Shown piece by piece: positions 1 to 33,528 of a stretch of DNA of 33,528 nt. Under the pieces are notes generated by a model. The model did no database searches. It saw nothing but the letters and a program-made list of their open reading frames with translations, and had not been told where the DNA came from. How positions within the stretch are numbered: the stretch's first letter is position 1; every line of letters begins with the position of its first letter. A program made the position numbers and the translations under genes. The stretch is from a virus. The stretch is from positions 1-33,528 of IMG/VR virus record IMGVR_UViG_3300044613_002817, one strand, 5' to 3'.

Positions 1-360
1 TTCCTTCTGTGCCTGACCGCACTGGCCCAGACCAGCACCGTGGTCATCGTTCCCGCCGCGCTTCGTGACGCGGCCAACGCGGTGGCCAAGCAGGAGTTTG
101 ACCCGGTTGGCGGCGAACGGACCTTCACCGCCGCGCTGGTCACGTTGCCCGCGACCAACACGGTGACGCACTACTGGTGCGCGACGCCGTTCTCCGCAAC
201 CAATCGCGCCAAGCTCAACGTGTTGACCAACACACCACCATTCGCCGGCGTGACGCTGGTGCTGGACTACGACCTCACCAACGGCGCCGCCCCATTCGAG
301 TTCCTCGCCACCCACGGCCTCGCGGTTTACTCGCCGGCCCCGTTCGAAACTGCACCATGA
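1..360 (+). CDS. Small secreted protein, 5'-truncated by window edge
   Basis: The frame is open from base 1 and ends at TGA 358-360, giving 119 visible residues. The first visible residues, FLLCLTALAQ, look like the hydrophobic core and AxA-type cleavage site of a Sec signal peptide, so only the initiator and a few residues should be missing. A GTG at 40 would give a shorter frame but would discard the signal. The rest is Thr/Ala-rich and predicted by eye to be beta-rich, with one Cys and no motif I recognise. It precedes the membrane-protein cassette by one base. If the phage map continues across the window edge it would follow the fibre gene seen at the right end, which also starts with a signal peptide. 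Function unknown; an exported fibre accessory or lysis-related protein are both possible. Confidence 0.6.
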   Translation, partial: FLLCLTALAQTSTVVIVPAALRDAANAVAKQEFDPVGGERTFTAALVTLPATNTVTHYWCATPFSATNRAKLNVLTNTPPFAGVTLVLDYDLTNGAAPFEFLATHGLAVYSPAPFETAP

Positions 361-361
361 A

Positions 362-721
362 ATGGCACCCATCAGCCAAGGCGACGTATGGAAACGCCTG
401 AACGCAATGTCCGACCGACTCACCCATCTGGAGCCGGTGGTAGACGCGCTGCGGGAACAAGCCAACCGCACCGAGGCGCGCTTGGATGATTTCGAGAAGG
501 AAGCCCGGGGCCGCTGGGAGGCACACAACAACCAAATGCACACTCTGAAGACCGACATCACCGCCGAACTGCACAACCTCAAGTCCGAGCAACGCGTCCA
601 CGTCGCGGTCGTGGGTCTGGTCATCGGGATTCTCAGTTTCCTGGGAATCACCATCGGCGGCTGGGTCATCAAATCCTCCCTCGATTCCGTGCGTGCTAGC
701 ATCAACACCCAACAACGATGA
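362..721 (+). CDS. Coiled-coil protein with C-terminal membrane helix (holin/XhlA-like candidate)
   Basis: The 119-residue product has a charged, heptad-like helical region over about residues 8-77. A single hydrophobic segment follows at about 79-103 (VAVVGLVIGILSFLGITIGG), then a short hydrophilic tail. This arrangement of amphipathic coil and C-terminal transmembrane helix is seen in XhlA/hemolysin-type phage lysis accessory proteins, but I see no sequence signature that proves it. It begins two bases after the previous stop, and its own stop overlaps the next start as ATGA at 718-721, so the cassette is probably translationally coupled. An inner-membrane protein is well supported; a lysis role is inference from size, topology and neighbours. 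Confidence 0.7.
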   Translation: MAPISQGDVWKRLNAMSDRLTHLEPVVDALREQANRTEARLDDFEKEARGRWEAHNNQMHTLKTDITAELHNLKSEQRVHVAVVGLVIGILSFLGITIGGWVIKSSLDSVRASINTQQR

Positions 722-1032
722 ACGAAGAAACGCTCATTGCCGGCCTGCTCGATACCTACTCCGCCAAGCATGGCTGGCTCGCCGCCGCGCTGACATGGAT
801 CGGCACCGCCCGCGTCGGTTTCAAGCTGGTGTCCGGCAAGCTGGAGGAAGCCATCGCGGCCTTCGTGGAATTCAGCGTCTCGACCAAGGACGCCGATGCC
901 GTGGACCGCATTAACGCCCTGTTCGCCAGCCGCACCTATCGCCTGCTCGCCTTCCTCGCCGACTACATCGCCAGCGTGAAACTCCCACTCCAAGCCCGCA
1001 CCGGCCAAACCGTGAACATTCCAAAACCATGA
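718..1032 (+). CDS. Hypothetical helical protein of the lysis-like cassette
   Basis: The 104-residue protein is coupled by ATGA overlaps to both neighbours (718-721 and 1029-1032). It appears mostly helical. A moderately hydrophobic stretch lies near residues 15-35 (GWLAAALTWIGTARVGF) and a second near 75-90, neither long enough to be a certain membrane helix. I do not recognise a family. Its place between a coil-plus-TM protein and a lipobox protein suggests a membrane-associated partner, but that is inference. Confidence 0.65.
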   Translation: MNEETLIAGLLDTYSAKHGWLAAALTWIGTARVGFKLVSGKLEEAIAAFVEFSVSTKDADAVDRINALFASRTYRLLAFLADYIASVKLPLQARTGQTVNIPKP

Positions 1033-1481
1033 AGACCCCAAAAACCGACATCTACGGCCGCCCGATTACGTGGCACGACAAAGTGGAATGGTGGATTGAG
1101 GACCATCTGGGCAAGATACTCCTTTGCCTCATGCTGCTTGGCATAGGCTGTTTCTTTGCCGGATGCGCCTCCACCAAAGCCAACAGCCAGAAGACCCTCG
1201 CCGGCATCCAATACGGGGCCGACGCCGCCATGAAGCTGTGGGGCAGCTACGTGGCCAAGGAGCAGAAGCGCGCCGATGCCCTGCCCGATGGCCAGCGGGA
1301 GGCCGCCCACGCGAAGCTCCTCGAACGCCGGCTTCAAGTGGACGATGCGCGGCGGAAGTTTAGCGCCGCCTGGGCCACCGCCTTTGCCGCCGCCCGATAC
1401 GACACGCAGCAACCGGCCGCCGGCCAGGTGCTGAGCCTGCTCACCAACCTCGAAACCACCGTCAACGCCTTCGCCAAATGA
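1029..1481 (+). CDS. Membrane/lipoprotein-like protein with lipobox (spanin-like candidate)
   Basis: Of 150 residues, 29-45 form a hydrophobic segment ending in a lipobox-like FAGC at 43-46, followed by alanine-rich helical sequence with many charged residues to the C terminus. Twenty-eight residues precede the hydrophobic segment, longer than a normal lipoprotein n-region. An internal ATG at 1131 would leave no positive n-region, so I keep the coupled ATG at 1029. A lipidated or membrane-anchored periplasmic helix next to a holin-like gene resembles a spanin component, but no recognised spanin sequence is visible. Couples to the next gene by ATGA at 1478-1481. Confidence 0.65.
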   Translation: MKTPKTDIYGRPITWHDKVEWWIEDHLGKILLCLMLLGIGCFFAGCASTKANSQKTLAGIQYGADAAMKLWGSYVAKEQKRADALPDGQREAAHAKLLERRLQVDDARRKFSAAWATAFAAARYDTQQPAAGQVLSLLTNLETTVNAFAK

Positions 1482-1660
1482 CTGCCATCGCCATCCCGCT
1501 CGCCATCGAAGCCGCCAAGGCTCTTGCTCCGTTCGCTCTTGACGTGCTCAAGCTGCTCAAGCAACGCGGCGAGCTAACACCTGAACAAATTGCAGAGCTG
1601 CAATCCTTGAACGCTAAGACCGAACGGGATTACGTTATCGCAGCAGGCGGTAAGGAATAA
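1478..1660 (+). CDS. Small hypothetical protein, last gene of the cassette
   Basis: The 60-residue product is alanine-rich and helical at the N terminus (residues 2-30, amphipathic to hydrophobic) and charged at the C terminus. The start is fixed by ATGA overlap with the upstream stop. Codon use turns less GC3-rich towards its end, a shift that continues in the next gene and may mark a module boundary. No family recognised. Confidence 0.6.
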   Translation: MTAIAIPLAIEAAKALAPFALDVLKLLKQRGELTPEQIAELQSLNAKTERDYVIAAGGKE

Positions 1661-1666
1661 CAACCT

Positions 1667-2611
1667 ATGAGCGCCAGTCTCAAGATCGACACCGCACCCG
1701 CCATGAAGGCATTCCGCGCGTATGCTCTGGAGACTAACCGCGAGTTGTCGGCGGAGTTGAATCGGCGGATGTTCTACGTCTGCCTCCGTGCATTTGTGCT
1801 GATGCCTCCGCGTGAGATACAAGCAGCTAAGGCACGGGCAAAGGCTTACATAGAAGAGATGCTAAATGCTCGGCAGATCAAGAGGTTGAACGCCGCGCAA
1901 AAGTCGGTTGGCTTTGGCAATCGGTTTTCCGTGAACCGAATCACAAAGAAGGGAGTCAATGTGGTTCGATCAATTGCGGCGCAGAATCGCGCTGGCAAAA
2001 ACGTCCGGGCATTTATCAAGCGCGTTGAGCAAACTGCGCTCCGGCGGGTCCACCTGATTGCCCAGGCTCGCAGGATTAAACGCGGCCAAAAAGCGTTGCT
2101 GCCGAAGGAAATCAAAGCACAAGCGCAGACAGGCAAGAGCGCATTCCGCAAAGGTGTCGGCAGTGTCCGCAGCGGCGCCGCGGCACAAGGCCGGGTAAAA
2201 GCAGCAATCGTCAAGGTGCTAGACTCGCTCAGCAAAGCCAACATCGGCCGCGCATTCAGCCAATTCGGGCGAGAGGCAAAGGTAAACCGAAAAGGTGTTG
2301 TCACGCGACCAGAGACGCCGCCAAACTCTGCGCTGGCCAAGATTGCCGGAGAGTATGGGGTTGGCTTTAACGCCAAGTCATCCGTCGGCGTCATGGGTGG
2401 ATTGCGGGCAAACACAGCCGCGGCAAAGCCAGGGCTAAATCCCGTTGTGTCTTTTCACTTGGAAGGAACAATTCAGGCCGACCAAGTTTCAAAGGTGAAC
2501 GCTAAACTTGCCGGCGCGTTTCAACAGGCTCTTAATGACGAAAAAGCGCAGCTAGAAGCCAAGATGGCAGCCAAGGCGCAAGCGATTGCGGACAAGTATT
2601 CCGCGCGATGA
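1667..2611 (+). CDS. Basic tail-completion-like protein (HK97 gp10-like candidate)
   Basis: The 314-residue product is strongly basic, with many Lys, Arg and Ala and long helical segments (about 50-210). The more ordered C-terminal part ends in a helical, charged segment. The opening MSASLKIDTA then an MKAF segment and the place before a tail terminator and tube gene fit the HK97 gp10-like tail-completion family, though it is larger than usual. The match is by general character, not a decisive motif. The start has no Shine-Dalgarno sequence (leader ends in aacaacct). The gene is visibly less GC3-rich than the cassette upstream. It ends at 2611, one base before the antisense ligase stop at 2613. 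Confidence 0.55.
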   Translation: MSASLKIDTAPAMKAFRAYALETNRELSAELNRRMFYVCLRAFVLMPPREIQAAKARAKAYIEEMLNARQIKRLNAAQKSVGFGNRFSVNRITKKGVNVVRSIAAQNRAGKNVRAFIKRVEQTALRRVHLIAQARRIKRGQKALLPKEIKAQAQTGKSAFRKGVGSVRSGAAAQGRVKAAIVKVLDSLSKANIGRAFSQFGREAKVNRKGVVTRPETPPNSALAKIAGEYGVGFNAKSSVGVMGGLRANTAAAKPGLNPVVSFHLEGTIQADQVSKVNAKLAGAFQQALNDEKAQLEAKMAAKAQAIADKYSAR

Positions 2612-2612
2612 A

Positions 2613-3254
2613 TCACTCAAGAGCAAACGAGAAGGTTGTCACTTCTGGCGCGGGTTTGGCCGGCGACGGGATGACCTTGACCTTGAGGATGTCGCCAGAT
2701 CGGCCGGGCGCGTATGGCATGCCGGGGCGGCGAGCGATTAGACCTTCGCCGCGTTCCGCTTGGACTCTCTGCATTTGCCAAATTGCCGCGGCGTTGTCGT
2801 GGCATTCCCAACGCTCAACGGGGAGCACCGGTCCCCATGAACGCACGGTCGCCATCCGCTCAAGCCAATCGCCGGCAGCATCGGGAGCATCGAAAACGCG
2901 GAACTTGAAAGTGCGGTCAATCGTCCCGAACCGCACGCCGGCCGAAGCCTTGGCGAACTGTCCACGTCCGCACCACATTTCGCCGTCAAGCCGCACGCCG
3001 GCCGGCAGTTCCGCGCGGAACCAATCGGGCAGCGTGATTTCGTTGCCCTGCCGGGTCCACATCTTCGCGCCATCCCAGAACGCCCGGCACCCGTCAAACT
3101 TCTCCGACAGATACCAGCCGGTCAGGTCTTCGCCCTGCCAGTCCATACCGTGCGCTAGTTCGTCCGTGTTCACGGGGCGAATCAATACTCCGGCGGGTTT
3201 ACTGTCAACCGTAAAAGCATGAGCGCCAGCCTCGACATGACCGGCTCCACGCAA
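2613..3254 (-). CDS. ATP-dependent DNA ligase, adenylation domain only
   Basis: The maximal frame (213 codons from TTG 3254) holds every nucleotidyltransferase motif of ATP-dependent ligases: EKFDGCRA with nucleophile Lys at residue 52 (motif I), LDGEMW (III), FRVFD (IIIa), GEGLIAR (IV) and ILKVKV (V). A RQGN..PDWF segment between I and III matches the small LigA-like bacterial ligases. Only about 20 residues follow motif V, so the C-terminal OB-fold is absent, which is unusual for a nick-sealing enzyme. The true start is probably internal (TTG 3185, GTG 3173 or ATG 3146), because the first 36 bases overlap the rightward gene at 3219 and an operator-like site lies at 3198-3208. LAHG near residue 33 resembles the conserved N-terminal entry, favouring 3173 or earlier. 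It is the only leftward gene in the tail module. It could seal nicks or adenylate another substrate. Confidence 0.88.
   Translation of the reverse strand: MRGAGHVEAGAHAFTVDSKPAGVLIRPVNTDELAHGMDWQGEDLTGWYLSEKFDGCRAFWDGAKMWTRQGNEITLPDWFRAELPAGVRLDGEMWCGRGQFAKASAGVRFGTIDRTFKFRVFDAPDAAGDWLERMATVRSWGPVLPVERWECHDNAAAIWQMQRVQAERGEGLIARRPGMPYAPGRSGDILKVKVIPSPAKPAPEVTTFSFALE
3198..3208 (-). promoter_or_regulatory. Operator/promoter-like site before the ligase
   Basis: On the leftward strand this reads TTGACAGTAAA, matching the TTGACRGTGAA sites of the early control region near 12.4-12.7 kb except for one base. TTGACA is also a perfect sigma70-like -35 box. A weak -10-like ATTGAT or TATTGA lies about 15-17 bases downstream, which would start transcription inside the maximal ligase frame and support a start at 3173 or 3146. 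It may be both promoter and repressor site. Confidence 0.4.
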
Positions 3255-3704
3255 CGCGCCGTTGCGGCGTGGCTGTCCGCTCAGCTTCCGACGTGGGCCG
3301 CACTGACGCCGACGTGGGTTCCGCGCATCCTCACGGGCTACCAGCGCGCCACGGCTGGGGATGCGTTGTCGCAGATGGAAGCGGGCGGGGAGCCGGATGT
3401 CATCATTGTGGAGTGTCAGTCAGCCGACCCGGATTCTCCAATTGAGCCGACCCACTGGGATGCCGAAGTGATTGTCCGTGTCCGGCATGATTGCGACCGG
3501 GTTCCGGAATCGGTTCACAGTGCGCGCGTCCATGCGCTCCTGACGGTCATTCACGACACAGAAGCGGCGGAGACGCTTTCAGCGGAGGACGATTACACCG
3601 CTCAAATCCTCATTCCGGGCCGGCAGTATCAATCCAACTCCGGCCGCAGTTTTGAGACTTCAATCACGTTCACCGTGAAAGGGTTCCCAAGGACTTCAAC
3701 GTAA
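3219..3704 (+). CDS. Tail terminator-like protein
   Basis: The 161-residue product has an N-terminal helix (about 10-25), a long beta-rich middle with a WDAEVIVRVRHD strand near 85-96, a helix with SARVHAL, and a C-terminal strand region ending ETSITFTVKGF. This is the general plan of lambda gpU/HK97-type tail terminators, which cap the tube and join it to the head. Position directly before the tube protein agrees. A second protein of similar plan is encoded at 31516-31986, so the assignment between the two is uncertain. The start region ATGAGCGCCAGCCTC nearly repeats that of the gene at 1667. Confidence 0.6.
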   Translation: MSASLDMTGSTQRAVAAWLSAQLPTWAALTPTWVPRILTGYQRATAGDALSQMEAGGEPDVIIVECQSADPDSPIEPTHWDAEVIVRVRHDCDRVPESVHSARVHALLTVIHDTEAAETLSAEDDYTAQILIPGRQYQSNSGRSFETSITFTVKGFPRTST

Positions 3705-3722
3705 CCACCAACACACACCAAT

Positions 3723-4217
3723 ATGTCTTCAGCATCTATCGGCAATCCCCATGTGTTCATGGGCAAGGGAGTTCCAACCATTGTCTTTTACGACAAGACC
3801 GGAACCAGCCTCAGCACCGCATTCGTTACGCCTGCAATTGAGGAAGTTGACGTTACCGTCGGAGGAGCCTCTGATGAACAGGAAGGCGTTGATGGAGACA
3901 TTGAGCACGTTCACTTCAAGGGTGAATACCTTGAAATGAATCTGAACTGCCGGGCCGTTGGTTCTACCGTGGCCAACGCGCTCAAGGCTTCAACGCTGCC
4001 GTCTGGAGGGTTTACCGCGGTCATCACCGGGGCCAAGGTTTTCCGCGCTGGCGACTTTACCGATGCGGTAAACGTCACGTCCGGTGGCAATCTTGCAAAC
4101 CGGTGGATTGTGCAACCCGGCGCAAAGTTCACCGGGCCTAGCACGGACCGCGCGCGAATCAACGTGACGCTGCGTCGTTACAACGACATTGCCGCCACTT
4201 CAGTCGCCACCGAATGA
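3723..4217 (+). CDS. Major tail (tube) protein
   Basis: The 164-residue product is beta-rich with few charged helices, rich in Gly, Thr and Val, and of the size usual for siphophage tube proteins. It lies between a tail-terminator-like gene and a chaperone-like gene upstream of the tape measure, the standard slot. The fold is inferred from position and composition, as no diagnostic motif is visible. The leader is A/C-rich (accaacacacaccaat) with no Shine-Dalgarno sequence, typical of highly expressed starts in this phage. The stop overlaps the next start (ATGA 4214-4217). Confidence 0.7.
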   Translation: MSSASIGNPHVFMGKGVPTIVFYDKTGTSLSTAFVTPAIEEVDVTVGGASDEQEGVDGDIEHVHFKGEYLEMNLNCRAVGSTVANALKASTLPSGGFTAVITGAKVFRAGDFTDAVNVTSGGNLANRWIVQPGAKFTGPSTDRARINVTLRRYNDIAATSVATE

Positions 4218-4804
4218 GCGCCTGGCGGCCAGCCGGATTGATCGGTGAGCGTCCGCGCGTGTTCCGCGTGATGACGCTGGAACCGCTTGCGCTCGGGCAT
4301 CTTCGAGTGTTGGCCGAGCTTGGCATTGACCCATTCGACAGCATCGGAGTGACCGAAGCGGTCGGCATCGCGTTCGTGTGCGCGCAAAAGCCAGACGTTG
4401 CGCTGCGCCGTGCGGAAGCCTTTTGGCTGCCGGCCTACCTACGGCTGGTGCTGTGGCTAACCCGAGAAGATGACCTACCAAAGCAACTTGCAGCCGTGCG
4501 AGAGTATCTTGAGGCCAACTTGCAAGGGCCGGAGTTTGAACGCGACCTGTCCCGGCAACGGCGCAATGGCAAGCTAGCGGCCCCGCTGCAAGTCAACCTC
4601 CGCGCGCTGGCAATGTCTCGACTGCATCTTTCGTCCGCAGAAGCCGACGCGATGCCGGTGATTGAGGCGTTGCAACTGTTGGCCGCCGAAGCGGAGGCCA
4701 GCGGAACCGTCAAGCTATGGTCCGATGAGGACGAAGCCTTTGAGCAATTTTGCCGTGGGCTTGAGAATCCGACGGCGAACCAACCCGAACCCCAACGGAA
4801 CTGA
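4214..4804 (+). CDS. Tail assembly chaperone-like protein
   Basis: The 196-residue product is predominantly helical, with Leu/Ala-rich segments at about 20-85 and 90-170 and an acidic, disordered-looking C terminus. It sits between the tube gene and the tape-measure gene, where siphophages place the gpG/gpGT chaperones. I looked for a programmed frameshift at its 3' end and saw no slippery heptamer; the next gene starts separately in the same frame after the stop. Assignment is by position and helical character. Confidence 0.5.
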   Translation: MSAWRPAGLIGERPRVFRVMTLEPLALGHLRVLAELGIDPFDSIGVTEAVGIAFVCAQKPDVALRRAEAFWLPAYLRLVLWLTREDDLPKQLAAVREYLEANLQGPEFERDLSRQRRNGKLAAPLQVNLRALAMSRLHLSSAEADAMPVIEALQLLAAEAEASGTVKLWSDEDEAFEQFCRGLENPTANQPEPQRN

Positions 4805-4807
4805 CGC

Positions 4808-5575
4808 ATGGGCACAACCTACGGCAGCCAAGACTTTGCAAACGCGGGCAACGTGACGCTGGTTGGCATCTCGCCGGCAAGCGATCCCGTGCGCGGCCAG
4901 TCGTGGGCATATCTTTACACCGGCACCCGGACGGGCATTGAAACGCTGGCGGCCAATCTTGCGTTGCAAGGCGTGCGCTACACGTCGCGGCATGAGCGTG
5001 GTCTAAGTTCGTTGGAAGCCCACTTCGGAGCAGACCCGAATGGCGGTTCCGAATCGCCGATTGATTCGTATTCGCGCGACGTGGACATCATCACGGAGGA
5101 CACGTTTGCGAACCCGCTTTTGTGGCCTTGGATGTTTTCCAATAGCAACCCGGCTGAGGCGCGTAAGCTGATGCTGGACGCGGTTAACGAAGGCAACTTG
5201 GCTTCGTTCAACAATCCCGCCGCCGACGCCGCTTACCTTGCGTTGACCCGCGGGAAAAACACCTACAGCTATCGGCCGCCGACACTGCGCCGGACCCGCA
5301 GCTTCTCCACGTCCTACGCCTCGCCACGGACTCCATCGACAATCCCGGTAGCCTACACGCGCGAGGCTTTGATTCGTGAGTTTAACATTCCGGCTGCAAT
5401 CGCAAGCTCCATGATACCAGCCGACCCGACAACGCCGTTGCCTGAAAGCACGCAATGGCTTTGGATGCTGACACAAGATTCAAGCGAAACCAGCCGCGGC
5501 GGTTTGCGGATCACCGAAACAATGGTCTGGGCCGCCGACGCGATTTACCCGGCTTTGACCAACGTCATCACCTGA
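4808..5575 (+). CDS. Hypothetical tail protein between chaperone and tape measure
   Basis: The 255-residue protein has a beta-rich, Gly/Ser/Thr-rich first half with an aromatic cluster near 115-120 (NPLLWPWMF). A Tyr/Arg/Ser-rich middle around 170-195 and a helical C terminus follow. I do not recognise it. Most siphophages have nothing but chaperones in this position, so it could be a second tube-type or tail-initiator subunit. It starts three bases after the upstream stop and ends three bases before the tape-measure start, so it belongs to the tail operon. Confidence 0.6.
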   Translation: MGTTYGSQDFANAGNVTLVGISPASDPVRGQSWAYLYTGTRTGIETLAANLALQGVRYTSRHERGLSSLEAHFGADPNGGSESPIDSYSRDVDIITEDTFANPLLWPWMFSNSNPAEARKLMLDAVNEGNLASFNNPAADAAYLALTRGKNTYSYRPPTLRRTRSFSTSYASPRTPSTIPVAYTREALIREFNIPAAIASSMIPADPTTPLPESTQWLWMLTQDSSETSRGGLRITETMVWAADAIYPALTNVIT

Positions 5576-5578
5576 CCT

Positions 5579-6538
5579 ATGGCACTCTTTTCAATCTTCG
5601 GTTCTCTTGGTCTTAACACGGCAGCGTTTGAGGCTGGCATGAAGCGGGCGGAGTCGGTTGCGTCAAAGGCAGGAACGAACATCGCCAGCGATTTCAAGGG
5701 CAGAATCGCGAGCATGTTTACCGTCGAAGCCGTTGAGAGCTGGGGAAAAAAAATTCTTGAACGAGTTGGAAACATAAAAGACAGCGCGGAGAATCTCGGC
5801 CTAACATTTGAGGAAGTTCAGGAGCTTGAAAGCGCAGCTTTTGAGGGGAATTCAACAATGGAAAAGGCCGGAGCCGCGCTTGAAAAGTTCACGATGGCAC
5901 GCGCAAAGGCTGTCGGCGGAAACCCAAGCGCAATTGCCGCATTCAATGAGCTGGGGCTCAGTATGGAACAGGTGTCCGACGAGACTGTTAGCAATCTGAC
6001 ACTTTGGCGCGCAATTGGAACCGAGTTAAATGGAAGCAATCCAAGCATGGTTCAACGAGTGGCGCTGATGCAATTGCTAGGGAAGAGCGGCGCGCAGCTT
6101 GCACCGGTCTTAGACGCGCTCCGAAAACCAGCGCCAGAAAACATGATAAGCGGTGAGCAGATTAGCAGGCTGGACGATGCAAAGAAAAGTCTTGAGAGAC
6201 TGCAAAAAGGTGCGCTCAACAAATCTGTCCCGGGAATGACGGCGGCAATTGATGCGACCACTGCCGCCTTTGATAGCAGGTCATCAATGATGCTGACCGC
6301 TATGCGTGGTCCAGGCGCATTGTCTGATCCGATAGCGGCTGCCGTGTCGGCCACATTTCGATCAATGTTTGGATCTGATAAGGTTCAATCCGGAAGCGCT
6401 GGGTTTGGCAATCTCCGCGTTGCAGAGGAAAGGATGACGGAGCAAAAAACGATGGCCCGCGACATGTCCGCGGCGGCCAAGTCTCTTGAGGACATCAAAG
6501 CCCTGATCAAATCGGAACGCGACGCGACCAACGACTAG
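5579..6538 (+). CDS. Short tail tape-measure protein
   Basis: The N terminus has the pattern common to tape-measure proteins: a SLGLNTAAFEAGMKRAES segment (about 9-26), then long amphipathic helices. The middle EVQELESAAFEGNSTMEKAG region (about 80-100) also resembles tape-measure proteins. At 319 residues it is very short for the family; by the rule of about 1.5 angstroms of tail per residue it predicts a tail near 48 nm. No long transmembrane segment, lysozyme or peptidase domain is visible. Base composition is less GC3-rich than the tip gene downstream. Confidence 0.65.
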   Translation: MALFSIFGSLGLNTAAFEAGMKRAESVASKAGTNIASDFKGRIASMFTVEAVESWGKKILERVGNIKDSAENLGLTFEEVQELESAAFEGNSTMEKAGAALEKFTMARAKAVGGNPSAIAAFNELGLSMEQVSDETVSNLTLWRAIGTELNGSNPSMVQRVALMQLLGKSGAQLAPVLDALRKPAPENMISGEQISRLDDAKKSLERLQKGALNKSVPGMTAAIDATTAAFDSRSSMMLTAMRGPGALSDPIAAAVSATFRSMFGSDKVQSGSAGFGNLRVAEERMTEQKTMARDMSAAAKSLEDIKALIKSERDATND

Positions 6539-6540
6539 CC

Positions 6541-6756
6541 ATGAAACGCTTCCCACAAATCCGAAAGCTGCCCGAGGTTGGCTTTAAGCGGGACCACGCG
6601 GAAGTCATCAACCAACTGTCCGACGTGGCCGCGCGGCTGCAACCAATCGCCGGCCCGGGCATCCTGATTGACCAAACCGCAAACGGAATGGTCATTCGCA
6701 CTGACCCCACTTTCACCGGCAACGGAAACAACAGCGGCAAACCCCGCTGGCTCTAA
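6541..6756 (+). CDS. Small hypothetical tail-region protein
   Basis: The 71-residue protein starts two bases after the tape-measure stop. It has a short helical N terminus (DHAEVINQLSDVAARL, about 20-35) and a Gly/Asn-rich C terminus ending NNSGKPRWL. No family recognised. Its place after the tape measure suggests a distal tail or tip accessory. The C-terminal glycine/asparagine stretch looks flexible. Confidence 0.55.
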   Translation: MKRFPQIRKLPEVGFKRDHAEVINQLSDVAARLQPIAGPGILIDQTANGMVIRTDPTFTGNGNNSGKPRWL

Positions 6757-6768
6757 CACTCAAAACAT

Positions 6769-7155
6769 ATGGCAACACTCGCGCAATCAATCAAACACAC
6801 TGCCACGCTGGACAATGGCGAAGTCTACACCAACACCGTATCTACCAAGACGGTCACTTTGACTGCGGGTGGAAATGCGCACAAAACCACTCAAGAGGTA
6901 ACAACTTCATTTCTTGCGCTTCAGGTTGGTGCGGTTCCAATCACGGCAACCAACGATTACTTTGTCACCGTCCGCAACACCAGCAACACCGATGGCGTGC
7001 TGCTCTACATCAACTTCTCAACCTCAACGGCGGGCAGCGAGTTCCTTGTGTTGGATGCTGGCGAACATGCCGGGTTCCCGGTGAAGGGTGGTGTGAATGT
7101 GTTTTTGAGGGGAAGCGTTGCCCTTGATGCCGAAGTTACGGTCGTTGGAGCGTGA
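6769..7155 (+). CDS. Small beta-rich virion-like protein
   Basis: The 128-residue product alternates Thr/Val/Ala strands with turns and has no long helix, consistent with a single beta-sandwich domain. Phrases such as VTVRNTSNTDGVLLYINF and LDAGEHAGFPV resemble small phage decoration or tail-surface proteins, but I cannot name the family. The leader gctctaacactcaaaacat lacks a Shine-Dalgarno sequence. It sits directly upstream of the large tip gene and may attach to it. Confidence 0.6.
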   Translation: MATLAQSIKHTATLDNGEVYTNTVSTKTVTLTAGGNAHKTTQEVTTSFLALQVGAVPITATNDYFVTVRNTSNTDGVLLYINFSTSTAGSEFLVLDAGEHAGFPVKGGVNVFLRGSVALDAEVTVVGA

Positions 7156-7170
7156 TTGAGTGGCTGACAT

Positions 7171-10100
7171 ATGCCGCTCCAATTCACCCAAGCGCGGGTT
7201 GTCGCAGCCGGCGACCCGGTAGGCGCTGGCGACATGGCGTCGCTGGCGCAGTCCGTGAACACGCGGCTTGTGTCCGGCATTGGCGACTTCCACTACCGGG
7301 TGGCCTATTACCTTCATTCCTTGTTCCGCAAGATGCGGAATGACGAGGGTTCGCTTGCGACGCCTGATGCGGAGTTCTGGACGTTCTACCAAGGGCTAGG
7401 TCCGAATGACGGCGAGTGGCCGACGGCGGAGCCGGGGGAAGCCACGGGCGCGAACCTAGCGAACCCGCTGAATCAATTCGTCTTCGGGTCCGAGGCGTTG
7501 AACCTAGACGGCGAACGCGGGCGCCTTGGCAACGTGAACACAATCCTCGCGTTGCCACCCGGACAGGAAGCTACGGCGGCGGATTACTGGCAGCTTGGGA
7601 AAGACCAGCGGGGCGCTTACGATCCGTCCAATGGGAATTACTCGTCGCCAATGCTGGGGCTTGGCATGTCCTACGCCTACATCCGAACGAGCCTGACAAG
7701 CCCATACGGAAACAGCTACGGCGGATACTTCCCAACGCCAGCCAATGCGGGCGGCTGCGACCCCATTTTTGATGCCCTTGGAGCAATCTATCCGCCTAAC
7801 CTTCAGATTCAGTTCACCAACCTCGAAACCGGCGAGGTTGTCGCTTACTGCGGGACTTGCCCAGATGCCACGCTTTGTCCGGACAATGACCGCATCGCGT
7901 TCCTGTCTTACTCGCCGTTCGCCTACTTCGTATTCTTATACGATGGCGCGGTTGATATTTACCCCAAGGCGCAATGGATCGAGGGTCCATACACATCCGA
8001 CGCGCGGCTTTCCAAGGCCAGCGCCAATGCCATTAGCCGCGCCGTGGCTCAGTTCTCCGCTGAGTTTCGGGGCGACGCAACGCAGCGCGCGGAACCGGAC
8101 CAAGGCCAGTCCAAGGCGTTCCTTTTCGAGGAGTTCCTGACTGAGCAATACGCCTTGGCTCCGCAAATTGGCACGACGATTGGCGAAGACGTGTTGCCGT
8201 TTTATCCGGCGTTTTACAGGCTTGGTTCATCGGACTTGGAACAGGGCTTCGGACCGATGCCGGTCAACTCCGGCGGCGTTGACTTCACTTTCCCGGAAGG
8301 TTCGCTTTCGACTCACTTCCTACTGGTCGCGCGCGGTGTGGCTTCAAGCTCCGTGACGTTCACCATTACCGAAAACGGAGAGCCGGTGGACACGCGGACG
8401 CTGACAATCGGAGCGGACGGCGCGGCATCTGAGATCGTCAAATGGCCGACGGCGCGGACGTTCACCAAGCTGGAAGTCCAATGCGAGGCGTTCACCTTTT
8501 CCGATGCTGCCGGCTTCGTAGCAGTGGAGTTCAACTGCCTGCTCGAATACAAGCCGCAGCTTTACGACCTCTACGCCACGCTTCGCCTGTCAACCTACCG
8601 CGGCGGCATGGGCATGGATGGCAGCGGGATTGAGGAAAGCCAGTCGCGCGAGGTTTATCAGAACCTTCAGACCTATGGCTGCATCATTCCGGTCGCCGAA
8701 GCGTCAGGCGGCCTGGATGTCGCGGTGAATCAGAACGCGGTCTATGACGCCGCGCGCCGCATGTCTAAATGCGTCCGCATCCTGCCCCGGCACAACCTCG
8801 TTGGCTATGCCGTGCAAGGTAGCAAGTCGGTCCTATACTTCCGCCGCTACGCCTTCGGCATGAGTCACACCACGCCGATTGACCTACTCGCTGGAATAGC
8901 CCCCAGCGCAACGCAGTTGGCCACTGGCGAGCTTTTGATTGGACGGACGTATGAAGTGACCTCCGGCTTTATCACGCACGGCACGGCGCAATACAACGCG
9001 GGCGATACGTTCACGGCGACCAGTGCGGCGTTCTCCGGCAGCGGCGTGGTGCGCGAAACCTCCGGCGTTTACGACGCCTACCCGCGCGGATACAGCAACA
9101 AGTGGGTCGTGGATTTCGGTTTCAAGCCCTACTATTGGAGCGATTCGAGCATCTGGAAACTCGACGCCTTCGCCGACGTTTACAACGCGCCCTTCGGCAA
9201 CCGTTGCACGTTCGATGACTACGGGATTGCGAACGATTCCAACACGCGGGCGCATGTCGGCAACGGTATCAGACCGCTGTATTTTGGCGAAAATCCATCG
9301 GGCTACAACTACATGGTCACACCGTCGGCCGGTGGCGGGTTCGATCATGCGAACATCGGCGCGAGTTCTCAGCAGATGAAGTCATGCCGGATTTACGAAC
9401 CGCCGGCAGAGCTTGAATCCACGGAGATAGACGACACTTGGAGCGCGACGTTCGGCGAGCAGATCGTGAAGGTGACTCTGACCGGCCGGCTGCATTATCA
9501 CACCACGCTCGCGCCTGCCTCAATATCAGCCGACACAAGCACCTGGAACCTCACCACGCTCGCAACTGAGGTTGCCGAACGGCGCACGGTTGAGAACGCC
9601 ATCCGTGAATACATCCTTTACGACCAGACCGGCCGCAACTGTGGCAACGCCGGGGCGGGCGACTTCTCCGCGACATCGGACTTCACGACAGATTACGACG
9701 TGTTCGGAACGTGCATCCCGAGCATCTTCTTTGTTCAGCAAATCCCGGAGCCTTGGCGGGATGGCAACACGTCGGACAACGCTACCGACTCGCCCGCTCT
9801 GTCGGATCACCTGAGGCTTGTGGAGCTTTACCTTCGCGCCGGTTGCGAGGGGTTCGTTGACGGTCGCACTTCAACGGCCAATTCCTGCTCAGTCAGCACC
9901 ACGACGCTTTACGATTACACATGGGAAAACCTGAACTTTGAGGCGCACGCAAATCGCCATGTTGCGCTGATGCCTGAGGAAATCAGGCCGGACAATCCGC
10001 CGGGGCATGGGCCGATGCCGATGACCTACTTTTACGCGGAGACGTTCAACAGCTTGGCGAAATGCGTGAACCGGTTGACCACGGCGCGCGTGATGATTCC

Positions 10101-10812
10101 GGCGACGCTTGAGGCGCGCGTCACGACCTACGTGTTGGACATAGACGTAACCGGCACCGTTCTGAATGCGACCGGAGCGAATGCGGCGTCCGACGGATTC
10201 AGCAAGGCCGCTGGCGTCGATTATAGCGTAATGATGTTCACCGGGTCGGGAGGGTTTGGATCGGCGACGGTTGGCGCGTGGACTCCTGGCCTTTCATTCG
10301 GCGTCGGAACAACCGTCGGGCTATCGGCCGATGCAACCACGGTGACCAAGACCAGCACGATGCAGTCGATTGAGTTCCGCTGGTTGCCAACGTCATCCTA
10401 TGAGGATGCACTGACTCCCGACGTTGCCGCGTTGCTGACCGCCGCGCCTGCCGTTTTTGCGGAAAAGACGATCCAGCAAACGGTTTACAATCGCACGCTG
10501 GTCAATGACGAGCTTGGCGGAACAACGTGCGACAACTCCGCCACCACGGACCACGTATGGACGCTGGGCAGCGGGTCAGGTCAGGCGATTGTGTGGGATG
10601 GCGACGTGACATCTGAGGGACCGGAATGCGTGGTGCTGACTGCGGCATCTTCAGAGTATCCGCCCTTCGCGTGGATTGCGTTTTCCGATAGCGTTGGCGA
10701 CGTTGACCCGGCTTGCGGATTTAGCTCCGTGAGGTCAACTGGCTTCATCATCAACATTGCCAATACGCCGGCCATCATTGTTCCGACGGTCGCTTACACG
10801 GCAGGAGATTAA
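7171..10812 (+). CDS. Large tail tip / central fibre-type protein
   Basis: At 1213 residues this is the largest product in the window and the last large tail gene, the slot of gpJ-like tip or hub proteins. The N-terminal ~100 residues are partly helical and mention no enzyme motif. The rest is beta-rich, full of Tyr, Gly, Thr, Ser and Asn, with cysteine pairs such as YCGTCPDATLC at about 227-237 and several further Cys. No peptidase, lysozyme or collagen-like repeat is visible. It lacks the fibronectin-like signature I would expect from a classical gpJ. ATG 7171 starts inside an unrelated overlapping frame and has no clear Shine-Dalgarno sequence. Role in adsorption is inference from size and position. 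Confidence 0.65.
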   Translation: MPLQFTQARVVAAGDPVGAGDMASLAQSVNTRLVSGIGDFHYRVAYYLHSLFRKMRNDEGSLATPDAEFWTFYQGLGPNDGEWPTAEPGEATGANLANPLNQFVFGSEALNLDGERGRLGNVNTILALPPGQEATAADYWQLGKDQRGAYDPSNGNYSSPMLGLGMSYAYIRTSLTSPYGNSYGGYFPTPANAGGCDPIFDALGAIYPPNLQIQFTNLETGEVVAYCGTCPDATLCPDNDRIAFLSYSPFAYFVFLYDGAVDIYPKAQWIEGPYTSDARLSKASANAISRAVAQFSAEFRGDATQRAEPDQGQSKAFLFEEFLTEQYALAPQIGTTIGEDVLPFYPAFYRLGSSDLEQGFGPMPVNSGGVDFTFPEGSLSTHFLLVARGVASSSVTFTITENGEPVDTRTLTIGADGAASEIVKWPTARTFTKLEVQCEAFTFSDAAGFVAVEFNCLLEYKPQLYDLYATLRLSTYRGGMGMDGSGIEESQSREVYQNLQTYGCIIPVAEASGGLDVAVNQNAVYDAARRMSKCVRILPRHNLVGYAVQGSKSVLYFRRYAFGMSHTTPIDLLAGIAPSATQLATGELLIGRTYEVTSGFITHGTAQYNAGDTFTATSAAFSGSGVVRETSGVYDAYPRGYSNKWVVDFGFKPYYWSDSSIWKLDAFADVYNAPFGNRCTFDDYGIANDSNTRAHVGNGIRPLYFGENPSGYNYMVTPSAGGGFDHANIGASSQQMKSCRIYEPPAELESTEIDDTWSATFGEQIVKVTLTGRLHYHTTLAPASISADTSTWNLTTLATEVAERRTVENAIREYILYDQTGRNCGNAGAGDFSATSDFTTDYDVFGTCIPSIFFVQQIPEPWRDGNTSDNATDSPALSDHLRLVELYLRAGCEGFVDGRTSTANSCSVSTTTLYDYTWENLNFEAHANRHVALMPEEIRPDNPPGHGPMPMTYFYAETFNSLAKCVNRLTTARVMIPATLEARVTTYVLDIDVTGTVLNATGANAASDGFSKAAGVDYSVMMFTGSGGFGSATVGAWTPGLSFGVGTTVGLSADATTVTKTSTMQSIEFRWLPTSSYEDALTPDVAALLTAAPAVFAEKTIQQTVYNRTLVNDELGGTTCDNSATTDHVWTLGSGSGQAIVWDGDVTSEGPECVVLTAASSEYPPFAWIAFSDSVGDVDPACGFSSVRSTGFIINIANTPAIIVPTVAYTAGD

Positions 10813-10816
10813 AGCC

Positions 10817-11059
10817 ATGCGGTTCCGAATCATGGGCCAGCTAAAGCTTAAGGGCGCAAGTCGGATGCCGGCAACGCCACCGCAAGCGCCACGACAAAAC
10901 CCACGCCTTTCCACCGAAGAAACCTGCCGGCGCTGCGAGTTGTTCTGCGCCCCACAAAACAAATGCGCGCATCCTCGGAGCAAGTCTTGGTCAGTGTGTT
11001 ACGGCTCGCCGCTAAGGGTGCATCCTTGGAAGGCGCTACCCTGCCCGTTGAAGCCATGA
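10817..11059 (+). CDS. Small cysteine-rich protein
   Basis: The 80-residue protein starts at ATG 10817 with an AGGAG at 10803-10807, one of the clearer Shine-Dalgarno sites here. The N-terminal half is basic and Pro-rich. The C-terminal half holds CRRCELFCAPQNKCAHP, a possible small metal-binding knuckle, plus two more Cys. It directly follows the tip gene and overlaps the next gene by ATGA at 11056-11059. Longer upstream in-frame sequence belongs to the tip gene in another frame. No family recognised. Confidence 0.6.
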   Translation: MRFRIMGQLKLKGASRMPATPPQAPRQNPRLSTEETCRRCELFCAPQNKCAHPRSKSWSVCYGSPLRVHPWKALPCPLKP

Positions 11060-11178
11060 CCGTTACCCGCTCCGGCGTAACCTACACGCTAACTATCATT
11101 TCCCGCGTCAATTCGACGTGGTGCTGGGCTCAGGATCAATTTGGGGAGCGGTGGCGGGTATTGGCCCTGAGCCGATGA
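11056..11178 (+). CDS. Very small protein at the end of the tail operon
   Basis: The 40-residue product (opening MTVTRSGVTYTLTIISRV) starts by ATGA overlap with the preceding stop. It reads as two or three short strands with two Trp. Its 3' end overlaps the 3' end of the leftward gene 11108-11362, so the rightward tail operon and the leftward mini-operon converge here. Support is coupling and clean coding character only. Confidence 0.45.
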   Translation: MTVTRSGVTYTLTIISRVNSTWCWAQDQFGERWRVLALSR

Positions 11179-11362
11179 GGTCCGCGAGTCCTAGTCGGTA
11201 GGAGTCGCAAGCGTGAACCCAAAACATCCACGGGGATCCAGCGCCATCTTGAGCCGCTGACATGACGCGCTTGTGCATCAATTCTCCGCCGGCATGGCTG
11301 GCATTTGTAAACACCGCCGCGCATTGACGGCACCGATACCAGAGGCATTTGGTGGAGTTCAT
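11108..11362 (-). CDS. Small zinc-binding-like protein
   Basis: The 84-residue protein starts with ATG 11362, overlapping the upstream leftward stop (ATGA). WYRCRQCAAVF near residues 8-18 gives a CxxC knuckle; later His and Cys (HKR, VHACDS) could complete a metal site. A LGLADLIG segment near 57-64 recurs in small phage zinc proteins as I remember them, a weak memory. The C-terminal 20 residues overlap the convergent rightward gene and may be less constrained. A near-perfect hairpin at 11184-11208 falls inside the coding region without a T-run. Confidence 0.5.
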   Translation of the reverse strand: MNSTKCLWYRCRQCAAVFTNASHAGGELMHKRVMSAAQDGAGSPWMFWVHACDSYRLGLADLIGSGPIPATAPQIDPEPSTTSN

Positions 11363-11505
11363 TTGGTTTTCCTCACCAGCCTCCTAACCGCCTCCGCCTG
11401 CGTTTCGCCAGTGCGGCACAGCTTCGGCACGTCGGCGGTGTAGACGCGGATTTGCTTCGTGGGCTCGCCGGATGGGCGGCCGCGGGTTGGTTTGGTTGTC
11501 TTCAT
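11359..11505 (-). CDS. 48-residue ribbon-helix-helix-like protein
   Basis: Short leftward frame from ATG 11505 to TGA 11359-11361. The product is basic: an unstructured MKTTKPTRGRPSGEP, then KQIRVYTADV (a beta-strand as in RHH proteins), then a charged helix with QAEAVRRLVRK. This is the plan of a minimal RHH DNA-binding protein, though the second helix is short. It overlaps both neighbours by ATGA (11502-11505 and 11359-11362), which strongly supports translation. It may regulate the divergent control region, as inference. Confidence 0.55.
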   Translation of the reverse strand: MKTTKPTRGRPSGEPTKQIRVYTADVPKLCRTGETQAEAVRRLVRKTK

Positions 11506-11729
11506 TGCTTCGGCTTGGTTGCGGCTAGGATTGCGCTGGCTTCGCCTCTGGCCACTTCACAGTTTGGAAATTCCAGGAGATTCTCCAACGCCTCCCGCAG
11601 CGCATCCTTCTGGCGCTCTAGGTTGCGGGCGTGGTGAGCGTGAACCATTTTAAGGTCGCAGCCAAAAGTGTCTTTTACTGTTTCGACCACTTTGTCCGTC
11701 TCCGGCGTCGGCCTGTCTTCAATGTTCAT
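11502..11729 (-). CDS. Coiled-coil PRTDxx-type small phage protein
   Basis: The 75-residue product opens MNIEDRPTPETDKVVE and continues with a helix ARNLERQKDALREALENLL (about 34-52). The tPxTD opening and E/R-rich coil recur in the rightward protein at 20275-20496, so the two are likely members of one family of small early phage proteins of unknown function. The stop overlaps the next start as ATGA. Just upstream an ATG at 11753 opens a nine-codon frame whose stop overlaps this start, a possible leader peptide or decoy start. Confidence 0.55.
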   Translation of the reverse strand: MNIEDRPTPETDKVVETVKDTFGCDLKMVHAHHARNLERQKDALREALENLLEFPNCEVARGEASAILAATKPKQ

Positions 11730-11757
11730 GGGTGTGAGTGGTTTGGTTGCTTCATAT

Positions 11758-12234
11758 TTACCTTAAAACCGAAAGAGGAACGGACAAAGAAAGAGCCCCC
11801 GGCGAGAAACAAAGAGGAAGGAGAAAGGGAAAACCAGAACACCGCGGAACGATGCTCGCGTTTTCCATTTCCAAGGCCGGTAGGTTGGGGCGGGTCTCCT
11901 GCGTGCCTTCTCGCCTTGGGCCGCCTGTAGCGATTCCCATGAGGCCAGTCTTTGCCGGCGCGACGGGTTGAAGGAAGAAAGCCGCCCGGTGTTGCAGTAG
12001 CCGAAGAATGATGAAGCAAGGCCGGAACTTTCGTTCCCCGGGCGGCTGATCGAAACCTGAAAGGAGACTCAACCGATTCGCAACTTCATCTTCGCACTGG
12101 CTGCAACACCAGTCGGGACTTGCATCCCTCGAACGGGGCAAAAGTTGAGGCAGTGATTGCATGGTGTCAAGGGCGTGCTTGGCGCCGACTTCGCCCGCGG
12201 CCATCTGGCCGGGGCGCGTGTCGGGGTCAGTCAC
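11758..12234 (-). CDS. Possible hypothetical protein (GTG start), uncertain 3' part
   Basis: A leftward GTG at 12234 overlaps the stop of the 12231-12395 gene as GTGA, the coupling style used throughout this phage. The first ~55 codons have GC-rich third positions and protein-like content, including WCCSQCEDE, a possible metal knuckle. The frame then runs on for about 100 codons through the inverted repeat at 11981-12115 and a pyrimidine-rich stretch, where coding character is lost. Either the gene is longer than it looks protein-like, or its true 3' end was replaced by the repeat. Treat as doubtful. Besides this frame I see no gene in 11754-12230. Confidence 0.3.
   Translation of the reverse strand: MTDPDTRPGQMAAGEVGAKHALDTMQSLPQLLPRSRDASPDWCCSQCEDEVANRLSLLSGFDQPPGERKFRPCFIILRLLQHRAAFFLQPVAPAKTGLMGIATGGPRREGTQETRPNLPALEMENASIVPRCSGFPFLLPLCFSPGALSLSVPLSVLR
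11981..12115. repeat. Imperfect long inverted repeat with nested hairpins
   Basis: GGTGTTGCAG at 11988-11997 is exactly complementary to CTGCAACACC at 12101-12110. The similarity continues outward and inward: CGAAGAATGATGAAG at 12002-12016 faces CTTCATCTTCG at 12084-12094 with a four-base insertion. Inside, GCCGCCCGG 11981-11989 pairs perfectly with CCGGGCGGC 12038-12046, and GGAAC/GTTCC at 12024-12037 makes a five-pair stem with a GAAA tetraloop on the leftward strand. It could be a structured RNA in the leftward transcript or a small inverted duplication. Confidence 0.5.
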
Positions 12235-12395
12235 TTGGCGGCGCGCGCCGCCTCCCAGTGGCTGCGGATGCACTCCACCGCTTCTTCGAGCGAGAGGTTG
12301 AGGTTGCAACCGATGAGGTTGGTTGCGATGCGGATGAGGTCCGCATCGGTGTTGATGTAGAGGAAGGTTTCGATGGTGTATTGCGTATTGCTCAT
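12231..12395 (-). CDS. 54-residue acidic helical protein, first gene of leftward operon
   Basis: Leftward ATG 12395 to TGA 12231-12233, with very clean coding character and GC-rich third positions. The product MSNTQYTIETFLYINTD.. is short and acidic, with a helix DLIRIATNLIG (about 19-29) and a second helix SLEEAVECIRSHWEAARA (about 34-52). No family recognised. It faces the rightward gene at 12521 across a 125-base region holding operator-like repeats, so it is the divergently transcribed partner of an early regulator. It could be a small regulator or a dimerising anti-repressor; neither is shown. Confidence 0.6.
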   Translation of the reverse strand: MSNTQYTIETFLYINTDADLIRIATNLIGCNLNLSLEEAVECIRSHWEAARAAK

Positions 12396-12520
12396 GGCCA
12401 ACACCTACACCCCGCCCTATTTCTCGTCAACAAGTAATTGTTCACTGTCACACTTTTCTTTTGTTCACCGTCAACACCCGTTGACGATTTGCCTCCCGGT
12501 TGCTACCTGTCGCGCAACAA
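12396..12520. promoter_or_regulatory. Divergent control region
   Basis: This 125-base gene-free region separates leftward and rightward operons and is more AT-rich than its surroundings. It contains two direct copies of TTGTTCACYGTCA. Rightward, TTGACG at 12481-12486 with a 17-base spacer to TACCTG at 12504-12509 is a weak promoter that would give an almost leaderless transcript for ATG 12521. Leftward, TTGACG-like boxes lie within the operator copies, but I see no convincing -10. Confidence 0.45.
12438..12473. promoter_or_regulatory. Two direct operator-like repeats TTGTTCACYGTCA
   Basis: Copies at 12438-12450 and 12461-12473 differ at one base (T or C in the Y position) and are 23 bases apart, about two helical turns. 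Related sites occur in opposite orientation at 12699-12709 (TTGACAGTGAA) and before the ligase at 3198-3208. The likely binder is one of the small DNA-binding proteins encoded on either side (12521-12688 or 11359-11505). Confidence 0.5.
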
Positions 12521-12688
12521 ATGACAGCCGAAGTGACACCAAAACAACGCGGCCGGGGAAGATTTTCACCGACCGGAGGCGAAACCGTGCAAATTCGAGT
12601 GGCCGCAAAAACAGCGGAAAAGCTCAGGAAACTCGCCAAAAAGCGGCGCACTACCATCGCCGTTGTCGTGGCTGAAAAAGATTTCTGA
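12521..12688 (+). CDS. Small ribbon-helix-helix-like DNA-binding protein
   Basis: Start ATG 12521; an upstream in-frame TTG at 12500 overlaps the promoter region and is rejected. The 55-residue product is very basic. A disordered N terminus (about 1-20) is followed by ETVQIRVAAKTAEKLRKLAK, a strand then helix as in Arc/MetJ/CopG proteins, and a short second helix TTIAVVVAEKDF. It is the first rightward gene after the control region with the repeated operators, so it is the prime candidate for their repressor or activator. The fold is inferred from pattern. Confidence 0.55.
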   Translation: MTAEVTPKQRGRGRFSPTGGETVQIRVAAKTAEKLRKLAKKRRTTIAVVVAEKDF

Positions 12689-12698
12689 CGATTCATTG

Positions 12699-12709
12699 TT
12701 GACAGTGAA
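12699..12709 (+). promoter_or_regulatory. Third operator-like site with -35 box
   Basis: TTGACAGTGAA lies between the RHH-like gene and the gene at 12734. TTGACA is a consensus -35; seventeen bases on, CTTAGT at 12722-12727 is a poor -10. It is the reverse orientation of the sites at 12438-12473, so the same protein may bind here and control the rightward early operon. Confidence 0.4.
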
Positions 12710-12733
12710 GGCCAACGCTGGCTTAGTCGCGAC

Positions 12734-12961
12734 ATGCAAACGAGCGAAGCAAACACGATCAAAGCCGGAACGACTCTCAAAGCCCGCAGCGTGTGTGATT
12801 GGGAATGCGTTTTCACCGCCGACGTTTTGGAGCGCAAGGGCCAGTTCGTCACGGTCAACGCAGAAGGCCGCACGAAGCGCGTCAAGGTCATGAGCGACGA
12901 ACGCGGCGAGTTCATCTTCGCTCTTGGCAAGTATTCGATGGCTCCGATCTTCCGCGCCTAA
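12734..12961 (+). CDS. Conserved small phage protein (beta-rich)
   Basis: The 75-residue product has the pattern TLKARSVCDWECVFTA..V..RKG.FVTV......KRVKV, then EFIFALGKYSMAPIFRA. I recognise this as a recurrent small phage protein of unknown function, always ending near YSMAPIFRA, from memory only. It has two Cys in CDWEC and reads as a small SH3- or OB-like barrel with RNA- or DNA-binding potential, which is inference. No Shine-Dalgarno sequence precedes ATG 12734. Confidence 0.7.
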   Translation: MQTSEANTIKAGTTLKARSVCDWECVFTADVLERKGQFVTVNAEGRTKRVKVMSDERGEFIFALGKYSMAPIFRA

Positions 12962-12967
12962 CCCCAC

Positions 12968-13201
12968 ATGGACATCCCCCTCCACAACCCTGACGCCGTT
13001 CACCCCGACCAGATCGGCGAAGGCTGGCGGCTGTTGACCGCTGACGAACTCAAAGCCCTGCCGTGGGATGCGGAGGTTTGGAGCATCGGCGCGGAAGGCT
13101 GGCGCTGGAAGCACAGCATCCGGCGCGGCCGGTGTGGGCTTAAAGGGTTCAGCTATCGGACACGAATCAACGGAGCGTTTGACCGAAAGGAAACAGCATG
13201 A
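12968..13201 (+). CDS. Hypothetical small early protein
   Basis: The 77-residue product contains GEGWRLLTADELKALPWDAEVWSIG-type sequence in its first half, a phrase typical of small phage proteins that begin GYRLLTxxE, and a basic second half with a YRTRI strand. No function known. It starts six bases after the previous stop, and its own stop overlaps the next start (ATGA 13198-13201). Confidence 0.6.
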   Translation: MDIPLHNPDAVHPDQIGEGWRLLTADELKALPWDAEVWSIGAEGWRWKHSIRRGRCGLKGFSYRTRINGAFDRKETA

Positions 13202-13515
13202 AGATCAACGAAGTTAGCGCGGACGTTTTGGCCGCAATCAACTCCGCCAAGGAGCGGGTCGGCGAAATCACCGGACGCAAACCGACGGACATCAATTTGG
13301 CGTTGGAGCATGGCTACAACAACGAGATGCAATGGTCGGTCCATGTGTTCGAGGACGGATACCAGTCAATCACTGCCACCGGTCAGGATTTGGATCAGGC
13401 GCTCAAAGATATCGCGGCGAAACACGCGGAGCACCTAACCGGAGTGGGCTCCAGTGTGGAGCAGGTTAAGCGGCTGGCGGAGAAGCTCGGCGTCAAGGTG
13501 AAGGTGCTCGCGTGA
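13198..13515 (+). CDS. Hypothetical early protein, alpha/beta
   Basis: The 105-residue product has an N-terminal helical part (about 5-25), a strand region around MQWSVHVFEDGYQSITATG, then a helix QALKDIAAKHAEHL and a C-terminal helix/strand EQVKRLAEKLGVKVKVLA. The fold looks like a small alpha/beta domain. A Shine-Dalgarno-like AAGGA lies seven to eleven bases before ATG 13198, in addition to ATGA coupling. No family recognised. Confidence 0.6.
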   Translation: MKINEVSADVLAAINSAKERVGEITGRKPTDINLALEHGYNNEMQWSVHVFEDGYQSITATGQDLDQALKDIAAKHAEHLTGVGSSVEQVKRLAEKLGVKVKVLA

Positions 13516-13763
13516 AACTCCAGTCCTCAGTCCCGTTCCGCGACATCGTGTGCGGACCGTCACACAACCCGCTCCGCGGCGCACCTGAAGCCGCGCGCAA
13601 GGTGAAGCCGCACGGCATCGGCTGGGTGCCTGATTCGTGGAACCACAACAGCCGGGCGAGGAAGATGGAGATTTACAGGCACAAGCGCGCGTTGGGGAAG
13701 CTGAGTGACCAAGCGTGGGCGGCTATCTGCAACAACTACCCTGAGTTGAAAGGAACGAAGTGA
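13512..13763 (+). CDS. Hypothetical basic early protein (GTG start)
   Basis: The start is GTG 13512, overlapping the previous stop as GTGA. The 83-residue product is basic, with WNHNSRARKMEIYRHKRALG in the middle and a helix SDQAWAAICNNYPEL near the C terminus. It may bind nucleic acid, judged by charge only. Coupled to the next gene by another GTGA at 13760-13763. Confidence 0.55.
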   Translation: MKLQSSVPFRDIVCGPSHNPLRGAPEAARKVKPHGIGWVPDSWNHNSRARKMEIYRHKRALGKLSDQAWAAICNNYPELKGTK

Positions 13764-14134
13764 AGACCATCTGCGCTTGGTGCTCCGAAACACCCGTCGG
13801 CGAAACCGTTTCGCACGGCATCTGTGCGGACTGTATGCGGACGCACTTCCCCGACTTGGCCGAAGAACCGGCCACCACTTTTCCCGACCGTGTGGCCGGG
13901 AACCCTGCCAACGCCTCGGTTCCGGACAGTTCCGGGGTGAAGGCAGGGTGTTTTTCTGGACCGGCGCGGTCGCTGTTTGCGCGTTCGTCCATCGGATTGT
14001 CTGCCGATGGGGATGGGATTGAGGGGATATTGGATGGACCGCGCCGGTCCTTGTTTTCACCGAGGAATCGGTTTCGCGAAGGTGTGCTCGGGAACCTCAT
14101 GCTCCGCAGCGGGGCGCTACGGAGGGTCGCATGA
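13760..14134 (+). CDS. Small zinc-ribbon protein
   Basis: Start GTG 13760 (GTGA overlap, AAAGGA upstream). The first 30 residues form a zinc knuckle pair, CAWC near 5-8 and CADC near 22-25, separated by ETPVGETVSHGI, typical of small phage zinc ribbons. The remaining ~95 residues are low-complexity, Ser/Pro/Arg-rich and probably disordered. The same DNA is open in another frame (13977-14459), but the coupled frame is preferred. Likely nucleic-acid or protein adaptor. Confidence 0.55.
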   Translation: MKTICAWCSETPVGETVSHGICADCMRTHFPDLAEEPATTFPDRVAGNPANASVPDSSGVKAGCFSGPARSLFARSSIGLSADGDGIEGILDGPRRSLFSPRNRFREGVLGNLMLRSGALRRVA

Positions 14135-14367
14135 GCGCGGACAGCTTAGGCGGTGGCGCTATGCACCGTTACAGCATCGCGTTGGCAATCCATACAGGCG
14201 TCAAGGCGTGCGTGTGCCGCAATGCCGGCGTGGTAGGCCGCGGACCGCTCACTTACGACGCCACGGGTCGCTACGGAGTCGGCGGAAGCACATTCACCGT
14301 CGCGGATGTTACCTCCATCACCATCGAGCGCGACTTGGTAACAATCCACCTGGGGGAACTCGCGTGA
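14131..14367 (+). CDS. Hypothetical small early protein
   Basis: The 78-residue product starts by ATGA overlap at 14131; a second ATG at 14161 would give a 68-residue protein beginning MHRYSIALAI. It is beta-rich with Gly-rich turns (YDATGRYGVGGSTF) and a C-terminal strand pair SITIERDLVTIHLGEL. Two Cys in ACVC. No family recognised. Stop overlaps the next GTG. Confidence 0.55.
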   Translation: MSADSLGGGAMHRYSIALAIHTGVKACVCRNAGVVGRGPLTYDATGRYGVGGSTFTVADVTSITIERDLVTIHLGELA

Positions 14368-14459
14368 ACCCAAACCATTTCCCAGGGCTGGCCGCACGGC
14401 CGGCGATAATGACAGCGGGCGGGACGCAATATCCCGCGCAACCAGAGGGTCAACAGTAA
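14364..14459 (+). CDS. Possible 31-residue coupled protein
   Basis: A GTG at 14364 overlaps the previous stop as GTGA and opens 31 codons to TAA 14457-14459. The product is Pro/Ala/Gly-rich without recognisable structure. Support is coupling only; it may be a translational bridge of no product value. The rest of 14460-14519 holds no gene that I can see and ends in the A/C-rich leader of the next gene. Confidence 0.3.
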   Translation: MNPNHFPGLAARPAIMTAGGTQYPAQPEGQQ

Positions 14460-14519
14460 CGGACCGCTTAGGCCACATCCCACCAATCCACACAAGTCCA
14501 GCCCCGTAGATTTCACACA

Positions 14520-14942
14520 ATGAGAACACCACCTGAGAAAGTCCGTCCCTACCACCTGCCAGAAAAGGAGCGAAACCAGTTCCTTGAGCTTTTCCACGAA
14601 GTCGGCCTGTGCGCCTTCGAGGTCAACTACGCAAACGGCTGGTGGGAAACGCGCCACAAGGCGATTGACGCGACGCCTGAGATTGCGCCGGCCGTCTACA
14701 TTGGCTGCCTTGGCCTTGTGACCAGCGAGGTTGCGGAGGCGATGGAGGCTGTCCGCAAGCACGACCCCTCGACGTGGGGCGATTGGCAGGCCAAGGACAC
14801 GCTGGTTCGCGAGTTGGCCGGGACAATCGTGCGCGTCATGGACCTAGCGCATCACCTGCACCTTGACCTTGGCGAAGCCCTGCTTGCTGAGATTGAGGCG
14901 AATGCAAAGAGGGGGCACATGCACGGGGGGAAGAAGGCTTAA
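14520..14942 (+). CDS. MazG-like nucleotide pyrophosphohydrolase homologue, altered active site
   Basis: The 140-residue all-helical product has the MazG/phage NTP-PPase layout. A helix around residues 66-81 contains SEVAEAMEAVRKHD, corresponding to ExxE. A second helix around 101-115 reads VRELAGTIVRVMDLA, corresponding to the ExxD helix. Family members normally have ELAD there; here the metal-binding Asp is Gly (codon GGG). A HGGKK tail resembles the usual C-terminal substrate loop. The family hydrolyses NTPs or dNTPs to NMPs. With this substitution the protein may be inactive, use the later Asp (VMD), or have a binding role. Start ATG 14520 has an A/C-rich leader without Shine-Dalgarno sequence. 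Confidence 0.65.
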   Translation: MRTPPEKVRPYHLPEKERNQFLELFHEVGLCAFEVNYANGWWETRHKAIDATPEIAPAVYIGCLGLVTSEVAEAMEAVRKHDPSTWGDWQAKDTLVRELAGTIVRVMDLAHHLHLDLGEALLAEIEANAKRGHMHGGKKA

Positions 14943-14953
14943 ACAACTTTCAA

Positions 14954-15009
14954 CTCCGCGCGTTGCTCCGAGGCTGAAACGCTAGCAGGCCAAAGTCCGG
15001 CGCGCGGGG
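14954..15009 (+). ncRNA. Candidate structured leader motif before recombination operon
   Basis: CTCCGCGCG 14954-14962 pairs with CGCGCGGGG 15001-15009 (nine pairs, one G-U), closing a 38-base interior. The interior holds CGAGGC (14969), GAAAC (14976), CTAGC (14982) and AGGC (14987) in the same order as the element at 20852-20907. No T-run follows, so it is not a simple terminator. Could be a regulatory RNA or protein-binding leader of the gene at 15040. No known class recognised. Confidence 0.4.
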
Positions 15010-15039
15010 TAAATCTCACAACACAAACCGAAAGCACAC

Positions 15040-15915
15040 ATGAGCAGACTGAAAGCAAAAGCGCCGGAGCTAATCAAACCCGGCAAATTAAAGGCGGTCC
15101 TGTTTGGCCCGTCCGGCGTGGGCAAGACCACGTTGGCCTTGTCATTCCCAAGCCCGTATTATTTCGACGTGGAGGGCGGCGCCAAGGGTCCGCAATACCG
15201 TGAGATACTCAAGGCAAGCGGAGGCGCCTACATGGGGCCAGAAGACGGCACCCTTAGCTTCGACACGCTGATCGAGCAGATGCAGGCGCTCTCTACTGAG
15301 CAGCATCCCTACAAGACGCTTATTGTGGACAGCCTTACTAAGCTGTTTCAGACCACGATTGCGGCGGAAGCGGAACGGCTGGGCGATAAGGACGCCTTCG
15401 GAGCATCCAAAAAGCCAGCGGTGGCTGCCATGCGCCGGCTGGTCATGTGGGCTACGCGGCTCGACATGAACATCTGGTTCATCTGCCACGAAGCGTCCGA
15501 ATGGGGAATGGTCAACGGCCAGCGGACCGAGATCGGAAAGATTCCCGACGTGTGGGATAAGCTTATTTACGAACTCGACTTGGCTATCCAAGCCAACAAG
15601 CGAGGAAGCTCGCGCATCGCCATTGTCCGCAAGAGCCGGATCACCGCCTTTGAGGATGGGTCACAGTTCCCGCTGGATTACAGTGAGTTCATTGCCCGCG
15701 CCGGCAAGGACGCGGTTGAAGCAGCCTCCGAAGCCATCACGCTCGCGCTCCCGGCCCAGGTCGCCGAAGTGAAGCACCTTCTCGAAATCGTCCGCATCCC
15801 CGAAGCCGACATTCAGAAGGGTTTCGAGAAGGCCGAAGTCGCCGACTGGTCCGAGATGACCAGCGACCAAATTACCAAGTGGATCACGTTCCTGAAGAAA
15901 AAAATCAGCGCCTAA
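15040..15915 (+). CDS. Sak4-like RecA-fold ATPase (recombination)
   Basis: The 291-residue product has a Walker A motif GPSGVGKTT at about residues 23-31. A Walker B-like strand TLIVDSLTKLF follows at about 92-102, then WFICHEASEW, a RecA-core strand with a His sensor-like residue. This is the single-domain RecA/Sak4-type phage ATPase, which works with a phage SSB in single-strand annealing. The C terminus adds a helical region ending FLKKKISA. The neighbours, a DUF669/SSB-like gene and RusA, complete a recombination module. The leader cacaacacaaaccgaaagca is A/C-rich with no Shine-Dalgarno sequence. Confidence 0.82.
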   Translation: MSRLKAKAPELIKPGKLKAVLFGPSGVGKTTLALSFPSPYYFDVEGGAKGPQYREILKASGGAYMGPEDGTLSFDTLIEQMQALSTEQHPYKTLIVDSLTKLFQTTIAAEAERLGDKDAFGASKKPAVAAMRRLVMWATRLDMNIWFICHEASEWGMVNGQRTEIGKIPDVWDKLIYELDLAIQANKRGSSRIAIVRKSRITAFEDGSQFPLDYSEFIARAGKDAVEAASEAITLALPAQVAEVKHLLEIVRIPEADIQKGFEKAEVADWSEMTSDQITKWITFLKKKISA

Positions 15916-15919
15916 GACC

Positions 15920-16393
15920 ATGACATTCACACCAAAGACAGAAGCACAACTCCGCGAGCGTAGCCTGTGGCCGGAAGGTTCCTACGACTTCCGCGTTGCC
16001 GAGGCCACGGAGTGCCAGAGCAAGGCCGGCAATGACCAGATCAAGCTCAAGCTAGTCATCTACAAAGGCGAGGCGACACGGTTCGTTTACGACTACCTCC
16101 AGGCGTCGCTCGAATACAAGTTGCGCCACTTCTGCGAAGCCACGGGCCTGTTGGCGAAATACGACTCCGGCCGGCTAAACGCGGATGACATGATTGGCCG
16201 GGAGGGCATTGCGCAAATCCGCATTGAACCTGCCAGCGGCAACTACGAGGCCAAGAACGCCGTAAAGGATTACGTCGTGAAGAAAGCGGACATTCGCCGG
16301 CCGGACACGAAGACGGCGAGCCTCCCGCTGACTGCGAAGCCGTCTGCGGCTCAATCGCAGGCAAGTGAAGAAGTCGATGAACCGCCGTTTTAA
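15920..16393 (+). CDS. DUF669-like / SSB-like protein with acidic tip
   Basis: The 157-residue product has the DUF669 plan: EGSYDFRVAEATECQSKAGN near 19-38, then a strand IKLKLVIYKG. FVYDYLQ follows at about 53-59, and ATGLL and DDMIGREGIAQIRI come later. The last 30 residues are disordered and Ser/Ala-rich, ending EEVDEPPF, which resembles the acidic hydrophobic tip by which SSB recruits partners. It starts four bases after the Sak4-like stop. I infer single-stranded DNA binding and partnership with the Sak4-like ATPase; the OB fold is not proven by sequence alone. Confidence 0.75.
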   Translation: MTFTPKTEAQLRERSLWPEGSYDFRVAEATECQSKAGNDQIKLKLVIYKGEATRFVYDYLQASLEYKLRHFCEATGLLAKYDSGRLNADDMIGREGIAQIRIEPASGNYEAKNAVKDYVVKKADIRRPDTKTASLPLTAKPSAAQSQASEEVDEPPF

Positions 16394-16414
16394 TCCTTCA
16401 ACCAAAGGCACCCC

Positions 16415-16699
16415 ATGAACCCTCCCCTGTTCGGACCCTCAGTCATCCAGGCGCTCCTAGAGCGTCAATCCCGAGAACTCGCGGCCGACTGCTGCACGCA
16501 AGCGGCCGATGCGCTGCTAAAGTCGGAAGACGGAACGCTGTCAGTTTCGTTCACCTTCAAGCTCGCGAAGACTCACAACGCGGTTTGCTCAACTCCACAA
16601 GCCGGCTTCTCCGTCCGCACCAAGATCGACGGCGAGGAAGATTCGGAGGCGATTGCGGACCCAAGCCAGCCGGAGCTTTTGGAGGGAGGCCAACAATGA
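16415..16699 (+). CDS. Hypothetical small protein in recombination operon
   Basis: The 94-residue product has a helical N terminus (about 5-38), a beta pair TLSVSFTFKLAK near 41-52 and an acidic C terminus EEDSEAIADPSQPELLEGG. No family recognised. Starts 21 bases after the DUF669-like stop with leader caaccaaaggcacccc; stop overlaps the next start (ATGA 16696-16699). Its place between SSB-like and RusA genes suggests a DNA-metabolism accessory. Confidence 0.6.
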   Translation: MNPPLFGPSVIQALLERQSRELAADCCTQAADALLKSEDGTLSVSFTFKLAKTHNAVCSTPQAGFSVRTKIDGEEDSEAIADPSQPELLEGGQQ

Positions 16700-16890
16700 C
16701 CACCACCGAACAATTCCTCGCACGCCGCGCCGCGTGGCTCAATAACGCCGCCGACGCGATCCAAACTAACAGCCCGCTCCTGTCACGGCGCGAGGCTATT
16801 GAAGTCGCCAAGATCGCGCTCAAATCATGGCAGGATTTGCGCCAGTGCATTGAATGGCAGGAAACCGCGGACTTTATCCAGACGCTATGA
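16696..16890 (+). CDS. Hypothetical helical small protein
   Basis: The 64-residue product is almost fully helical (TTTEQFLARRAAWLNNAADA, then EAIEVAKIALKSWQDLRQ) with an acidic C terminus. ATGA overlaps define both ends (16696-16699 and 16887-16890). A longer upstream frame from 16585 is rejected because the coupled ATG is precise and a GGAGG lies upstream at 16681-16685. No family recognised. Confidence 0.6.
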   Translation: MTTTEQFLARRAAWLNNAADAIQTNSPLLSRREAIEVAKIALKSWQDLRQCIEWQETADFIQTL

Positions 16891-17339
16891 GGACACTTCA
16901 CTTCTTCGTCTCCGGCCTGCCCAAAGGCCAACCGCGCGTTAAAGCGTTCAAGCGGGGCAACCATGCCGGCGTTTACGATCCTGGCACCGCCGAGGCGTGG
17001 AAGGGATGCGTGCGCGCGGAGTTCAAGGGCCGCTCTGCGGAGCTTGGAAAACCCGTTTACGTGGGTCCGGTTGCCGTCGCCATGCGCTTCGTGATGCCGC
17101 GCCCAAAGTCGCACTTGCGGGCCAGCGGATGGGATTTGAAACCCAACGCACCGCGCTACGTGACCAGCAAGCCCGACGCGGACAACCTCGCCAAGGCGGT
17201 GTTGGACGCTCTGACCGACGTAAGCGCGTGGACCGATGATAGCTTGGTCGTGAGCCTTAGCGTCGTGAAGACCTACGGCAGCGAGACAGGCTGTGACGTT
17301 CAGATTTCACCGCTCACGCAGGAGGTGGGCTGTGAGTGA
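16887..17339 (+). CDS. rusA: RusA-family Holliday junction resolvase
   Basis: Start ATG 16887 (ATGA overlap). The 150-residue product contains the RusA core: SGLPKGQPRVKAF near 9-21, RYVTSKPDADNLAKAVLDAL near 90-109 with the PDADN acidic cluster, and AWTDDSLVV near 114-122, giving the metal-binding aspartates. RusA dimers cut four-way junctions by divalent-metal catalysis, resolving branched phage DNA before or during packaging. Length is slightly above E. coli RusA (120). The 3' end overlaps the helicase start by eight bases. Confidence 0.88.
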   Translation: MRTLHFFVSGLPKGQPRVKAFKRGNHAGVYDPGTAEAWKGCVRAEFKGRSAELGKPVYVGPVAVAMRFVMPRPKSHLRASGWDLKPNAPRYVTSKPDADNLAKAVLDALTDVSAWTDDSLVVSLSVVKTYGSETGCDVQISPLTQEVGCE

Positions 17340-18726
17340 GGTTGGAAACCAAGCGCCGGCCGCGACTGATTACCGCGTGTTTCTTGAGCGCAAAACGCAT
17401 CTTGGGAACCAGTCCGGATTCAAGCCGCTGTTCATGCCTGACTTCCTGTTTCCGTTTCAACGCGCGCTGACTACATGGGCAATTAAAAAGGGCCGCGCCG
17501 CAATCTTCGCAGACTGCGGACTTGGGAAGACTCCGATGCAATTGGTATGGGCTCAGAACGTCGTGGAAAAGACATGCAAGCCAGTCCTGATAATGACGCC
17601 GCTTTCGGTTGGTGCCCAAACCGTGCGCGAGGCTGAGAAGTTTGGAATAGAAGCGAAGCAATCGCGCGACGGATCGGCATCCGCTCCAATTACCGTCACC
17701 AACTACCACCAGCTTCACAAATTCGACTGGAAGCAATTCGGAGGCGTTGTCTGCGATGAGTCCTCAATCCTTAAGAGCTTTGACGGCGCCATAAAAGGAC
17801 AGGTGACAGAATTCATGCGGAAGCTGCCATATAGGCTGCTTTGCACGGCGACAGCCGCGCCGAATGACTACATTGAACTTGGCACTTCAAGCGAGGCGTT
17901 GGGTGATCTTGGGTTCATGGACATGCTCAACCGCTTCTTCAAAAAGTCAGAGCAGACAACCAGCAGGAGCGAAGAATTCCGGTCCGGGCTCTATCGGTTT
18001 CGTGGCCATGCTCAGAACGATTTCTGGCGCTGGGTATGTTCGTGGGCAAGGGCAGTCAGAAAGCCTTCTGACATTGGATTTCCAGACGACGCCTACAAGC
18101 TGCCAGAACTCAATTCGGTTGAGCACATCATTAAGGCAAGGTCGCGCAACCCTGACTTCCTTTTTGATATGCCTGCCATCGGATTGCAGGAGCAAAGGAG
18201 CGAACGGCGCCGGACAATTCAAGAACGATGCGAGATGGCCGCTCAACTGGTCAACTCTCACAAAGGCGCATCCGTCGCGTGGTGTCATCTGAACCAGGAA
18301 GGCGACCTTCTTGAAAGACTGATTCAAGATTGCGTCCAAGTCTCGGGCGATGACTCCGATGACGAGAAGGAGGAAAAGATTGAGGCGTTTCAACGTGGCC
18401 AAGTTCAAAACATGGTCACCAAAAGCGTTGTCTGCGGTTTCGGACTGAACTGGCAACACTGTCACCACACCACGTCATTTCCGTCGCATTCGTTTGAGCA
18501 GTGGTATCAGGCAATCCGGCGTTTCTGGAGGTTTGGACAAAAGCACGCCGTTAAGGTTGACGTTATCTCAAGCGAAGGCGAGGCGGGCGTCCTTTCAAAC
18601 CTCAACCGCAAGTCGGACCAAGCGGAGCAAATGTTTGCAAAGCTGGTCGAGTTGATCACAAACGAACTCCGCATTGAAAAGGCAAACACCCACGTTAACA
18701 AACAAGAGATTCCATCATGGCTATAA
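17332..18726 (+). CDS. SNF2/DEAD-like superfamily 2 helicase
   Basis: I choose GTG 17332 because GGAGGT at 17321-17326 sits five to ten bases upstream; the longer frame from 17293 lacks this. The 464-residue product has motif I ADCGLGKT (about 58-65), motif II VVCDESS (about 139-145) in place of DEAH, and motif III TATAAPND (about 171-178). Near the C terminus come VVCGFGLNW and motif VI QAIRRFWRFGQ. These are hallmarks of the SNF2 branch of SF2 translocases. The methyltransferase start overlaps its 3' end by ten bases, so the two are a translated pair. It probably moves on duplex DNA during replication, recombination or modification; which is unknown. Confidence 0.85.
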   Translation: MSEVGNQAPAATDYRVFLERKTHLGNQSGFKPLFMPDFLFPFQRALTTWAIKKGRAAIFADCGLGKTPMQLVWAQNVVEKTCKPVLIMTPLSVGAQTVREAEKFGIEAKQSRDGSASAPITVTNYHQLHKFDWKQFGGVVCDESSILKSFDGAIKGQVTEFMRKLPYRLLCTATAAPNDYIELGTSSEALGDLGFMDMLNRFFKKSEQTTSRSEEFRSGLYRFRGHAQNDFWRWVCSWARAVRKPSDIGFPDDAYKLPELNSVEHIIKARSRNPDFLFDMPAIGLQEQRSERRRTIQERCEMAAQLVNSHKGASVAWCHLNQEGDLLERLIQDCVQVSGDDSDDEKEEKIEAFQRGQVQNMVTKSVVCGFGLNWQHCHHTTSFPSHSFEQWYQAIRRFWRFGQKHAVKVDVISSEGEAGVLSNLNRKSDQAEQMFAKLVELITNELRIEKANTHVNKQEIPSWL

Positions 18727-19703
18727 TCAATCAAACAATCTGCGCCAGGTATGCGCTGTATAATGGCGACTGCGTTGAAGTGATGCGCTCGCTGCCGGAC
18801 GAAAAAGTTGACCTAAGCATTTACTCTCCACCCTTCTGCGGACTCTACAATTACAGCAGCAGTGAGCGCGACCTAAGCAACTGCGCCAGCTATCAGGAGT
18901 TTTTTGTTCATTACGGCTACGTGGTTGCGGAAATTGCGCGGCTAACCAAGCCGGGACGAATTACCGCTGTTCATTGCATGGACGTGCCCGGCAAAGGAAA
19001 CGGAGAAACCGCCCGCATGGGTTGCGGCGCAAATGCAGGAACCGGACTGATCGACTTCCCCGGCGACATCATCCGGCTTCACGAGCAGCACGGTTTCCAA
19101 TTCATGGGCCGGCGCGCGATTTGGAAGGAACCGCTTGGCGTCCGTCTCCGAACAATGGCGAAGGGATTGGCACACGCTCAGATCGTGGAAGACTCCACGC
19201 TCTGTGATGTGGCTAGCGCCGACTACCTGTTGACGTTCCGAAAGAAGGGCGAGAACACGGTTCCGGTTTCGCATCCGACCGGACTTCATTCCTACGCCGG
19301 AGAGCGTGTAATCCCTCATGAGCTTCAGCAATACAAGGGGCATACAGGGAAGCAGACCGAGAACCGCTTTAGTCATTGGATTTGGCGTCAATACGCGAGC
19401 AGCTTCTGGGATGACATTCGGATCGAGCGGACCTTGCCTTACAAAGAAAGCCGGGAGTCTGATGACGAGCGCCACGTTCACCCGCTGCAACTCGACGTGA
19501 TCGAGCGCGCTTGCGTCCTGTGGAGCAATCCCGGCGAGGTTGTGCTGACACCGTTCATGGGCGTCGGCAGTGAGGTGTATGGCGCTGTCCTGAATGGCCG
19601 GAAGGGCATCGGCGTGGAATTGAAGACAGCCTACTACAACCAAGCTGTCCGCAACCTGGCCGCGGTTGAAGAGCACGTTGAACAGGAGCTTATCCCGACA
19701 TGA
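18717..19703 (+). CDS. DNA methyltransferase (N4-C / N6-A type, beta order)
   Basis: The 328-residue product has catalytic motif IV SPPF at residues 37-40 near the N terminus. The SAM-binding motif I region TPFMGVGSEVYGAVL then GIGVEL lies near the C terminus (about 279-303). The order IV-then-I is that of beta-class amino-methyltransferases. SPPF favours N4-cytosine, but adenine cannot be excluded. The middle ~200 residues form the target-recognition part and contain DIIRLHEQHGFQFMGRRAIWKEP. No restriction endonuclease is adjacent, so it is a solitary phage methylase, probably for evading host restriction. Confidence 0.88.
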   Translation: MAIINQTICARYALYNGDCVEVMRSLPDEKVDLSIYSPPFCGLYNYSSSERDLSNCASYQEFFVHYGYVVAEIARLTKPGRITAVHCMDVPGKGNGETARMGCGANAGTGLIDFPGDIIRLHEQHGFQFMGRRAIWKEPLGVRLRTMAKGLAHAQIVEDSTLCDVASADYLLTFRKKGENTVPVSHPTGLHSYAGERVIPHELQQYKGHTGKQTENRFSHWIWRQYASSFWDDIRIERTLPYKESRESDDERHVHPLQLDVIERACVLWSNPGEVVLTPFMGVGSEVYGAVLNGRKGIGVELKTAYYNQAVRNLAAVEEHVEQELIPT

Positions 19704-20278
19704 GCACGCACCGACTACTAGATGCCGTCAAACCCGGCCTAACCGCCGACTCAATCCGCGAAATGCTGGCCCGCAACGGCATGACCGTGGTGGCCAAGCC
19801 GGCAAAGCTGTGTAATAAGACGCGCAAGATGCCCGGCAAAGTTCGCCGACCGCGTGCCGAATCGGTCGCACTAGCCGCTCAGATGCGAAACCAAGGCAAA
19901 GACAACGCGGACATCGCCGCGGCCTTAGGCGTCACGCGACACTACGTTTCCGAGCTGTTGCCACGCGAACAGAACGGGAAGAAGACCAAGCACCCGCCGG
20001 CCAATCGCGTTAAACCAATGCGCCAAAGCGTGCGAATGCAGAACGTCCAAGCGCGCAGGGACAAGGACCGGGAGTTTGCCATCGCGAAGCGCAAAGAAGG
20101 TTGGACGATGGCGGTCATTGCCGGCGCCTTGGACCGTTCGCCGCGCTACGTGCAGGACATCCTGCCTCAGGAGTGGTGCGGGAACATCAACAAGGGCCAC
20201 AACGCGGAGATACTGCGGACGCATCCGAAGTGCGTGGCGATGCGCGGGGCCAGGGTGGTGAGGGAGGCAAAAGCATGA
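19700..20278 (+). CDS. Double helix-turn-helix DNA-binding protein
   Basis: The 192-residue basic product contains two similar HTH units. Unit 1 is at residues 57-89 (AAQMRNQGKDNADIAAALGV then TRHYVSELLPR). Unit 2 is at 126-156 (AIAKRKEGWTMAVIAGAL then RSPRYVQDILP). They align residue by residue around the turn and the YV.(E/D).LP end, so it looks like an internal duplication. Between them lies a Lys/Arg-rich linker. It could be a transcription regulator of late genes or a replication cofactor. Start overlaps the methylase stop (ATGA 19700-19703). Confidence 0.7.
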   Translation: MSTHRLLDAVKPGLTADSIREMLARNGMTVVAKPAKLCNKTRKMPGKVRRPRAESVALAAQMRNQGKDNADIAAALGVTRHYVSELLPREQNGKKTKHPPANRVKPMRQSVRMQNVQARRDKDREFAIAKRKEGWTMAVIAGALDRSPRYVQDILPQEWCGNINKGHNAEILRTHPKCVAMRGARVVREAKA

Positions 20279-20496
20279 GCGACACACCAACACCGAGGAC
20301 GGATGCGGTATGCGACAGATTTTCCCGCGGCCTGATGGGTTCCGGCGAGGTGAGGGCGTTTATGGAGCAACTCGAAAGCGAGCTGGCCGCCGCCCACGAG
20401 CGCATCCGCCGGCTGGAGGCGGCGGGTGACTACTGGATTCCAAGAGACAGTGACGCCCAGTTGGCATGGACCCAAGCCAAGGAGGCCAAGCCGTGA
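20275..20496 (+). CDS. Small coiled-coil PRTDxx-type phage protein
   Basis: The start is ATG 20275, overlapping the HTH gene stop (ATGA). The 73-residue product opens MSDTPTPRTDAVCDRFSRG and continues with a coil FMEQLESELAAAHERIRRLE (about 29-48). I recognise this as a recurrent small phage protein of unknown function (TPRTDA plus coil), and the leftward 11502-11729 gene belongs to the same type. Stop overlaps the next GTG. Confidence 0.65.
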   Translation: MSDTPTPRTDAVCDRFSRGLMGSGEVRAFMEQLESELAAAHERIRRLEAAGDYWIPRDSDAQLAWTQAKEAKP

Positions 20497-20816
20497 CAAC
20501 CTGCCCGTTCTGCGGTTCATGCCTTGCAGTCAACTGGATGGATCACGCCTTCCATTTCAAATGTGAAACGCAGGTAAAAAGCAGCGACGTAAACCGGAAC
20601 AATCAATCCATAACATGCACGCGCCGTGAACGCGACAAGCTCCGCCAGGAACTAGACAAAGCCCGCGCGGAATTGCAGCACGCAATGACGTATCAGGATA
20701 AATGCTTTGAGCTTCGTGAGTTGTGCAACGTGGCCACGGAGCGGGCAGAGCGGTTTGAGCGGTGGCTAACTGAAGCCCGCGCGGAAATCCAGAGGATGAA
20801 GGGGGAAACACCATGA
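20493..20816 (+). CDS. Zinc-ribbon plus coiled-coil small protein
   Basis: I choose GTG 20493 because GGAGG at 20481-20485 is well placed and the start overlaps the previous stop (GTGA). The 107-residue product begins MTTCPFCGSCLAVNW..HFKC, a CxxC-type zinc ribbon finishing with further Cys. A long charged coil follows (RRERDKLRQELDKARAELQ, about 44-62), then a second coil near the C terminus. Similar two-part proteins are common in phage early regions without assigned function. An ATG overlapping its stop (20813) opens 18 codons only. Confidence 0.65.
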   Translation: MTTCPFCGSCLAVNWMDHAFHFKCETQVKSSDVNRNNQSITCTRRERDKLRQELDKARAELQHAMTYQDKCFELRELCNVATERAERFERWLTEARAEIQRMKGETP

Positions 20817-20851
20817 CCCTCCCCAACTGCCTCTTTACATCCCCAGGATGT

Positions 20852-20907
20852 TTTGTAGCAACGGCCTAGCAGCGCGAGGCGTGGAAACCTAGCGAGGCAA
20901 CTACAAA
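20852..20907 (+). ncRNA. Candidate structured leader motif before replication operon
   Basis: TTTGTAG 20852-20858 pairs perfectly with CTACAAA 20901-20907. Inside, GCCT/AGGC (20864-20867 with 20877-20880) and CCT/AGG (20888-20890 with 20895-20897) can form two small hairpins, giving a three-way-junction shape. The blocks CGAGGC, GAAAC, CTAGC, GAGGC (20875-20898) recur in the same order at 14969-14990. No known RNA class recognised. Confidence 0.45.
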
Positions 20908-20912
20908 GGCTC

Positions 20913-21005
20913 ATGAACACAACTTTCACCCACCCAGACCGGGCAACGTCGCGGCAGCCTTCCGTGAGTTTCCACCCCGGTTTGCGGTGGGTGTTTTGGT
21001 TTTGA
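20913..21005 (+). CDS. Possible 30-residue leader protein
   Basis: ATG 20913 follows the structured motif by five bases and has AAAGG just upstream. It encodes 30 residues ending SFHPGLRWVFWF, then TGA 21003-21005, four bases before the replication initiator start. The aromatic, basic C terminus is unusual. It overlaps a terminator-like hairpin, so either the peptide or the hairpin, or an attenuator combining both, may be real. Low confidence. Confidence 0.3.
   Translation: MNTTFTHPDRATSRQPSVSFHPGLRWVFWF
20972..21003 (+). terminator. Weak terminator-like hairpin
   Basis: CCACC 20972-20976 pairs with GGTGG 20986-20990, followed by a T-rich run GTGTTTTGGTTTT. An outer pairing with CACCCACC near 20928 is also possible. 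The stem is short and the T-run interrupted, so it could end the early transcript or be an attenuator for the replication operon. Confidence 0.3.
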
Positions 21006-21008
21006 ACC

Positions 21009-21950
21009 ATGAGAATCCGAACAGTTAAGCCCGAATTTTTCACCCACGAAGGCATCTTTGAAGCCGAGCAATCTAGCGGCCTTCCCCTTCGCTTGGCGTT
21101 CATCGGGCTATGGTGCGCCGCAGATCGTGAAGGGCGTTTCCGGTGGCAACCGCGCCGCCTTGGAATCCAGATTCTGCCCTACGATGACTTGGACTTTTCA
21201 CGCGTGCTCGACGCGTTGACCACGCGTGGCTTTCTCGTGAAGTATCGCGTGAAAGGGGCGTCTTTTGGGTGCATTCCGAGCTTCATTCGGCACCAAGTCA
21301 TCAACAACAAGGAGTCAGACTCGGTTTTGCCGGACCCGAACGAAGAAACCTCCGAAAACATATCAAATCAGGCGGAAAACGACGCGTCGGCCACGCGTGA
21401 AGCACGCGTTGACCACGCGACAGCCACGCCACTTTTTCTAGATCAAGGGGAAGGGAAGGGAAGGGAAGGGAAAGGAAAGGAAGGAAACGCGGCTTCGCCG
21501 TGGCACGTTGCCCTTGGCTTGGAAATGCCGGAAGCACTCCGGACGGAACCTTGCATGGAAGCGGCAAGGCTATGGCTAAAATACAAGTCGGAACGTCGTG
21601 AAGGCTACAAGTCAATCGGGCTGAAGACGGCACTGACGCAATGGGCTACGGAATACACGCCGGCGACTTTCCCGGCTGCCGTCAATTCGTCTGTTGCTGC
21701 AAACTACGCCGGATTGTTCCCGTCCAAGTCGAATCACCAGTCGGCAGAAAAGGCCAAGCCAATGTGGCAACAGATCAAAGAACTCGAAGCCCGCATCGAC
21801 ACGCACCCCGGAAACTGGAACTGGCTGAAATACAATTCCAAGACGGCGACCAAAGAGCAAAAGGACGAATACCGGGCGCTACTGAAGCAGCTTGAGGCAA
21901 TGCAGGCCGGGCAGGAACCGCTGCCGATGGGTGAAGGGGATATTCCGTAA
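21009..21950 (+). CDS. Replication initiator (RepO/DnaD-like)
   Basis: The 313-residue product opens MRIRTVKPEFFTHEGIFEAE, the hallmark start of a large family of phage replication proteins. LRLAFIGLWCAADREGRFRW and LPYDDLDFSRVLDALTTRGF follow (about 28-75), a winged-helix DNA-binding domain. Residues about 115-165 are a low-complexity linker (..EGKGREGKGKEG..), followed by a helical C-terminal domain (about 170-240) that may bind the helicase. It lies directly upstream of DnaB, as lambda O lies before P. Tandem ACGCGT repeats occur in its coding sequence, so it probably carries the origin it recognises. Confidence 0.8.
   Translation: MRIRTVKPEFFTHEGIFEAEQSSGLPLRLAFIGLWCAADREGRFRWQPRRLGIQILPYDDLDFSRVLDALTTRGFLVKYRVKGASFGCIPSFIRHQVINNKESDSVLPDPNEETSENISNQAENDASATREARVDHATATPLFLDQGEGKGREGKGKEGNAASPWHVALGLEMPEALRTEPCMEAARLWLKYKSERREGYKSIGLKTALTQWATEYTPATFPAAVNSSVAANYAGLFPSKSNHQSAEKAKPMWQQIKELEARIDTHPGNWNWLKYNSKTATKEQKDEYRALLKQLEAMQAGQEPLPMGEGDIP
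21200..21227. repeat. Iteron cluster 1: three ACGCGT units, 11-bp period
   Basis: ACGCGT starts at 21200, 21211 and 21222, exactly 11 bases apart, in the winged-helix part of the initiator gene. The last two units plus spacer (ACGCGTTGACCACGCG, 21211-21226) are repeated exactly in cluster 2. Spacing of one helical turn places all units on the same face of the DNA. Confidence 0.6.
21382..21430. repeat. Iteron cluster 2: five ACGCG units, 11-bp period
   Basis: Units start at 21382, 21393, 21404, 21415 and 21426, each 11 bases apart: three ACGCGT, one ACGCGA, one ACGCC. The 16 bases 21404-21419 are identical to 21211-21226. The DNA encodes the linker of the initiator, where protein constraint is low, so the regularity is better explained by protein binding to the DNA. 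Confidence 0.7.
21382..21487. other. Candidate phage replication origin
   Basis: Iteron cluster 2 is followed by a short AT-rich stretch (actttttcta, 21431-21440) and then a 43-base all-purine tract of GGGAA-type repeats (21445-21487). Iterons followed by an easily melted or purine-rich segment, inside the initiator gene and before the helicase gene, is the arrangement of lambda ori in gene O. Function is inferred. Confidence 0.6.
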
Positions 21951-23281
21951 TGGACCTATCCCGCACAGACCGTCTGCCACCGCACTCCCTAGAAGCGGAG
22001 CAGGGTGTCCTAGGTTGTTGCCTCATTTCGCCGAATGAGTGCATCGGCCAGTCGGTTGAAGCGTTGAAGCGCGGGGAAGCGGAGTTTTACGACATGCGGC
22101 ATCAGACTTTGTATTCGCATTTGGTCGCAATGTGGGATGCTCAGCAGCCGATTGACCTCATTTCGTTTCAGCAACGGCTTAAAGACGCGGGACAACTGGA
22201 AGGAGTCGGCGGGTTGGCTTACCTGGCTGAATTGGACGGCAAGGTGCCATCATCCGCTAATCTCGGTTACTACCTCGGCATCCTCAAAGAGAAGTCCACG
22301 CTTCGTCACCTGCTCCAAGCGGCCGTTGGCATCGTCGGCAAGGTCTACGAAGCCAGCGGACCCATTGATGCCTTGGTTGACGAAGCGGAGCGTGAAATCC
22401 TAAAAGTCGGCGAGGACTCAGGGGCCGGCGAGATTGAGCTAACACAGAAGGAACACGTCCGCGCGGCGATAGATGCGATTCAGCAAAGGTTCGGCGGCCA
22501 GATGACCGGACTACCTACCGGAATCCGTTCACTCGATAAGCTCACCGGCGGATTGCAGCCAAGCGACATGATCGTCATCGGCGCCAGGCCTTCGTGCGGC
22601 AAGACATCGCTAGCCGTCCAAATCGGAATGGTCGCTGCGGAGGCTGGATGTGGTGTCGGCATCTTCTCGCTTGAAATGACGGCAAGCATGTTGAACCAGC
22701 GCGCGCTTGGAACCATTGCCCGCGTCAACGTCCAGAAAGGCCATTGGACCGAGGGAGACATGCGCGCAGTGTCAATCGCCGCCACTAAGCTCTCAAAACT
22801 CCCGCTCTACATCGATGACCGTTCCGGCCTCAAGATGGCTCAGATCAAAGCCAAGGCCCGGCGCTGGCATAAGAAGCACGGGATTCGGTTGCTCATCATT
22901 GATTACCTAACGCTGATTCGGCCAAGGCTGGACAAGGCTGACCGGCAAGCCTCCGTCGCTGAAATCTCCAATGACATCAAAGGGCTGGCTAAGGAGTTGA
23001 AAGTCCCCGTGATTGCGTTGGCTCAGTTGAACCGTGACATTGAAAAGGGTAAAGAGCGCAAGCCAACGCTGAGTGACCTAAGGGAGTCGGGGCAGATCGA
23101 ACAAGACGCCGACGTGATTTGTTTCCTCTACAAGGAAGACCCTAACCACGAACCGTCCGACGTGGTTGTGCAGGTCAACCTTCTAGTCGCCAAGCAACGT
23201 AACGGCGGGCTGGATGAGATACGTCTGAGCTTTCACCGTGAGACGACACGCTTTGAAGAAGGGTCACCGATTGAGGATTGA
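21950..23281 (+). CDS. dnaB: DnaB-type replicative DNA helicase
   Basis: The 443-residue product has the DnaB N-terminal domain opening LPPHSLEAEQGVLGCCLISP (about 9-28) and a linker. The RecA-like C-terminal domain has LPTGIRSLDKLTGGLQP (about 188-204), Walker A GARPSCGKT (about 211-219), IFSLEM, and Walker B IRLLIIDYLTLI (about 311-322). PVIALAQLNR then LRESGQIEQDADVI follow. Length is near that of E. coli DnaB. It would be loaded at the origin by the upstream initiator. ATG 21950 overlaps the previous stop by one base (TAATG). Confidence 0.93.
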   Translation: MDLSRTDRLPPHSLEAEQGVLGCCLISPNECIGQSVEALKRGEAEFYDMRHQTLYSHLVAMWDAQQPIDLISFQQRLKDAGQLEGVGGLAYLAELDGKVPSSANLGYYLGILKEKSTLRHLLQAAVGIVGKVYEASGPIDALVDEAEREILKVGEDSGAGEIELTQKEHVRAAIDAIQQRFGGQMTGLPTGIRSLDKLTGGLQPSDMIVIGARPSCGKTSLAVQIGMVAAEAGCGVGIFSLEMTASMLNQRALGTIARVNVQKGHWTEGDMRAVSIAATKLSKLPLYIDDRSGLKMAQIKAKARRWHKKHGIRLLIIDYLTLIRPRLDKADRQASVAEISNDIKGLAKELKVPVIALAQLNRDIEKGKERKPTLSDLRESGQIEQDADVICFLYKEDPNHEPSDVVVQVNLLVAKQRNGGLDEIRLSFHRETTRFEEGSPIED

Positions 23282-23284
23282 GAC

Positions 23285-23470
23285 ATGAAAGCCAAACCAA
23301 CCAAACAGCAACTCACCCGCATCAACGCACAGATTGAATCCCGCCGACGCTTCCGAGTTTGGTGGGGCGAACTCGTCCGCACTATTCCCGGCTACGGCTC
23401 GCCAGAGCATGAGTGCATCGCGTGGTCGGCTTGGGATGCGGGTGCGAATCAACACAAGGCAACCAAGTGA
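23285..23470 (+). CDS. Small hypothetical protein after DnaB
   Basis: The 61-residue product starts three bases after the DnaB stop. It is basic at the N terminus (QQLTRINAQIESRRRFRVWW) and has a PEHECIAWSAWDAG motif near 40-53 of a type common in small phage proteins. No function known. Its stop overlaps a following GTG (GTGA 23467-23470). Confidence 0.55.
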   Translation: MKAKPTKQQLTRINAQIESRRRFRVWWGELVRTIPGYGSPEHECIAWSAWDAGANQHKATK

Positions 23471-23553
23471 GCAAACAGGAAGGCCACGCAATCGCGCGGG
23501 AAGGGGGCGCCACGGGGGCGGATGGGGCGGATAGGATGAAGACAGCGAAATGA
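23467..23553 (+). CDS. Possible 28-residue coupled protein
   Basis: GTG 23467 overlaps the previous stop and opens 28 codons (MSKQEGHAIAREGGATGADG then ADRMKTAK) to TGA 23551-23553. A six-codon ATG frame (23550-23570) then overlaps both this stop and the HNH start, so a continuous chain of coupled frames runs to 23567. The chain may simply carry ribosomes to the nuclease gene. Confidence 0.3.
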   Translation: MSKQEGHAIAREGGATGADGADRMKTAK

Positions 23554-23566
23554 CATTGCAAAGGCA

Positions 23567-24328
23567 ATGAGCGCAAACCAAGACAGCAACGAGATACTGA
23601 AGCAGCCAAGGATTGAACACTGGCGCTGTGCAGTCTGCCTTTACAGGGTAGGGCTTGGGTGCGTCCGCATTGGCAGGATGCTCAGGAAGAACAAGGGGCA
23701 GGTTGCTAGATGGGTCCGGTTTGCTGGGGTCAGTGATGCAGCCCGGCAAAACGGAATCAGGGGCAATAACGCAATGCGGTTAAAGTGGGCGCAATCGGCA
23801 GACGCTATCGCTAAGCAGGCGCAGCAACGGCTTGACGATGCGTCAATGCTCAACAGTCGGAAGAAGAGCGGGAGGAAGTCGGTGGGCGATTTGCCGTTGT
23901 TTAAGGAAGCGGCAAAGCGTCGGAATGCTATCGCCTCCAAGAAACGATACGAAGCCAATGGTGAAGCGATATGGAAGCGGCAATACCAACGCATAAAAGC
24001 AAACCCGGCCGCGCGAATTAGGCGAACAACAAGGCACCGGCTGTGGAAGGTTCTGAAAGGGAATCCGAAGTCGGCGCGGAGCTTCGAGCTTGTTGGATGC
24101 AATCACCATGAGTTGAAAGCGCATCTTGAAGCCAAGTTCCTGCCGGGCATGACGTGGGATAACTACGGGGTGCATGGATGGCACATCGACCACATCGTTC
24201 CATGCGCAGCTTTCGACCTGTCAAAAGAGACTGAGCAGCGCAAGTGCTTCCACTTCACGAATCTCCAACCGCTTTGGGCCAAGGACAACCTTCGCAAGTC
24301 GGACAGTCTTGAGAATTTCAATAGATAA
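23567..24328 (+). CDS. HNH endonuclease (homing-type) with N-terminal HTH
   Basis: Residues about 18-55 contain a CAVC pair and an HTH-like region GCVRIGRMLRKNKGQVARWV. The C-terminal third (about 175-250) is an HNH domain: WHIDHIVPCAAFDLSK, then CFHFTNLQPLWAKDNLRKSD, with the HxxH-type pair, the FHFTNLQPLW segment and the final N..K typical of phage HNH nucleases. It is less GC3-rich than its neighbours, a sign of separate acquisition. It sits just before the terminase genes, so it could be a free-standing homing nuclease or a packaging-associated HNH protein. Confidence 0.82.
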   Translation: MSANQDSNEILKQPRIEHWRCAVCLYRVGLGCVRIGRMLRKNKGQVARWVRFAGVSDAARQNGIRGNNAMRLKWAQSADAIAKQAQQRLDDASMLNSRKKSGRKSVGDLPLFKEAAKRRNAIASKKRYEANGEAIWKRQYQRIKANPAARIRRTTRHRLWKVLKGNPKSARSFELVGCNHHELKAHLEAKFLPGMTWDNYGVHGWHIDHIVPCAAFDLSKETEQRKCFHFTNLQPLWAKDNLRKSDSLENFNR

Positions 24329-24396
24329 CTTTTAGATTTCCCCCTTTCCCCTTCGGGTGACGAAAGTGCAAACAGCATCCGTGACAGGCAAAAACA

Positions 24397-24864
24397 GTGA
24401 GAAACACAAGGAATAACGATAAAGCTCTGCCGGAATTTGCATCAATGCAAGCATGCTCCGGCGCAACTGGAATCCCGATGGATGTCCTGAAGGCTGCTAA
24501 GAAAGGCGGGTGCTCAGCCTTTCACGGGTCCGGCCGCGTTGACCTCGAAAAGCTCCTGCGATGGTTGTTTCGTTCCGGAGACGCTACGGAAACCAATACC
24601 GTTAACGATTGGGGAAAAGAGCTGAAGAAGTGGCAGGCCAAGCGCGCCAAGATTGAGCACGACCGCGAGGTGGGCGAACTGGTTGAGAAAGTCGCCGTGA
24701 TTGAGCAAGTCCGCGAGTTGAACGCCAAGGCCCGCGCCGTGCTTCAGCGGTTGCTAGAGGTTGAGCTTCCCGCCCGGTGCGCCGGCCAGGATGCCAAGGA
24801 GATTTTGCGACACAACAAGGCCGCGCTGGCAGAAGTGTGCGGCATACTTGGAAAGGCTGAATGA
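24397..24864 (+). CDS. Terminase small subunit
   Basis: The 155-residue product has an N-terminal winged-HTH-like region (SGATGIPMDVLKAAKKGG then GRVDLEKLLRWLF, about 20-58) and a long helical middle (ELKKWQAKRAKIEHDREVGE) for oligomerisation. A C-terminal helix follows. It directly precedes the large subunit with an ATGA overlap, which fits a Nu1-type small terminase that binds the packaging site. Start GTG 24397 is the longest; ATG 24445 is an alternative. The 68 bases upstream (24329-24396) hold no gene and could include the packaging site. Confidence 0.75.
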   Translation: MRNTRNNDKALPEFASMQACSGATGIPMDVLKAAKKGGCSAFHGSGRVDLEKLLRWLFRSGDATETNTVNDWGKELKKWQAKRAKIEHDREVGELVEKVAVIEQVRELNAKARAVLQRLLEVELPARCAGQDAKEILRHNKAALAEVCGILGKAE

Positions 24865-26648
24865 GCTTCACCCTCGCCCCCTACTTTGCCGAGGCATGGC
24901 AAATGCCTCCCGACGAGTCCATCCACCAATGGGCCGCGCGCAACGTCACCTTCGGTTCGTGGTCGCCGTATGAAGGGCGATTCAATCCAGAGTTGATGCC
25001 GTGGCTGATACGCCCGATGGAAGCCATGCGGCAAGACGACCTGTGGCGCATCGTCATCGTGGCGGCGGCTGCCGGCGGCAAGAGCACGCTGGCGGAGTTG
25101 TTCCTGTCGTGGCTCATTGCCCGCGCGCCGGGGCCGGTGGCGTGGAATGCGCCGACCGAGGAAGACGCGAAAGAGTTTTCCGAAACGCGCATCCAACGCT
25201 TCCTCGAAAGCTGTCCCGAGGTTGCCAAGTGGTTTCCTCAAAACCGGCACAAGAAACGCACGAACGCGATTCTGTTCCCGCACATGAGCCTGATCATTCA
25301 GGCCGCGAACGAAGGCAACGCTCAGATGAAGCACCTACGTTACCTCATCAATGACGAGACGTGGCTATGGAAGCCAGGTATTCTGACGCAGATGCACAAG
25401 CGCACCACGCGCTTTGCTCACAACCGCAAGGTCATTGATATTTCGACGGGATCACTCGACGGCGACGAGACGGACCAAGGGTGGAAAGACGGCACGCGCG
25501 AGGAATGGCAATTCCGCTGTGAAGCCTGCCACGGCCACCACGTTCCGCAATTCACCTTCGGCCGCAAGGACGCGCCCGGCGGTGTGAAGTGGTCGGCCGA
25601 CGCGCGGCGCAAAGATGGGTCGTGGGATTATCGCGTGGTCATCGGGACAACCGAATACGAATGCCCACACTGTCAGCGCCGCTACCAGCCGAACGACGCC
25701 AACGCAGTGATGTTGAACCGCCACGGCTGTTACTCCACACCAAGCCCCGACGCTAACCCCGGCGTCGCTTCGTTCTCCTGGTCGGCTATGGTTTCCGACT
25801 TCCGCATTCTCCCGCAGATCGCTGTTGAACTCCTGCAAGCGAAGGAGGCCATCCGCCGCGGGACGATGGAACTCATGCGCGAAGTCACGCAGAAGCGGTT
25901 TGCGAAAGCGTGGAAAGACGAACCCGCCAACGATGTCGTCGGCACCCGCGAGAGTGACTACAACATGGGCGACCCGTGGCCCGATGAAGTCGCGCGCTTC
26001 CTGACCGTTGACGTTCAACAGGCGCACTTTTGGGGAGTCATCCGCGCATGGGCAGCCGATGGCCGCTCGCGCTTGGTGTGGGCTGGACGGCTTGAAACGT
26101 GGGACGAAATCCGCGACTTGCAAAACCGCAATGCCATCCGCAGTGAGTTCGTCATCGTGGACTCAAGCGGGTTTACGGATCGCGTCTATTCCGCGTGCTG
26201 TCGCTGGGATTGGACCGCCATAAAAGGCGAGGAAGCGGCTGGAGGCTACCTGCTCAAAGTTGGCGAAGGTGAGGACGAAAAGAACGTCCGCGTTCCGGTG
26301 AAGGAAGCCAATGGCCGCGGCTATCCGCTCCGCCTTGAACCCGGCTCCGTGGTCACCAGTTGCGCGCTCTACCTCGTGAGCGAAGGCATGACCGCCGACA
26401 GCATGGACCTATTCCGCAGCGGCAAGGCGGAAGGCTGGACGATTGCCCGCGACACGCCCGACGATCACCGCCGGCAGATTGCCGCGCGCGTGCGGCGCAC
26501 CCGGCCGAATCCCAAGACGGGCCAGATGCAAACCGAATGGATCACCGTTGGCCGTGACGGCGAGCATCTGTGGGACTGCGAACGCTACCAAATCGCGGTT
26601 GCATGGCAGGCGGGTTTGATTGGTGTCAGTGAACAGGCAAAAGCATGA
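24861..26648 (+). CDS. terL: Terminase large subunit, GpA family
   Basis: The 595-residue product opens with a GpA-like WAARNVTFGSWSPYEGRF (about 24-41). The Walker A-like motif is AAAAGGKST (68-76), and Walker B is LRYLINDE near 159-166. A zinc-ribbon insertion follows (CEACHGHH, then CPHCQRRY). The nuclease domain has FLTVDVQQAHFWGV near 383-396, with a catalytic Asp, and FVIVDSSGFTD later. GpA terminases pump DNA into the procapsid through the portal and cut the concatemer, usually at cos sites. ATG 24861 overlaps the small-subunit stop. Confidence 0.93.
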   Translation: MSFTLAPYFAEAWQMPPDESIHQWAARNVTFGSWSPYEGRFNPELMPWLIRPMEAMRQDDLWRIVIVAAAAGGKSTLAELFLSWLIARAPGPVAWNAPTEEDAKEFSETRIQRFLESCPEVAKWFPQNRHKKRTNAILFPHMSLIIQAANEGNAQMKHLRYLINDETWLWKPGILTQMHKRTTRFAHNRKVIDISTGSLDGDETDQGWKDGTREEWQFRCEACHGHHVPQFTFGRKDAPGGVKWSADARRKDGSWDYRVVIGTTEYECPHCQRRYQPNDANAVMLNRHGCYSTPSPDANPGVASFSWSAMVSDFRILPQIAVELLQAKEAIRRGTMELMREVTQKRFAKAWKDEPANDVVGTRESDYNMGDPWPDEVARFLTVDVQQAHFWGVIRAWAADGRSRLVWAGRLETWDEIRDLQNRNAIRSEFVIVDSSGFTDRVYSACCRWDWTAIKGEEAAGGYLLKVGEGEDEKNVRVPVKEANGRGYPLRLEPGSVVTSCALYLVSEGMTADSMDLFRSGKAEGWTIARDTPDDHRRQIAARVRRTRPNPKTGQMQTEWITVGRDGEHLWDCERYQIAVAWQAGLIGVSEQAKA

Positions 26649-26836
26649 CCGAACTCCTAACATCCAAGGAACTAGCTGCCGCGCTCAAGCGGTCGCTTGA
26701 CTACGTTTACGCCATGCGCAAGGCCGGGTTCCCGATGCCGGGGAAACGGGCGACGCTGGCCGCGGCGTTGACATGGCTGGCGGACAATCCAAACCCGACG
26801 CGCAAGGCGAAGCCCACCAATCCCGCGAAATCGTGA
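26645..26836 (+). CDS. Small winged-HTH protein downstream of terminase
   Basis: The 63-residue product reads LLTSKELAAALKRSLDYVYA, then MRKAGFPMPG and AALTWLADNP. This is a MerR/excisionase-type winged helix as found in small terminase domains and Xis proteins. It starts by ATGA overlap with terL. It may assist packaging-site recognition, giving this phage two candidate DNA-recognition subunits, or regulate late genes. The 54 bases downstream contain the dyad at 26849-26881. Confidence 0.6.
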   Translation: MTELLTSKELAAALKRSLDYVYAMRKAGFPMPGKRATLAAALTWLADNPNPTRKAKPTNPAKS

Positions 26837-26848
26837 ACATTCGGCAAC

Positions 26849-26881
26849 GCGCGCATTGTATTACACGTGCAATGACCGCGC
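26849..26881. repeat. Dyad between terminase-side HTH gene and portal-side gene
   Basis: GCGCGCATTG 26849-26858 pairs with CAATG 26870-26874 and CGCGC 26877-26881, leaving a two-base bulge and an 11-base loop TATTACACGTG. It fills the only gap in this otherwise overlapping operon. Possible protein-binding site (cos/pac-like), translational control hairpin, or operator of the HTH protein. Confidence 0.45.
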
Positions 26882-26890
26882 AGTTGGTTC

Positions 26891-27304
26891 GTGGCAGCAA
26901 CCACAGCCTTCCGGCGTCTGTTCCTTCGTGGCCTCTACGCAGAGGCGACTAGGCTTGGCCTTGGCTTTGAAGCTGCTTTGACCGCGGCGGTCGGCGTCAA
27001 TTACGCCGCCACCAAGACCGGCAAGGTCATCATCGCCACCGGGGCCGCCGGGCGGACTGTTCAATTCATGCTCCCGTCTAGCGGTGGACTGACTCCGGTG
27101 GAGATTGGCGAACTCGTATCAGACTTGTTCGACCTCTTTGACACCTGCTCCACCGCCCTGATTTCCGCCGGCATCACGTCGCCGACTGACGCGCAAATCT
27201 TCACGGAGATGAAGTCGCGGTTACAACCCGTGACCGAATCCCGCACTGACTTCATCGGCCTCCGCCTTGGCCACGGCAAACCCGTCACAATCACCGAGGC
27301 ATGA
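26891..27304 (+). CDS. Head-region hypothetical protein (GTG start)
   Basis: The 137-residue product begins at GTG 26891, the only start after the in-frame stop at 26873. The N-terminal third is helical (TTAFRRLFLRGLYAEATRLG). Helices EIGELVSDLFDLFDTCS near 73-89 and DAQIFTEMKSRLQ near 102-114 follow. It lies where lambda places gpW between terminase and portal, but it is twice the size and I do not recognise it. A head-tail joining or packaging role is inference. Confidence 0.55.
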   Translation: MAATTAFRRLFLRGLYAEATRLGLGFEAALTAAVGVNYAATKTGKVIIATGAAGRTVQFMLPSSGGLTPVEIGELVSDLFDLFDTCSTALISAGITSPTDAQIFTEMKSRLQPVTESRTDFIGLRLGHGKPVTITEA

Positions 27305-28827
27305 ACCTACGCGCTCGCATGGCGGCAGCATGGGCGGTGATTACCAACCGCTACGAAGCGGGGCAGCGTTACGACGCGGCCCGAAGCGACGTGCCCGGCT
27401 TCGTCCGCGATGCGCGCTTCGATGCCGACCAAGCCACGCGGTTGGAAATCGTCCGCAAGGCCCGCTATTTCGAGCGCAACAGCGGCATCGTCAACCGGCT
27501 GGCCGACCTGTTTGAGCAGTTCACGGTTGGCGCCAACGGGCTGCAATTCATCCCGGCGAGTTCCGACGAGGAATGGAACACCCGCGCCCGCGATTGGTGG
27601 ACCGGTTGGGAGCGTGTCTGTGATATAGCCAGCCTGCACCCGTTCGGCTCCCTGCAAAGCCTCTGCGCCCGGCTGTGGTTCATTGACGGGGAAGTGTTCC
27701 TGCTCAAGACCTACGGCGAGGAAGTCACGGTCAATGGGCGAACCATTCGGCGTCCGCGGGTTCAACTAATCGAATCCCATCGCGTCGCTACGCCGGGCAA
27801 CATTGCGAAGGGCGTTACGGTCATTGACGGCATCGAGCTAAACGCCAAGGGCCGGCCCGTTGCGTATCACGTCCGCACTTCATTCGATGGCGACAAGTTC
27901 GAGCGCATCGAGGCGCCGAGCATTTTGCACATCTTCGAGCCTTCGCGCGCCGGACAATACCGCGGGCTACCGATGCTCTATCCGGTGCTTAACGACCTGC
28001 ACGACCTGGACGATCTCCAGATGTTGCAGATGCGCAAGAGCAAGGACGCCGCGGACATCACCAACGTCTTCAAGACCAAGACCGGCGAACTGCCGGCCAA
28101 CGGGCTGGAAACGCAACGGTTCACGATCAATCGGGCGACCAACGCGAACGTCGAGACACTGGAAACACGGACCGACTACATCCGCAAATCATCCGGCGGT
28201 GGCCGCACCATTGCCATCCGCACCGACGAGACGTTGGACCAACACCGCAGCGACACGCCCAGCATCGCGGACCAAGCGCATTGGGATTACGTCCTGAGCA
28301 AGATTTGCGCGGGGGTTGGTATCTCCAAGCTGCTGGTGATGCCGTTCAGCCTGCAAGGCACAGTCACGCGCGCCGACCTAGACACCGCGGCCGTATTCTT
28401 CCGCAGCCGCAGCGCTGTCTTGGCTTCCGCTTTCGAGAGCATCTATCGCTGGTGCATGGAGTGGGCAGTCTATTCCAACGCCAACAATCTCGGCGACCCG
28501 CCCGCTGATTTCCTTCGCGTCACCGTGCGCCCACCTCGCTCCGTCAACGTGGACGTGGGCCGCAACAGCGCCGCCGTGTTGCAGGAACTTTCCTCCGGCA
28601 TCCGAACCTTCGAGAGCGTATGCGGCGAGATGGGCGAAGACTGGCGCCAAGTGTTGGAAGAGAAGGCGAAGGAAGCGGCCTACATCAAATCACTGTCGGT
28701 CAAATACGACATCGACCCGTCGCAAATCAGCGTTGCGATTGTTGACCGGCCGGAACGCATCCAGACCGATAAGCCGATGTCGGCCAACCCGCCACCCGCG
28801 CAAACCACGGAACCCGTCCCAGCATGA
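27301..28827 (+). CDS. Portal protein, lambda family
   Basis: The 508-residue product shows the lambda gpB-type signature: RYFERNSGIVNRLADLFEQF near 55-74, WWTGWERVCDIASLHPFGSL near 99-118, LWFIDGEVFLLKTYGE, and IESHRVATPGN. HIFEPSRAGQYRGLPMLYPV and GVGISKLLVMPFSLQGT follow later. Twelve copies form the dodecameric ring through which DNA enters. The last ~30 residues are Pro/Thr-rich and disordered. Start and stop overlap neighbouring genes by ATGA. Confidence 0.92.
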   Translation: MNLRARMAAAWAVITNRYEAGQRYDAARSDVPGFVRDARFDADQATRLEIVRKARYFERNSGIVNRLADLFEQFTVGANGLQFIPASSDEEWNTRARDWWTGWERVCDIASLHPFGSLQSLCARLWFIDGEVFLLKTYGEEVTVNGRTIRRPRVQLIESHRVATPGNIAKGVTVIDGIELNAKGRPVAYHVRTSFDGDKFERIEAPSILHIFEPSRAGQYRGLPMLYPVLNDLHDLDDLQMLQMRKSKDAADITNVFKTKTGELPANGLETQRFTINRATNANVETLETRTDYIRKSSGGGRTIAIRTDETLDQHRSDTPSIADQAHWDYVLSKICAGVGISKLLVMPFSLQGTVTRADLDTAAVFFRSRSAVLASAFESIYRWCMEWAVYSNANNLGDPPADFLRVTVRPPRSVNVDVGRNSAAVLQELSSGIRTFESVCGEMGEDWRQVLEEKAKEAAYIKSLSVKYDIDPSQISVAIVDRPERIQTDKPMSANPPPAQTTEPVPA

Positions 28828-29948
28828 AACCCTGTTTCACTTTCAAAGCGTCCGCCGATGAATCCGCCCCGGCGGAAATCCTGATCTATGACCAGATTGG
28901 GCGCGACTTTTGGAGCGGTGAGGGCGTGGTGGCCAAGGAGTTTGCTCAGGAGTTGGCCAAGATTCCGGCCGCTCGCAAAATCACCGTCGGCATCAATTCG
29001 CCCGGCGGTTCCGTTCACGATGGGCTTGCCATCTACAACCTGCTTTCCGCGCGACGCAACCAAGTAACGTGCCGCATCGACGGCATCGCGGCCAGCATCG
29101 CGTCCATCATCGCGTTAGCCGGTAGCAAACTGGTCATGCCCGCAAGCGCGCTGCTGATGATTCACGACCCGTCCGGCATTTGCATGGGCACCGCTGACGA
29201 AATGCGCGAGATGGCGACGGCTCTGGAAAAGCACAAAGAGGCGCTGGTCAACGTATACGAGGAAAAGACCAAGAAGCCGCGCGCCGAAATTGAGCAGGCG
29301 ATGAAAGACGAGACGTGGTTTACCGCTGCTGACGCCAAGGCGTTCGGTCTGGTGGACGACGTGACCGCCGAAGTCGCGGCCACCAACAACTTTGACCTTT
29401 CGCAATTCCGGCGAGTGCCGGCGTCGCTGAAAAACCAAACCAAACCGCCCGCGCCGAATGAAAGCGGGGCAACCACAAGCATCATGAATCGAACCGAGAT
29501 GATTGCCCTGGCAACCGCGCTGGGCATCAAATTCGACAACGCCGCCACCGACGAACAGTTGAAGGCCGCGTTGCTCGCCCACAAACCCGCCGCGCCAGCC
29601 GCGCCGGAAAACTTCACCGCCGAAGACGTGAAGGCCATCAAGGCGCAGCTCGAAACCGAGCGCCGCGCCCGCGTGACCTCGCAAGTCCAAGCCTGTGCCG
29701 ATGCCGGCCGCATCCCCGGCGCCAGCGTTAAGGACTGGGTGGTTGACATCCTTGCCGCGCCCAATGCGGAAGGTGGCGCCAACATCCTCGCGCGCCTGCA
29801 AGCCCTGCCCGAGCGCAAGCCCGGCCACGATCCTGTCGGTGGTGGTGGCAAGGAGCCCGTCAAGGCTCTGACCCGCACCGCGTTCAACGCCCTCAACCCT
29901 GCGGATCGCATGGCACATGTGAAGGCCGGCGGCAAGATCACCGAGTAA
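28824..29948 (+). CDS. ClpP-like prohead protease with fused scaffold region
   Basis: The 374-residue product has a ClpP/S14-type N-terminal domain (about 15-190). Its parts are VGINSPGGSVHDGLAIYNLL near 54-73, catalytic Ser in DGIAASIASII near 87-97, catalytic His in LLMIHDPSG near 110-118, and LVDDVT near 176-181. The C-terminal part (about 221-374) is helical, charged and Ala-rich, like lambda-type scaffold fused to protease. It matures the prohead by cleaving scaffold. Position between portal and coat is the standard slot. Confidence 0.88.
   Translation: MKPCFTFKASADESAPAEILIYDQIGRDFWSGEGVVAKEFAQELAKIPAARKITVGINSPGGSVHDGLAIYNLLSARRNQVTCRIDGIAASIASIIALAGSKLVMPASALLMIHDPSGICMGTADEMREMATALEKHKEALVNVYEEKTKKPRAEIEQAMKDETWFTAADAKAFGLVDDVTAEVAATNNFDLSQFRRVPASLKNQTKPPAPNESGATTSIMNRTEMIALATALGIKFDNAATDEQLKAALLAHKPAAPAAPENFTAEDVKAIKAQLETERRARVTSQVQACADAGRIPGASVKDWVVDILAAPNAEGGANILARLQALPERKPGHDPVGGGGKEPVKALTRTAFNALNPADRMAHVKAGGKITE
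29484..29948 (+). CDS. Probable nested in-frame scaffold protein (Nu3-like)
   Basis: An in-frame ATG at 29484 (MNRTEMIALATALGIKF) falls exactly where the protease domain and a Pro/Ala-rich linker end, and would give a 154-residue free scaffold. The bases before it, gcaaccacaagcatc, are A/C-rich like other starts of this phage. Lambda C/Nu3 uses the same arrangement. The product is rich in Ala and Glu with a helix EDVKAIKAQLETERRARVTS. Supported by position and start context only. Confidence 0.45.
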   Translation: MNRTEMIALATALGIKFDNAATDEQLKAALLAHKPAAPAAPENFTAEDVKAIKAQLETERRARVTSQVQACADAGRIPGASVKDWVVDILAAPNAEGGANILARLQALPERKPGHDPVGGGGKEPVKALTRTAFNALNPADRMAHVKAGGKITE

Positions 29949-29982
29949 CCTCAACCAAACCCAAATCTAAGCTCCCAAATTT

Positions 29983-31140
29983 ATGGCTAATACTTTGACC
30001 AACCTCATTCCGGCGGCCTACGAGGCGCTCGACATTGTGTCGCGCGAACTCGTCGGGCTTGTCGGTGCAGTCAACGTCGATGCGTCCGCGGATGTCATCG
30101 CCAAGGGTCAGACCATTTATTCGCCCGTCGCTCCGACTGGTGAAGCCGTGGCTGACATTACACCTGCAATGACCGTGACCGCGGCTGCTGACCAGACCAT
30201 CGGAACCAAGTCGCTGACCATTGATAGCTACAAGGTCAAGGGCTTCAACTGGACCGCGGAGGAAGCATTCAGCATGGACGCCGGCCCGCGGATGCAAAAC
30301 CTCATGGTTGACCAGTTGGCGCAGTGCTTCCGGGCGCACGTCAACGCGATTGAATCCTCGCTCTGGACCGCTGCCTACAAGGGCGCATCCCGTGCGATTG
30401 GAACGACCGCCGGAACCGCCCCCATCTTGGCCGACTTTGCCGGCGCCAAGAAGATTCTCGACGACAACGGCGCTCCGCCGACTTCCCGCAGCGTCATCCT
30501 CGACACGACCGCAGGCGTTGCGCTGCGCGGTATCGCCAACCTCTACAAAGTCAACGAGGCCGGCGAAAGCGGCCTTCTGCGCAACGGCACGCTCGGCAGC
30601 CTCTACGGGTTCGGTATCCGCGAATCCGCCGCCGTGCTTCCCGTGACCGCGGGCGCAATGGCCAGCGCGACCTCTACCAACGCCGCATTCACGGTCGGTC
30701 AGACGGTTATTCCGCTGGCTACCGCGGGCACTGGCGTAGTTGCGGCCGGCGACATCATCACGTTCGCGAACGATACCAACAAGTATGTGGTCGCGTCCGT
30801 CTCGTTCGCTGGGGCAAACCCGGCTTCGGGCGACTCCATCACGCTGGCCGCTCCCGGCCTTCAGAAGGCGCAAAGTGCGGCTACCCGCGCCATCACCGTG
30901 TTCGCCACTTCCACCCGGAATCTGGCGCTGTCGCGCAACGCCATCACGCTCGCCACCCGGTTGCCCAAGTTCCAGGCCGGCGACGCCTGCACCGACCGAC
31001 AGATCATCACCGATCCTGTTTCGGGAATCAGCTTTGAGCTGAGCATGTGGCCAGGACAGCGCATGATTAAGTATGAGGTGGCCATTGCCTACGGTCACAC
31101 TGTCATCAAGCCGGAACATCTCGCCGTCATCGTCGGCTAA
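29983..31140 (+). CDS. Major capsid protein, P22 coat family
   Basis: The 385-residue product has features of P22 gp5-like coats: VNVDASADVIAKGQTIYSPV near 30-49, LTIDSYKVKGFNWTAEE near 79-95, and QLAQCFRAHVNAIES near 109-123. A C-terminal FELSMWPGQRMIKYEVAIAY follows. Residues about 225-300 form a Thr/Ala/Gly-rich, beta-like insertion, comparable in position to the I-domain of P22. The leader (cccaaatctaagctcccaaattt) has no Shine-Dalgarno sequence. A strong terminator follows the stop. Confidence 0.88.
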   Translation: MANTLTNLIPAAYEALDIVSRELVGLVGAVNVDASADVIAKGQTIYSPVAPTGEAVADITPAMTVTAAADQTIGTKSLTIDSYKVKGFNWTAEEAFSMDAGPRMQNLMVDQLAQCFRAHVNAIESSLWTAAYKGASRAIGTTAGTAPILADFAGAKKILDDNGAPPTSRSVILDTTAGVALRGIANLYKVNEAGESGLLRNGTLGSLYGFGIRESAAVLPVTAGAMASATSTNAAFTVGQTVIPLATAGTGVVAAGDIITFANDTNKYVVASVSFAGANPASGDSITLAAPGLQKAQSAATRAITVFATSTRNLALSRNAITLATRLPKFQAGDACTDRQIITDPVSGISFELSMWPGQRMIKYEVAIAYGHTVIKPEHLAVIVG

Positions 31141-31152
31141 GCCAAACACCCG

Positions 31153-31194
31153 CGGGGCGGATGGGTTCTGTGCTCATCCCGTCCGCCCCGTTTT
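31153..31194 (+). terminator. Strong rho-independent terminator after coat gene
   Basis: CGGGGCGGATGGG 31153-31165 pairs with CCCGTCCGCCCCG 31178-31190 over thirteen positions with one G-U pair, closing a 12-base loop, followed by TTTT 31191-31194. It should end or attenuate transcription of the packaging/head operon, keeping downstream connector and fibre genes at a lower level. Confidence 0.85.
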
Positions 31195-31201
31195 CCTCCT
31201 G

Positions 31202-31519
31202 ATGAATCTTGCCGACCAATGCCTAGCCGAAGGGCTGGAGGACATGTTTACACACGCTGGCGACACCGCCTACGTGAGCATGGCCGCCGGCACCAAGCGG
31301 CGGTTGGTTGTGCTGTTTCAGGAACCCACGGACATCATCGGGCTTGAGCCCGGCGAGATGACCGCACCCAGCGCCACCGCGCGCACGTCCGACGTGGCCG
31401 ACGTGGCCGCGGGCGACACGCTCCGGGTCGAACTGCCCGGCGCCGACCGAACCTTTGAAATCCTCGCCGTGGAACCCGACAGCCGCGGCGCCACCAAGCT
31501 GACCCTCGCCAACTCGTGA
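31202..31519 (+). CDS. Head-tail connector-like protein
   Basis: The 105-residue product starts at ATG 31202; the longer frame from 31073 lies inside the coat gene and is rejected. It has an N-terminal helix (ADQCLAEGLEDMF) and then a beta-rich domain (RRLVVLFQEPTDIIGL, TLRVELPGADRTFEILAVEP). This is the plan and size of lambda gpFII-type or head-closure proteins. It follows the coat gene, as expected. Leader cctcctg is the complement of a Shine-Dalgarno sequence. Confidence 0.6.
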   Translation: MNLADQCLAEGLEDMFTHAGDTAYVSMAAGTKRRLVVLFQEPTDIIGLEPGEMTAPSATARTSDVADVAAGDTLRVELPGADRTFEILAVEPDSRGATKLTLANS

Positions 31520-31986
31520 GCGCCCGCCGCCAACAGATTCTTGCAGCCTTGGTCACCCGTCTGGAGACGGTCACCACGGGCAACGGCTATCTGACCAGCG
31601 GCGGAAGCAACGTGCGGCTGAATCCCGACAAGGACACCGAACCCACGGCACAAGGGAACACCGCCGGCTTTGTGATTCGTGAAACCGGCGGCACCGAAGC
31701 GGCCGGCATGGTCGGAGAGAACTTCGGAGTCATTGAGTTTGATATTGTCTCACACGCGACTGCGCTCAAAGACAACGACCCAAACGAAACGGCCTCGGAC
31801 CTGTGGACCGACCTAATGGTTTCGCTCGGAACCGACAAGACGCTCGGCGGCCTGTGTGATGACCTTGTGAGTGCGGGCCACGAAGCGTCCGAAACGCAGG
31901 GAGGCAAACGCTTTGCCATGCGCCAGCAAAGTTTCCGCATCCATTACCGCACGACGCGCTGGGCACCCGCCACCGCACCCGCATAA
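31516..31986 (+). CDS. Second tail terminator/completion-like protein
   Basis: The start is GTG 31516, overlapping the previous stop as GTGA. The 156-residue product has an N-terminal helix (RRQQILAALVTRLETV). Strands follow (TAGFVIRET, FGVIEFDIVSHATA), then a helix ETASDLWTDLMVSLG and a C-terminal strand QQSFRIHYRTTRW. This is the alpha-beta plan of tail terminators. With the protein at 3219-3704 the phage has two such candidates; one may be a neck protein. Confidence 0.55.
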   Translation: MSARRQQILAALVTRLETVTTGNGYLTSGGSNVRLNPDKDTEPTAQGNTAGFVIRETGGTEAAGMVGENFGVIEFDIVSHATALKDNDPNETASDLWTDLMVSLGTDKTLGGLCDDLVSAGHEASETQGGKRFAMRQQSFRIHYRTTRWAPATAPA

Positions 31987-31989
31987 CGT

Positions 31990-32469
31990 ATGCCCACCAT
32001 TTCAGGAATCGCCAAAGACCCGAATGACACGCCGGCCGATGGCGTCTTGTTTGAGCGGCAAAGCCCGGTGGTGTCAGGTTCCAATACAGTCACGCGCCGC
32101 TCCGTCCGCGCGACGCCGAACGCTTCAACCGGCGCCTTCTCCGTCACGCTGCTGGCCGGCATATATCGCTACTATCCCGACGCCGAGTCGGACATTTACG
32201 TGCTGATCGAGGTGGGTTCAACCGCCGCGGACATCGAAGACCTTGTGACCGAAACCAGCGCGCCCGTCTCGCTGATTACCTACTTCGCCACGCTCGCCGC
32301 GGCCAAGGCTCACACCCGGTTCATTGACGACCGCGTTTACGCCATCGCTTCAAGTGCGTCTTTCCTTGGCGGGATGTTCCGTTACGATGCAGATTCATCC
32401 GCCACTGCGGACGATTCCGATACCATTGCATTAGATTCCATTGCCGGCCGACTGATTCGCTTCGCATGA
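31990..32469 (+). CDS. Fibre/adaptor-like beta-rich protein
   Basis: The 159-residue product starts three bases after the previous stop. The first ~80 residues read as a beta-sandwich of the carboxypeptidase-regulatory or carbohydrate-binding type (SGIAKDPNDTPADGVLFERQ, then ATPNASTGAFSVTLLAG). The C-terminal part, including GGMFRYDADSSATADDSDTI near 131-150, resembles the connector found in phage tailspikes before a glycan-binding domain. Probably attaches a receptor-binding protein. Stop overlaps the next start (ATGA 32466-32469). Confidence 0.6.
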   Translation: MPTISGIAKDPNDTPADGVLFERQSPVVSGSNTVTRRSVRATPNASTGAFSVTLLAGIYRYYPDAESDIYVLIEVGSTAADIEDLVTETSAPVSLITYFATLAAAKAHTRFIDDRVYAIASSASFLGGMFRYDADSSATADDSDTIALDSIAGRLIRFA

Positions 32470-33528
32470 GATACCTTCTAGCCATCCTGTTATGCTTCGT
32501 CGCATTTGCCCAACGCACCCCGCGCGTCGTGGATTCCGCGGCGGCCTTGGTTGCGCTCACACCATCGGCCACCGTGCCCGATGTGATCGTGGTGAACACG
32601 AACAACAACACGCGACTCCAGTTTCGCTATTACCCGACGGCCACGGACGCCACCAACACGACGAGCCCGCTGGTTTACGCGACGAGCACCGGAACCGGCC
32701 GATGGAAGGAAGTGCGGCTTACCGGCGACCTGACATCCGTCACGGTCAATGGCAGTTCGATTGACGCGACTGCGAAGATGGACATCACCAACGGCGTGCC
32801 CGTGGTGGCCGGCGTGTCCATCGGGACCAACACCCTCGCGAAGCTGGAAATCAACGGCCTGTTCCCGCTGCCGGTGAACGCCACAAACTATTGGGCGGCG
32901 GGTGACTCCTGGACCTACGGCCAGTTTGTGACACCGCAGACGTGGACCTCTTCCGGCAGTCCCTACCTGATGTTCTCGCCGTTGCTCTACTGCAATATCC
33001 TCAGCACGAATTGGGGGCTGAACCTCACCAACCGCGGCGTCAGCGGCTCGCGCATTGCCCGCACTGGCACTGCACCCAACAGCACGCTCGCGCAGCTAAA
33101 CGTCCTCCCGGCCGATTGGTCGGGTCTTGTGACCGTGGAGCACGGCTACAACGATTCCACGTCCGAGAATTACGGCGCCACGCAGCGCACCCACACGCTG
33201 TTCCGACAAGCTGCCGATGCGATCCTTGCGCGCTTGTTCGCCGCGGATTCCGCCAATGCCCAGGGACTTCGCGCCGACGGCACCACGATTGGCGGCTGGT
33301 CGGCGAGCGGCACCGTGAGCGACGCGGGCAACGCCGGCACCGCGCCGTTCCCCGTCGGCGGAGTTTCGACCAACACCGTGCAACTTCGCACGCTCACCGG
33401 ATCGCAGACGGTATCGTTCAGCGGAACCAATGCGTTTGTCGTGCTGGAGAACTCCAGCAACGGCGGCATCGTGGAATTTCGGCAGGGCACAAACATTCTT
33501 GCCCGCGCCAACCTGAGCACGCCCGGCG
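32466..33528 (+). CDS. SGNH/GDSL esterase-domain fibre protein with signal peptide, truncated
   Basis: The frame runs from ATG 32466 to the window edge (354 codons, no stop). Residues 1-15 (MRYLLAILLCFVAFA) form a signal-peptide-like segment. About 20-85 is a beta-rich fibre-type domain (LQFRYYPTATDATNTTSPLV). The esterase blocks follow: I is AAGDSWTYG with Ser148, II is NRGVSGSR with Gly191 or Gly194, III is HGYND 226-230 with Asn229. Block V (DxxH) is not seen up to residue 354 and may lie beyond the edge or after an inserted beta domain (about 275-354). SGNH enzymes in phage tails usually remove acetyl groups from surface glycans. An exported enzyme is the alternative. Confidence 0.78.
   Translation, partial: MRYLLAILLCFVAFAQRTPRVVDSAAALVALTPSATVPDVIVVNTNNNTRLQFRYYPTATDATNTTSPLVYATSTGTGRWKEVRLTGDLTSVTVNGSSIDATAKMDITNGVPVVAGVSIGTNTLAKLEINGLFPLPVNATNYWAAGDSWTYGQFVTPQTWTSSGSPYLMFSPLLYCNILSTNWGLNLTNRGVSGSRIARTGTAPNSTLAQLNVLPADWSGLVTVEHGYNDSTSENYGATQRTHTLFRQAADAILARLFAADSANAQGLRADGTTIGGWSASGTVSDAGNAGTAPFPVGGVSTNTVQLRTLTGSQTVSFSGTNAFVVLENSSNGGIVEFRQGTNILARANLSTPG

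Follow-up and report, generated by a model that had tools for sequence, protein, structure and literature searches.

What does an ACGCGT array with an exact 11-bp period do inside the coding sequence of a phage replication initiator? We address this for a 33,528-nucleotide stretch of viral DNA, hereafter the window, in which an earlier note made from the letters alone had read the gene as a lambda-O-like initiator carrying an in-gene origin and lying directly before DnaB. Comparative evidence supports that core reading well, and, judged from sequence, positions 21200-21487 are very probably a replication origin inside the gene of its own initiator, which would bind there, open the tract and load DnaB. 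The features concerned are:

21009..21950, + strand: gene of the replication initiator (313 aa; matches phrog_16167, 'replication initiation protein', at E=1.9e-46)
21200..21227, no strand: iteron cluster 1, within codons 64-73, with ACGCGT three times every 11 bp
21245..21250, no strand: degenerate outlying unit TCGCGT (in relatives, ACGCGT 22 or 33 bp past the third unit)
21382..21420, no strand: iteron cluster 2, within linker codons, with ACGCGT three times and then ACGCGA, every 11 bp
21445..21487, + strand: polypurine tract of GGGAA/GGAAA pentamers, a candidate strand-opening or helicase-loading element
21950..23281, + strand: DnaB-type replicative helicase (PF03796 E=8e-84, PF00772 E=1e-24, phrog_19)

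The array and its initiator gene

Six ACGCGT hexamers form the two clusters, at 21200, 21211 and 21222 and at 21382, 21393 and 21404, with every step equal to 11 bp; these positions bear out the exact 11-base steps reported earlier, as the 16-mer ACGCGTTGACCACGCG at 21211-21226 and 21404-21419 bears out a 16-base block common to both clusters. The earlier note had counted eight ACGCG units, of which seven stand (the six hexamers and ACGCGA at 21415) and the eighth does not, position 21426 reading ACGCC, which leaves seven units and a degenerate one. Similar density elsewhere, which the note had named as a possible objection, was not found for the hexamer, with only one of the window's seven copies (at 592) lying outside the clusters in 33.5 kb. 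The ACGCG pentamer, for which enrichment had been anticipated, showed none across the window (150 counted versus 161 expected), and the signal resides in the hexamer and its phase, not in the pentamer.

When synonymous codons of the initiator gene were reshuffled 50,000 times with the protein kept, the count of ACGCGT never rose above 4, short of six, and that of 11-bp pairs never above 2, short of four; a 43-nt purine run was reached 11 times. Array units occupy all three reading frames, and the 11-bp period therefore cannot come from a codon repeat.

The phrog_16167 profile matches residues 1-220 of the protein, that is its N-terminal part and linker, and no Pfam match was obtained at E up to 0.01. 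An AlphaFold model of the protein, made with 86 relatives, predicts a confident winged helix over residues ~1-115 (pLDDT >90 over about residues 10-110), a low-confidence, disordered linker at ~116-163 and a helical C-terminal part. In this model the cluster-1 codons 64-73 encode helix 63-72, the predicted recognition helix by its position in the winged-helix fold, and cluster 2 and the purine tract are encoded within the linker. Structural look-alikes included DnaD (2v79) and RepA-type initiators (4pt7 and 5kbj, Z 5.9 and 5.7 over ~93 residues of the N-terminal domain) amid many winged helices, the best match having a Z of 6.5, under the level that the tool calls safe. Foldseek at E up to 0.001 gave no match, only general winged helices, and a sequence search of solved structures with the initiator and lambda O as queries gave none.

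Downstream, the initiator stop codon and the DnaB start codon share one base. The next gene in relatives encodes DnaB, a primase-helicase, or a DnaC-like or lambda-P-like protein; of 125 relatives, 57 had a known helicase or loader downstream in a simple search, and in many prophages it gave no identity for the next gene. Some same-family initiators, at L384 13466-14455 (- strand) and in several Bordetella phages, match, or are annotated with, an HNH endonuclease domain (phrog_5718), which may be a homing insertion at the origin.

Conservation of the array and the polypurine tract

Relatives were drawn from viral contigs, GenBank phages and named bacterial genomes, the last including alpha-, beta- and gammaproteobacteria, Acidobacteria and others. 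Most have three ACGCGT at gene offset 191 or 194, a phased array at ~350-420 and then a purine tract, and in the alignment of relatives that the earlier note had proposed both the 11-bp phase and the position are kept. Among 139 thinned genes, both clusters are present in 69 and the downstream cluster only in 24, and a step of 11 occurs 156 times in cluster 2 and 148 times in cluster 1, with 22 as the second commonest; one subgroup (L080) alternates steps of 11 and 10, which fits the helical repeat. Outlying ACGCGT copies in relatives lie at gene offsets 235/236 and 246/247. A circular Bradyrhizobium record of 46.6 kb that contains phage genes also has the dual array and the tract, and six of its ten ACGCGT sites fall within the two clusters of the initiator gene.

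Codon usage among the relatives argues that the phase exceeds codon constraint, as the earlier note had held and as the reshuffling null and the use of three frames also indicate. Across the gene, synonymous sites approach saturation, the exception being cluster 1 with its almost fixed codons: mean excess codon identity is 0.49 over codons 64-73 and 0.02 over codons 1-60 (98 relatives), and fixation reaches 76/78 for S64 TCA, 78/82 for R65 CGC, 88/95 for A69 GCG and 75/75 for T72 ACG. The residues S64, R65, T72 and R73 are themselves retained mainly in genes with cluster 1. Where cluster 1 is ACGCGT, cluster 2 is ACGCGT as well (76 of 76 genes, compared with 10 of 19 without cluster 1). On this pattern, the array is under DNA-level selection and strongly conserved.

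The looped two-cluster complex suggested by the earlier note fared less well. Distances between clusters range from 146 to 214 bp, and they are as coherent in phase at the control period of 12 (R=0.71) as at period 11 (R=0.71, n=29); because coherence at 10.5-11 bp is matched at 12 and the samples are related, we claim no looping phase. A large related clade, moreover, has the downstream cluster only. Loop formation between the clusters is possible, and their spacing does not support it.

The 43-base purine-only tract reported past the second cluster is present at 21445-21487 and is the longest such run in the window (runner-up 23), and what did not hold is the view of it as an appendage of the array. 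Across 112 relatives its period is 5 nt, with excess match of +0.30 at lag 5, +0.24 at lag 10 and -0.22 at lag 3, and with lag 3 depleted it is not a codon repeat. Purine-only codons are preferred for Gly and Arg within it (GGR in 94% of Gly codons in the tract versus 42% elsewhere; AGG in 75% of Arg codons versus 8%). By this comparative measure the tract is a DNA element separate from the array, the second that is conserved. An AT-rich unwinding element was rejected, AT being 0.474 in the tract and 0.451 in the rest of the gene; in 90% of dual-cluster genes AT content is higher in the 60 bp ahead of cluster 2 than over the rest of the gene, but by 8 points only.

Such a tract could act by folding, as a G-quadruplex or triplex, instead of being the place where initiator or helicase is captured. 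The window's tract has four GGG runs two bases apart, and 45 of 103 tracts contain a G3 quadruplex motif; the majority, however, have no such motif, and the common denominator is the 5-nt period with its purine strand bias. We rejected a strict G-quadruplex on these counts and consider action by folding in general improbable, though a fair way from negligible.

Initiators of the RARNIKP subgroup have no purine tract (L083, from HK639, gene 2495-3358; L085, L086, L153, L156, L160, L162 and L168). Their linker codons instead hold CTGATTCC/CTGAATCC repeats at ~7-bp steps (peptide LIPDSLIPD), which are perhaps a different opening element.

Arrays and tracts across initiator families

Two scans approached the association from the DNA side. 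A search of viral contigs with the protein-free query (ACGCGTN5)3 returned at least 160 arrays in at least 116 loci, and among the matches listed 141 of 160 arrays (100 of 116 loci) fall in an open reading frame with the window's initiator domain. Several of the remaining arrays sit in other initiator families (phrog_9474, phrog_9327 and phrog_3992), the last two of which are presumably DUF1376-like primosomal proteins. The reverse scan took (GGGAA)4 as query and examined the 120 bp upstream for periodicity; it found 112 loci, 78 of them within the window's initiator domain, and the upstream sequence peaked only at lags 11, 22 and 33 (0.081, 0.057 and 0.040; control ~0). The lag-11 signal persists (0.072) in the 68 loci without ACGCGT, and the iterons upstream of (GGGAA)4 are mostly of other sequences, for example CTCACTGAGGA, TCGACGAGTCC and GGAAGCACCAC. 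Initiators of phrog_22470 and phrog_678 also carry the GGGAA tract.

Iteron type follows the protein, as the nearest neighbour by N-terminal domain has the same iteron class in 87% of cases (permutation mean 44%, maximum 61%). Because clusters, domain and iteron type co-vary, the gene's own product is the likeliest binder. ACGCGT is nevertheless common to initiators with differing helix-3 sequences and to other initiator families, so simple recognition by helix 3 is not proven.

These comparisons bear on three further explanations. The clusters could be operators at which the bound initiator represses, or which otherwise regulate, its own gene: initiators often autoregulate, the sites are within the gene, and cluster 1 is upstream and missing from related clades. 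Operators would have no need of a polypurine tract under its own DNA-level selection, yet cluster 2 is always linked to one downstream, and the sites lie 190-400 bp into the gene, away from the promoter; we regard the operator explanation as quite unlikely. Alternatively, another DNA-binding protein, from the host or from a nearby gene, might use the array for partition or regulation. The window does encode, 0.7 kb upstream of the initiator at 19700-20278, a protein with two helix-turn-helix segments (an HTH_23 match and a weak RepB/ParB-like one), but no homologue was found in the flanks of 125 array-bearing relatives, and this protein was rejected as the binder. The array sequence co-varies with the initiator N-domain, and the iterons vary widely among phages, which argues against a single host protein, leaving use by another binder very unlikely. 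That the repeats arise incidentally from protein sequence that is conserved or of low complexity (SRVLDALTTRG and EGKGREGKGKEG), both segments being well conserved or biased as amino acids, can practically be dismissed, and for cluster 1 and the tract it is refuted by the codon and period evidence, given that synonymous freezing is confined to cluster-1 codons, that units use three frames, that the tract repeats at 5 nt with lag 3 depleted, and that S64, R65, T72 and R73 are kept mainly alongside cluster 1.

A proposed origin and its known counterparts

We favor the origin reading because the codon null gave 0/50,000 and cluster 1 shows synonymous freezing, because the array scan hits the same initiator domain and ACGCGT co-occurs in clusters 1 and 2, and because iteron class tracks the N-domain and the tract has a 5-nt period. 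It also rests on the recovery of upstream 11-bp arrays by the reverse scan, on adjoining helicase or loader genes, on a downstream array that begins near the ori-lambda offset in O, and on the DnaD and RepA-type look-alikes. Against it stand the base composition of the tract, which differs from classical AT-rich unwinding elements, and the GC skew, where the change anticipated near 21.4 kb did not appear: there is no switch at the site in the window or at the array in the complete 46.6-kb circular relative, and the extremes lie elsewhere in both. The weak modelled fold matches, the occurrence of ACGCGT across differing helix-3 sequences and the frequent lack of identity for the next gene in prophages also count against it.

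In the proposed mechanism, initiator copies would bind palindromic S-ACGCGT-S sites through the N-terminal winged helix and, since the sites are 11 bp or one helical turn apart, would align on one face of the DNA. Cluster 2 with the adjoining tract would form the core site, and cluster 1 would be an extra set of sites belonging to one large clade, placed over predicted recognition-helix codons, that probably loads or stabilizes the assembly. The assembly would then stress or open the neighboring strand-asymmetric GGGAA tract, the purine or the pyrimidine strand would be captured, and DnaB from the next gene would be loaded there via the initiator C-terminal part. We infer the identity of the binder and the origin activity, as well as binding, opening and loading, for which the analogies are ori-lambda (PMC5043065, PMC7466680) and the RepA_N system of pSK41 (PMC5703833).

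An origin within its initiator gene is already a known arrangement, those of lambda and pSK41 sitting centrally in the gene (PMC5043065, PMC7466680, PMC5703833). Like the window, lambda has iterons within its initiator gene, O, which the initiator binds in lambda and would bind here; in both, a helicase or loader gene comes next and a strand-asymmetric purine tract adjoins the iterons (for lambda, PMC5043065). Ori-lambda iterons start at O nucleotide offset 348 and the downstream array here at ~350-420, and some relatives of the window's initiator precede a lambda-P-like gene. The lambda iterons, however, are inverted repeats of 18-19 bp that recur every 20-24 bp, with an A+T-rich region, the opening region being almost purely purine on one strand and yet A+T-rich (PMC5043065), whereas in the window the palindrome measures 6-8 bp and recurs at exactly 11 bp, the tract of G/A pentamers shows no AT-richness, and a second cluster occupies DNA-binding-domain codons. 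Here we found in-gene iterons followed by a purine-asymmetric tract, and neither 18-19 bp inverted repeats two turns apart nor an A+T-rich opening region; hhalign of the initiator against lambda O detected no homology (probability 0.1, E 0.45).

The pSK41 Rep has a ~120-aa N-terminal winged helix, an origin-encoded linker with Rep boxes central in rep, and a C-terminal domain (PMC5703833), a layout that the predicted architecture of the window's initiator resembles, although box sequence and spacing, the purine tract and the upstream cluster differ and the RepA_N domain PF06970 gave no Pfam match in it at E up to 0.01. PICI/SaPI origins also place two iteron sets around a central region (PMC6092414) but are located 3' of rep, are AT-rich at the centre and have an initiator of the primase type, whereas the window has both sets in the gene and its purine tract past the second. 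The sequence family of the window's protein is that of the phage replication initiation proteins phrog_16167/phrog_1408, whose entries describe no embedded origin; the DNA element is worked out here.

In the open-access literature we found no description of ACGCGT or GGGAA phage origins, an absence that is weak evidence, nor of the 11-bp single-turn grammar, the pentameric G/A tract, the recognition-helix cluster or the cross-family breadth. The layout recurs with other iterons in many unrelated phages, and start sites may thus be readable from sequence. We tentatively suggest, at somewhat less than even confidence, a general origin grammar across many phage lineages and initiator families, with family-specific 11-bp iterons followed by a GGGAA single-strand code (an analogue of the DnaA-trio), hidden in linker codons, and with one clade carrying the operator additionally in the codons for the very recognition helix by which it is read, such that specificity and target are the same sequence. 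If true, two marks in one gene, the 11-bp array and the GGGAA tract, would reveal phage and prophage origins and initiator specificities, and the natural series of initiator/iteron pairs would help to decipher winged-helix recognition. The opening element would then be GC-rich and strand-asymmetric, contrary to the AT-rich rule, and the coding sequence of a folded DNA-binding domain would be dictated by a second, DNA-level message.

Several loci depart from the common layout. Other initiator families at L335 (about 1375-1560) and L322 (about 11190-11260, - strand) have ACGCGT or near-ACGCGT iterons followed by AACAG or AGGAC pentamers, and the 5-nt period may extend beyond GGGAA. In L361, L377, L378, L418 and L443, (GGGAA)n follows GTGACGCGTGTTT units at wide spacing together with a TTCCGTGTAAAGGGG motif; no long initiator reading frame seems to enclose these tracts, which are possibly a separate, intergenic origin type. 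An L050-type initiator on the reverse strand of L325 (~base 7493, counted on the reverse complement) has an array of four perfect ACGCGTGAGGC-like units and a reading frame that stops in the linker past the expanded array; the expansion may have truncated the initiator, or the prophage may be defective.
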